A stretch of 64,000 bases of DNA from NCBI GenBank assembly GCA_037833965.1, contig AP031356.1:17878501-17942500 (forward strand), in the 5' to 3' direction. The notes beneath the pieces are model-generated. The model did not search any database, had not been told where the DNA came from, and was given only the letters and a program-made list of their open reading frames with translations. Position numbers and translations under genes: made by a program. The DNA comes from Marchantia polymorpha subsp. ruderalis (taxonomy: Eukaryota; Streptophyta; Marchantiopsida; Marchantiales; Marchantiaceae). How positions within the stretch are numbered: the first letter of the stretch is position 1; every line of letters starts with the position of its first letter. Positions 1-64,000 of this stretch are shown in pieces.

Positions 1-1720
1 GTAGATCAACTAGCTTAGATCAAAAACAGTTTTCGTTTGCAACCAGCTGGTAATTTTCCAATAGTAACACCAATTATCAAGGGATAGACTTTCACTTAGA
101 GACCCCGAGCATCCTTGATCTTTTCGTCTCTCTCATGAAGTAGTGAGTGAAGAGACAATTGTCATAAAATATATGGTTCTATGGTATTATGTATGAAATT
201 GTCTCAAGGTATATAGTTTGGTGAAGTTATTAATGTATTACTGAAAGTAACTAGTTACTCTAGCTGCAAATTTATACATACCTATGGATTCAGATTTTAA
301 CCTTCGGTTAAGAGAGTATGGATTTCTTCCTTGATCTATACATGATGTATGTCATAATGATGATGAGACTTATCTTAGCTTCTGCAACTCCTTATTTGCG
401 GAAAAAGTGAGGCGGTAATCATGCTTTCGGTGCATAGATCGCAAAGGTATTCTCTCAAGGATAGTTGCTAGTATTTTGAGACATTCTAATAGTTAACATC
501 AAACTCGTTGAGTGTACATCGAAGTTTGCCACTACCTTGTGAGGTATGGGAGGAAAGAAGGTGAACCTATTCTTACAATGAGCTCAGATGAGAAGCACAT
601 TGTCGTCAGAATTTAATTTATTTCATGGTTTCCCAGATGTTTGGTGTCACACCTAACAGAGGATTCGCCTGAAGCGCGTACTGGCTTTTATGAGCTGCGC
701 ATATGATCTTCTACGTCGTGAGTATTGTATGGACCTGAATATTGTTAGAAGGTTAGAGAAGACCTGGGAACTTGAAGCCTGAGGTCAGGAGTACTATCTA
801 GCCTGAGAAGAATTGATTGTCATGGCATTGACAGCGAAGGCAAAGTCCGATACGTCTTACCCATTTCCTCTTTTCAATCCGAGGATCTATAGCGTTCCAC
901 GCAGCAATCTAGAGTGACTTTCACGTTTATTGATAACCAGATCCTTTGAACCCAGCTTCAGTATTTGAAGTGTTTTCGTGCGAATGCACACTACTATGAT
1001 ATCCACACATCTGTATTCGCCATTTGCTCTTGCATGCATGCATACAGGCCTGCTTAATAAGACCCAAGTCCAGAATCATGTTAAATTAAGAAGGTTGCCT
1101 GAACATATGCAGCGACCAACATTAGGTGAGTGTGTTCTCAATCTGATTCTTCGTGTTGTGATAGTGTGGAGTAGTAAAAAGGCCGGCACCCATCTGTAAA
1201 AAGTTCATGCTCGGCAAGCTTTGGGGCATAGTCACTTTGAAGTTTACAACCCTAACGATCGTTCAGATACTCATGAAGATCAACATTTACTCAACAGAAA
1301 GAGCGTAGTGTTCCTCATACATTTTTACTCCATTTTGTTTCACGAGATGTAAGTTTTGATAAGACTTGACTACGTGGTGATGATTTAAACTCTGCGCTAG
1401 CTAGAGTCTTACATGCAGAGCTTGTCCCACCCTTCAGCGATGTTTGGCATCCCTAAGCAGCGTGTGTAATACCTCGACTTGCAGTCTGAGCGCATGAACA
1501 AATTTTTCAGATACAGTACAGCTAGTTTGACACCGAAAGCCCGATAGTGAAAAACACCAATCCTCCGGATGTCCACGACAATAGCTATAAAGATTACGTA
1601 GCAAATGTCGAACAAATGACCGTCTCAGTGAACAGTTAACCACCAGGACATCGATATGAAGCTTGGAAAAAATATTCTCTGTATCCTGCTCAATATGAAT
1701 TGTCACTATAGGGATCTCGA
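1..1720. other. Intergenic, no supported gene
   Basis: No open frame here shows recognisable protein similarity, and the short frames present (for example 978-1199 and 1434-1706) are of a length expected by chance. Base composition is mixed, unlike the very AT-rich blocks later in the window. The right edge is the 3' side of the minus-strand methyltransferase gene. The segment could hold untranslated sequence of a gene lying to the left of the window, but nothing visible proves it. Confidence 0.5.
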
Positions 1721-3872
1721 CTACTGGTTTCCTTTAATTCCAACAAACGTTCGTTCGTATATGCTATTTGCGAGAAGCCAAATGCAGTCTGTTTTAATTA
1801 AAACCTTTCGAAAAATGCCTTTGATTTCATCCACCTTTTGCTCCTTGTCCCTGCATTCAAAGTTATTATTCCATTAGTTGGTCGACCTTGGAGAACCTGT
1901 TGATGTACTCTGGGGAATCAGAAGGAACTAATACCAGCTATCACTTGAGGTCCCAAACACTTTCGAGTAATGCTAAACATATACGTAGGATGAAGGAGGC
2001 AAAGCACAAGTATGCGACAATCACGTAAGTGAAAGACTTGGTTGTTATAACAGACCTCCCCCGACCATGAAACTTGAGTGTGAGCACAAGGAGACCGCCC
2101 TCTTTGAGATAGGGCAGTAATGGTGAGACAAGTTTTGCAGCTTCTACTGGATGGCGGTTGACATCACAGACCAGCAGATCATATCCCTTGCCTTCGCTCC
2201 ATGCAACGAGTTCTTCAGTTGCATCTTGTGCCTGACAACATGAAACAACCTTACGGTAAGAAAAAACGTAAACTGCTACTTTGTAATATGACCTTCAGTG
2301 ATAATAGAAGTTGACGCAATGTTCCCAAGTGAAAGCTTTAGCTCGCTTAGCTTTGTATGTGTGTTAAACCCACCAGCTTGCGAATATGAGTAACATTCTG
2401 TTGCAAAACTTGTCCATTTAGCTCAGCAGGGTCGACAGCAACAACTCTTTGTATATGTTTGCTCAAAAACTGGGTCCACGCCCCAGGTGACGCACCAAGA
2501 TCCATAGCTGCCACAACAAACCGAGACAAATATGAGGCTGTGATTCATAAACAGAACATGATGACGTGATACTAAGTCGCCCAACTGATACAAAAACTGT
2601 AAGAGGTCTCCTCACCAAAATTCAGGAGGTGATAAATATAACCCAAAAAATAAGCTCCTAAGGAGGAAAAGCAATTCGACAAGACTTACCAATCATGTCC
2701 TTGTTCAACTTAAACCCACAAACTTGGGTAACTTCTTCAAGCTTCAAGGCAGCTCTCGCTATGTAGTCTTTCGCCAGATCTTCTCTGTCGCAAGGTGCAA
2801 GATACATATCGGCTCCGGATGATAGCCCATATCGGTACTTTCCATCCACTTCTAGCGCGTACAAACTTTGAGAAAAATTATGTAACTGACAGTCAATGCC
2901 TGTTAGCTCCTCCGCCAGAAATTCCGCAAAACTTCGAGGGTATGTTTGCAATCTCACTTTTAATTTCCCCCTAGGCTTTTCCAAACGACCCTCCTTTGAC
3001 TTGTCATGAAGTGAACAGTCACCATGAGAAGAAGAGTCCGTTAACAGGTGATGCAAGGGTGTAACTTCAAAACTATTTTCAGCCAACAAGGCATCCTTCA
3101 TAACATATTCTTCGCCCTCTGCACCAAAACTTTCATATTTGTACACAATGCAACAAGAGCACAGGTTCAGAAATAAAATACGAATTGTTAAATTTCATCT
3201 CTGATTTCTATCTTGCAACGTTTGAAGGTATGTGATGATATGGTGGTGAATGCGGAGCACACAGGCTTTTGCAGAACACATTGGGCTGAAGTAAGAGAAA
3301 AGAGATGCACCCACCTACCAGAAAGATCACGATCCTGAGTTGAATGACAGGAACTATCCGAATGCTGTTGAATCAGCATGTTTAAATGTGATAGAAGCTC
3401 CGTACGTGAAGAGGTGACATGTTCAAACCAGTACACTCGAACAACATACCTGTTTTTCAACCATACGAAACTTAAGCTTTAGTAACAGAGACACTTAGGA
3501 GATCCACTATAATTGAAAACTAAAGGTACATAGTACAGTGAAACAATAAATCTGGTGTCAACGTCAAGAATGTCAAACCTAGAATAAACAAAACTTGCGA
3601 GGAGCAACCTGAACTTCAGCGGGCTGAATCTGGAATGGCGCCCAGTCATGAGAACTTGACAAAATAAAACGAAATGTTTGACTTGAACCTCTGTACCCTC
3701 GCAAGAAAGTTGACAGTATGTGATGATTGAAGTCTTCAGCAGAGACTTTGCAATCATTCAGCAAGACAAGACAAGGCCCATCATGACCAGATTCAAGCGT
3801 ACCGAGCTCCTCTGCAGCTGTGCAGAACCCTCTCTCTTGAGGAAGAGCCTGAATAAACATTGAGAAAAACAT
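1721..3872 (-). CDS. FtsJ/RrmJ-like RNA 2'-O-ribose methyltransferase
   Basis: This is a Rossmann-fold SAM-dependent methyltransferase of the FtsJ/RrmJ family, which methylates ribose 2'-OH groups in RNA. My splice model on the minus strand is 3872-3595, 3449-3319, 3118-2690, 2507-2374, 2231-1985 and 1788-1721, giving 428 residues in one frame. Motif I reads MDLGASPGAW (about residues 281-290). The K-D-K-E catalytic tetrad of the family is visible: K262 in AALKLEE, D347 in LVCDVN, K377 in LTLKF and E418 in SIYERTF. A long N-terminal part of about 240 residues precedes the catalytic domain, as in larger RlmM-like members rather than the short bacterial RrmJ. Most junctions are phase-consistent GT-AG. 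The first donor (CGCAA|gttttg) and the last intron are the weakest. ATG at 3872 is the first in-frame start, but an acceptor-like site at 3849 means a further upstream exon is possible. The RNA substrate cannot be told from sequence. Confidence 0.82.
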
Positions 3873-6800
3873 CTGTTACAGAGCTATATTCCTGATCTGC
3901 TGCTGGGAAGACATCTGACTGCACTTAAGATGGCAGTTCTGAAACGAATGAAGTGATTCCGAGCATGTTGTTGAGAGACTTCGACGAAAAAACGATTTTC
4001 GATTTTTGGAAACGAAAATCCCCTCTTGCTATTACATCAGCAGCGTCTCGTGTTGATGCGGCACTTGTGCAGTCTTCAGATTACTTCTAAAATTCACAAG
4101 TCTCTAGCCATACAGATCATCTCGCAAATTTGTGATGAATCTAAACCTGGCCACTCTTTCAAAGCTTACCTACTTTCGAAAAGCAGTGCTAAGTATATAG
4201 TCCATCGTGTGCAATCACTATTTCAGCAGAAAACTCAAAAACTACTGAAATCCACCAAGTTGATGAAGTAGTTGTACGTTCCAATTAGATAAATGTACCT
4301 GCAAATGAGGCGAGGACGCGTACAACTGCAAGCGCAGCGCGTGCGACTGAGATCCAGCCTGCAGAACTACATGCATAGTTCCAGCTTCGAAATTACTTCA
4401 ATTTTGATAAAGCACAGGAGTCCTTTCAGCTGCACACACTCACGTCGATCTCCCTCCTATTCCCAAATCACATTTGTAATTGGAATTGTAAAACAGAGCA
4501 ACTCTTCGCTCGCAGATTGACCAAATTGAATTGGATCACGCATAGCAAGGTCTGAAAATTATTGGGACTTCTGAGGAAGTATTATAGCCTATCTCAAGAC
4601 TTCGAACACCACTGATCCTAGAATCAAGCCAACAAGCCAATCAGATATTTGCAGACGGAGTTGAAACAAACGGTATTGTAGGGTTTCGTGTATCGTGCTC
4701 GTTAGAAACCAACCAAATTATGAGCACGAGTACTCCCAGTGTCACGATTTGTATCTACACCGTATTACACTGGGATCAGTCTTTTGTGCTCCCAAGCACC
4801 TCAGTTTGGTAGCTAGGCGCCGCCGTGCACATGCTACAGCCAAATACGCAGTCAACTCCTGCCACGCGAGAACCTAGCGGCTGGCCTTGCGAATCAAGAC
4901 GAAATGAGATTGTCTTGATAAGCTCGGTGTCACGTTGAGAATACTGAAGAATATGAAGCACTGGATTTGCGAGCATGAACACGTTACTCTTTAAGTCTCG
5001 GGTTCAGTTTGCAACTATGAATTTTTCCGACCGGCTACCGCATTTCATCATCCTCAGTCACATCAAGGCAACAATGTAAGGTGTCTTGTTCATCGTTCAC
5101 TTCGTCCGTTGTTTGAGTTTCATATTGAAACTATATTCCATTGCTGATTTGTGCAGCTTTTGTTCACGGATGATCAATATTCATAAGTCTTCGAACCAAA
5201 AAAAAGATCGAAGCCCAAAGCCCCGCGGGAACAACCACTCGAAATCAACGTTGCTTTTCTCATCATTTCCTCGACACCTGGACTTTCCGAATGTCTTCAT
5301 CCTTCGAACTTCAGATCTGTGCAACAGCCTCTTTATAAAGTTTTTACGATATGAGCTTAACAAAAGATCCCGAGGAGAAATTACAACCATAGCGTAGAAA
5401 GTGCAGTCGCTCGAAGCAATACTGTTGTCGTGATCTTTCGTTCTGCAACTATACCACTACAAGTTTCAGATATATTTCCTTCAGATTCAAATGTTGTGAA
5501 GCTCATGTCCTAGAAATCCTAGGATATAAGATTTAGAACGTCCAAACCTTACATCCCAAGATAATGAAAAGTAATAATGAAACACCGAAAGATGCTCAAT
5601 TGCATGTATTTTAAATTGCAGTTCTAACAAGGTACTCCAGACTTGGACTCATCATCACATGTGAGAATTGACCTTTTTGTATTTCCTCAATCCCCACCGC
5701 TTTGAAGCGCAAACAATCTGTTGGAATTGTGCATCTCATTTCTTAGTAATACCTCTAGGACTTCAGTTGAACAAACCTATGGAAGATTGAATGCTAAAAA
5801 CAAAATGATGGATGTAGTTTGTGATAAACCAAAAGATCTTTTGATGGCGAACTTCAATTGTAATTCATTTGAATAAATTGATTTGAATATTCACCTCCCA
5901 CCTACCACATACACCGAATACACACAATCACCAGAATTTAAAAAAAATATGTCGTAGACATGTACAAAAAAAATGCTGGTTTCTTAAGTACGATCCCCGC
6001 AAACCTGTCACACAAAACTTTAAGTTCCAAATCAGTCAGCCTCTAGATTACCCTTGTGGTACTCGTGTAACTGGAAAGGGGACTAACATGTTCACATCGG
6101 GAACATGACATAAGGAATAACGAAAATAGGTCGAATGATCATAAGGGTTAAAAGTTTCAGATCCCTTATAGATGCTCTTGTATATTGTGCTCGTGTCTTT
6201 GAGGAAGAAATGAATGCAGCAACGCAAACCTGGGACACATGAAGTTTGAAAAAGACAAGCCACACGTGAAACACTAAACTTACGTATTTTGGTGGAATAA
6301 TTAATACGCGAAATCTGTATGCCACGAGAAGTTGTTGCCATGATGAACTACATGTATGTTTCCAACATATAACAATCGCATTAATGTGTCTTCCTCTGTT
6401 GATGGATCCGCCGTTGTAGAAGTCGCTTGCAGATCTTTTGGCAGAAATTGGAAGCATGGCATCAATTTATCTCCTGTGGTTTCAGGCCTAGGAGACGGGT
6501 AAATATCCTACAACCGGGTCCTTAACTCCGAGAACCTTGGGATGTGATGTCCAGATTTTGCGACCACTTTTCTTTCATTCTGTACAGATCTGTTTAGTGC
6601 CTAAACTTCCAATCCAGTTCAAGGTATAATACTCCGCAATCGACGCAGGATTCCAGGTAAAGCAGGCAGCTGTCGGGACTTCCATTCGACATACATCATG
6701 TACTTCGTTAGTCTTGCCTCCTCTGCCCGGAAGTACACGAAATGTTACAAGAGGTTCCTAAGCACTTGAGGTAGAGCCCCTCGACTCAAGTTAAGGTGTA

Positions 6801-7175
6801 GACGACAGAAATCAGATCGACACTCATCTCAATAGCCTGTAAGGACGTACCATACCTTATCATTTGCTTTTGTGAGTGGAAAAAGAACGAGATAGTTGCA
6901 TGGATGGAAGCCAATCCTACTGAGTGTATACAGAAACTTTCTGTTAGATTCGTCATTGAAAGAGATTTCACGAAATCCTTTTTTCAGAAAAAAGTAAAGT
7001 GTCAATAATTCCGCACGTAAGAAACCCTTCTTCAACTCAACTACGAAGGGAACTCTGAAACGCGGGGTCCTAATGATCTCCAACACGTTGAAAACTTAAT
7101 CTGCGTGAGGTTGATTCACATGACTAAGGTGTTATCTACAGCATTATTTACATATCAGCTTCGGTTGATAGAGAT
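3873..7175. other. Intergenic between methyltransferase and lipid kinase genes
   Basis: Moderately AT-rich sequence with only short chance-length frames on both strands. The first few hundred bases should include the promoter and any 5' exon of the minus-strand methyltransferase gene; the last part should include the 3' UTR of the minus-strand lipid kinase. I found no RNA gene, clear repeat or transposon boundary. Confidence 0.45.
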
Positions 7176-8240
7176 CTACCGAATGAAATCTATTGCAGCG
7201 GGTATGACGGAAAAAGACGCATCGAGAAAACCTAGATGCTCGCCATCAGCCTGAACAAATGTTCCGGGATATTTCTCCTTCGTGGAATCATCGACCTCTT
7301 CAACATCTAAGCGCCTCACCTTCATCGAGGTAACATTCTTTTGCCTTATATGAGAACCTAGATACAGAGTGTGCAATTTCAACAGGAAGTCGTACCACTT
7401 ATATCCCTTGATAATCACAACCTCCAGATCACCACTAGAAGGATCTGCAGTAGGTGTAATCTTCATTCCACCACCAAAATACTTGGAATTTCCAACACAG
7501 ATGGCTGTGACCTCAGACCAAGTTTCCCACTTGCCACCATCAACCCTAATTTTCAGGTCTCGATTACGATGACCCTGGAATCCCTGTAACGCACCGACCA
7601 CATAGCTTAAGTTGCCAATCCGCTTGTGCATTCCAGCGTAAAATCCTGCTTTCGCGCTCAAATGTAAGTCGGCGACGTTGATGAAAAACCGCTTTTTACG
7701 CTCTTTTCCGTAGATCACCTGGCCCACGTCTACCTTCTTCTTCTCACCCTTACAAAGCCGATCTATGGCTCTAGTGGGGTCACTATTCCAGCCGAAAACT
7801 CGAGCGAAGTCGGAGCCCGTGCCCATGGGTATAAGCCCGAGAGCTGTTTTCTGCGCAGGAAATGAATCCGCGAGTTTGGATTCGATCGGCTTCCCATTCT
7901 CGAAAAAGCCATTGACCACTTCATGAAGCGTCCCATCCCCACCGACTGCAATGACGGCCGCCGCTCCGTCCCTGATGGCCTCCCGCGCAAGCTGAGTGGC
8001 GTGTTGAGGACCTGCGGTGAGTTTTTCCGAAATGTTCCAATTGTTGCCCAGGCGAGCTGTCAATTTCGGAAGCAGCTTCTTCCATGAATCCCCCGTTCTT
8101 CCGTTGGCACCGTTCGGGTTGACGATGAAAACATAATCTTGTTTCCGGATGGTCTCGTGCGACGGAGGTTCCATCGTCCTCACAGGATGCAAAGACGACA
8201 ATCTCGGAGCTCCACCTTTCCACAGACTGACGACTACCAT
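7176..8240 (-). CDS. LCBK2/YegS-like diacylglycerol or sphingoid-base kinase
   Basis: A single uninterrupted frame of 354 residues encodes a DAGK-catalytic-domain lipid kinase, which transfers the ATP gamma-phosphate to a lipid hydroxyl (diacylglycerol or a sphingoid base). Visible motifs are [12 protein letters not shown] near the N-terminus, the nucleotide-binding [13 protein letters not shown] (about residues 100-112), the [10 protein letters not shown] loop and the C-terminal DGEHLGF. From memory the whole length follows the plant LCBK2-type proteins (Arabidopsis At2g46090) closely. The frame opens further upstream at 8285, but that codon is GTG; the first ATG is at 8240 and a second, at 8174 (MEPPSHET), is also plausible. 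If 8240 is used, the 22-residue leader contains basic and hydroxylated residues and could be a targeting peptide (inference). No intron interrupts the frame, whereas I expect the flowering-plant genes to have several. Substrate choice is not decidable here. Confidence 0.9.
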
Positions 8241-9928
8241 TACCACCTTCTCGTCACTCACTCGGGCCCCATGGCGCTGCCCCACCTACGTCGCTGCCTT
8301 CGTGCTCTCGAGCCGACTTCCGACCAATAACTGGGGCCGTACCACATCGAACCTCCACTAATCGAACCCGATGCCGATTCCATCTCGCAATCTTTCTAAA
8401 TTCGCCAGGTATTGACTAAGTACTTCCCCGTCCTCGTAGCCTTGCGCCTCTCCGCAACTAGACTTCCGGAATTGAGGATCGCAGAGTCAAAATCGGGGAC
8501 ACGCTGCTGGATCTGTCAGTCTTGTAGCACGGGCACCGTCCCCAACCCTAATGAGGACCAGATAAGGGCAGTTTTAGCCTCGCTTTGCAGACCAGTGTAG
8601 GCACTGCTATCTACGATTAGTAAGTACTGTAGTCTTAGAGGTCCGGCCAGGTAGGATTTGCCGCCGTGGAGAGTCACTAGGGACAGACCCTCCACGTAAG
8701 CCGTAATCCTCACCCCGTCACCGAGCTCGGGCGCCCGGCGCTAAAGTCTTCAGACCTCGTTCGAGTAGCTCTCGCTTTCGATTTAGTCCGAAAGTACCAA
8801 AGAGTTGCAGACAACTCAACAAAGTCTTTCAGTTTTCACCTGACTGCGTTGCCACCAATCGATTTACACTCGTAGTGCCTTGATTTACAGATCATTAAAA
8901 AAAAATATAATTCTATTCTATTCTGTGAAATGATTAATGCTATGATGATGATAATGATGACTTTAATTATTACATCATGCATCTAATATTTTCTTAAGTC
9001 ATTCTTTTTACTTTAACCTCCTCATACTCAGTCTTGGGGTCGCCCGCCGGCTTTATCACCCGTCTGATCTGTTGCCTGGGAGAACTATTCAATGATCCAC
9101 CACTTGAATGCATGAAAATGTACTCAGCATGCAGCTACCGAGATTTACTGAAAAAGACATGGTTACAAGTTGTACATGAGATTCGCAAATAGGTTCAAAC
9201 GCTTTGGTGACGTTTATATCACTGCCGGGAAAAACAGTTATCTGAGAATCGAAAGAAGGGAATGGATATGGAAGATTTGGAAGCTCATGCAAGTTTGCTG
9301 CATGTAATGGGAAATAATTTACGCGAACGGAAGCCTGCGACAGGAGTCTGAAACTCCAACGAAACTTCTCGGCTTCTGCAGTCAAATTGGATCATCATCA
9401 CATCTTACTGATGTATGTACTTTTGGATGTCAGAAGATTGATACGCATGATTATTTGCATATGTCATTGTTCCAGAGAATGATCGTATGGCATGAAGAGA
9501 GCGAAGGTACTACACCCTCACTTCCAGAACATTCTTACACGTCAACGTCTCAGGACGAGTAAGGAGCTGTTGTGATTATTTATCCTAGTCGACAATTTGT
9601 TGCCATGTCGTTGAATGCCACGTTCGAGCATGTAAGTACCGAGTAGTGTGAAAGAGACATATGTTTAGACCCGTAAGAGACAGGAACAATTTTGTTACAA
9701 ATAATGTTGCATACAGTATTTCCTTTGCATATGCATACCTTCTTCGGGTGGGTGAGACACGACCTCCCGGCCAGGTTTTCAGGACAATTACGAGAATTCG
9801 AATATTTACATAATCCAGATGCACTATTCTGTCGCCCTACGTTTATGTAGGCGTTACGGAAGACGACGGGAGCTTGTACTCAAAACAACAATGTCGGGCA
9901 GAACAGGTCAATCCCGGGTTGGCAAAAC
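8241..9928. other. Intergenic with lipid kinase upstream region
   Basis: The first roughly 500 bases are comparatively GC-rich and should contain the leader and promoter of the minus-strand lipid kinase. From about 8880 the sequence becomes AT-rich. No protein-like frame is convincing; the frames at 8412-8713 overlap on opposite strands and show no family features. The right end runs into the 3' flank of the tRNA gene, where a run of four T on the minus strand (9925-9928 region) could serve as a Pol III terminator. Confidence 0.45.
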
Positions 9929-10002
9929 TGTTTCCGTCCAGGTTCGAACTGGAGACCTTCAGTGTGTTAGACTGACGTGATAACCAACTACACCACGGAA
10001 AC
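9929..10002 (-). tRNA. tRNA-Val (anticodon AAC)
   Basis: On the minus strand a 74-nt cloverleaf can be drawn. The acceptor stem pairs GTTTCCG (10002-9996) with CGGAAAC (9936-9930), followed by discriminator A. A D-arm containing GTAGTTGGTTATCAC matches the A-box (TGGTGTAGTTGG). The anticodon loop reads TCTAACACA, with anticodon AAC. The T-arm carries the B-box core GTTCGAACCTGG with a fully paired five-base stem. The body is nearly the plant tRNA-Val(AAC) consensus as I remember it. No intron is present. The 3' CCA is not encoded, as expected for a nuclear gene. A short T-run just downstream is a likely Pol III stop. Confidence 0.93.
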
Positions 10003-12791
10003 TTGTTGTTTCAAAAGAAGATATTTGCATAATTATATAACTTCTTATTATCAACACCTCAATGTGAAACCCTTAAACTCATCATTTCCAGTCTTGAAAA
10101 ACCTCCATTACATTTCACGTCAGACATCATTTCATTGTGCACACACTTTCTCCAACATTCACAACAAAATTCTAACTATTGGAAGATGCAAATACCCGCG
10201 TAACTGTAAGAGAGTTGATAAATGTTCAGTATGTGACTTAATCCAACAACATCACATTAAATAAGATCTTAAAACAATTGATCTTTGAGAAACATCTAGA
10301 TCAAACATCACATATTACTTCCGCTCCTAAATCGTGTCTCTCACAACTGAAAAATGAATATGTATATGTTTCGATCAACCAACATAGAATTTTTCTTTCA
10401 TTGTTGAAATAGATGATTGGTGCAAGTAAAAATTTCATCTTTTATGTTTGAGCCATAAATATAAAGCTACTGCTTTATAACTGATAGTAATCCAATAAGA
10501 TGGAAAAAATTAGATAATGATATCTTCATGTAAATTTATGTAAACTCGTTATAGCAACATATTAATTTCTATTATGTATATTGATCTTATCAATTTCAAA
10601 AGAAAAATCTAAAATTTAGAGATATAATTGAAATTTGATTTGATTTTTTATGTATATTTGAAATTTAAATTATTATAGGCATAAATTTTTCATTACATTC
10701 ATCATTTTGCATCTGCAAAAATAACTATTCGTAATAATTAGTAAATTTCTTAAAATTTACTCAGGATTTTCTTAAAATAATTAAGTAGATATTTTTTGAA
10801 AGTGAATTGATTACTAGTTAGTTTAGAATATTAAAAATTGAGTATTAATTGGAAATTTCTGTAAATTTTTTCACCACTAATAGTTTTTGCAATATAACTT
10901 ACTTTCTTTTATTCTGAAATGTTTTACTTGAATACGTTACATTTTTATTTTTTAAATGGTTTGCGTTAATTTTATGGCTGTACATTTGATATTACTTGTA
11001 ATGTTAAGGAATTGAAATATAATGACACAAGCCGAAATATAAAATAGCATAATTGTTATTTGTGCTTCATGATGTATTTTGAAAAAATAAATTAATGTGA
11101 TTATCAATCAAATTAGAAAAGTCAAACCTAGATGATATATTATCAATCCCCTTGATAGATTAATATATGAATAGATAGATAATGTAGAACATTGTTTTAT
11201 AGTTTTGCATTCATGAGTATGCCTATGTTTCACTTGAGATGTTTTATTTGACATACATTGGTGAAACTTGAATTCAAACAAATCCAAGTTGGCGATTCTA
11301 TAAGGCTTTTCAAAACTAATTTGAGAGTAGATTTAATATCTACTTACTTTCAATCTCTTCGTTTATGATACGTCAAGCTTTAATTGTATAAATATACATG
11401 ATCATCCTGTAATTTTTTTTTATCAGGTTTAGTTAGGACAAAAACCATAATGGAAAATATCACAGAACAACTTGCAGATCACTTGAATGATGTACACCCC
11501 TATTGACTTCATCTTGTTGATATAATTTTATTACTGGATATATGTTTTTCCGAAATCAAACCAATTTACAACTAATCTAATTCACAAAATCAAGAAGAGT
11601 ACAAAAAATCTGCTCTGAAGCATTTTAAAGAACAGCATTAGTTGTCTCATCCATCACATCTAAATCTTATCTGCATATTTTAACTCAATCATAATGCTCT
11701 AAACATATTCTAAAACTCCATACATTTTATATTCAAACTTCACTTTATATGTACAATCATAAATTATACAAGACATAGTGGACGTCTATCAAAGGGTTTA
11801 TCATCAAAGTCAGATGATTTTTTCTTATCTTTGGCATTTGTTGACAATATATGCCAAAGATTGACAAGTATAATAAGTATATTTTTTCTTCATGTGTTGG
11901 ACATGCATCGAAGGTCTTAGAATTTAAGATGAAGGTAGTAAGGAATGCGTTGTGGAATGGATCATCTTTTGCCTATAGTCATCCACAGCGCCACGTCTAT
12001 CCTAAAATCCTATATTAAGTTCAAACTTAAAACACTAATAGTGATCCCAAAAGCTATCTCATATGGTTGCATCCTTGGAGTCAAAATAGTATAGAATACG
12101 TTGTCTCACATTTTTTTTTTTTATATCTTCCTTTTCAACACGTTCATTTATTCACACAGTTCTGTGTAAACTCTGTTGTATCAAGCGATATGGGAAATTC
12201 CTACTCTAGTATTATTTATCTTCTAATTTGGTCAAAGTGTAATCAATTAAGTGATGGATTTTGAGATGATCTTGTGATATATGGACATTTTGAACTAAAT
12301 AGATGTTCCGCTTTCAGATGCTAGTGGGGCCAGCCTCATCTTACCTGTTTGGTGTCATACGTGGAATTCTTGAAGGGGTTCATTCATCTGTTGGCTGTAT
12401 AACTCGGTTACTCTTGTCCTATTCTGTCTGCTGTACAGCATTCTACTTACCACGAAACCTTTGTGTCAGGGGTTTTACAGTTCAAGCAAGTCATGTACTC
12501 GTGAAGGAAATGTGGCTAGTTCCACGAATCCCACATCTCTCATCGATGAGAGCAGATCGGTCCTATAGATTCGAGAATTGGAAATGGTCAAGGCCAATTG
12601 GTCGTGGATTCCTGTCGGATTCAATTGGGAATCCTGTAGAGGTGTAGCAGCAGATGCATCTGTTATTCGTGAAGAGGTAGAACATGTTGGGCTTTGGATT
12701 GCGGTGCGGATGTGAGCCGGACGGCGGAGGGAAAGCAGGTGTAGAGTAGTAGGGTCGATATTAGTAGCAACTGCAATCGCAATTGGCAAGA
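10003..12791. other. AT-rich intergenic block and TFB2 upstream region
   Basis: From about 10,260 to 12,100 the sequence is extremely AT-rich, with many homopolymer and short AT tracts and no credible coding frame. From about 12,300 it returns to normal composition. The last 450 bases before the TFB2 start should hold its promoter and 5' UTR; the overlapping frames on both strands there (12303-12647 and 12475-12789) show no family resemblance, and the minus-strand one opens with TTG rather than ATG. Confidence 0.5.
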
Positions 12792-15700
12792 ATGCCCAAT
12801 GTCAGGGTTGTCTCGAGGAATTTCATGGAAATGGTCGCAGCGTTGCCTGCGGCCAAACTGGACGAACTCTACGGCAGCCCTTGGACCTGTCAGGCTGTCG
12901 TAAGGTTGGACATCTTTCAGTCTTGTCTACAGCTGCACCTTCTGTTTTCAGTCCTCTAGTACCAGTATTCAGGGTCTGGTCTAAATTTCAAGTTTAATAG
13001 CTTTTAACTCAAAATATAAAACCCTGAACCCTAGAACCACAATTCAGAATTGTTAAGACTTTGTACTTTCGGTGAATAACGCCTTCATACAGTTGGAGAA
13101 TCTACATTGTAATGTAACAGTCCAATGTTTTTTTTTTCCTCGGAAAGTTCTCGAATTATCGCTGTGCACTACCTTTCAACATTTCTTGCAACGCGATAGA
13201 TTTAATGGAAGGCATTCAGGACTGCCTGACAGTCAGATTATCGACTCTGAAATCGATTCCAGCGATTTTATGATATTCGCTATAAAATGAGACCTTGATT
13301 TTATTTTCCATAGAAGCCAGTATCTCATGAAGAATTGCATGAAGTTCGATGAACAGTCACCTCTGACATGTAGTTGATCTTTGAAATGCCAGCTTGATAT
13401 TCCCCGCTGTGCAATCAATCCTCGGCTGAAGATTTGGATGTCCTGGCGTTGATCATTTGGTGCCCGGGCTTATTTCGAGCTTCAATTTTTGTATGTCCAA
13501 ACTTTGATCCATCCTGATGCTTGTCACTAGGTCTCTCCCACCATTGGCGAAGCAGTATGTGTTACGACTCCTGTTTGTCGAGGCTGCCGTTTCAAGTAAA
13601 TCGATTCAAGATTGGGCACTTCCCGATGCTCTGAACAAGCATAAAGTGGCCATTGACAAACTTGAGCAGCTGCGAGTTCTTATCGAGGCGACTGAGAGGT
13701 TTGTTATGCTCTCGAGATGTCAACAGAACGAATCCTCAAGTGAGCTCATACGCTTAATTTATCAGCTCCATCGAATACATTAACTGGAAGTATGCTCCTA
13801 GTAGCAACTGCAAAGATATGGTTTCTTTTTCTAACATGATGAATACTGGGTGTAGGAGAAAAGAAGTCTCCTACAAATTAAATCCAAGGCTCCAAAAGCA
13901 ACTGCAAGACGTTTTGAAAACTGGGTGAGTTTTTTTTCACATCGCACCCCGCCGGATTGGAAAATTTCAATGAAGCATACCTTGGGTGAAATGCCAGATG
14001 ACTTGTATCGGGATTGCGATCAAGTGGAGCAATTGAGAAATGTTTTTGTAGTCGTGTACTGACTTGCTTTGCTGAGGAAGATGTATGGTAGTAGTTAAGG
14101 CCTCTGCTTAAAGGGTCATTTTTTTATCAGGGGAGGTGTACCAAGAGAATCGTTACCTGCAAGCTTTGCAGCAAGAGTACCTTCCTTAGTGGATCTCGAA
14201 AATTATGCTATGAAGCAGTGGGAGGTAAGGACTGTTACATTTTCGAGCTACGTTAATACGGATTTCGAGCATTGTAAGATTTCCGGGATATAAGATATAC
14301 GGTAATATTCTTTATAACTGCAAAATAAGAATTTATATTCTATTCAACACTTCTTATTTGAGTATTGTTTTTTGTATCGGAATTGAAGAAATTGATCAAT
14401 GTATCAAGACAGTTAATGATATGTTGATGGTTTCTGCTGATTGAATTATTGTTTGAAGGAGGTCCTTGCAGGCAGTCTTGCTGCAACTTGTAAGTTCCGC
14501 ATTTGCAGAAGCTTCTACTGTTCCAATGAATAGTACACTTACTGCAACATTCCAAAGAGCCGGGCTCATTACCACACCAAAGTAAGTCATTGCAGTGTAT
14601 GTTTCTTCTAGTTTTGTTTAGATGTTACTGTTGATCATTTTGCAGTCAAGGTCTTCTATATCATGTGTCTGAATCATAGAATTGTAATACGATGAGGCTG
14701 AAGTAAATCACCAGTCGGAAGCAGGTTCACCTCCAGCATCATTTGTGAACAATTTTTATATTAATTAGGGTGTAGGGTTATAACAGTTAGCATTTTTCCG
14801 TCATCTACATTACTTTTATGATATCCTGCTCTGGAACAGATAAAGGAATTTTTTTAACTCTTGTTTTAAAAGAGGCTCTCAGCAAATTTGAAGCATAGAA
14901 AGAGCTGCAAGTGAGTGTAATTGAGATTGGGCACTTTATGCGATTACAGGGGAAAGGAGCCACCTAAAATTACCGATGCTGGATTCCAGTTTCTGGTGAG
15001 TGGAGATTTTCTAGCAGCAATTATATAGGAAAACTAGTTAACTCTACCAGAATCAGCATCTATTTTCATTCTGAAATATTGGGCATTTAAGGAAACATGA
15101 CGTATAAGGTTGTATTTCGTTGATTTCACTGTCTGTAGTGTTAAGGTCAAGAAAGTCTCTGTATGAAAGTTAAGAACCATGGCTGCTCTTTGTACTATAA
15201 ATCTTGAGAATTTAATGTTTGTTTCTGAACCTTTTGCAGCTGATGGATACAAATTCTCAGCTTTGGCAGATAGTTCGAGAATATGTAGCTTCTGCAGAGG
15301 TATTCTCTTGCTCGACACAATACTGTAGTACTCATGTGCTAGGTTATTTGGTTATGATTACATTAGATTCCTTGTAGTTACTGGTAAATTTGAAAAATAT
15401 AGTTGATTGATTCTGCTTTGTATATAAGAGTGAAAAAGTTCTCAAATGCTCGAATATCGTAGCGTGACAAAGATTTATGGGTGATGCTTTTCGTTACAGG
15501 ACAGAGGAATGGATAGTGCAGAGCTCATCAGTTTCCTTCTTGAGCTTGGGTTTCTCAACATTGGAGAAGTAAATACTTATCCATTTGACGTCTTGGTTTC
15601 TTTCTGTATGCCAAGTAACGAATATCACTTCATCTTCAAAAACTCTCCTTCTGCTATTCCATCAGTCTGCATGTTGATGGTCTGGCCAGTCTACATTCTA

Positions 15701-17789
15701 GCCGTTCGTGTTGACCGAAATTTCTAAAGTCACCTATTTTATCTTTTTGAAGCCCTATAATCTCAACACTCTTTCGCCCATGCAACAAAATGTCATCAAG
15801 GAGCTTGCTGCCCTCGGAGTGTTGCAAATCCAGTCGGTGAGTACAAGTTTGTTTCCCTCTGACAGTTTATTGTTGGAAGCTTTGTAAGGCTTTTTATCAT
15901 AATCAGTTCAGTATAAATAGAACATGATGAATAGCTGAAGTTTTGAAAGTACTGTGTACGTATGGAATCCTGAGTTGCTATTTGTTTTACTGTATATAAT
16001 CATCTGATCGATGAGTTGCGGTGAAGATGGCATCTGTTCGTTCGTGCCATTGCTATGAGTATTAGATAATTACTGTATTTTCTTTCCAGAGTGAAAGAAT
16101 CAACTGTTTGTGATTCAGGGTACAAAAGATCGTTGGTTTATTCCAACGAAGTTAGCATCGAACCTTTCGGCAAGCATTTCAGAGACATCTGGTGTGCAGC
16201 CCGGAGAGGTACGAGATCTAAAAAAATTTCTGCTTGAGATGTAGAACCACGTCAACTTTTTGAGGCTTCTGTGACACGATGGTTAATCAGCTGTTGATTC
16301 CTGTAATGCGAAGTGTCCATTGGCATAATTCTGCAGGGTCAGTTGACTAAGCTCATGAGGTTGAATCGCAGTCCAAGGTCCACTTCTATACAGTCAAACG
16401 CAGCACTGTCACAAGTGTTTGTTGTTGATAATCGGATATATGGATACGTAGGGTTCTAAAAGTCTGCTTTACTACGTGCAGGGCTTTGTTGTAGTTGAGA
16501 CTAATTTCAGAATATATGCTTATACAACATCAAAATTACAAGCAGAGATACTACGACTTTTTGTCCGGTAAGAACAAGTGGAATATTTGAAATCAGCTAT
16601 TTCCGTTTGGGAATTTTCGTTCAGCATGTAGTTCTTATCATGGAGTATGAAGGTCTTTCGCTACTCCATCCTATGTCATGTCGAGTGATGAGTAATTCAG
16701 CTTCTATAACATAGCTTGGGTGTGATTCTCGCACGAATGAACAATGCTGCGATTTATTTCAACTTGTTTGCTGTTTTTACATCTATCAGGTTGGAGTACC
16801 AGTTGCCTAATCTCGTCGTAGGGTCTCTAACGAAAGAAAGTGTTAGCACAGCGTTCGCAAGTGGCATCAGTTCAGATGAGGTAATATTCAAATCCATTTA
16901 CAGAGACTTACGACTTCTTTGCAAACCTTCCGTTGTGAGTCGTCTGTCGACAATTTGCTCATCTATCCTTCACTATGATGATTATAATAAAATTTTTACT
17001 GCTGACAGATGATCTCATTTTTGTCAAAACACGCCCATCCGCATGCTGCGAAGAAGACGCCTGTCGTGCCTGAAACTGTTACGGATCAGGTAATTTTGAA
17101 TTGTTTGGCTGGAAGTGAAAGAAAGAAAGCTGCCGAAGTTTAAGGAAGCACGTAACTGTTGTGAGGTTAGACCTTCAATATGCAATATATAAAATATTTA
17201 TTGTTATATGTGTGACTGAAGCATAGAGAAATATCCGTTCAAAATATGTGATCTATTTGGTGTGTGAAGTTGTATGCTGTTTCTTTTTCCTAGGATGAAG
17301 GGTAGCTGACAATGGTGAGATATTAACGCAGATTCGTCTGTGGGAGAACGATCGCAACCGTGTGCAGATGTCTCCTGCCTATATGTACAAAGAATTTCCG
17401 ACTGTGGTATGTGATATGCATCTATCTCTGCAACTTGGTCCTTTTAAGTTTATCCTGAACAGCGGATCATTTGGAACGTTTAACTTTCAAGTATACCAAC
17501 AAATAGAAGTTCACTCTGGAAGAAACGTTCTGTTGATATTATGGACTGGTCATAGTTGTTTATCATAATGAGATTGAATAAAATTCTAGTTGGAAGACTC
17601 TTATGTCTCATCGTTTGTGTCTGGTTCTCAACGCAGGAAACATTTGAAGCAGTCGACAATTATGCTAGGGATATTGGTGCTTTGCTATGGGATGAACCTT
17701 CCACTCAGAGGCTAGTAGGAAAAGCAGAAAGGCACGAAGAGATGCGTAATTTTATTCGTCGCCAAAGTAGTGCGCCCCAACGAAGATGA
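12792..17789 (+). CDS. TFB2: TFIIH core subunit TFB2 (p52/GTF2H4 homologue)
   Basis: TFB2/p52 is a TFIIH core subunit that binds and stimulates the XPB helicase and recruits TFB5, acting in RNA polymerase II initiation and nucleotide excision repair in the nucleus. I could splice 15 exons: 12792-12904, 13531-13698, 13856-13924, 14131-14224, 14472-14581, 14950-14995, 15240-15299, 15500-15568, 15753-15836, 16119-16208, 16482-16567, 16790-16880, 17009-17089, 17332-17406 and 17637-17789. Every junction is GT-AG and phase-consistent, giving 462 residues against about 450 in Arabidopsis. Diagnostic stretches are RSLPPLAKQYVLRLL, DAGFQFLLMDTNSQLW, ELISFLLELGF, DRWFIPTKLASNLS, ETNFRIYAYTTSKLQ and the C-terminal TFB5-binding part ending near MRNFIRRQ. 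The start MPNVRVVSRNF aligns with the expected N-terminus. No truncation or lost core segment is evident, so the gene looks functional. Confidence 0.95.
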
Positions 17790-20406
17790 CGGTAGCCTAA
17801 AAGCTCATCTCCTCATCTATTCTATGACCACTTAGTGCCCATGGTGCATATACGGCCCCCTTGATATGCAGTATGATAGATCCAGTGCTGATTCCGAAAA
17901 GTATGAAGAAGAATTTTCTTCATACTTGAAACAGTTTATTGGTTGCTTATGAATTGAGAATGAAACGGAAAGAAAGGGTTCATTCACATGCTACGGAAGA
18001 GATTCCCACAGTATTTTACCCTCGTGAACATCTGTTTTCAAAGCCATGAAGGAAAGTTCAGGAATTTTAATCTGAACAATCTTCAGATGATGGATCGCTA
18101 CAAGAATTCACATTTCGACAGAAATATCCCTATAGAGGGCGTGTCTCTTATGTTTTTACGTGCTGTGATCTAAGAATGCATTACCTTCATGTCCGACGGT
18201 GCGAAGCGGGATGATGTTTGGATGATTAAGGGTGGTGAGACTAGTCATTCTACGAAGTGAAATCGTACTGTGTGTATTTCCCTCGAGCTAATGAGAGTTC
18301 AGGATATATCTTCAAGATGCAGGGATTTGTTAAGCAATGAGAGTCCTACTCTGACGTAGAGTTGGCTTTGCCCTAGCTCAGCCTGCTCCCGTTGTCAAGT
18401 AGGTTGAAGTACGACGTGGTGACCCCGAGGCAGTGTAGCCGAATTCATCTTGAATCCTGGTTCCTGGATGTGCTCACGTCAACTCAGAGGTAGACTGCGA
18501 ACGCACATGTCAGATTTGGCCGGAGGGCGTGTGTCGTCTGAGCCCACCACGTGCCTTGTCAGAGACCCACATCCAGAAGCCGTGATTCTGGCAACAGAGG
18601 GAGGCAGTGGAGATACAGATCGTGCGAACAGTTACGAGTGAGGACAGGAAGAGCTGGCCCGATGGGATCAGCAATACCTTGGACCGTTCGCAGACAATCA
18701 CCAGAATGATGGACATTGCTTCAGAGTATTCGTGGCCGGTACCGTGTGAGGTCTTGTCTTGCGGTCTTCGTGTGGGGTACGCATCGCCGAGGAGCCCCAA
18801 CAGTGTACTTTTCACGCGGTTTTGTCGATGGTCCACCAGCCCGACAAGTTGACACTGTGCACCAAAAATTCCACACAGGTATTAAAGACGATTATTTTGG
18901 CACAGTTGCAGACTTGGATACTGTACTCCTCGGTGTCCCGTTGACTTTTTCTTCTCTTTACCGTTGCTCACATAATCCTCGTCGCAGCCTGCTGAAGTCA
19001 GCAACGCTTCATAAATCTGATTTTTACTTCATTTATCAACAATATGCCAGTCGAATTCCTGACCTCATGATGCATGTCCCTTGTTATCAACTTTACGTAG
19101 TAAATGCGAGAGGGAAAATTTTCTTCTCCCAGACTATCTTGTGTACATGGATGTAGTTGAATGAGGTTGTCACGGGTTAACTCTGACATCAGAACGACAC
19201 ACAATCTTTGCCTAGTGTACTGGCGGTAGGTCTGCCCTGTGCGGATAGATTTTGTGAGAACATTCCCGAATGGGCAGGATGGACCGTTCGAGCCGAGAAG
19301 AATGCGGAGTTTCTCCTAGAGATAATTTCGTTGCTATTCGATCGTCTGCTCAGTGGCTAAAGTAGTTTGTCGTTGTTCGTCTATGGATGGTATTATCAGC
19401 TTGTTATCTCGTCCGGCAGTGATACGGTGGACATATCATGATCTGCTTCACTGAAAAGTTTCTTGAAATGGACAGCATTACGGGCTATGCATTATGAGAC
19501 ATGCCGAGATATGCATTGCGACCATGAGTACTTCTTATTTGCACTCGAGTCCTCCTTATTCCTATTCTCGATTTCATGCCGGCTCGACCTCGTTCGTTCG
19601 TTCAGGGTATCTACCATCCGAAGACAAGATGGATCGCTTCTCATGACAGACTGGATTCGGGATTTTGTAGGGATCGTGACGAAAGTCGACAGCACACACT
19701 CGTGAGAAATTTTTTTGGATTTTATTACTTTGTGAGAGAAGTGCACAGAAAACGTAGACGGCCTGGGAATCCAACAGAAGAAGGAAAGAGGAGACTGGTA
19801 AGTTCAAAACTATGACAAATATGTCCCACTTTCGAGGTCTGACAGTAAGGGTTCCCAAAACTAGTAAAATGTTGACTGCGAACCCCAAGCCATCGATGAC
19901 GCAGAGTACATGATCATCAACATGCTCAACGAAAAGAGAAAGGCTCCTATATTCTACAAGCCAGATATCAGAGGACTGACGAAGTCCGTGGCAAAGGTCC
20001 TGGATCCTCTTGAACTCCTATAACGATGCAGCAGCAAAACGTCTGCTCGTACGTCCGAGCAGACAGGTATCTCACCAAACGCTAAGCCAGTCAAGTGGGC
20101 CTCGGGCATCCAATCGGTGCAATTCATGGGCATCATGTCGATGATCTAAGCAGAAAACTGCAACCAGGCCACCGGAAGCCAAGTGGGCTCGAACAAATGA
20201 ACTTCCGCTCATGTCATGCAACTCATGGGCGCCCCATTGTTGTTCTCCACAGTGTGGGCATGTGAAAGACTCCACCATCAAATCGTAATTCCATAGCGAC
20301 ACTCAATACTTGTACATGAAGACTCGCGGCAGCAGCAGCAGCAGCAGCAGCCTCCCGAAGACCCAGGTTCCGATGCGATGTGATGCGATGAGACGAGCGC
20401 GCCCGC
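17790..20406. other. Intergenic between TFB2 and profilin
   Basis: The first few hundred bases are the probable TFB2 3' UTR. Between 18,400 and 19,900 several 60-146-codon frames overlap on both strands, none with a recognisable motif, so I treat them as chance. Near the right end a CAG/CTG trinucleotide run (about 20,330-20,352) sits downstream of the minus-strand profilin stop and probably lies in its 3' UTR. Confidence 0.45.
20330..20352. repeat. CAG/CTG trinucleotide microsatellite
   Basis: About seven to eight consecutive CAG units on the plus strand (CTG on the minus strand). It lies roughly 55 bases beyond the profilin stop codon, so in the sense of that gene it would be a CUG run in the 3' UTR. 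It is not part of any supported coding frame. Confidence 0.8.
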
Positions 20407-20805
20407 TTAAATTCCCTGTTCGTACAGATAATCGCCCAGCCTCTCGACCACAATGTTGCACTCGCCCGGTTTGGTGGGATCCTCGTACAGACCGATCACC
20501 AAAGCGCTGTTCGTCTTCTTGATGCACACACCTCCGGTCCCCTTCTTCCCGCGCAGAACCTGGCCGGGCTCGCCCTGGATGACCATGTACTTGAGGCCCC
20601 CCAGATACAAGCCGTGCATCGAGATCTGAGCCGCGTCCACAAAGCCCTTGACGACCTTGTCGATTTCATCCCCCTGCAGCTCGGGGAAGTTGGCGCTCTG
20701 CGCCCACACGTTCCCGTCCTGCCCGATGATCGCCGCCGAGCTCAGCCAATGCCCCGGAGAAATCTCCAGCATCAAGTGCTCGTCGACGTACGCTTGCCAC
20801 GACAT
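20407..20805 (-). CDS. Profilin
   Basis: Profilin binds G-actin and poly-L-proline (for example formin FH1 segments) and controls actin polymerisation in the cytoplasm. The single frame gives 132 residues, the usual plant length. It opens with [12 protein letters not shown], holding the N-terminal aromatic residues W3 and Y6 of the polyproline site. It then shows [33 protein letters not shown] and the C-terminal helix [14 protein letters not shown], all profilin signatures. The ATG at 20805 is the only sensible start. Plant profilin genes commonly carry two introns, but none interrupts this frame. I see no poly(A) tract or target duplication that would mark a retrocopy, so it is probably a functional intronless gene. 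The 5' leader region is rich in CT repeats. Confidence 0.97.
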
Positions 20806-20842
20806 GATCGCTCCTCGCCTCGAACCTCCTCAACCTCCTCAA

Positions 20843-21115
20843 CCCTCTCTCTCTCTCTCTCACTCTCTCACTCTCTCGCCCGAGCGCCGACCGACAATCG
20901 AACGAAAGAAAAGCCGGCGACAGCACGCACCCACAAAATTGCAGAGCTCTGCCGCAAGCGCTGGCGCGATCGACCTAAGGAAGCAGTGAAAGGAAGGGAG
21001 ACGAAAGGCGATCGATCGATCGACCGACCGACGCTGCTGCTGCTACTGCTTCGTTCTGAGGATCTCTCTCTCACACACACACACACACACTCCCCCTCTC
21101 TCTCTCTCTCTCTGC
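20843..21115. repeat. CT and CA dinucleotide microsatellites in profilin leader
   Basis: Two pyrimidine-rich arrays occur at about 20,843-20,880 (CT units with CACT interruptions) and 21,062-21,115 (CT, then CA, then CT units). On the minus strand they are GA/GT arrays just upstream of the profilin ATG, within about 40-310 bases of it. GA-repeat leaders are common in plant housekeeping promoters and attract GAGA-binding BPC factors in known systems; that role here is inference. Confidence 0.75.
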
Positions 21116-21445
21116 GCACCCTCTCTATGCTCAAGAATGATCCGATCGCCAGACGCATGGAGCAATTCCGCGGGGCGCCTTCTTGTACGTGCACATATGC
21201 TGCGAGCCATCGCTCCAGCACCTGATGTGGGGCATCATGTGTCGATGTCGTGAAAGCGACCCGCCCGTGCTGCCCCACAGGGCCCCGCATTTTCTTAATT
21301 TTCTTAATTAATTCTCATTCGCTGCCCTCCTTTTCCGCTTTCTTATAAAAGTCTCGAGCCCTTCGCTTCACATGGCGGACCCTCGGACTCCTTTTCAAGA
21401 ATTCTGCCCGCGGGGCCCACCTCCCGATCATGGTTCCTTTCCCTT

Positions 21446-21475
21446 CCCAACCCATCCCATCCCATCCCATCCTGC
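21446..21475. repeat. CCCAT pentanucleotide minisatellite
   Basis: Several tandem CCCAT units followed by related CCCTTCC/CCATTCC variants to about 21,535. It lies upstream of the profilin gene in GC-rich DNA. It is not in a supported reading frame, although it creates short proline- or glycine-rich chance frames on both strands. Confidence 0.7.
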
Positions 21476-23943
21476 GGAACCCCGTCCCAGTCGGGGCCGA
21501 CTCCGTTTCCCTTCCGTTCCCTTCCATTCCCTTGTGACAGGTCCCCTTCTGTTCCATTGATCCCGCCCGTCACCCTCGCCGTCCGGTCGCTTTGGCGCTG
21601 ACCGGGTTCCGGTAGCATGGGAATTCCGACCCCGTCTGCCGCGGTCCCTTCACCAGCATGACAGGCTCCCTTCTGTCGCCGTGGAGGCCGGCTGGTACCT
21701 GGCTTTCCTGGCTCCGGTGGACTGGGTACTCCCGATTCTTCTCTCGCCACGCGTGATGGGTTTGGTAGTGGGCATCCATCGCCTCATCTCTGAATTCCAC
21801 GCTTTGTTCACATTTGCATAACTATTGTAATTTGTAATGATATATGTAGTAATAGTCAACAGTGACATTGCAACGATGTTCAACGATGATTGTCAGTTTG
21901 ACATAATCTATAGCGACTAAATAATAAATAAACATAAACATTTCTATAGCGAACGAGGACACGTCTCCAAATGTCGCATTAGCTTCACCAACCATGAGCA
22001 CCTGATGAAATAGAGATGGTTATTGGTTCATCAGACATCTTGCCCGTCACTCTGTAAACAGATTGAGAAAAATCCGATAAAGATGTGATTGCTGCATTAG
22101 CATGCAAAATATAGTTCAACTTAACGAGCATTGTCTGTCGTGCCCGGTAAACTTTATTGTATTGTTGGAGATGAGAATGTAAAACATACTATTATCATCG
22201 TCAACATGTCATTAGTGACACGACTGTTACCTTGACTTTGAAGAAGTTCGTCAACAATTTGACTAGGATTCTTTACATAAAATCACAATATCACAGAAAG
22301 ATGGTCATCCACTTACAGTTCAGAAAAAATTGACATCAATAGTCTAACAACATCTCCCGATCTGTAAGATGTTGCAATCCTTTGATCAATATCTTGATTA
22401 AGCATGACATTGGTCAAAGCCAAAACACTGTTGGTTTTCTCAAAGTATATAGACTAATGAGATTGGAGTTAACTAGCTTGCTGGTAATTTATAAACCCAA
22501 ATAACGTTATATTTTGATGATGATCTGCATTTCAAAACCAAAAGTTAGATAAAAAACTGCTGCAACTTCTGCTGTTATTTTTCAATTAGCAATTTAAGAA
22601 ACCAAGCTTAAATGTTATGTTCAAGCTTGTTTGGTAGGAATAAGAAATATAGAGTATTTTAGCATAATTTTCAATTTGACGTGCCAAGTTTAAACAATAT
22701 TCTAGGCCATCTACTTTAAAACCAAATGCTTTGTAATGCAATGATGCTGATTGTAAAATCTTTAATTTGAAGATCTTAAAACTTCACTTTCAATTTTATA
22801 ATTGCAAAAGATATCTCGAGATCTAGAGTTTTAATTTCAACTTGCATATGATGCATCAATGATTGAGATATATATGTATGAATTTCTGAATATTATTCTT
22901 AAATATTCAAGAATTTGACAATGACAATGAGATTTTCATGATTTGTCACTTTTCACTACTTTTCATTGCTTGCACTTTTCTTTTGTCTAAAAAGACAAAA
23001 GACAAGCAATGTCACAATGTCTTACGTTTTTATTTTTGTGTAATATTCCGCTGTTTCACAAATTTCAAAACATGTAATGTTCTTTTTAATTCAATCACAT
23101 GCATTTTTTACTATTAGACATATTCATTGGGCAAAACGATGATATATACTTCAAAAAATGTATTAAAGTAGTATGGAGAAGCAAGAGATTGAATCTTAAA
23201 TCGTAATTGCATATAATTAGAGACTATCTCAAGAATCCTCTTACATGTGTTACTCCTACGTAGCAAGGAGCTCCTCGTAATTTGCTTCACTATTTGGAGC
23301 AAGATTTCTATCAAAGAAAGAGTTACCAATCTTGTATTTTTTGGGTCTTTTCTAATTCAAGTAATTTGTGTTGATTGCATAGTTTAATTTGCAATTTTTA
23401 CACATTTCATATATTCCCTAATGCTATCAAATTGAGCAACTCATCGTGTAGGCATGTATATAACTGAAACATTAACTTTTATTCCTGCATACTAAATATA
23501 TGATTCAATGAACCAACCAAGAAAAAAGTTCATTGTTGTAGAATAAAATAACGGGTACAAATGATAGGATGTTGGATCCAAACTTCAAATTTTTCATATA
23601 TAGTTGAGCAAGAGAATATATGAATCCTAGCAGTACAAGAAATCGCTGGATCCAGGTCCACTACAAGTAAATTCAGAGAATGTTAAAAAATATAAATACA
23701 TTAAAAGACTATATATGTCTAAGTCACCTATCAAAATTGAAAGAAATTTGAACTCAAATAAATGTGGATAAAGCATGTCATCTGATAGACCTCAATGAGT
23801 GGCTTACATGTAATCATTACTAATTATGAAATAAAAGTGACTAAAGTAGTGACAGGGAAAAACGCAATGTATTCCATCCATAACTTGCCGCTACACACAT
23901 ACACTGTGATAGTTCATGGCCCGATGATATGAACCAATGTGCC

Positions 23944-24212
23944 TAGGGATGGGCACGTAGCCGGCTAACTTTCAGCTAGCCGGCTAGCCGATAGTAACGG
24001 CTAGCCGGCTAGGCCTAAAATTTAGCCGGATAATGGACTATTGGCCATCAACCGAAATATTAGGCCAAAATATATGTTTATTGGATAATTTTGGCCGAAT
24101 ATGAGTAAATAATCGGCCGAAAACGTAAATTCGGTCTGGGTTCACGTTTCGTTTTCGGTCTCAGATAGAGGTCTCCAATATTTTACCGTTAGCCGAGCAG
24201 TGCCCATCCCTA
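23944..24212. mobile_element. hAT-type MITE (non-autonomous DNA transposon)
   Basis: The element is 269 bp with 13-bp perfect terminal inverted repeats, TAGGGATGGGCAC at the left end and its complement at the right end. It is flanked by a perfect 8-bp target-site duplication, AATGTGCC, at 23936-23943 and 24213-24220. An 8-bp duplication with TIRs of the (C/T)AGGGRTGGGCA type is characteristic of the hAT superfamily. The interior is rich in AGCCGGCTA-like palindromic pieces near the left end, carries no coding frame and is far too short for a transposase, so it would depend on an autonomous relative. The intact duplication suggests a fairly recent insertion. Confidence 0.93.
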
Positions 24213-24777
24213 AATGTGCCCCATGATAACTTCACTGAAAACTGTTAAGCCTGATAAAGGAGATACCTGCATATGGACAGATATCGTCAGTTACAGTGTG
24301 ATTCGAGCAGAGATCAGGGCCCAGAGTTAGCTGACTCGCTGGTTTGTTGACCGGGGATTAGTGTTGACGCGAGTCACATTAGTCCATCACGGTCCACAAC
24401 TGTCTCACGAGCGTGAGCGGGTGAGGGGGTGAGGGGGTAGAGCAGTGAGAACGGCCACGCATGCGAGCCAGCCATGGCCAGCCCTCGTTCTTTCTGTGCC
24501 CGATCATTTGATATGCTTCACACCTGGGATGGTGACCTCCTCCCACGGCCAGCAGTACGACCCGTCATCGCTTTCGTCTGCACGAAGCCTTGTGCAGGAT
24601 ACTATTTCCTGGCTTCTTAACTTTCGAAGCTTCACTTCGCGCGGTCGCTTTGTTTCTCTCGTGCTCCAGTTGTGGCTGCAGAGCTGATGCGTTAGTTCCA
24701 AACTCGGCTCGAGGTTCTGGAGAGAATTCCAGTTGTGTAAGTCGGTCGGTTGTATCGTTTGTGTGAGCCAGCAGCAG

Positions 24778-24810
24778 AGGATTGGTTCTGAACCCCTCAG
24801 AACCAATCCT
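24778..24810. repeat. 14-bp perfect inverted repeat (hairpin)
   Basis: Left arm AGGATTGGTTCTGA (24778-24791) and its exact complement at 24797-24810, separated by the five-base loop ACCCC. No following T-run and no adjacent gene explains it. Confidence 0.85.
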
Positions 24811-26781
24811 GAGCGCGACATTTAACTTTTTAACGAGATCACTTGACTTCGTCGCTAGTGTCTGGCTTGTGAACTACATCAACAACGTCAGACGCGTATT
24901 GGTTTGAGTATGCTCGAAGATTATTTAAACAAAGCACCACAAACATGAATTGATGTGCAAGTTTGCGACATAAGCAATAAATGGCAATTTTTTCAGACGT
25001 TTCGCAGAAGGATGTCGAGACTGTCGGCTGCGAACCATGATGGCATATGACTAATGTACTCTCGAGAAGAGTAATCAAGAGAATGGCGATTATACATTGC
25101 ATGGGATCAATGAAAACAGGGGGCCAAGGAAATAGCAAAGAGGATGGGAATACACAACAAGACCATAGGAGCTACGTAAAAACAATAACAAAATGGTAGA
25201 GAAGCAACTAAAATACACCAACTATCTTAGTCAAACTGTCTAGAAAAATTATTTGTGTCTGGATCAATTATTTTTCCCATAGATATAACAGATTTTTAAT
25301 TTGATGTTATTATGAAAAATGCTCATAATTAACTTATCAAATATTGTAAAGCGTTATAAGAACATATGAGAATAAAGGAAAAAACTAATGTATGACATAT
25401 GGGAAGTAAGTCTATCAACTGTGTTACGTTAATGTTCAGATTCCAAGATTCCAGAACCATCCTGTAAATGTGGAGTCCCGCAAACTGGCAAAACTATTTC
25501 GCAAAATCAGCATTACGTGCCAGCACGATCAGCGAGATGGGGATGACGATGATTCCGCTTTTGGCGGCCCTAAGCTTCAGTTGGAGCGAAAGAAAAGAAA
25601 AGAAAAGTCTCAGTCGTCTCTGCGAATACATGTTTCCCCATAAAGTTAAGAAGATAAACGGGTTCTCTGCTCTGGGGATTACTACGAATTTGCACTTTTG
25701 ATGGGAGAGTACTTTTTGTTACTCGCGTCCTCGTTCTCTGTATAAAAATGGATGTGCACGAATGTGCACTTTTGCCTTTGAGCTTCTCGTTCCTTAATAA
25801 GATGCTAGATCTTTGGACTAGGCCATGATGCACGTCTGTTGCACCCAGGAACTTCTGGCTGCCATATCAGCTCTCACTTCCCGTCATCACTATGCACTGT
25901 CTAACTGTCCACATTCTTTCCTGCATCAACCTTCCACTACTGTCACATTCGCTCGTATCACCATGGGCGGCACATCCCGGGCCGAGATGTATTCCAACCA
26001 TGCCACTCAAAGTTGGTGGTTCTAAGAGTGCACAATATCCGAAAGCTTTTGCACTAGGCTGACAAAGTCATTCCACTAGGTTCCATACTCTGTCCTCTGA
26101 GTGAACATAGTGAGGTGTTCAGTGGATACTAATATTCTATTCATAAGGAATTGACACCTTGGGGACCTCACCTGAAACTATAACCTATCAGAAAGATTAT
26201 ACAACAGCAATATCTACTTCGAAATCTGCAACAAATTTTTCACAATGCAGGTTGAACACAAACTTCACCGCACCTTTTGACAACAAATCCTCTGAGAACT
26301 AATGTCGTGAGCTCGGTCAGCGAAAGTTTGCAAAGCTTTCGTTTTTGCATGTAAACTTCAGAAGATGCATAACGGAACCAAAAAAGTTACAACGATGTCT
26401 GTTCATTACAAGGATGTCATGGTTCCATAGCTAATCCTCCATTCTTCAGTTCCATGACTCGGAGAATTTGCAATTTCTTGTTGTTTTTGAATGAACTTTA
26501 GATGTTTTCGAACAAGATAAAGCCGACATTGAGACTTTCATAATGCTCACAGCATCTCCTCAGCTACAGGGGCAGACTTGTATCAGTACAACAAAGTACT
26601 TCGAGTATATCAACAAAATCGTGAGATCAAAGTTTATGCCGTGCATATGAAATCCTTATCCTCTTCTGACTGGTATTCAGAAAATTGAGATTTTTTCATA
26701 CTTGTTCAAACTATATTTCATATGAGGTTAGCATTGGGCCCCAAAATTTTTATATCACATATGCAAGTCTGAAGCATAAGC

Positions 26782-26785
<4 letters not shown>

Positions 26786-26817
<32 letters not shown>
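26786..26817. repeat. (AT)n microsatellite
   Basis: An uninterrupted alternating TA/AT tract of about 30 bases in AT-rich intergenic DNA. It is likely polymorphic in length; nothing suggests a function. Confidence 0.85.
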
Positions 26818-26821
<4 letters not shown>

Positions 26822-29800
26822 CTGAGTAAATTTAATGACTCCCTGGTGCTTTGGGGTAATTTCGTAGACATTTTATTTCACTAGTATAGAGATTTTGACC
26901 TCGCTTGGAGTAGATAGCCTCCTTCCATATATCATTTGTAAAGATCACAATTACTCCATGTAAACCTCAAGCTATCTCGGACACTAATTTCTTTGTATAC
27001 CATCGGAAATTTTTATATTTTAGGAGACGTTCTACATATTTTACACTGTGATTTAATTGGAACTTAGTGATACATGGAATGTAGTGTTATACTTCCCAGA
27101 CGTTAGGGGGATTTCCTAAATTATTGAAACTGCATGGCTTTAATATCCTTACTACTTGATGGAGTTTTCCCGTTCTTTTGCTATCCTGAGCGCGCGTTGT
27201 TTCCACATATGGGAAACAGTGACGGTTGCGTGTCAGCTCACCCTTTCACGCCTGGCTGATTTCGCGTACTTCACATAGGGCAAGATCTCATGCCATTGAA
27301 GGTTGAAGACCATTCGCACGACATAGTCTAATCCACTTCTAAAGAAAGGCAAAATGAATTAAGCAGGTGAGACAAATATCATAAGGTGCAATGATGTAAG
27401 AATGGTATGCTCAAATTGGGAAAGCTAAATCAGGTGTTCACCTTCCATCTTCCTACATTCACACGTCCACTGCAACACTCCAAATGCTTGTGGCAATGTA
27501 CCCTTAGCCCAAAATCGCAACGAAAGATAGCATTTGCTCAAAGATCTCCATTTGCTCAAATGAAGTGATGACTTATCATATGGCCAGGGTCACTCCTCAC
27601 GAGACATACTTATGCAACAACAAGGTTCTTAACTCTGCATCTATTTAAATGTTCTAACTGAATCAAATTTCTAACTTCCACAAATCACAACAGGGAGAGA
27701 ATAGGAAATGAAAGTGGGAAAACAGAGAAGTTATCTACCAATTGTTATTTAAAAAAATATTGTATTAGCATGGCCTTTCACCTTTGCCCAGTTTGCTTTT
27801 AGTTTCCAGAAGGTAATATTTCCAACGATATACATTCTGCCAAGCTTTATCAAGGAAGCCTCGTGTCTTTTCGTTTTCATGAGGACAAATTATGTTTTAG
27901 TGTTTCCCGTATGATAAACACATCAGGAAGTATCATGTTGATCTCATTGGACATGTCTTTGACTATTGAACTTCAGCTTATAGGCCTGATAGTAAACATG
28001 TCAATGACTACGAATTTGTCTCCTTGGAACATTAACTCATTTGTAGCTACTAGAGAGATGCATGATATCCTCTTATGGTTTATATATCCTATAATTGCCA
28101 GTTGGATCTCAAGAGTACTGGAAGAATATATAGACGCGGCATTGGCTAAGTACATATTGCACATAGATTACCATCCTATACTTGAGAAAATATCTTATAT
28201 CATTGCAAAAGTTCATCTTTCTATCATGCTTGAAGTAATTTGATTGGTGAGGCATACAATTTTAATAACATTCTTGGGGGGTAATTTTTTTCATGTGTGA
28301 TTATTTGCTTCATTTCGTAAATTAGAGAACTATTTTTTGCCTATATCTTCTTCAATGATATAACTATTATAGATCAAGGAAACAATAGAAAAATAATTTA
28401 ATAAGTTAATTTTAAGCATATATTTTTCTCCTAACAATTATAATTAAGTCCATGAAAAAATTGCAAAATTTCCATCTTAAACTAATTCATTCATAATATC
28501 AACTAGAGACTTTTATTTTGCTTCGATAAACTATCAATTTCAACATGTTCTGCATTTTCTCATAATAAAGAAGGTAGTTTTTACTGCAAGAGTTCTTGTT
28601 TTGGCAAAGATGCAAGTTCTAAACTATTTTTTACCATGCAGTAACATTGTAAATTTTACATCATTTTTATTTTTTTCACAATTACAAGTTTTTGCTTGTA
28701 TGATCCATTCATAATTTCATTGCTCTCATATGAATGTGTTACTGCTATAAGTTAATCATATGTTCACACGATTTAATGTATATCACAATGATAAAATATA
28801 ATTATGCACAATTTTATGAATAATGTAATATTTGCAACCAGAGATGAAAAGGAACACCTCAAATGCCATCAAAATATTATGTGCTTTATCATCTCTATAT
28901 GATGAAAATTATTTCAGATATGACGATATGAGTTGCGATGACATTAAAATATATTGGATTAAGGATGATCAAATCATGATTGCAAATATCATAATTATCA
29001 AATTATATCAAATTTTTTTTTGAAAATGATCAAAGTTGAATTAAAAATATGATGTGGCTATATATGCCCTCTGCTTTATTTAAAAAATATTCTGTTGTTG
29101 AAATGCAGTCAGATATTTTGTGTCAATTTTATGAAATTCATTTATGACATCTTTCCTAAAATATATATATTGGCAATCGAATTTAAGGTTCGAATTTGAG
29201 TAATGATTTATAACAGAATAAAGTGTGATGTAATCAATATCTTGGACATAAAATAAAAAAAAATTATTATTAATTCATTATTTTTAACCATTTGAAAATA
29301 TTCATATGAAATTGTTATGACTGTGTATTTTGTAATAATTTTAAAAAAATTTCAATCTACATTTTAATGCAATAATTAATAAAAATTAACAAGAAAATTT
29401 TCTTTCATACTGGCATAGTATATTTCATATAAATCATCAATATTTTTTTAAGAACACAGGTTTTTAGATTCAATTTTGATATATTCCTTTCAATTTGTAT
29501 TAAAATGAAAAATCAGGTAAAACTTTAAAATTGAATGTATGATTTCACTTAACTTAAAAATCAGATTAATTCAAAGAATAATTATTATTTTAATTATTTT
29601 TGGAAATATTGGCTTTCAAATAAATCTATTCAAAGAAATTCACATATAGAGGATGAAGTCTAATGAGTTGTGTTGAATAGAATATCATAGCAAGAGATTA
29701 TCTTCATCAGAAATCTAAAATCTTGAAATTATAGTCTAATTATTATTAGAGAAAAGAAAAAGTTACGACTTTTATGTCTACTATTAAAAATTAATAATGA

Positions 29801-30883
29801 TGGAAATTAAAATGAAGACTTATTTAAGTATAATATTTAATTTTTCCTTGATATATATTATACACATTGTTAAAAAATATTTATCTGCATGAGAAGATAT
29901 AAATTTGAAAGCATATATATAAGAACATTATGCCGTGTCTCAATTTCATTGCTTTCACATAGTTAACTTTTAAAGTTGAACTTGAAAGAAACGAATTGCA
30001 ATTTTATGATATCTAATGTTATGTGTTATTTGACTTCTATTGAATAAAAAATAACTTAACAAAATTAAATCTTACTTTCATCAATGAGTTTTTGTTGTCT
30101 ATATTGTAAAACCATGTAAAATTTTTCAACATAATATAAAGTTCGTCAAGATAAAAGTAAATCATACTTAAAACATAATTATAGTTTTCATATAAATCAT
30201 ACTTATGATTTTATTTGAATGTATCAGTTGAAAATAACACATATCATCAATGTTTATGTATATTGTGATATTTTTCACTTCATAGATCCATGAAGAATGG
30301 TACAAATAGAGGTAATGAAATCTAATTTGTTGTATTTTTTCAAGGAATTATTTAAAAAATTTAAAATCTTATTTGGATTTCTTCCATGATAAAATTCATT
30401 TGTTTTTGTAGAGTGTTAATTTTCTTTGACATTAATTTTACATAATTTAAAAAAAATGAATTTCTGCTATTTACATTGTGTGATTATTTTAAACTATTTT
30501 TTGAGATTAAAAACTCTGAAAACTATATATTCTCAATTTAAAAAATTTTAATAATGAGAAAATAAAAAAATGACTAAATTTTTTAACAAATATCTACAAT
30601 GATTTAAAATCAAAAAAATTAAACTTAAAATAAATAGTAAAAAAAACAATACAATTTTCTTATATTATCATTATATAGATTTAATTGAAATCATTCATTT
30701 TTATTAGATTAGAATAATGATAATATAATTATAATTTATAATATGTTTTATTGAGCGTATATATTATTTTAAATATTGGATATTTTAACAACTTAAGAAA
30801 AATGTTACAATTTAATCTCTTATATTTGAAATTTTAGATAATATGTTCGCTTTAATGAAATGATTTACACCTTGAAATGCGAT

Positions 30884-31207
30884 TGTTATGTTAACTCTAT
30901 TTTGGAATCACTCCGGTTAGTGATAACCATGGTTAGGAAATTAATTGTGGTTAGATTAGTTAATATGTGTGCCTTATCTCTTCTTTTATAGAAGAGAGTA
31001 GTAGACACTCACTGCCTACTGTTCAGGATGGCACTGAGAGAGTGAACAGGAAGGAAGAGAGCTTGGCTATGGAGTCCGTGAATACATCTATGCTTTAGTG
31101 AAGTTTCGGCTCTTGGCCGTTCGACGTAATATGTGGAAGGTGAACCACATTATCTAGGTGTTGTGACTGTAGTGCGTGCTAATAGATCTGGATTATAAGG
31201 CCTTTCA
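30884..31207. mobile_element. Possible solo LTR (324 bp)
   Basis: A segment of clearly higher GC content sits in an otherwise extremely AT-rich block. It begins TGTTATG and ends CTTTCA, the TG...CA boundary of LTRs. It is flanked by a near-matching five-base pair, GCGAT on the left and GTGAT on the right, which could be a target duplication with one change. A TATA-like TTTTATAG near 30,985 could be the LTR promoter. No internal retroelement genes or second LTR are seen, so if real it is a solo LTR. Boundaries and class are tentative. Confidence 0.38.
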
Positions 31208-32943
31208 GTGATTTCAAATTAATTTTCATAAAATATAAATTCTTTTGGAATAATAATGTGTAATAAAATATAGTAAAAAATTCCTAGTATTTGCTTTTTC
31301 TAAAAGGAGATTGTGTATAAGTGTCAAAAAATTTGTAAAATAAATGGTAAGATTTATAACTTATTTTCATAAATTCAATACACATATTTGCAATTATAAA
31401 TTATGGTTTTTTAATAAAATTCATGGATTAAAAGAATGAATATATATATATACACATACATTTCATTGTTGCATTCATTCAAGTTTTTGTTTTTGACACA
31501 TCTGAATGAATGAAAATCACACATCATTAGTCTTGCAATAAAAATTTGATATAGTTGAATCATAGAAAATCTAACCAATTTTTTAATAGCTAATGCCTGA
31601 TAGTATAAGATCTTAATATTGATTAATTGGAAATTTTGTTTTTATATAAGACATGTTGAGAACAAAATGAAGTTCAAGAAATGTCAATATCCAAAAGGAA
31701 AAATGTGAATCTAGTAATAACGAATAAACATATGTCTCGTACATTGCATGATAAAACACTCATGTAAATCTTCCTATCCAATTCTGCGTGTAGACATTAT
31801 TACATATTAACTTATTTCTGATAAGTTTAGTTTCTTGTCTATTTATGATTGCACGACCCCCACATAACTATTCAAACTATCTTGAAGGTAAATCCTTCCC
31901 AGAGCCAAGGGGATTGAAGACATGTGTTTACAGTATAGCAAATCTCCATACTTCTGATGCTTTCTAAATGAACTACTACGAACATCAATAACAATATAGG
32001 CATTCTGCTCGATTGGTGATAATCACATCCATCTTAAAATTCTATCGTCACAGGTCACATAAAAATTGACTAGCACATAACATACTATCATTTTCTCCAC
32101 TTACAGTTCACTTATAGTTCTGAGTATCGAACGAGTGCATGCACATCATGGCATCACGCACGGCTATCCTTGTACCAAAGAAAGCGACAGTCTTGGTGTG
32201 CATCTGATGTGACTAATAATTAAAATAAATGAGCACTTTTGGGGAAATGCTTGGATCAATCCTTGTATAACGATATGTAATGTGTAAGTATGTAACGAAA
32301 ATAATACTTAAAAAAATAAAATACCTGGATAAATGACTCACAAATAACAATGTTGTTTTACTGATTCAAAGAGCTCATAGCAATAGTGGACTCAGTACAG
32401 CCTATTTGAAATTCGGAGGACTTTAGACGAGAGTACTGAATCAAATTAAGACTAACACACGTAGAGCTGAAAATGTTCTAAACATTGAATTTTTGAAAGA
32501 AGTCCACCTCTGTGACCGGTGAGTCATTCAAGTCTACGGGACTCTGCCGGTAGACAGCATTGGTTGCCGTCGCCTGTAGACCGGGTACCAGTACTCTGCC
32601 GGTGGTGATTGCCAGACGACAAAGGAAGGACGACAGTGAAGCCTTGAACATGAAATTAGTGCATCCATTTGGCAAATCAAGGAAAAGTAAACATCCGATC
32701 TAGGGAAGAGTATCGGTCGTGGCAGAGGAGTCTGGCGGTGGATCGTTTTTCTTCGAGTTTTCGGGGACTGTGATTTGATCGATGGCACGAAAGATCTTGC
32801 GGGCGAAGATGTGAAATCTTGTTCTGCGCATACTTACGCGTCACGCATCTACGGATCTAGCAGTCAGGTGAAGAACGTGGTGGAATCCATCGCCGGAGAG
32901 TTGCGTCTTCTTTCTGCGCTTCTGTCGACCTCGCGACGTCACA
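31208..32943. other. AT-rich intergenic and AP-3 mu upstream region
   Basis: AT-rich to about 32,450, then normal composition for the last 500 bases, which should include the promoter and 5' UTR of the AP-3 mu gene. Short frames on both strands between 32,478 and 32,972 overlap one another and show no family features. Confidence 0.45.
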
Positions 32944-35900
32944 ATGCTTCACTGCATGTTTCTCCTCTCTGATGTTGGGTACATCTGTTTGCCCTTCTAC
33001 TCATTCTGTTTCAGAAGTCTCACGTGCACCTTCTACTTTCAGTAATGAGGGTGGCCCTAGAGCCGGTATCAGAGGAACACATTCAAGTGTATCTTTGGTT
33101 TCCTGTAATGTTCTCGGACTCTCACATTTTCGATTCTGTCGATGTCCTTGCTGTGAGCATGCGTCTTTTCCTCGAGTCGGACTTCAGGGGTCCTACGCTT
33201 TCGCAGTGGAGAAGCGGTAGTTGCTGTGCTTCGTAATTGCATGAAATTTGGTTTCAAATTGGACCAAAGTCTTCTGCACCCCGCTACACTTCAGGGAATG
33301 TGACATAGCTGTTCTTGCTGCTCCTTTCGCTGATGGAGTGCGACGTGGATACGAGGAGAGTCAGCATCAGAACCTCAACAGCCAACAAGAGGGAACGTTG
33401 TACCATGTAGCTGAAATTTGTCCTGGAGAAACCTCTCCTTTGAGGACCGTGTTGCATACTTATTGGACTTTGTAATTTGATGAATGTCTTTTCGTCTGTT
33501 TGTTTTTGGGCAGGGAAGTAATGCTGGAGAAACAATGGATGGGACAGCAGGTAGATCGTTCTATTTGCACTTGGTTCTGGACACAGGCACATCCCCCAGG
33601 CCACGACGAATTTGTAAGTCATTCATGCCAACTGTTTGTATTCGTACTATAGCTCGCCTAAAGCGCAATAAGGAATAAGGATTTCAATCATACGGTACTT
33701 TCCACCCGATACAGGGACATCATTTTGTTGTATGGAATGTCGGTGCTTGTTCTGCATACTCTCGTGATTCAGTTCCGTTTTTCCTTGGAGGTTTTCAGTG
33801 AATTACACGCAGAGTTAACTCGGTGCTCCCGAACTCTAAGTAGCCTCCTAATCTTACAGGGCCCTCCCAGAGTACCAGCTGTCATAGCATCACCAACGTA
33901 TTATCTCATCAGCATAGTTCGAGAAGGCGTTACGTTCCTGGCCTGTACACTGTCCGAGATGCAACCTTTGCTTGGCATTGAGGTGATTTTGTACATGCAC
34001 TCAAATCTCTGACATACTATCATGTATTTCGACTGTCTGGTGGGTTTTGTTCTTCACACACGACTGCATATATAGGGGAAGAATATTCATACTAGGGGTC
34101 AATTTTAATTTCAGTTCAAAGAACGCGCCTCCTTGCCTTGTGCGACTTGTCCTCACTTTCAGACAGCACAATGGCATCTGCATGATGATTATACTCTCAG
34201 GATCAAACATCTGATTCTTCAGTTGCTGATGGATGCCGAAGTTTCTTTGCAGGGTTGCTGATGTCTTGGCAGAGTACTTCGGAGGCCTTAATGAGGATCT
34301 CATCAAAGATAACTACGTCCTTGTTTATCAGGTATAGCATTTCATATTCGGTGTATCATTTATGGCTATGTCATGTAGCAGTGTCCTACAGAAGGGTAAG
34401 TATCGATTGCTCATGAACTTTTTGTCACCATGTGTTGGACGTGGATTTTAATTAGCCTTTGTAACTCTTCTCAGATTTGATAAATTGTGTCCTCAGCCGA
34501 TTTCACATTCTTCTGTACATGTAGAAGAAGTTCTAGATGTACGAGAAGCAGTGAGTTCAAATCGTTGTATCTTCATTTCATTCCGGCTATATGGATTACA
34601 TTCTGGATTCCACTGCTTTCTTTGCCAGTTGCGAGGCGAATTATTTCATTGTCACTTATAAACTGTTGACGTTTGTGGTGACCAGCTTCTAGACGAGATG
34701 ATGGACAGCGGGTTTCCTCTCACCACCGAGCCCAGCATATTGAAAGAGATGATTGCTCCGCCAAACTTTGTGAGTAGGGTTCTGAGTGTCGTAACTGGGG
34801 GTTCATCAAGCATGAGTAGCACTCTGCCGACAGCAGCCTCTTCAAACGTGCCGTGGCGAGCACTTGGAATCAAGCATACAAACAATGAGATATACTTTGA
34901 TCTGGTTGAAGAGGTGGATGCGATTGTAAACAAGTAAGTCAACTCTATTTGTGCACTCCAGAACTTCTCGTAAAGAGCTGATGCCGCAGGGTTGAGGTCA
35001 TTGAATACCTTTATTTACTCCGTATATGTTCTTATCGAGGGCAGGGAAAAAGGTCATATACAATCTATGACTGGGTTCTTTCTTATCTCATCTATGCTGG
35101 TCCTCGAAAGCTAAGAATTTGAGTTCTGATTTTTGATAAACTTAAAGAACAGATTAGGCATTTCTTGCAGAAGTTCACTATGGAATACAATATGCCGTGG
35201 TCTTCGCTATATCTGAAACATGACATCCTGCACTTGTTCTGTTGGTCTCAGTACCTAGGTCATTTCTATGTAAGGGCATCACTTGTTGAAACCTTAGGAA
35301 GGGGTTAAACTCGGCAGTTGATCTGATGGGAATATATAATGTATGATGCAGGGATGGATTTCTGGTCAAATGTCAAGTTTATGGGGAGGTGCAGGGAAAT
35401 TCTCGGTTGTCAGGAATGCCAGACCTTACTCTGAATTTCACGAATCCATCTATCATCAGTGATGTGAGGTTCCATCCATGCGTACGTTACCAGGACTGGG
35501 AAGCCCGTCAGCATCTTAAATTTATACCTCCTGATGGACAGTTCAAGCTTATGAGCTACAGGTCAGTTATTCCATTCCATACAGTTTCCATACGCTAGAG
35601 ATATAGAGTTGCCTGTGTATCTGGAAATCTTGAGATTACTACCTAATCCACCGATGCAGGCTTTGTATCCTAGGGTTAAGTAATTGTGTGGATAAATAAA
35701 CTGAGCAGCTCATTCTCTAGTACATGTTTGCATCTTAGTCAGGATTGACAGAGTCTTCTTCAGAGTCTTACAGCGGCAGAGTTCTCAGATGCCAATCTGG
35801 GAACTGTATAGGCGAATTGATCAGAACCTAGTGAAATATGTGATAAAATCATGTTTTTACCAAAATGTAGTTTCCAGTACGTCTTTCATCAGGTTATAGA

Positions 35901-36699
35901 CCATCGCTTCTGTTCTGCATTTCTTCTGATAATCATAAAGTGTGAACTCGCGGAATTTTTACAGGGTCAAAGGCTTAGAAAATACTCCGCTTTACGTGAA
36001 GCCTCAGTTGAGTTGCAGTGAAGGTGTGGTTCGAGTGAATATACTAGTGGGTATCCGGATCGACCCTGGTAGGACGATAGAGAACATCGTTGTCGATGTA
36101 CCATGGCCACCTACGGTCACTACGGCTGAATTGACTGCCAACCATGGCACTGTACTTTTCAACAGTAGCACCAAGGTGAGGGAATTGATATTTTTCTTGT
36201 TGGCGATCTGTAGTCAATAATTCCGTTCTTGTGTCGACCATGAGGTCGACAGAATGCAAAGGAGCTGAGACGTGGTGATCATTGCTTCAAAGTAGCTAAT
36301 GACTCTGCACAATCCATGAAAGTGGTTTCCATGCTAATGTGAAGTTCAAAGATGAGGAAGCAGACGTGTTTTGGTCCTGAACGCCTAGAATTGCGATGTG
36401 TGCAAATTCTATTTGATGAGATTGACTAACTTGTCAAATAAAACTTCGTGCAGGTATGTACTTGGACAATTGGCAGGATTCCTAAGGATAAGTCTCCATG
36501 TCTGACTGGTTCCGTGAACCTAGAAGCAGGCTTGGATCGGTTGCATGAATTTCCTACCATATTGGTTGGATTCAAAATAATGGGTGTAGCACTCTCAGGC
36601 TTGAAAGTTGATAAGCTGGAATATGATAACATAGCGTACCGTGTTTACAAAGGGTTTAGAGCTGTCACCAAAGCCACCTGTTATGAGATAAGAACTTGA
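32944..36699 (+). CDS. AP-3 adaptor complex medium (mu) subunit
   Basis: The mu subunit of the AP-3 adaptor complex recognises tyrosine-type sorting signals in membrane cargo for transport to the vacuole. Eight exons can be spliced: 32944-32978, 33514-33613, 33860-33982, 34242-34331, 34686-34933, 35352-35561, 35965-36175 and 36454-36699. All junctions are GT-AG and in phase, giving 420 residues against about 415 in Arabidopsis. The N-terminal longin-like part reads MLHCMFLLSDVGEVMLEKQ, then VDRSICTWFW and FLCRVADVLAEYFGGLNEDL. A linker follows with FPLTTEPSILKEMIAPPN and VDAIVNKDG. The mu-homology domain begins near FLVKCQVYGEV and contains LTLNFTNPSI, VRFHPCVRY, PPDGQFKLMSYR, TWTIGRIPKDK and VGFKIMGVALSGLKVDKL. 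The short first exon is typical of this gene. The fourth acceptor (ccgaag|TTTCTT) has a poor pyrimidine tract but is the only site that keeps the conserved FLCRVADVL. Confidence 0.95.
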
Positions 36700-37462
36700 A
36701 TACGATGTACATAATCAATTGGTACTCATAAGAGAGTACCCTAGCAGGAGAAATACCTGCTATTTGAACACGGTTTGTGATTATGTTATAAAATATATGC
36801 ACACATTGAAGCCATCGAAGAACTCACTGAAGTCATCATCAGTATAGAGCTCAGTTTTAGGGTATACATTATTGAGACGCCATATTATCAAATGGGAGAG
36901 GGATATGTTTGGTCAGAAATCTCAGTATGTGTCCAAAGGAGTTGCGGTAGGAGGCCTGCAACTCGCTGCAACTAACCATTCTCTGAATTTTGCACGGGAT
37001 TCTACCGGGGAAAAACCCCGACACCGCATAGTGGAGAATTACTCAGAGCAAGAGTACACGAGTGGACGAGATAGTATTGATAGTGAATGACGTTGTATCA
37101 TCAGTTTTGGAAAATAACGACCGTTGGGTAGGAACACAATACTGTTTACGGTAAGAGGCCTTATATCATTTCGTGCCATGATATGGAAATAAGACATGGT
37201 TCGTTCAACGGACAGGTACCCAAAAGGAGAAGGTTTCATGTTAAAACTACAATAGCAGCTTCAATAGGCAGCCCAGGCGACGAAAGTAGCGGTCCTTTTG
37301 TAGCACAGGCTCGAATTAGGGAGAAGCCCATTATTAGACAAATCCTCCGTCTTCTTCTCATGCTGGGCTGACGCTTTCTTGAGTAATTTGGTCATGGTCT
37401 GGCAGTTCCATCACCTGGCCTGCTTGACTGGAATCACTCTGACATAATATGATTGGTACCAT
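36700..37462. other. AP-3 mu 3' flank, no further gene seen
   Basis: The first part should be the AP-3 mu 3' UTR. The frames at 36872-37090 (+) and 37039-37239 (-) are short, overlap and show no recognisable motif. Confidence 0.45.
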
Positions 37463-37757
37463 CAGGCATAGAGATGAACAGGGTGACATCCTCCGTCCGT
37501 CTGTGTTCCACATTCACAGTTTGTGGCAGGATCCACACACATTTTTCCATCTCTACAATGATTATCAGAACTCACGTCCGCTGGGCACTCGCATGTGCAG
37601 AAGAAGTTGTAAGACATCCATCCTTTACACTATCGAACGACGAGTTAACGCATTTTCCATCTCTACAATGATCACCAGAACTCACGTCCGCTGGGCACTC
37701 GCTTGTGCAGAAGTTGTAAGACATCCATCCTTCATATTATTGAACAACGAATTAACG
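37463..37757 (-). pseudogene. Cysteine-rich coding relic built from a tandem 110-bp module
   Basis: Two adjacent copies of an approximately 110-bp unit (about 37540-37650 and 37651-37757) read on the minus strand as a cysteine-rich motif: CPADVSSGDHCRDGKCV in one copy and CPADVSSDNHCRDGKMCV in the other. Each is preceded by a SYNF(F)C-T-ECPAD context. The 3' copy continues into CECGTQTDGGCHP and ends at a stop whose complement lies at 37463-37465. The spacing of cysteines suggests a secreted, disulfide-bonded repeat protein. The copies lie in different frames relative to each other, so either an intron separates them or the locus is broken. I found no signal peptide or start upstream. The family is not recognised. 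Confidence 0.4.
37540..37757. repeat. Tandem duplication of about 110 bp
   Basis: Units 37540-37650 and 37651-37757 share the same order of CATTTTTCCATCTCTACAAT, ACTCACGTCCGCTGGGCACT and GTAAGACATCCATCCTT blocks, with scattered substitutions and a three-base length difference (AGAAGAAG against AGAAG). The divergence shows that the duplication is not an assembly stutter. Confidence 0.85.
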
Positions 37758-38808
37758 ATGGGAATGTGTGTGGACCACAACATGCGAGGAGTTGCCAAAA
37801 AACGCCAGTTCTGAGACATAAGAGACGTTTCATGGACTTTCATAAATATCGGTTACAAATCAGATCTCCTATTGATTCCTACAGTGATGAATACCTTCGG
37901 CCCTCAACACCTGCACACCATTTCATGTGGATTCACTTCCAATAATCTGCCCTTCAACCCATGTGAAAGAAGTCGGGATACGGCGGGAGATTTGGGCAAG
38001 GTGCAGGACCTCCAATCTTTTTTCAAAAAACAAACACTGCAATCCACTGTCGTCTGTAGGGTTATGTACATCTACTTCACTTTACGCTCCCCTTGCTCTT
38101 GGCCTAGGCCGATTGATCTTTGAACATTCTGGATACCTCTTGGATCTGCATGATTAAAGCAGGAGCGTTAGAATCAACTGATCTAAATACAATTCCGAGA
38201 TCGATAACTCCAGGTGAAGTAGGGGTTCATCTCACGACTTTAACGCGTCGTACCACAACTGAAGGTAGTAGAGGTCTACTACGCAAGTAAGCCAATTCTT
38301 ATTAATCAAAGACTTACCAAAGAACTGTGTAAAGATGCGGGTCAAAAACCCAAAGTTGTGAGCCAAAGTGTTGGCAATCGGTCGAGGAAGCGGCTTGAAC
38401 AGCGTGTCGAAGCTAAATACTCTCCTTATAAACTGTCACGTACGAAATATTGAAGTCAACAGAGAGTCCCACGACTTGTGCAAGTGATATGATCAAAACC
38501 CTCTTATGGTGGGATCGGAGAAGTCAGTCACTGTCATCTAGAAATGCATAAGTCACAAAGACCTTCCGATCCGAGTGACGCAGAAATCCTCGAGATTTTG
38601 TCCGGAACAAACGTCCTCACTTCATCGGAAGGAAACACACGATGCCTAAACCCTGGGCTCCTGATCTGCCATTAAGTTACTGGAGATGGTTAAAGGAGGA
38701 ATGGTTGGAATTGGAGTTAAGGCGAGCATATTCTATAATCTTTCGCAGTGCGATATTGCTGACAACACTCGGTATTGGTATGAGAACATACTGGCTTTAC
38801 TTCAGTTC
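37758..38808. other. Intergenic, possible remnant coding sequence
   Basis: Minus-strand frames without a start codon run open for some 40-50 codons between about 37,890 and 38,050, which may be decayed upstream exons of the cysteine-rich locus, but no motif confirms this. The remainder shows no gene. The right end adjoins the 3' end of the small minus-strand gene. Confidence 0.4.
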
Positions 38809-39834
38809 TCACCAAAAATAACGTCTGACATACAAATAAATTGCGTACCCTAGAAGTGGCCAGCCTTTCGGGGGAATGGCAGCACACGTCATCTGTGGGA
38901 AAAAATGCTTTGGCACTAGTGTGTTAACATCACTCGTGCACAAATTAGTGAATGGGAAAGGAACAGGCTGAGTTGCCGAGTTAAGTTCGGTATTTCTAAT
39001 CCTTTGCGTCTTCAACCCTACCGGGAGAAACACTGACACAAGAGTCTGAAGCCCGTGAGAAATTCAAATCACTGCTTCCTTCCGTGAATCGCTTCCTTCC
39101 TCGACTACTACGGTAACTGGACGGTTTGCAGGATCACTCACGTTGAGGAGATCGACGCCAAAGCTTTTGACAACTAACGAGAATTTACATGGCTCGGAGA
39201 AACGACAGAAAAATCTCTCAACGTGAAGACGCATATAAAACCCATCGACTTTCTTGGATGATCTAATCCACTTTCTACGACTTGAATTTCACGACGTGAG
39301 CTGACAACAACCCGGGAGCATAATGCGATGAGATCCCTTTTGAGTGAGCTGACAACAACCCGGGAGCATAATGCGATGAGATCCCTTTTGAATGAACACG
39401 CTGAGCATTGACGGTAACATCAACACTATTAAAACCTTCAAATTTCACCTCGAAATTGAACCCGAGCCGCCACAACAAAAGCCAGGGATGGAACCTAGAC
39501 ACAGGCCAGAAACAGACGAACGAATTTTCGCCGACACCAATTCACTCACCTGGAAATTTCTTTGAAACGCCATCTTGAGCTGCGGGTCCAGCTCGAACAT
39601 GCTGTCCTTCTCGGGGTCATTCCTGAGGCCGGTGCCAGCGGGCGGCGCGTACATCATCTTACCCTTGCCGCCGGGATCATTGGTGGCTTTCATCGACAGC
39701 GCACTGTGCTTCAACTCCTTGGGCTTGGCCGGCTGACGCCATGGCGGCACCGAGGTCTCGCTGGTGCTGGCGCCGACCTTCTCATCCTTGGTGGTCGGTT
39801 TTTGCCTCCACGGAGGAGCTGATCCCCTCGGCAT
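38809..39834 (-). CDS. Small hypothetical protein with C-terminal membrane-like segment
   Basis: Exon 1 (39834-39550) starts with ATG and encodes 95 residues containing two related PPWRQ motifs (APPWRQKP and VPPWRQPAKPKEL) and a conserved-looking end, ELDPQLKMAFQRNFQ. It ends at a good donor (CAG|gtgagt). The following sequence in that frame contains a tandem repeat and looks intronic. A likely second exon at 38892-38809 follows an acceptor (cccacag) in the matching phase and reads ATPPKG-type residues then WPLLGYAIYLYVRRYFW before a stop, which could be a single membrane-spanning tail. Together they would give 122 residues. I do not recognise the family. Exon 1 is fairly convincing; the second exon is plausible, and additional internal exons cannot be excluded. 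Confidence 0.55.
39296..39391. repeat. Perfect 48-bp tandem duplication
   Basis: A 48-base unit beginning GTGAGCTGACAACAACCC occurs twice in direct contact (39296-39343 and 39344-39391) with no difference between copies. It lies inside the presumed intron of the small minus-strand gene. Identity suggests a very recent event or a collapsed/expanded assembly repeat. Confidence 0.95.
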
Positions 39835-40936
39835 TCTGATTCACACCAATTTCCCACCAACACCAACACCAAACCCCAGGCCCAAATCCGCCCGAGTGCA
39901 AAACCCCTGCTCTTGCAGCTGCTGCGGATAAAGTGCGCGGATCCTTACGAGCTCGCCCCCGCCCCCGTCCAAATCCAGATGCTGCTCCGTGCCCGTGCCC
40001 GTGCGCGTGCGCAGCGATCGTCCCTCGGCACTGGCCTCCAAACAAACAAACTCACCTCGTCCCCATCCCGCGACATCAGATAAGGTCGGCTTTTCATGCT
40101 CTTCCGCCTCGTCTTCAGACGTAACCTCGATTACCGTTCCTTAATCACGATTATTGATCGGACCCGTGGTTAGCCAGCATTCGGAATGTCCATGGACAAC
40201 TTGCCGGCCTCGTCGGGAATCTCGGAGGCGGTGGTGGTTGCTTTTGATAGTTAGGTCCCGTTGTCGATGTGGCAATTGTATTCCACATTCAAATTACACA
40301 AATATTCAAATACAAGAAGATATAGAACATCCTATGAACAATGAATCAAGAGATATACTCACTATATTTCTTGCCACATTATTAGCCATATATTATCCAA
40401 ACTTGACTATAAAACCCACAATGTAGCAAAAAATAACGTTCAACGATGACAATTAAAAAAATATACTACTCTAACAATAACAAAAAAAAATCCAAGAATT
40501 TGAAATTATTTATTTAATTTTTCTTCAATTTCAGTTTTATTTTTAATCAATCCAAAGTAAATTACTTAGTATAGATATTTTAGTTGCATTTATATTTCCA
40601 GTCTCATAATTGATTATAAATTCTCACATACACTTTTATTATGATCTTTGCTACTTGATCTTTTGCTATTTGATCATGATGTTCACAATTTCTTTCGGAA
40701 GGAAATTGATACATTTTTAGTTTTAAAATCTATATGAATCTTTAGTAAGTCCATTTAACACAATATTGAATCAACTAATTTGTCAAATGTTAAATCCTCT
40801 CATAATTTGAATCTATTATGAATAATCCATGCCTATGTATAGTATACTAAATAATGTGTTCTATATATCCTGTAACATTGAATGCTAGATTTTTTTTTAT
40901 TGTCAAAAGATGAAGTTTAAATTCTAAGATAAACCT
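39835..40936. other. Upstream region of small gene, then AT-rich DNA
   Basis: The first 250 bases are GC-rich, with CCCGT/GCGTG-type short repeats near 39,990-40,015 (GTGCCCGTGCCCGTGCGCG), and are probably leader or promoter of the minus-strand small gene. From 40,280 the sequence is AT-rich and empty up to the inverted-repeat element. Confidence 0.5.
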
Positions 40937-41324
40937 CTTTCATTTATATGATTCTATGGAGAGATATTTGCTTGATGGTATCCATCAAGAATAAATTTGT
41001 TTGATGATACACATAAAGTTTCGTTTTATCCGATGGGATCCCAACGATGTCACATGTGAGACTGCTCTAGTATGAACAGACATTTCTAGAATGAAAAAAA
41101 ATCACTCAATTATGCACGATTATACTTTCCCTAATGACTTATGGTTCAATTCTAGATGTTTATACAAATTGTTTGAATTTGAATGCACTAAAAATTGAAG
41201 AATATGATATTTTAAATTCTAGAATCAATTTTACTAATTTAAAGAATATATACAAAGAATGAAAAATAAATAAACTTAAAAATTGAAATAAAATCAATAA
41301 TAAATATGAAAAGGTTTGTACAAA

Positions 41325-41351
41325 ATCAGGATATAATTTCTATATCCTGAT
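41325..41351. repeat. 11-bp perfect inverted repeat inside element A
   Basis: ATCAGGATATA (41325-41335) and its exact complement (41341-41351) flank the five-base loop ATTTC. It lies in AT-rich interior sequence of the long-TIR element. Confidence 0.8.
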
Positions 41352-42399
41352 AAAAATTACGAAAATATAAAATTTTAAAATATAAATAAAAAAATTTATC
41401 GAAAAAATTGCAGTAAATTCTGAATCAAAAATCTATTTAATGTATAGAACACAATATCTAAAAATGAGAATAAATGAAATAAATTTTAATATTAAATTTT
41501 AAAAATAATAATTTAACACTAATAAATTATAAAACTAATGTCTATATATTTTGCCTTAATTATTCTAAAACTCATAATAGTGTAAAATCTATATATTTTT
41601 AAATAATTTTAAATTTTATTTTGCAATGATAGAGAATTTTATAATTCAATTAAAAATAGTAATAAATTTGATAAACATGAGTTAAAGTTTTCCATAACCA
41701 TTTCTTGTATTATTGAAATATATCAAAGATTTGGAAGAATTAAAAATGATGAAAGATTGGAACAATTATTGTAACTGTAAATATTATTCAGATCTAAGAT
41801 CTAAACCATTCAAGATTAACTTTAGTATGTATGTAACGTCTGGAATAAATATTAGTAAGATCTAACGGTCCGATTTGATTTTTGAACTTTGCTAAGTTTG
41901 TAAATTCTAAACTAGTGGAAGAATATGTAATATAGATAACTAAGCATGAAGTATATGCAGATAAAGTCATAAGAAATACACTTAAAATTGAATTAAATAT
42001 TAATTTAAATAATTTATATATAATTAAACTCATCTGAAACCATTGATGACGTGTAATTTATATTCTAGAATTTATTGGTTATTTTAAAAAATAGATAGAT
42101 TATTTTTATCTCATTTGTTATATTTTGACTCAATTTTCATACAATCCTGATATTTTGATCCCATCCAGATAATGAAATTTATATCTACTGATAGTTGTAA
42201 AAGAAATGTTTCAATTTGGAACTATATTTCTAAAATTAAAAATGAAAAAAGATTTTTTTAAAGAAAAAAACCTAAAATATAATTTAGAGAATAGAAAAAA
42301 CAATCCCAATAATTTTCATACATTACATATAAAAGAAGAAAAATATTCAAGAACTAATATGCAAGAAATGAAACCTTGGAACATATAATTCATATTCCG

Positions 42400-42990
42400 T
42401 CTTCCTTTCCCCGAAAGGAGAGTTGGGATCCAGATCGCGCCGATGGCGTCTGGAAAGAGACTACCTCCTCCCACGTCCTCCTCCTCGGGGCCCAACAATC
42501 CAACAATCCCTAGGCCAACAATTCGAGAAATGTAGAACAGTATGTGAGAATCTTGCTCCACGATCGCGACGACATCAGCGGGAGTTCCGACGAGCCACAG
42601 CGAGTTGCAATTTGTGGTGCCGAAATTTGTGGAAGAAGTTCGGAGACTCCAGACAAAGAGATGCGGTAGTCGAACAGTACTGAGTGTGACAGAGTAGAGG
42701 GGAGGAAAAGGGAAGGAGGTTGGGGCATTCTGCGAGGTAGAAGGTCCAAATCGACCATGCGCCGCGGATGGAGTGTCAAGGAGTGACGAATCGTCGATGA
42801 ACCTCAGCGGGCTCCGTCGATGGTAATGCGAAATCTCATGTTCATGGTACCAGAGAAGATAGAGCAGAAATTTACGTCAGAGCTTGCATTTTCAGTTCGT
42901 CTCGCATCAATCGGTCGGTGCGGTGAAAGTGGTTCTCGCTCAGAGTGACGAGCGAGAGAAACGCTGATCGGTAGATACCGGAGAGAGGCA
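42400..42990 (+). pseudogene. GC-rich gene-like fragment inside element A
   Basis: An abrupt GC-rich island lies between the two TIRs. On the plus strand ATG at 42442 opens a frame starting MASGKRLPPPTSSSSGP and continuing IPRPTIREM before a stop. In another frame, beginning at the same point, the sequence continues VEQYVRILLHDRDDISG and runs open for about 40 more codons, as if a single base had been lost at about 42,533 or an intron lies there. This is the look of a host 5' exon carried by a transposon and now broken. The parent gene is not recognised. The overlapping frames on both strands at 42423-42779 are alternatives I consider less likely. Confidence 0.35.
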
Positions 42991-43250
42991 CAACTTGGAT
43001 AGTGAAAAACAAGAATATATCCTTATAAGTACACGTATTAAAATATATTGTTACAAGAACATATTATTAAAATAACAAAAACAAAAACAAATTCAAGAAC
43101 ATATTCATAATAGAACATTTACTAGAGGTCATCTATGACACACCAATTGTGGAGTACCATCGGGTAAAATGAAACTTGATGGGTTCCATCAATCAAATAT
43201 GTTCTTGATGGGCTCCCATCAAGCAAATATCTTTTCTATGGATCATATTT

Positions 43251-43469
43251 AGGAGTTTTAAAACATATATTAATTTTACAAAATAAAACTTTTTTGTCAA
43301 AAGATCTTGATGAAAACAATTTTTTCATGCTTTTAATTGTTGATAAGAATGTTTCTTAAATAAAAAATATCAAAATAAAATTATAAAATTTTTATATATA
43401 TATATTTAGATTTTATGAATGAAGTATTTTGTATTCACAAAATTTCAATACGATTTCATATATTATTTG
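43251..43469. other. AT-rich spacer between elements A and B
   Basis: About 220 bases of AT-rich sequence separating the two inverted-repeat elements. No gene or repeat is recognised. Confidence 0.5.
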
Positions 43470-43997
43470 CTATGAGAAATTTGCTTGATGGGCCCCATCA
43501 GAACATTGATTTGATGGGAACCTTGAAGTTCCATTTTACCCGATGGGACCCTTCCGACGGCAATTCAGTCAACCGTCACCGATGCTCTACTGCGAGTTCT
43601 TGTAATTCCTTTCAATCCGGGTTAGGAAAAGCACTGAGGCTCTTTGTTGAAAAGTGAAATGCACTTCACGGAACAAATACGCAACTGACATGATTTCGAC
43701 CAAGAGTTTTAGAAAAAAAGAGTAAGGAGTGAGTAGATTATGCCTATAACTGTAAAATCATTATGGGACGTGAGAAATTGGGCTCTTCCACAATGAAGAT
43801 TGGGAGCCATGGAAAATCTGACTAACTTAAATTGGGGAAGAAATTATTATTTTTTTCATTGAAGTGGAAACAAATCAGTTACAAGAACATAACTGACAGT
43901 GACCCGTCGGAGGGGTACCATCGGGTAAAATGGAACTTATTGGATCCCATCACGCAGTCAGGGTTCTGATGGGGTCCCATCAAGCAAATTTCTCTAT
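43470..43997. mobile_element. Long-TIR element B (about 530 bp), MITE-like
   Basis: Terminal inverted repeats of about 93 bp lie at 43470-43563 and, reversed, 43904-43997. Outer ends read CTAT-AGAAATTTGCTTGATGGG and inner ends TTTTACCCGATGGGACC then CCGACGG. They are related in sequence to the TIRs of element A, so both belong to one family. The roughly 340-bp interior has no transposase and only a short chance frame. Size and structure fit a miniature element derived from, or related to, element A. No certain target duplication was seen. Confidence 0.62.
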
Positions 43998-45174
43998 TTT
44001 TTGTAGATCAAATTAAATTAATATTCATTAAAATCTTTAAAAAGTTAGTTTTGAGTAATTTTAAATTTATGGTATGAATGTATGACTAAAGATATCTTAA
44101 ACTAAGGCTTGCAATCCAAATTTATTTTATATCTAGTTTCAAACAAATTTCTGATTTTCAGTCATTTTATTTTTTGTCATAAATTTTAAAATAATATATA
44201 AATGGTTAAAATATTGACTGATTAATAAAATAAAATAAATTTTATTTTATTTTATTAAAAATTTTTATTATATAAATCGATATACAAATAAATAAATAAA
44301 TAAATAATTTCTTTCGATATTTTTATATTTTTATATTTTTCATAAACAATAATTATTCATTAAAAATTTTACAAATGCAAAACTGAAAAAAATTAATATA
44401 TTCATAGACTTTAGATTAATTTCAATTCACATGCGATGAAAGTATGTATCATATTTAGTCTCAAAATTTCAAATTTTCTCTGTAAGTTTGTATGTATTTT
44501 TTATTGTAATTGTATTAAAAATGAATTGTTAGAATGAATAGAATTCTCAGGTGAAATTAAATCTATATATGATTATGACTTTTCATTCGAAGTCCTGAAA
44601 ATAATGGTTATTTTAGTTTTCATTATATTCAATCAATTGATTACAACTTTAATGTGTTGACAAATTTCATATATTTAACAATGTAATATTTCAAGTCGTA
44701 TGTTTCACGTCGACTATCTTTACAATCGGATTGGAAGACATTATTAACATGAAATGGTTCTAACCATGCTTGTTTTAAACTTATGTATGTGCATTTAATA
44801 TATTTTATTTACTGTCATATTTTTTACAACTTACATTTATTAGTTTTAATTTACCAACTCATCCGACAGAGAGAGTCCATTATAATGGATATATATTTTT
44901 TCAATTCATTTTGTACAATCAGTTTTCACGACATTTCTCTTCTTTTACTCAGGGGGTTGTGCTTCAGTTTCAAAACATTCTTCCATCTTCATTCAAAAGT
45001 GGTTTTATGTATCTCATACTGGGTTACGTGACCAGGGGTGGCTCTAGACACTAGTCTTCACTATCTTTTTCATAGATTATACAAATCATGCATTTTATAG
45101 AGCGTTGTTCAGCTTTCAGAAATTTCCTACTTCAAGGGAACTCATCTTGCTTTTGTTCCCTAGTCTCGATTTGG
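43998..45174. other. AT-rich intergenic
   Basis: Very AT-rich sequence with tracts such as AATAAATAAATAAATAAATA near 44,290. No credible coding frame is seen. The last 150 bases are of normal composition and may hold the degraded upstream part of the peroxidase pseudogene. Confidence 0.5.
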
Positions 45175-45814
45175 ATCCGGCATGCTTTGTCAAGGACTAA
45201 TTTGATTGCTGCTTTGCAACTCGTTACTCTGCTAAACGGCACAGGCTGGGCCATGCAAGGTGGAAGAAAAGATGGCACTAATTCCCTCGGCTCCAGAGCC
45301 GAAGCCGAGCTGCCATCGCCGGAGTTCGACGTGTCTCAGCTCATAGATTCTTTTGCTCGGATGGGATTATCGGCCAAGCAGATGGTGGTACTGTCCGGCT
45401 CGCACACCGTGGAGTGGGATTTTGCGACAAATTCGTTTCGCGCCTCTACAACTTCAACTCGACCTTCTCCACGGGTCCCTCGATGGACCCTGCATATGCC
45501 ACGGAGCTCAAGAACATTTGCCCCAGCACACTTTCAACACCTCCATCGAAGTGTTCATGGATGTTATCACCCCCACATCTGCAGGTGTGTTCGAGGCCAA
45601 CTACTACAAGACGACGCTGCAGGAGCACAAGGGCCTCTTAACATCGGACCAGTCGCTCTTCGACGATTCGCGCACAAGGGCCATGGTGACATCGCTGCTG
45701 AATAAACGTCGATTCCAGAAGGAGTTCGGAAAGGCTATGCGTGCTATGGGAGCAGTAGGAGTGAAAACCGTGGGCCAGATTCGCACCAACTGCAGGGCGG
45801 TGAACGCACAGTAG
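45175..45814 (+). pseudogene. Class III peroxidase pseudogene, 5'-truncated, two frameshifts
   Basis: Class III plant peroxidases are secreted haem enzymes that oxidise phenolics in the wall. Here recognisable peroxidase sequence runs through three frames. The first holds LLNGTGWAMQGGRKDG, LPSPEFDVSQLIDSFARMGL and VVLSGSHTV, the last being the proximal haem-ligand histidine motif. The second holds CDKFVSRLYNFNST and MDPAYATELKNICP. The third holds TFNTSIEVFMDVITPT, LQEHKGLLTSDQSLFDD and GQIRTNCRAVNAQ before the stop. Frame changes occur near 45,411 and 45,525, each equivalent to one lost base. The upstream part is corrupted at the usual VSCAD-L-ALA segment, and the distal catalytic histidine region and signal peptide are absent. 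Decay at three points argues for a real pseudogene rather than one sequencing error. Confidence 0.88.
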
Positions 45815-48152
45815 ATGATGCCGAGTTGCTGTTCTTGAGACTTGTGGAGAAGTTGACTTCGACTCCTTTGCGGCGGAGAGCGAGTGAGAATGGGCCGTAT
45901 GCTTTCCCTTTTCATGTCTATAAATTCTTCAATAGTGAATCAATAAAACATTCTGGTTTTTCGTCTATCTGGTACCGTAATCCTGGAGTTTGAGAACTTT
46001 ACGGGTTAGGAACAAAAGTAACATTTTCAAGGATATCGCAAGGGCTCTGATAAAGGAGAGGACAATTGTTCGTTGACATGATTTTGGTGTTGTGAGAAAC
46101 AGAAGTCATCGCCATCTACATTTCATATGAACCTTAACCAGTTCTAGTCTCTCAAGCATGAAGAATCTTTCTTCGAATCGCAAGGTCAAAGTGATTGCAT
46201 AACTTTCAGATCAAAGGGGAATCCATAGGTCCAGAAGAGTTCCGTTCTCTACGTCTTAGAATTGAATGTGGAGTTTCCATCTTCCTGTTACCGTCCCTAC
46301 TTCACCCCAAACATTCAAATGATTTTAGATGATGAATGTTATTATAATCAGAAAAATGAATGGTTGTTTGGGAAGTTGCAACTCAAGGGAAAATCGTCTT
46401 CATAGGCCTATATGGTGTTAAGTCGTAACGTACCTTCATCAATGAAAATTGTGCTGGGAATTTAATGTACCGGTTGAAACAAATAAAGGGGTTCTTGATA
46501 GAGACAAAGTCTCTGCATCAGGTACAACTTGAATTATGAAACAAATTGAATAATCTCAGTCAATGTAGAGGCACATACCACATAAAACACATGTAGAATA
46601 GTTTTGTTAAAAGGAATAAGACAATGGTAGATGTGACAGCTAGAGACGAAGAGTTTGGATTCCTTGAATGAGATGAACTAAGCGCATAAGATTGAAGTAT
46701 ATAGTTTAAAGAAAAAGGGAAGGTTTGTTATCCCTCACTCTATTATTGGTCGATGCAGTAACAACTATAGGGTGTTGACCAATCAGATAACAACATATAG
46801 TATGGTGAGGGCTAATTAACTCTAAATGTAATATAACTAGCCATTCCCAAAGAAAAAGCTCTGAGTCTAGTTAATAAAATAATAACGTGAATACTACTAG
46901 GTCATGAAAGTCATAGCACCAAAAGAAGAATGGGTTGTATGAAACCTATCTTTCCGTGGTCAGTAATTGAATGTTGTGGTTATTCTATTTACCGGTGGAG
47001 AAATACGATGGCCAGGTTTATATAAGCCTGTTTCTCCGGGAAATAAATGTCATGGAATATTACTAGCATTTCTATATTAGTCATGCTTTGGACATGCCTA
47101 ATGCTCATGGAGTTACCAATAGTAAGTTTGTGACTTTTAACACTTTGTATCATGTTACACTATTTAGTTTACAAAGATACCTTAAATATACATATAACTT
47201 GAAAACAAAAAATGAATCAATATTAAAAGAACAAGCTTCATGAAATTTAAATTAAATCCCTACGTTTTCAAAGGTGAATTCTTGAGGATTTGACATATAC
47301 GTAATTATTTTGTCCGTAATTAGAGTAATATTCGGTTTTGTATACATCGTCAAATACATGAGAGAGATCACAATTTTGTGATCAAAGATTGATGATATAT
47401 TTTATATTTTTTATCAAATTGAACATTGAGTTGCGGAGAATTTCAAGTGTTCAATCAATTGGAACCATATTATTTTGAAATCTATCATTTTCAATCTGTT
47501 GAGCACATGTTTAACGTATTTTTCTTGATTCTTCTTGACTTGATTGAATTAGGTTGAATTTTGTTAATAGATTATATATATACATATATATATATATATC
47601 TTTGATATACTTATAGACTTTTTAAATATATTTTTAATGCAACATTAGCTGGTTCTTGCATATGTCAAAATAAGATTGATTATTAGAAAAATTGAACTTA
47701 TCATTTACATGGATTTTTAATTTTATGACTTTGATTTTCCATATGCACACCAGATGCAACTTCAAGGCACGTAGAGAGCTCTGCTGGACAGACACTATTA
47801 TAGCAAAAAGTAACCTAGCTGTCATTGACACCAACAAATGTATCCTGCACGGAGCTAAGAGCCAAAAATCAGTTGTTCCTGGGTATTGACATTCTCAGAA
47901 AACCTGATCCCAACACTGAGGTGAAAGAGAGCTGCACCAAAACTAAAAGCAATGAGTTTATTATCTTGCATTCCAGCATTATCCAGCATGCTAGAAGGTA
48001 CAGGATTACAAAACAAATAGAGAAATTAGCATTGCATGATCGCGTGTCTCTCGAGCAGTATGGAGGTTCTACCCGCAGCTGGAAACGGAAAGACCTTGAT
48101 ACTTCTAAAGAAGACGACGTAACTTCTGAAGAGTCCTGCTGGGAAGTGTTCA
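45815..48152. other. Intergenic, mostly AT-rich
   Basis: The segment 45,815-47,100 has mixed composition with no credible frame. A TATA-like TTTATATAAG near 47,020 sits between CCGGTGGAGAAA and TTTCTCCGGG pieces. From 47,100 to 47,750 it is AT-rich, with TA-dinucleotide runs near 47,570-47,600. The end (47,825-48,150) shows overlapping frames on both strands that adjoin the orphan ORF and may belong to its 3' region. Confidence 0.45.
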
Positions 48153-49292
48153 CAATCTCTGAGAACACAGTTTCTGCTTCTTCTCCTCCGCGTACAGACG
48201 AAGTTTGCACTCGGCTAGCTCTGCATGCTTACGGGCTATGAGACACTCCAGCTGCAGCACGTTGGCCGCCAGACTATCGGCCAACGACGAGCACTCTGGC
48301 AAATCAATCATGAAGGATTCTTCGTCCTCATCAGACAGGTCTTTCCTCTTCTCTCTGGTGACCTGCGTATAGAGTTTAAATTTCGTGCGGCTCGTGGGGG
48401 TTCTAGGTCCTAAAGCTTTCTCCTCCTTGGCTTGGTCCTTCTGATCTGCAACCCCCGACCTCGATCCATGTTCCTCTTTGGACCCATCTTCGATTTTAGC
48501 ATCGATCACCTTTCCCTCCCGGTAATGCACTACGGTTCCGCTAAGGTCTGCCAACGCTTCTGCTTTCAGTTTGGCATGAATGTACAAAAAGCACATCACC
48601 GGACCAGCCACAGTTTTCGACACTCTGATCAAGCCGTCAGAGAGATCTTGTGACTGGGCGTGCAGTCTGCCCAATTCAGTGAGGAATTTTGTGTGCAGGA
48701 TTTTACTCCATCGAAACTTCTTGCCGGCCATAGCTTCGGTGACGTAAGTCATCAAGTCGAGTGGAACGCGTTTGAGTTCTGTTGTTTTCATCCACACAGT
48801 TTCGCTCAACAGGAACAGAAGATCTCGGAGCACCGGATCGTCCATCGAAGCCACCAACTGCTTGTTACTGCCGTCTCTTCTCTTCGCTGTAACTTCAAAA
48901 CATGCTTCAGATCTGCTGCCGTTGGTTCCATGCTTAGGGTCTTCTGGAGCCATTGCACTTTCCTCGGCGAGCAATCCGGTCACCATAACGAAGGACTGGA
49001 GGCTGACATCGATCTCTGTATTATTGACCACGGTCTTCTTGTCTTGACCATTCCAGTTGTGCACGAACTCGTCACAGATCTCCACCTTCTGCCACTTCCA
49101 GACCGTGCGCATGAAGTCAAAGAGACCTATCTTCGTCAGCGCCTCAAAGATCTGCTTGTCACGATCGTCCAGTAGTTTGGATCCATGAGTGACGATGTTT
49201 CTCACTCTATACAGTCCAACTGACAGCAGGAGTAGCCGCCACTTCTCGTCGGTGCTGCAAGATCCAGACTCTCTTGGTTTTTCTCCACCCAT
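48153..49292 (-). CDS. Orphan hypothetical protein (about 380 residues)
   Basis: A single long minus-strand frame. The frame extends to 49370, but that codon is GTG and an in-frame stop lies just upstream; the first ATG is at 49292 (MGGEKPRESG). A spliced upstream exon remains possible. The protein is soluble and charged. Features are a segment VRNIVTHGSKLLDDRDKQIF followed by FMRTVWKWQKVEICDEFVHNW, a lysine/glutamate-rich middle and a C-terminal leucine-rich coiled-coil candidate containing LQLECLIARKHAELAECKL. I do not recognise the family. The general look resembles lineage-specific plant proteins related to transposon-derived plant mobile domains, but that is only an impression. Long antisense frames over 48,225-49,175 are shadows of it. 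Confidence 0.5.
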
Positions 49293-52165
49293 CACTAAGG
49301 CTTCTTCTGCTACTGAAACTGACTCGAGTATTCCAATCACTCGAGAATCAGATACAGTTTCGAAATCCACTCACTCGAAAATGGAGCGCTGTTCCTTGCT
49401 GAACCTGACTTACAGGTCCAAGAGCTGAGCTAACGAAGACAGACTTGTGAATCCTAGGTATAAAGGGAACTCGGGTGAGCTCTGCGCTCTCGCCCTACAC
49501 GAGAGGGATTCTCGACTCACTGACTGGGTCTGGAGGCGAGCTGTGACTCTTCACGAGTGATATTTCATACGTCAACTTCACATATCGTGAACCGGCTCCC
49601 ACAGAAGTTCAATAAACTGGCACTGGCCGCAATTGGAGCTCGTTCTTATAGAAGACCGAATCACATGTGTGCATTTTGCTCATGCTCCGACTCCAGAGTT
49701 TTTTTCTGCGATGCTCCGGTGTAGAACACCGGCCGGTACTTAACGACACACGGTCTAGGATTCTTTCTCGAACTCGTGTGAGAGAAAGTGCCCGTTTTAT
49801 CGGTGCCTCAACTGTTGCAGCGACTGCGTTCCGACTTTAATTCTCCACTCAAGAATGCCATTGGACAAAAATCCGGAAATGTGATTGAACTTGTTGAAGA
49901 ATGGCGGCTGCGTGCGTGCATGCAGTTCGAGATCGTAGGCCGGAGACCAACGTTCCCTACGCAAAGAGCAGCTGAGCACCTGATCTCTGATGTCGACCTG
50001 CGATGTCCCATAATTCGATGGCTCTTATATTATTACGAGAATATAGATACTCTTCGGCGCGACTGGATGGAGCTAACATTAGTCCACAACTTCGCAAAGA
50101 CTTGGAGGCGGGTGCCATAATTTGTAATCATCATCCAAGGCCTGGCCTCTTTACTTCTTTGGTGTGTACGAGGCTCTTCATTTGCACTAACAATGTCTCC
50201 AGCCTCACCGTTCGATCGCACGTGATCGGTAATCTGGTGTGGACGAAGGCGGCTGTCAATGTTGTCGTTCACCGAGACAGATTTCGCGTACAGGTGCGTA
50301 TCGCGTACTGCGCGGGCCAATCGACCTTCTGTGATCTATTTGTGGGTACTATAGCGGCTCAAGTTGCATGGACCCGCTATTCAGAGACCCAGTTTCCTCT
50401 ACTGTATGCTGCAGCCATGCTTGTGATTTGCAGATCTACTATTGTACGACGTTTGAATCTTCACGATCGTGGATCTTTCACCTGCGCATCTATCGCGCGA
50501 TGGAATGAACTCGATGAAATACTTGACGAAGTCCATGTGGCTTACACCAGTCGTCTACTCTGAAGGGCTGATTGTACAGATCGAGTTCCATCCAGAAGAA
50601 GTGATTTCAGAGCTTGCATGCGGTTCTTGGAAGTTTTCAAACTTCCAAGCTCGTACACGGCGGACACGGACGGAAACTCTGACGAACTCGGTTTGCTTCA
50701 TACTGGATCAAACTGCACGATACGGTAGTGCACAAGATACTCAACATCAGCTTCTATCGTATTCTGCCCTTCTCCTGCTCGTTCTCCGCCCTTTTCTTAT
50801 ATTGGGGATCGTCTCTGCAGCGTAGAACTCAGGTTACGATTCGATTGAAGATTCAAAGCACTTGAGAGCTCTGAGTCTCTCAAGCTGGTATGTCGAAAAG
50901 GTTGGTGTCTGCACAAAGTCTGCTGCGAGGAATTATTCCGGAGACAGCTTTCAGCCTCCGTCCACAGAAATTAGTGGGCAAGAATTGCTCATCTCATGGG
51001 ACAATTTGCAACCTGTATTTTACTCGTCTAGATGTGGATGCCACAACGGGGGAATCTTTCCGACATGGTTTAGCTTGTAGGAACACAAGTCGCATAAGCT
51101 ACGGGTAGTACAACAGCCCTAAAAAGATCAAGTCAAGAGCAGCTTGATTCAGAACCCACCGACCACGTTCTGCCTTCCGTCTCGTTATACCATCCTTGCT
51201 TAAAGGAATGTTGATCGAATATCTTTAAAATCTGGCCTGATCATGAACGAAAATGCCGAGATTGTGGCTATTCCTGCGGCATTTGTACGCTAGATATTGC
51301 CAGTGTTTGCTTTCATCAACCGTGGTTATCAGCATCAGTAATTTGCTGCCTCTCCAAGCTCGTGTATGGAACGTCTCACAATACATAACGACGGTTCTTA
51401 CGGCGCATACGTCAGAGTGAAGTTATACTCCCACCGACGAAAAGACATACACGCCAACTAATGGCCTGAGAAAACGGCATGCATTAAGCTCTTAGCGTTA
51501 ACGCTCCGGTCGCGTCTTGGATCCAAAGTCCGCCATCATGAAAGCCCGCACGAATCTGATCCGTACTGAAAGAATCAACTCATATAAATGTTGTGATCAT
51601 GCGAACATCTGGTTTTCGAGCCACGGGATTTGTGGAAGGAGTTACAATACTTTGTTCGCCTGTTTTATATTAATAGATATCAGAAGGCCCTGGCATCTGC
51701 ATCATAGAGATGCTAAATCGTTTGTCACCTGCTTCGATCCTAGAGAAACTACAGCAATGACAACAATTTCGAGAACTACCACTAATGTCAAAATTTACGA
51801 GGAATAACAAACGGATGCTGGGATTTTCTTCCTCTTTAACTCAGATTCTCAGACTTATGTAGCAACTTTGTACGAGCTGAAGCCATGGCAGCTCGAATAT
51901 ACTCACTGAAGATGACGGTAGACAGGGGAACAAAAGATGCAATGAAGATCGAAGATCACCTGAAAGCAGTACAGATTTGGTGATTTGGTACAAACCGGGA
52001 AGAATTTTATTTAGATGGCCAATGGCCCCAAAGTTGTGCAGAAGGCATGAATACTAATCTGATACCAGACTCATGTATCCTTGGACCAATTAATAAAAAT
52101 CAGTAGCTGAGACTGAGATAGCATGAGTGCACGCAATGCGGCATGCTCAGAACAATAGCCGCACT
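49293..52165. other. Intergenic with unexplained frames, no recognised gene
   Basis: Composition is near 45-50% GC and several frames of 70-186 codons occur on the plus strand (49788-50120, 50003-50563, 50469-50825), but they overlap in different frames and show no known motif. A TATA-like TATAAAGG near 49,461 faces rightward. An 11-bp perfect hairpin sits at 50626-50649. The region may contain decayed genes. Confidence 0.4.
50626..50649. repeat. 11-bp perfect inverted repeat
   Basis: CTTGGAAGTTT (50626-50636) and its exact complement (50639-50649) are separated by only two bases. No T-run follows and no gene context explains it. Confidence 0.75.
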
Positions 52166-52438
52166 TCAACCATCATCCCACCTCGTTTCCAATTCTTGGG
52201 TAACATACTCGAGCAATTGCACGTCATATTTCAAGAAATCAAGAGTAGATCTTTCCTCCTTCTCTCCGGTGATCTTGAGCTGATTCAGCTGTCCCAGTAA
52301 ATCACGCTCGAGTGAAACTCTGAGCTCGTGAACACCGTCCGACCATGCACCTCGGTTAGGTTTCAGACCGTAAGTACAGTGTGGATATCCACGCCATGTT
52401 TCTGCTATAGAACGCACGCATCTAAACTTGTGAAAGTA
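52166..52438 (-). CDS. Possible terminal exon of an unknown gene
   Basis: An open stretch of 90 codons plus stop starts directly after an acceptor-like GTGTAG. It reads through FRCVRSIAETWRGYPHC, LKPNRGAWSDGVHELRVSLE and FLKYDVQLLEYVTQELETRW. The composition looks protein-like (amphipathic, charged helices at the end) rather than random, and there is no ATG near its start, consistent with a 3' exon. Possible upstream exons on the same strand lie between 52,700 and 53,180, where short open stretches such as FAVCTSSGVITNASGFVPFG and FDTERKLHEAVCGCSSCENR occur, but one contains an internal stop. The family is not recognised; it may be a decayed gene. Confidence 0.3.
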   Translation of the reverse strand, partial: YFHKFRCVRSIAETWRGYPHCTYGLKPNRGAWSDGVHELRVSLERDLLGQLNQLKITGEKEERSTLDFLKYDVQLLEYVTQELETRWDDG

Positions 52439-55400
52439 CTACACCCAACGAATGACGAGCATCAATACACACCGAGAAGGACTTAGAACCCGGAAGAAGT
52501 CCCTCTGCTGGAGATGTGCTGGGCTTCTGGCAGTGCAGGCACCATAACTTGGTGGTTGCCGCTCTTGCTCAATAGTGTCTTGAGTCGTTGAGCAGTTCTG
52601 AAGTGTCTGAGCATAACCGAAAACTACAAAAATTGTCTACAGGTGTTGGTTAAAATTTCATCGTCACTTATTTACAGCGGTCTTAATGATTCTCTTGGAT
52701 TTGCAGTGATACGAATATGAACAATCCTCGAAAATTTCATACCTGGACTACGGGGATCCATAATCGTTCCTTTAATATTTACCCTCGCAAACTAATTCGC
52801 TCGATTTCATTCAGATTTGACGGCTGCAGATTAGGATACAATACCCTTGGAGGCTTTGTAGCTCTTCCCGAAAGGAACAAAGCCAGATGCGTTTGTGATC
52901 ACGCCAGAACTTGTACAAACTGCGAACATTTTTCCGCTGTTCGTATAGTCAGTTGGGGTTTCAATACGTCAGGTCAGAGATGAACATGTGGGGAGCAGGA
53001 ACCATGATCCATAAGGTGTCTGTTCTCACAAGATGAGCAGCCGCAAACGGCTTCGTGGAGTTTTCTTTCTGTATCGAAAGTCGGATCAAGAGACTGCGCG
53101 ACTAAGTCCTTGTCGGTATAAAGGCCTTGTCTCTTGCCATACTGAAGCTGCATTCGACGGTTGTTATTGTAGCACGGCAAGGTTGTAAATGTGAACGTTC
53201 ATGCACATTTTTAAGGAGCCAAACAGTGGGATATCTGAACTGTACACATAGCGGCGAATTTTGAATCAGGACTTAACTTTCTCGAAATGTGGACAAGAGG
53301 TGCACTGAGGGTCATCCGTTCATGTTCATTCGATATCTATCGTGGATCTTGACGACGATTGCGTTGTTCTAAGTAACATGAATGGCCGTGCCTTCGAGCA
53401 GAGACTCCATACATCCCGTTCAAGTTCTTTTGCTTCGGTTCCTAGTTTTGCTTTTGACAAGGAAGACGTGTCTCATGCTGGTCTCCGCTGCTCCAGCAGC
53501 AGCAAATCTCGTCATATTATTTCTGGAAAACTTCATCGAAAAAAAGAGTCGAATGTCCACACTGGTCTGACTGGTCATTTACTGAGGACCGTGTTCGCGA
53601 GAGAAAGAGAAATATCACAGAGAGTATATAACCATATAAGAGCGGGTTATGAGTAAGCTCATCCACTCAACAACTGATAGATTCTGATGATTTTCTTTCT
53701 CTTTTCAAAGTCACGACGACCAAGTCCTACCTTAAAATCATACCCAGCCGTTTCGGAGGCTGCATCCTTGACTGAAAAAATTCAATGCAAGATATCAGAT
53801 GATATATACTTTAGCATGTACCTGTTCTCGAGGCAGAAGACCCCAAGACTTCAGAAACAGGTCTATCGAGGGAAACATTAAGTTATCATTTTGGGTATCC
53901 CGTTGCAAGCGGGCCTTAGATTTTCAGATTAAAAACCATCACCTGGAGGCGATTGTCCTCCGCACGTGGGCCAGTCGCTTTTCCTGGGCTTACTTAGCCA
54001 TTTGCTTTGCGGCAGAAGTTAAGAATGCCATGTTGTTGGCTTGTTTACCATTCTCGGCGAATGCACAGCGTAACCGCTCTTGGGTCGACGGTGGTCCTGG
54101 AGAAATAACAGCAATGCTGCCTGCATGGAGAGAAGATCCTAGCCTCAGCTAGCGTCACGATTCCTGAGAAATAAATCTCTGGTGAGTTCTCGTGGAGCTT
54201 GAACTCTTCTTCGTCACTAATGTTCCGCTTGAGCCTTTTGCCCAACTTCAAGGTTTCAGGCGTTAAATGGGGATTGCAAATGGCAGAGTAAACAAATGAA
54301 ATGGATATATAAAAATCTAGAGGCAGAAGTCTCAATACATCGAGGGCTGCCCATCAGTGCGGCCTTTGATGTTTGTTAATCCGCCTCCGTAAATTTAACA
54401 AACCTGATCCAGGGCACTAGTGGTGAGCCGAATAGATGGATCAGAGAGTCGCAGTTCGGGCAATTGGCGGGCCCTTCAGCTCGACCTGTGGGGGATTGAT
54501 TCGCGAGGATATGCCGCAGTCGCAGCGACATGAACGAGCTGTCATGAATTGAGATGGATTTCCGACTCGACGGGATCGACCGATTCACATGATGAACGCA
54601 CGGAGCGTCAGGCGACGTGAGCCGGGAAGCCGACCGCACTCAAAAGTATCACAACAACAATTCCCGGCAACGCTTGGGAATTGTTGTACAGCTGTGCCAC
54701 AGAGAAGTAGTCTTCCGCACTCCCACGCTGCCTTTTATAATCGTCTCCGGATGTGCTCTGAACAGGACTCGCAGTCCGAGCTAATCACGGCGGAGGTCTC
54801 AGTATCTCGTGAGTTTGTTGGTTGGATCTAGGGGTCACATTTTCAACAGTCAGTCCTCTCGCAGGGTCGATGTCGTAATCACAAGGCCCGTGGTCGCCGA
54901 GCTGGATCAAGAGACGGTCGGCCGGGAAGAGAATTGAGTCGCAAGTCTTGCACCCGCCACAACATTCCTAGCCCGAATCGTCGCAGGCCCGCCCCGACTT
55001 CGCGTTCTTAAATTAGTTCCCGACCCTGTGAGCACTGTGGGCACGACTCGCAGGCTCGAGCCCGAGGAATTAGCGAACGACGTAGCAGTCGCGAAGAACA
55101 GGTCAGCCCGGAGAGGAATTGCATTTTGTATGGGCGAGGAGGACGTACAGCGTCGTCGGGACTCCTGAGAGCGCAAACAGATGCTCACGCAGGTCGACGG
55201 GGGTGAAGAATTCGAGCGACAGTGGGCCATGGGACGGGTACTCTCATGGCAGCCGATCGACGTCGACGGCTGTGAAAGGCTGTCAGGGGCGGTGTCCGAA
55301 GGTCACTCGCTCTGTAGAACTGAATTTAGAAGCGTCGAGCATCTCTGGCTGTGGGAATCTACCATATCTGGGCCAGCTCGCAGAGGTCGTCCGGAAGATT

Positions 55401-55920
55401 CCTGTCAGGGACACAAGGCGAGAGAGGCTCGGAGGCTCGGAGGCGGACGGTATCTGATGGGATAATGTGGATGAAGCGCACAGACTTGGTATAAAGAGCT
55501 GCCATGGGGGAATTAGAGTCACAATCCGACGCCTGGGAAGCTAGGAAGTCCGATTGCGATTCTATGCCGCCCTCGGTTCCGATTCCGAGTCGAAGGGTGG
55601 CGAGACTTAGTCCATCGCTGAAACGAAAAAAACTGACTGCGCTCCCTCGTCGATCTGAACAGGTAAGTCCAAGCTGGATGCCTCTCGCACGCCAAGTATA
55701 AAGTGCACGAAGACTCGAGCGAAATTCGCCAAGGCCCGATCTTCTTGGTCGAATCTGTGTGGGAGCCCGATCTTTGTTGTCGAATGAAAACGACGGGAGG
55801 GGTCGGAGAGGTAGAGGAAGAGCTAGGCTCTTCAGGAAAAGAAAAAATTAATTTTCTCACGATAGAATTTTGTTTGTGGGTGTTGGCACGATTGAACTTT
55901 TTTTGTGGGCGTCGGCAGGA
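52439..55920. other. Intergenic, partly GC-rich, FUSC gene upstream region
   Basis: The part to 54,300 shows scattered short frames with no recognised product. From 54,350 to 55,920 GC content is high and frames overlap on all strands, the usual shadow effect. TATA-like TATAAAG boxes occur near 55,489 and 55,696. The ORF at 55504-55701 starts shortly after the first of these and contains a good splice donor (CAG|gtaagt at about 55,662), so it could be a leader exon or upstream ORF of the FUSC gene. A 12-bp hairpin lies at 54654-54687. Confidence 0.4.
54654..54687. repeat. 12-bp perfect inverted repeat
   Basis: ACAACAATTCCC (54654-54665) and its exact complement (54676-54687) surround a ten-base loop. 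It is intergenic, with no terminator-like T-run. Confidence 0.75.
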
Positions 55921-58900
55921 ATGGAGGTTAAGGCCAAGTACGAGGGCGTCATGGCGCGTCTCAAATCCCGCTTGGAATTGTCTCTTTACGGCAAGAGATT
56001 TTTCCAGCGAATGCAGGTGGCGCTGCGAAGTGGATGGGCGTGCTTGTTTGCAGGATGCGTCGTGCAATTCGGCTCGCCCATGAATCACTGGCTGGCCATT
56101 CCCTTCTTCTCTCTAGTCATCTGCCTGAATATCATCGACTCGAGCATTGGCGCAGTTCTGCGAACTTCTGTCAGTGTCGTGGTCGGGATGCTGGAAGCCA
56201 TGACGGCCGGGACTCTCCTTTATTTGATTCTCGGGACCGACATGTCGCTGGTGTTGACCGTTTTTTGCGTCTTCGTCTGCAGCTTCTGCGTAGCTTATCC
56301 GACGAGGCTGGTCGGTCAAGAGATGGCCAGAAAAGTGTCGCTTGCGCTCATAGGAATAATTTTCACGGGCGCATACAATGGAATGAACGACGGGAGCCTT
56401 TTATTTCTCGTCCGACTGATGTGCACGACGATGTTTGGAGTTTTTTGCGCCCTTCTCGCGGTTTGCATTCCAGTTCCCGGGCTAGCCTTTTGGGAGGTAC
56501 TGTCAAGCTTCTCTCCCCTTACATATTGCACTGCAAGCACATTCAGCGCAAACCTCTCCCCTTCCATACTGCTGCTCGGAGTTTCTTCCTCCGACTCTTC
56601 AAATTTTCGAATATGACAAGTTGCTGCTGTAGTTTCGGTTCTTGTGGTTCTCGTGCATTCATGGGTCCAAATAAAGTTCTGCTCCATCAGGTGATTTATG
56701 AAGAGATTCCCAGAAGACCATGGCATTGCGCAAGTTCTGTCCTACGAGATACTCTACCCGCCCTCCTGTGCTAGCCTGGTCGAGAGGGTACTTTTCCCCC
56801 TTCCTTCCTGCCATGGCGAATCGAAAGGGTCCGGAACTTAGCAATCTCTTTATGTTCAGTTCCAGATTACAATGTAGGTTCCTGATTCACAAGCCTTTAC
56901 CTGCAGTCCCGTCATTCCCGTCCATTGACTTGTCGAATCCATAATTCCGTCGCGGCGGTGAAAATGTGATCTGAGCTTGACCTTATTTCATTTCTCAATT
57001 AAGGTGCGGGACAGCGCTAAGTCCACTGTGAAGGGAGCCTCGAAGCTCTACAGGACGTTGACGGAGGCATTTTGCGCCAAGGAAGTGAGCAAGATGTCGT
57101 CAATTTTTCTGCACGCTAAATTCCTGGCGAAAACAGCTGCAATCAGTCTGGAGGATCATAATAATAAATTGGTATGTCGTCACCATTGACAATGTCGATT
57201 CCATACGCGGTGAGATTACAGAGAAAATACAGCAGCCCTGCCTGATCCTTGCAAGTAAGCGGAGAGTTTGTGAACGAGTGACATCGAGAATTGTGTCAGG
57301 TTCTGGCTGGACCTCTATATTCAAGTTATCCATTCTTCATGACGTTGTGTTTTGTACCACCAGGGCGATGCCTACTGGGAGTTGCGAGGGCTGAACATAA
57401 TCCCATCACTGAAGCGGATGACCGAGGGGCTGAATGTGCTCAAACTGCACATGATGGGCATGTGCATGGCCCTGCAGTCAGGACTGATTTTGCAGTACAT
57501 GCCCGGGACGATGGTTGTGATTCTGAAGGACAACTTGAAACGCCTCGTAGATCGCAGCAAGCAGATGCTTGATCTCACAGTGAGGTTGAAGAAGTCCAAG
57601 TCGGCACTGATCCTCAAAGAATCGCTGCTGGAATTGGCTAAGAAAGATCTGAACTCTTTTGACCATACCCTGAAGGAAGCTAGAGAGAAGAGTTACTACA
57701 TCAAGCTCAAAGACGAGGATGAAAGCCTCCACAAGATCATCACCAACGCCAATCCAGAGGAGCAAATCACTGCTGCCGACAAGGGAGTGAAAAACCTCTT
57801 CCAAAGCATGGTGCCCACTTACTTTTTCCTCTTCAACCTCAGACTCTACTACACGGAGACGATGCAGATGCTCGACTGCGGAGAGGTGGCCGACCCCATC
57901 CAAGACATCGGCAACACAAGCTTCCACATGCCCGTGCTGCACCACGAGGTCCAGGACGGGCTTGCCGATACAGTGCAGGTGGTGGTGACTCCCGTGTCCG
58001 AGGAGGAGGCCAGAGAGCCGCTCAAGAATCCCATGCATAGAGCGGAGCATGTAGTTCCTCTGGGCGACGAGAAGGATGCCGGACTAGCAGCAGATCCACA
58101 GCACGCGACGTTCAGCAGGACTCTGTCCAACCCCATCACATTCAAGTGCATGGTGTGCCAGCGCCTGAAGAAAGAGCAGGCGGCCGCAGGACCTCAGGAG
58201 GACATAGCGGATGCTCCTTTGACGTGGTTAGTGAAGCAAGGGTGGAAGCGGTTCAAGCGAGAGCAGGCCCTCAGGGCTTTCAAGGTCTCGTTGGCTATGT
58301 CGCTTGCCGCCCTGGCAGGCTGCATGTACAACGAGGCCTACGCATTCTGGGCCATGGTGTCGGTGGCCTTCATCATGCAGAACCAACAGGGCGGATCGTT
58401 CCGCATGGCTAATCTCAGGCTTCAGGGGACCGTGCTCGGGTCCATTTACGCGTATTTGATGTTGAATCTGATGAGCAAGCATCCCCAGCTGCTGCTCCTG
58501 GCCCTGGTTCCGTGGGTTGTGCTGCTCAGCTATCTTCGGTTCAGCAAACTGTTCGGAGCATCCGGGGTCATCGCCGGTCTGACGGCAGCCATCGTCATGC
58601 TGGGAGCCGAGGGAGGAATGTCCATCCAACAACTGGCGGTTGTCAGGATCACCCAGAATTTTATCGGAGTGCTGGCTCTGATCCTCGTCGAGACGATTAT
58701 CTGGCCGGAGAGAGCAGTCATTTTGTCGAGGAGAGAGTTGGTCTTGAGTTTGATCGACCTCAGGGACTGCGTCAAGGCCGTGGTCGCGGTGTATACCGGG
58801 CATCATTGCCCCGAGCATAGGAAACTCGTGGTCCTGGACATCAAGAAGCTGGAGGGCCAGATTCGTGCCAGGATTGCTGATCAGACGATACTTCAGAGCG

Positions 58901-59646
58901 AGGCGGTGATGGAGCCCGAATTGTGGAGCCATCCGTTCCCGGCAGAAATATATTCCAAGCTGTTGCACATCCAAAGCCGCATGCACGATTTGCTCCACTT
59001 CATGGTGTGCTCGCTGCACGCTGCCACCGAGGAGTGCTTGAGCGAGCAGATTCGCAAGCTGGTGGGCCCTCTCCAGACTTCGCTCGTCGCATTGGAGGAC
59101 GAGGTGCTGTCGTCTCTGCATCTCCTGCAGGAGCTCCTGCAAATCGGCCCCAACACGCTCGATGTCCTGTCCAAGGCCTCGGGCTGTGACGACGAAGAAA
59201 GGCAGTTGTGTCGAATCCCATCCCGTAGCGATAAGTCTTTCAAGGATCTGCGCAAGATGCTGGGGCGAGTGCATCCTCTGCTGGTGCTGGAATGCGAGGA
59301 GAGAAACATCGATGGAACTCCGATGTCCCTGAAGAGAACGATGGATGCCTTCGAGGCCAGCTACGAGCAGGTGGTATCGGGTTTCATCGCCAACAAGAAG
59401 GCCAATCCGGAAGCTTCCATCTTGAGCAACGCTGCCATGCTTTCTTTCAGTGCCCTCACCTTCAGCTTACAGTCTCTTCTGGGCGAGACGGTGGAGCTGG
59501 AAAAGGCAGTGCACGAGCTTCTACACTTCGAGAATCCTTGGAGCGTTCTGGACTTCTGGGAATCCTTTCCAGGTGCGGACGAAGAGTGCCCCATTTGTGT
59601 CAACGCTAATGCGCATGCACCCCACGATCATGCTCCACATGAGTGA
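55921..59646 (+). CDS. Two-block FUSC/ArAE-type membrane transporter-like protein
   Basis: Three exons (55921-56496, 57004-57171, 57364-59646), with GT-AG junctions in phase, give 1008 residues. The N-terminal block (about residues 28-190) has some six hydrophobic spans, including GWACLFAGCVVQFGS, WLAIPFFSLVICLNIID and a conserved TGAYNGMNDGSLLFLVRL. A long charged, largely helical middle (about 190-535) follows. A second membrane block of about six spans (about 540-700) begins RFKREQALRAFKVSLAMSLA and includes YAFWAMVSVAFIMQNQQGGS and LILVETIIWPERA. A helical C-terminal domain ends in a Cys- and His-rich tail (CPICVNANAHAPHDHAPH). This matches plant proteins annotated as FUSC-like or p-hydroxybenzoate efflux AaeB-like, distant relatives of ALMT anion channels. 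Substrate is unknown; export of aromatic acids is only suggested by the family name. ATG 55921 is preferred over the in-frame 55870 because the N-terminal block starts cleanly from it. Confidence 0.9.
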
Positions 59647-60560
59647 ATTGTAAATGCACGACTTCCCCATACCTCCCCCCTGAGTGTACTTTGCGCGAAT
59701 CGGTGAACACTTTGATTGCCACATTCATTTGAGGGCAAATTGCTCCGGAGAAAGCAACGGGCCTGATGTGCCAGCACTCCGAAGTGGAATTGCGGGCGCA
59801 AGCAGTGCTAGATCTTCTCTACTATACTGTACAATAGAGATTGGAAAAAATGCTACAGATCGATTACGTTGCAATTTTGTATCATACAGTTGGCTCGCAA
59901 GGGTAGTGCACGTTGTTCAATTTTGAGCTTGTAACAACACATTATGGATATATATGTACGAGAGGACACAACCTCGAAGTCATAAAAATTCATATATACA
60001 TATAAATAAATAAATATTCGGGCTGTCGAAACTTCAATTCTACAGCCGTATATCACACGAAGCAATGTTTGGTTGTTTATCGAGTTGAAGTAAAAAGATC
60101 ATTACCAAGTTTCATCAATCAGTGTCTAGAATTTAGTTGCAGCAACTACCACATCTGGTTAGTGGTCGTCTGTACTTTTACACCCCTCTACTATCCATAC
60201 ATCCTGGCCATGCAACGTCCTCTGGTCCCCATTCAAGGAGGGGACTTGCAGGGTATATACTGTTTCTCTTTCACGTCGCTATACTCCGGCCCAATGTGCA
60301 TATATCTGCAAATTTGCCCACCTGTCACATTTCACATGATATTTAATGTGCAACAATTAGATGTTTCAGATAAAATCTCTCTAGCCCTCAGCTTCGACGA
60401 ACTATTTTAGCGAAATACTTGTAGGGCTAATTGAAAGTACTTGTCAAATGAAGCCAATCTCTGTGATTTCTACTCTTACTAAAGACTGAGGCTCAAAGCA
60501 ATTCTAAACCATCATCTCAAGAGAATCCGAGTAAGGAGTTGCAATTAGGACTTACTGAAG
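59647..60560. other. 3' flank of FUSC-like gene
   Basis: Probable 3' UTR, with overlapping AATAAA-type signals near 60,003-60,016. The remainder holds only short chance frames. Confidence 0.5.
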
Positions 60561-60993
60561 TGCCTGCTCACCCTAAAGTGAGCCCTGCTGCTAACATGGT
60601 CGAGATGTGCGTATCCACGACTGAGTGCTCCTTGGAAACGCCCAAGTCCGCTAATTTGGCGACCAGATTCTCATCCAGCAGGATATTGGCCGCTTTCACG
60701 CCTCTGTATCTGAACGACAGGTGGGTCCTGCACATGAGCACATCAGCCTCCGACTGCGAACAATATCGAATGAACTTGGAGGTGGTCGGACTCAACGAGT
60801 TGTTTTCACCTACCAGATGTGAATAGCCCATGCAATGGGTGAAAAGAATTCTTGTCGGTGAAAAAAAATTCAGTCTGATTATGCTCCGCTCAGCCTCTGC
60901 ACCAAACTGTCTGCCCAGTTTCACAAAATATGTTTCATCATCTTCTTCTGAGACGCCAGCCAGAGGCATGTGATACCTGTAGAAGTTCCTCAA
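60561..60993 (-). pseudogene. Decayed receptor-like protein kinase fragment
   Basis: An open minus-strand stretch carries part of a plant receptor-like kinase domain. HCMGYSHLVGENN corresponds to the usual H-x-MGYC-x-VGEN region before the hinge. VKAANILLDENLVAKLADLG corresponds to subdomains VIb-VII. It continues VSKEHSVVDTHISTM before the frame leaves the expected GTLGYLAPEY activation segment. The catalytic HRD is replaced by YRG and the DFG by DLG, and sequence between the hinge and the catalytic loop is corrupted. The ATP-binding lobe and everything after the activation loop are absent, and the frame has no ATG. It is best read as a relic of a malectin/LRR-type RLK, not an active gene. 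Confidence 0.75.
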
Positions 60994-61736
60994 TAAAGCT
61001 CGTCCAGACTACTGCATTAGACTTCCTGCACTTCATTCTGTCCTACAGCGGAAGCAGGGACAAAGTAATAAGCAAGGTACAGGTCTAGCGAGTTTTAACT
61101 TTTTGGTCCAAATACAAGATTGTACCAAAAAGACAGATTGTGTAAAACTGTTTCATATGCTGATCAGATCTTGCTGAACTGCACGTATATAATTTACATG
61201 CATTTGTCGTTTCTTTCAATTACCGCCTGCATCTAGATACTTAATGGAACTACGGGAATCAAGCAACAGGATGCTCAAGCATATTATCACACATAGTTTA
61301 TGGAAGGAAGAAACTCAACAAATTCAATTCACCGTGAGGTGTTTCATCAACTCAGAGATGACGCACAGAAGACAATGATAGCAATTATCTAGAATGAGAT
61401 CGAAACCAGACAATACGCCGTCTGGACTTGCGGATCACCAAGTATCCGGATATTTCAAACTAGCTCACAGATCACAAAAAGCCGCCAACATCTGAACAGT
61501 GGAGAATCAGTGCGGCGGTGACAGGACTCAAGAGACCGAATTCTTGATCGAGAGAAGCCGGTGAGTCTTAAGTTCGTTGGCTAAGCAGAAGAGAGCTCTC
61601 GAGAAAAAGACATCAGAAATAAATGTTGATGGTGGAATGTGCGCAAAAGTAAGTGTCTTTACGATGTAGGTCAACCGTACACTGCAAAATAAGGGAAAAT
61701 CTGTTAGAAATCAAAGAGACCTATTCTCTGAATGGA
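60994..61736. other. Intergenic, nothing recognised
   Basis: No convincing frame is seen. The sequence left of the foldback cluster includes possible remnants of the upstream kinase sequence, but no motif is identifiable. Confidence 0.45.
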
Positions 61737-61779
61737 CCAAGAGTCCACAGAGGCATGTGATGCCTCTGTGGACTCTTGG
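61737..61779. repeat. Foldback 1: 20-bp perfect arms, 3-base loop
   Basis: Left arm CCAAGAGTCCACAGAGGCAT (61737-61756) and its exact complement at 61760-61779, separated by GTG. As RNA either strand would form a 43-nt perfect hairpin. This is too short for a typical plant miRNA precursor. Confidence 0.93.
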
Positions 61780-61952
61780 CGTTTCTTATTACAAACCCAC
61801 GAGCTTGACATCGATGAACAGGTTTAATTCATGTTAATTACACTCCAGTTCATCAAAAAGCACTAGACTCTAAGATCGACATAAGAAGCATTTTGACAAC
61901 TTTCTATACGAAGCGAATGAGTCCGGGAAGATGTCGTTTATTATCTGATCAG

Positions 61953-61995
61953 GCCGCATCGAGTTCAGCATCCTCCGATCGAGTTCAGCATCCGA
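61953..61995. repeat. Short direct repeat ATCGAGTTCAGCATCC
   Basis: The 16-base string ATCGAGTTCAGCATCC occurs twice within about 40 bases in the same orientation, separated by a few bases. Confidence 0.8.
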
Positions 61996-62032
61996 GTACT
62001 CCAATTTCGGGTGGTACAACACCTCTGATCCG

Positions 62033-62104
62033 TTTATTGCAGCAATAAGGACAATCCAAATCGAAATGATGTTCGATTTGGATTGTCCTTATTGCTGCAA
62101 TAAA
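62033..62104. repeat. Foldback 2: 33-bp perfect arms, 6-base loop
   Basis: Arms 62033-62065 and 62072-62104 are exact reverse complements over 33 bases around the loop ATGATG. The outer ends read TTTATTGCAGCAATAAGG, and the inner ends CCAAATCGAA. No mismatch is present, so the structure is either very young or maintained. Confidence 0.95.
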
Positions 62105-62266
62105 TAGTATACTCAATCGGTCGGTCAGTTGTACACATGCACATCGACAGTTCTGAGTACACATTGCAAGTGCTTGAAAATTACACGGTGAAGTTCCAAC
62201 TCCCACGATAATGAGGATGTAATTTTGCTGTTCCCTGAGCTGATACCACAACTCGTGCGTAAGTCG

Positions 62267-62325
62267 CGCTTCAAATTGAATTACTGACCACGCGTTTCGC
62301 GTGGTCAGTGTTTAAATTTGAAGCC
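62267..62325. repeat. Foldback 3: 12-bp perfect core, imperfect outer arms
   Basis: The core ACTGACCACGCG (62283-62294) pairs with its exact complement (62298-62309) across loop TTT. Pairing continues outward imperfectly, with GCTTCAAATTGAATT on the left and TTTAAATTTGAAGC on the right, for a total arm of about 28 bases. Confidence 0.88.
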
Positions 62326-63064
62326 CGAACGTTTCGCTGTCCAGATGTTCTGCGGAAGAGTTTCACGGGAAGTCTGAGTTTCGCAGGAGCCCATAGCCCC
62401 AAGAGCATACGTTGGACAAATACCGATGGTTCCAAAGTTTCATCAAACCTAGCGCATCATCATGAAGGCAACGCACGCCCAGGCGTATATTGCAACGGTG
62501 ACATCTCTCCAGGAAATATCCCCTTCCACTTGCTATTTGATTCTTTCTTCGGACCCCTTGAATAATAGAATTGTAGAGCCAGTGCTGAGAATTCCTACAT
62601 TAAAATCCATACGAATGTTATGTACTTTTCCACATCTAAATTAGAGTCAGCTGTCACGATATACTTGAATCTTGAAATTCGCAGGATAAACGAGAGTTAG
62701 TTCCAAAAGCTGGGTCCAAGAAACGCACACGATTGTTTTGCAGAGCTTAAGCTATGAACTACTGCCCCAAAAGCACAGGCATCGAGTACTTTGGCAGGCA
62801 AAAGGGCGAAAAGCATCCGAGTTGCAAAATCCACCTGCAACAGGCGGGTGATGACGGCTTCAGCTGCGCCAGTTATACTCATCAAGGTAGCCAGCGCCTC
62901 ATTGTCGACGGCCCCATTTCCCTCGCCAGCAACCTAAAGCATCTAGCGGCGACTGAAAATCCGACAATTCTCAGGTGTGGGCAAATCTTTCAACTATCTG
63001 ACTTCCTGGACGCGGAAACCGATCCAGAACTGCGCCAAGGATCCAAACTCATAACACCACCGGC
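62326..63064. other. Region between foldbacks, uncertain frame
   Basis: The plus-strand frame 62754-63146 (130 codons, ATG start) covers much of this stretch and ends inside foldback 4. It shows no recognised domain and I do not call it a gene. Confidence 0.4.
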
Positions 63065-63140
63065 GTGTGCCCTTTCTCCGGTACCCTTTTCCTCGCTAGA
63101 GTCACTCTTGCGAGGAAAAAGATACAGAGAGAGGGCACAC
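63065..63140. repeat. Foldback 4: about 31-bp imperfect arms
   Basis: Left arm 63065-63096 (GTGTGCCCTTTCTCC...TTTTCCTCGC) pairs with 63110-63140 (GCGAGGAAAA...GAGGGCACAC), with about five mismatches and one bulge around a 13-base loop. It is an older or more diverged member of the cluster. Confidence 0.85.
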
Positions 63141-63305
63141 TCTTGAGTCACAGAGGTCCGCCACAATCGGTGATGTAGAATGTGAGTGCAGAGCTCAGCA
63201 CTCAGATTCTAGATCAAGGAATGAGAGATTCTCTTACGTCTGTCAATTTAAGCTCGGGCTGATTGATGGTAGCGCCCGAATCCGTTTTGCGATGTGATCC
63301 CCCCA

Positions 63306-63362
63306 CACGTACAATTCTGAGGGCAACTGTCTGATAAATGTTTGCCCTCAGAATTGTACGTG
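63306..63362. repeat. Foldback 5: 21-bp perfect arms
   Basis: The left arm begins CACGTACAATTCTGAGGGC (63306-63326); its exact complement lies at 63342-63362, with a 15-base loop. Confidence 0.93.
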
Positions 63363-63536
63363 GCGCGGAATCAATGAATGGCGCACTGTCGGCGTCACTG
63401 ACAACATTTCGAAATATCATTAAACGTTGTTCAGCGCATTCAACGTTGACAGATTCAAACGCTATTCAAATCTGTGAGTTACAATTACGGGTTTGAACGC
63501 GTGTAAATTTTCTTCCACTTTTGGCTACGCGGGAGA

Positions 63537-63560
63537 AACTTGTATAAATGCACCGGCAGT
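63537..63560 (+). promoter_or_regulatory. TATA-box-like promoter candidate
   Basis: ACTTGTATAAATGCACC contains a good TATA match (TATAAAT) followed about 30 bases later by a CA-rich CTCACGG initiator-like region. No coding frame is seen downstream within the window, so if used it would drive a transcript through foldbacks 6 and 7. Confidence 0.3.
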
Positions 63561-63717
63561 CGTCACAATTCACACTCTCACGGACTACAGTTCAGCTGGC
63601 ACTTGTGACCTGCACGGTAGACCGTACCTCCGAGCTGCAATTATTTTCCTGAGTACAGGAATAAGTAAATAACCAAATAACTGAACCTGCTTGTATTTCT
63701 TCTATGACTTGACTTTT

Positions 63718-63802
63718 TTGGGTTCTTTTTCTCCCTATGTAACCAAGGCTACATCGCACGAGAGGATGTAACCTTGGTTACATAGGGAGAAAAAGAACCC
63801 AA
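63718..63802. repeat. Foldback 6: 31-bp perfect arms plus inner stem
   Basis: Arms 63718-63748 and 63772-63802 are exact reverse complements (outer end TTGGGTTCTTTTTCTCCC). After one mismatch a further six-base inner stem (TACATC with GATGTA) closes on the nine-base loop GCACGAGAG. The whole 85-base unit is an almost perfect hairpin. Confidence 0.95.
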
Positions 63803-63863
63803 TGAAACTTCATCGCTCTCGTGCATTCTATGAGAATCGCACAAGAGCGATGAAGTTTCATTG
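63800..63863. repeat. Foldback 7: 25-bp arms with one mismatch
   Basis: The left arm at 63800-63824 begins CAATGAAACTTCATCGCTC; its complement at 63839-63863 differs at one position. The loop (ATTCTATGAGAATC) can itself fold as ATTCT/AGAAT. It abuts foldback 6 with three shared bases, and its left-arm end CTCTCGTGC is the exact complement of the foldback 6 loop. Confidence 0.94.
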
Positions 63864-64000
63864 CAAGAAATGCAATGAGGCTTTTCTTAGGTGTAGTAAG
63901 TTGCACTCATGAAAGCAAAACTACTCTCTGCGCCGGGTGTTGGACTTCAATGAAAGATGCCAAAAACAGATTATAAGTTTTCCTTATAGACAAGAGTGAC
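63864..64000. other. Right end of window, nothing recognised
   Basis: Continues directly from foldback 7; a further small repeat TTGC-AAGAAAT-GCAA overlaps its end. The window edge cuts off any further structure. Confidence 0.4.

Follow-up and report, generated by a model that had tools for sequence, protein, structure and literature searches.

Nine foldbacks are packed into 5.1 kb of contig C7, seven of them within 2.1 kb, and these structures are very probably the scars of short-range template switching. Template switching had already been proposed in the preliminary description of the window, which is the whole 64,000-nucleotide stretch of DNA analyzed here (C7:17878501–17942500), and two signatures bear the proposal out. 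In three of the three testable foldbacks (of nine in total), the left arm is inherited and the right arm is an inserted inverted copy; in addition, the loop of foldback 3 is inverted among the copies of a tandem array that carries the cluster. The arms differ in age, indicating that the cluster was assembled stepwise and then amplified. The single events are of a known kind, and the density of foldbacks is unusual, as judged on the 113 kb of sequence compared.

The foldback cluster and its density

Seven inverted repeats were confirmed at the positions first described, 61737–63863 (2.1 kb, given here on the plus strand). Foldback 1 (61737–61779) consists of 20-bp arms that are 100% complementary around a loop of 3 nt, and foldback 2 (62033–62104) of 33-bp arms, also 100% complementary, around a loop of 6 nt. 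Foldback 3 (62264–62328) has 31-bp arms (87%) and a 3-nt loop. Foldback 4 spans 63065–63140 as a whole, with arms of approximately 38 bp, an imperfect middle, and a loop of 1; it comprises a core (63081–63125, with 22-nt arms, 86%, and the same loop) and an outer stem, in which 63065–63078 pairs with 63127–63140. Foldback 5 (63295–63373; 32-bp arms, 88%, 15-nt loop) contains a core at 63306–63362 that is perfect over 21 bp. Foldback 6 (63718–63802) has 38-bp arms (97%, one mismatch) with a 9-nt loop, and foldback 7 (63800–63863) has 25-bp arms (96%, one mismatch) with a 14-nt loop, in which ATTCT and AGAAT pair internally. A looser scan revealed an eighth, decayed foldback on the plus strand at 63171–63216 (23-bp arms, three mismatches, loop 0), while the ninth is located 3 kb farther on, past the end of the window, at L009:2824–2882 (26 bp, one mismatch, loop 7). 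The preliminary description was right that seven foldbacks are present and unrelated in sequence, but not that most of them are perfect: whole-arm perfection is found in only two of the seven, and the other five have arms that are 86–97% complementary. Its size ranges (arms of 20–33, loops of 3–15) were also too narrow, with measured arms reaching 38 and loops running from 1 to 15. Between foldbacks 1 and 2, a 16-base direct repeat, ATCGAGTTCAGCATCC, is present in two copies 20 bases apart (61958–61993).

To score inverted repeats, we counted +1 for each match and −3 for each mismatch, with loops of at most 20. Five matches in 61600–64000 score at least 14 (34, 33, 21, 20, and 15), and none of 200 dinucleotide shuffles of this interval reaches 14, the best scoring 11. 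Seven matches of at least 14 were found in 113,392 bases of comparison sequence, which is a convenience sample that includes 9 kb of the array unit itself. Four of these lie in window positions 1–55430 (18, 15, 15, and 14, the best one AT-rich), and the others are a match in L021 (14), an AT repeat (14), and a true foldback (22). The last is the ninth foldback, which is part of the array unit that holds the cluster. With loops of up to 40, the remaining window contains five matches scoring 14–18, three of which are AT-rich. Analysis of predicted folding energy (RNA parameters, plus strand, 100-base windows, 12 mononucleotide shuffles each, pooled SD) gave z < −6 in 13 of 96 windows of 61600–64000 and in 2 of 121 of 64000–67100, the latter representing the ninth foldback. 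The corresponding counts are 4 of 2218 in 1–55430 (one at 16126 and three at 23926–23976), 0 of 246 in 55431–61600, and 0 of 1740 in the other controls. The foldback cluster is real, beyond chance, and rare in the 113 kb of other sequence compared. The sole further stretches with z < −6 in window positions 1–55430 are 16126–16225 and 23926–24075, and the second of them holds CTAGCCGGCTAGCCG foldback arms.

Amplification of the cluster in a tandem array

Genome searches over the 241.5-Mb assembly (nine contigs) revealed nine occurrences of the segment 61600–63999 on C7, arranged head-to-tail at steps of approximately 11.67 kb, with the exception of one step of 16.6 kb, which results from an insert of approximately 4.9 kb in unit 3. 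Together with a 184-kb self-comparison, these searches placed array unit 1 at 55431–64000 on the plus strand, running on to approximately 67095 in window-based coordinates. The array consists of nine near-identical units of approximately 11.67 kb and a partial tenth, and extends to approximately C7:18048700. The foldbacks matched full-length in all nine assembled units. The preliminary description had argued that the foldbacks are not one amplified repeat, which holds for the hairpins, mutually unrelated as they are, but not for the cluster, the whole of which has been amplified in the nine-copy array.

Each unit carries one FUSC-family frame (57352–59646 on the plus strand, 764 aa; Pfam FUSC, E = 3.8e-18 for the window copy). 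The frame is kept in eight of the nine units, where 763 or 764 of 764 residues are identical, and is broken in unit 3 by the insert. This insert (L010:7043 to L011:1933) contains an open frame that spans at least 618 aa and has no Pfam match. Five substitutions fall within a single 0.5-kb part of the FUSC frame (58608–59101) in unit 2 alone, and may mark a gene-conversion tract. Besides the FUSC frame, the gene content of the window includes a peroxidase and a kinase fragment, a set that would suit a land plant.

Comparison of the nine units revealed 23 variable alignment columns from 57701 to 67095, of which four fall in an AT repeat, four at the ragged end of the alignment, and 15 elsewhere. 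This count drops the columns before 57701, some of which hold genuine differences of unit 1 from the remaining units, because the insert makes the unit 3 alignment non-homologous before approximately 57700. Three adjacent columns among the 15 form the loop of foldback 3 (62295–62297), which reads TTT in units 1 and 4–9 and AAA in units 2 and 3. AAA is the exact reverse complement of TTT, so that the loop is inverted in two of the nine units; since units 2 and 3 are neighbors, one inversion event suffices, with no direction implied. Loop inversion of this type is a documented signature of template switching and represents a recent event. Within the foldbacks, one other column varies, namely 63071, where an arm of foldback 4 has either C or A. 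The foldbacks make up 586 of the 9395 bases of the compared span, and with one further variable column they show no excess of change, the loop of foldback 3 aside. No loop differences were observed at the other foldbacks among the nine units.

Homologous blocks and single-arm states

The foldback-bearing patch is composed of fragments with homologues elsewhere in the genome, all described here on the plus strand of the window. The block at 60973–61734 is homologous to C6:29150354–29151111 (95%), and its right end is 3 bases from foldback 1. An 18-base direct repeat (94%) is found at both ends of this block (60961–60978 and 61748–61765), with its second copy inside foldback 1; it is possibly a target-site duplication, or else a remnant of the block's arrival. 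A second block, at 62530–63147, is homologous to C2:25511835–25512430 (90%) and ends at foldback 4; BLAST extends this homology to 63110, and the last seven bases, to approximately 63147, were matched by eye. The third block, at 63495–64000 and on to 64513, consists of pieces homologous to C6:4255952–4256772, with identities of 84–90% for the three longest pieces and 70–93% for all pieces. At that C6 locus, the homology spans the region before a lectin-like frame and the start of the frame, which has a ricin-type lectin match below the curated cut-off. A piece of 110 bases (66982–67091), located 100 bases past the ninth foldback, matches another C2 frame (L046), which resembles an F-box gene; as this homologue begins only beyond the ninth foldback, it shows no earlier state of it. 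In the genome searches, with the best candidates scored, 61740–62520 and 63130–63500 had no homologue outside the array, and 59600–61000 matched only the partial tenth unit. Likewise among the best candidates scored, no match outside the array extends over a foldback, with the exception of the C2 homologue of foldback 4; the C6 matches flank foldbacks 6 and 7, with single arms visible in the alignment pieces.

The C2 homologue (90%) of foldback 4 reads ...GTGTGCCCTCTCTCC...CCTCGCAAGAGTAACTCTTGAG and has one arm only, which terminates in CAAGAGTAACTCTTG, folding as a 6-bp hairpin. Past this seed hairpin, the window repeats the arm in inverted form (GCGAGG...GGGCACAC), and TCTTGAG follows. In comparison to C2, the window contains 35 extra bases, followed by GAG as in C2, and 31 of the 35 inserted bases (GCGAGG...GGCACAC) form an imperfect reverse complement of the sequence just before them. 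With C2 as the reference, foldback 4 carries as its right arm an inserted inverted copy of the left, and the foldback looks like the product of an extension primed on the seed hairpin and a subsequent return to the original template. The return has thin support, because the C2 homology stops after the seven bases TCTTGAG. By manual count, the two arms differ at eight columns, at four of which C2 agrees with the left arm and at four with the right, so that the direction of copying comes from colinearity alone. Only one column was counted manually at which both arms share a change relative to C2. This single shared change and the even split indicate that the event is old, and foldback 4 is about as old as the separation of the C2 and window loci.

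In the C6 homologue, the left arms of foldbacks 6 and 7 are present in colinear order and the right arms are absent. After each inserted arm, the window is colinear with C6 again, as expected if synthesis went back to the original template. Around foldback 7, an imperfect hairpin with a 10-bp stem (GTATTTCTTG/CAAGAAATAC) is already present in C6, so that the near-perfect hairpin of the window seems to be a perfected quasi-palindrome. Where C6 has the left half of this outer stem, the window has the right arm of foldback 6 instead, suggesting that foldback 6 formed after foldback 7. Inspection by eye shows that the loop sequence of foldback 6, GCACGAGAG, repeats in inverted orientation the tip of foldback 7's left arm, so that the switch was a multi-step one and not a single clean one. 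No seed was identified for foldback 6, and over its left arm the C6 piece, which contains gaps, reaches only 70.5% identity. Five differences from C6 are common to both arms of foldback 6 (manual count), and the arms disagree with each other at 1 of 38 positions, suggesting that this foldback is younger than its block, unless the arms were later homogenized.

In two of the three testable cases (foldbacks 4 and 7), the switch point coincides with a short inverted repeat that existed beforehand. All three have the copy as their right arm, as if one rightward-growing strand had folded back each time, with three cases being too few for certainty. We infer that the single-arm sequences represent the older state. 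The other six foldbacks have no homologue showing an earlier state and are presumed, by analogy, to be of the same origin.

Origin of the foldbacks and comparison with known systems

In the mechanism that we favor, DNA synthesis would stall and the new 3' end would fold back, in two cases on a recognizable short pre-existing hairpin. The strand would then copy itself for some 20 to 38 bases before synthesis returned to the original sequence, so that template and inverted copy came to stand side by side. Such events would have recurred on separate occasions among the degraded gene fragments of a patch adjoining the FUSC-family gene. Amplification then carried the finished cluster, together with this gene, into the tandem array, and in at least one hairpin a later switch has inverted the loop. 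The enzymology was presumably either a template switch at the replication fork or the repair of a broken end by folding back and end joining, two routes that leave the same scar and that the data do not separate.

A narrower form of the template-switch explanation, compatible with the favored one, is that the same scars arose from the repair of broken ends, in which gene fragments of other chromosomes were captured, the ends folded back, and joining was carried out by NHEJ or polymerase theta. The patchwork and the hairpins would then share a cause, which we regard as possible but doubtful. This explanation accommodates the patchwork of homologues on C6, C2, and C6 again plus the short C2 piece, and the location of foldbacks 1 and 4 at block ends. 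It also accommodates the stop of homology seven bases past foldback 4 and the arm divergence of foldbacks 1 (0 of 20) and 4 (approximately 8 of 38), which fits the ages of their blocks (95% and 90% identity). In one yeast study, cells with low RPA or without Rad27 are described as making more templated insertions, both local and distant (PMC11724301). However, a block encloses foldbacks 6 and 7, colinearity is restored behind each of them, and they look younger than the block (1 of 38 and 1 of 25 differences between arms, in comparison to a difference of 10–16% in the three longest block pieces), unless their arms were homogenized. Break repair or microhomology-mediated replication is favored for foldbacks 1 and 4, because they are at block ends and may date from the arrival of their blocks, and ordinary template switching for foldbacks 6 and 7, because they are within a block and younger-looking.

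The hairpins are improbable as young MIRNA or siRNA genes, that is, as loci transcribed, diced into 21–24-nt RNAs, and kept by selection. Arms of 20–38 bp with strong predicted folding would suit such genes, but several loops of only 0–3 nt and one stem of 20 bp are short for a plant MIRNA precursor, and some stems are decaying by mismatches. Arm 21-mers, one each from foldbacks 2, 5, and the ninth, had no genomic match outside the array with up to two mismatches. A 21-mer of foldback 1, searched with up to three mismatches, had two matches on C8 compared with three for the reversed control, which is chance level. The search of Rfam families gave a single match in the window, a distant tRNA. 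Nothing in the sequence points to a function for the foldbacks, and the alternative raised in the preliminary description, a dense source of double-stranded RNA or small RNAs, finds no support in it. RNA hairpins are described as possible products of template switching (PMC8794818); such an origin is therefore compatible with a function, which could be acquired later. It is more improbable still that the foldbacks are small mobile elements, of the MITE or foldback type, inserted singly. A shared architecture and the location of two hairpins at the ends of blocks with homologues elsewhere would agree with insertion, but the sequences are unrelated, and an inherited local arm is found in three of three testable cases, which already contradicts insertion for these three. 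Moreover, the four arms searched (foldbacks 1, 2, 5, and the ninth) have no other genomic copies bar the chance-level matches of foldback 1, and both mobile hairpins and direct copies of one repeat were rejected on this result. Near-identical tandem arrays are hard to assemble, yet an assembly or read-foldback artifact is equally hard to credit, given arms of 20–38 bp with sequence running on at both sides, the occurrence of the foldbacks in all nine units, the decay of arms, the difference in one loop among units, and homologues that give sensible earlier states.

Beyond the template-switch origin of the individual foldbacks, we tentatively consider, at less than even chances, that the interval is a lasting template-switch hot spot, in which the same 2–5 kb repeatedly gained near-perfect hairpins over a long time from a local cause (a replication barrier, a fragile site, or foreign-fragment capture). 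If so, the interval would serve as a nursery, now multiplied ninefold, whose ready-made hairpins could give rise to small-RNA genes.

Among known systems, ODIRA yields inverted copies and differs in this respect from the array described here, which is head-to-tail. The two are alike in that template switching is tied to copy-number gain (PMC10766183). Short-range template switch (quasipalindrome) mutations are described from yeast, great apes, and rRNA genes (PMC8604942, PMC7954356, PMC8794818, PMC5677150). In the yeast accounts, template switching is given as the cause of 2–5-base spacer inversions on perfect inverted repeats, with some spacers flipping more than once (PMC8604942), and palindrome-mediated insertions are reported for rad27-deleted cells in a paper that also treats hotspots for changes (PMC5677150). 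The foldbacks share with these mutations the local inverted copy seeded on a short palindrome, the homogenization of arms, and the exact inversion of a spacer; there, however, the accounts describe mostly single events spread over genomes or genes, whereas here nine lie in 5.1 kb and were then amplified. Foldback insertions of approximately 5–34 bp are also reported at breaks in yeast, where low or mutated RPA increases local foldbacks, and captures of distant sequence become more frequent in RPA mutants and in the absence of Rad27 (PMC11724301). They resemble the present foldbacks as templated inverted duplications, mostly of approximately 5–34 bp, that are primed by microhomology and accompanied by distant capture, but the break is induced in yeast and hypothetical here, where some foldbacks lie inside blocks. 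No title among the matches listed from the open-licence literature names a plant cluster of this kind, which we do not take as absence from print. What the cited sources report of template switching is mostly isolated events, deduced from comparisons between species. The present locus offers several events of different ages at one place together with homologues showing the prior state, and the near-identical copies of the recent array act as replicates, in which one loop inversion has been caught. The hot-spot clustering of such mutations and the supply of new hairpin RNAs thereby become testable in a plant.
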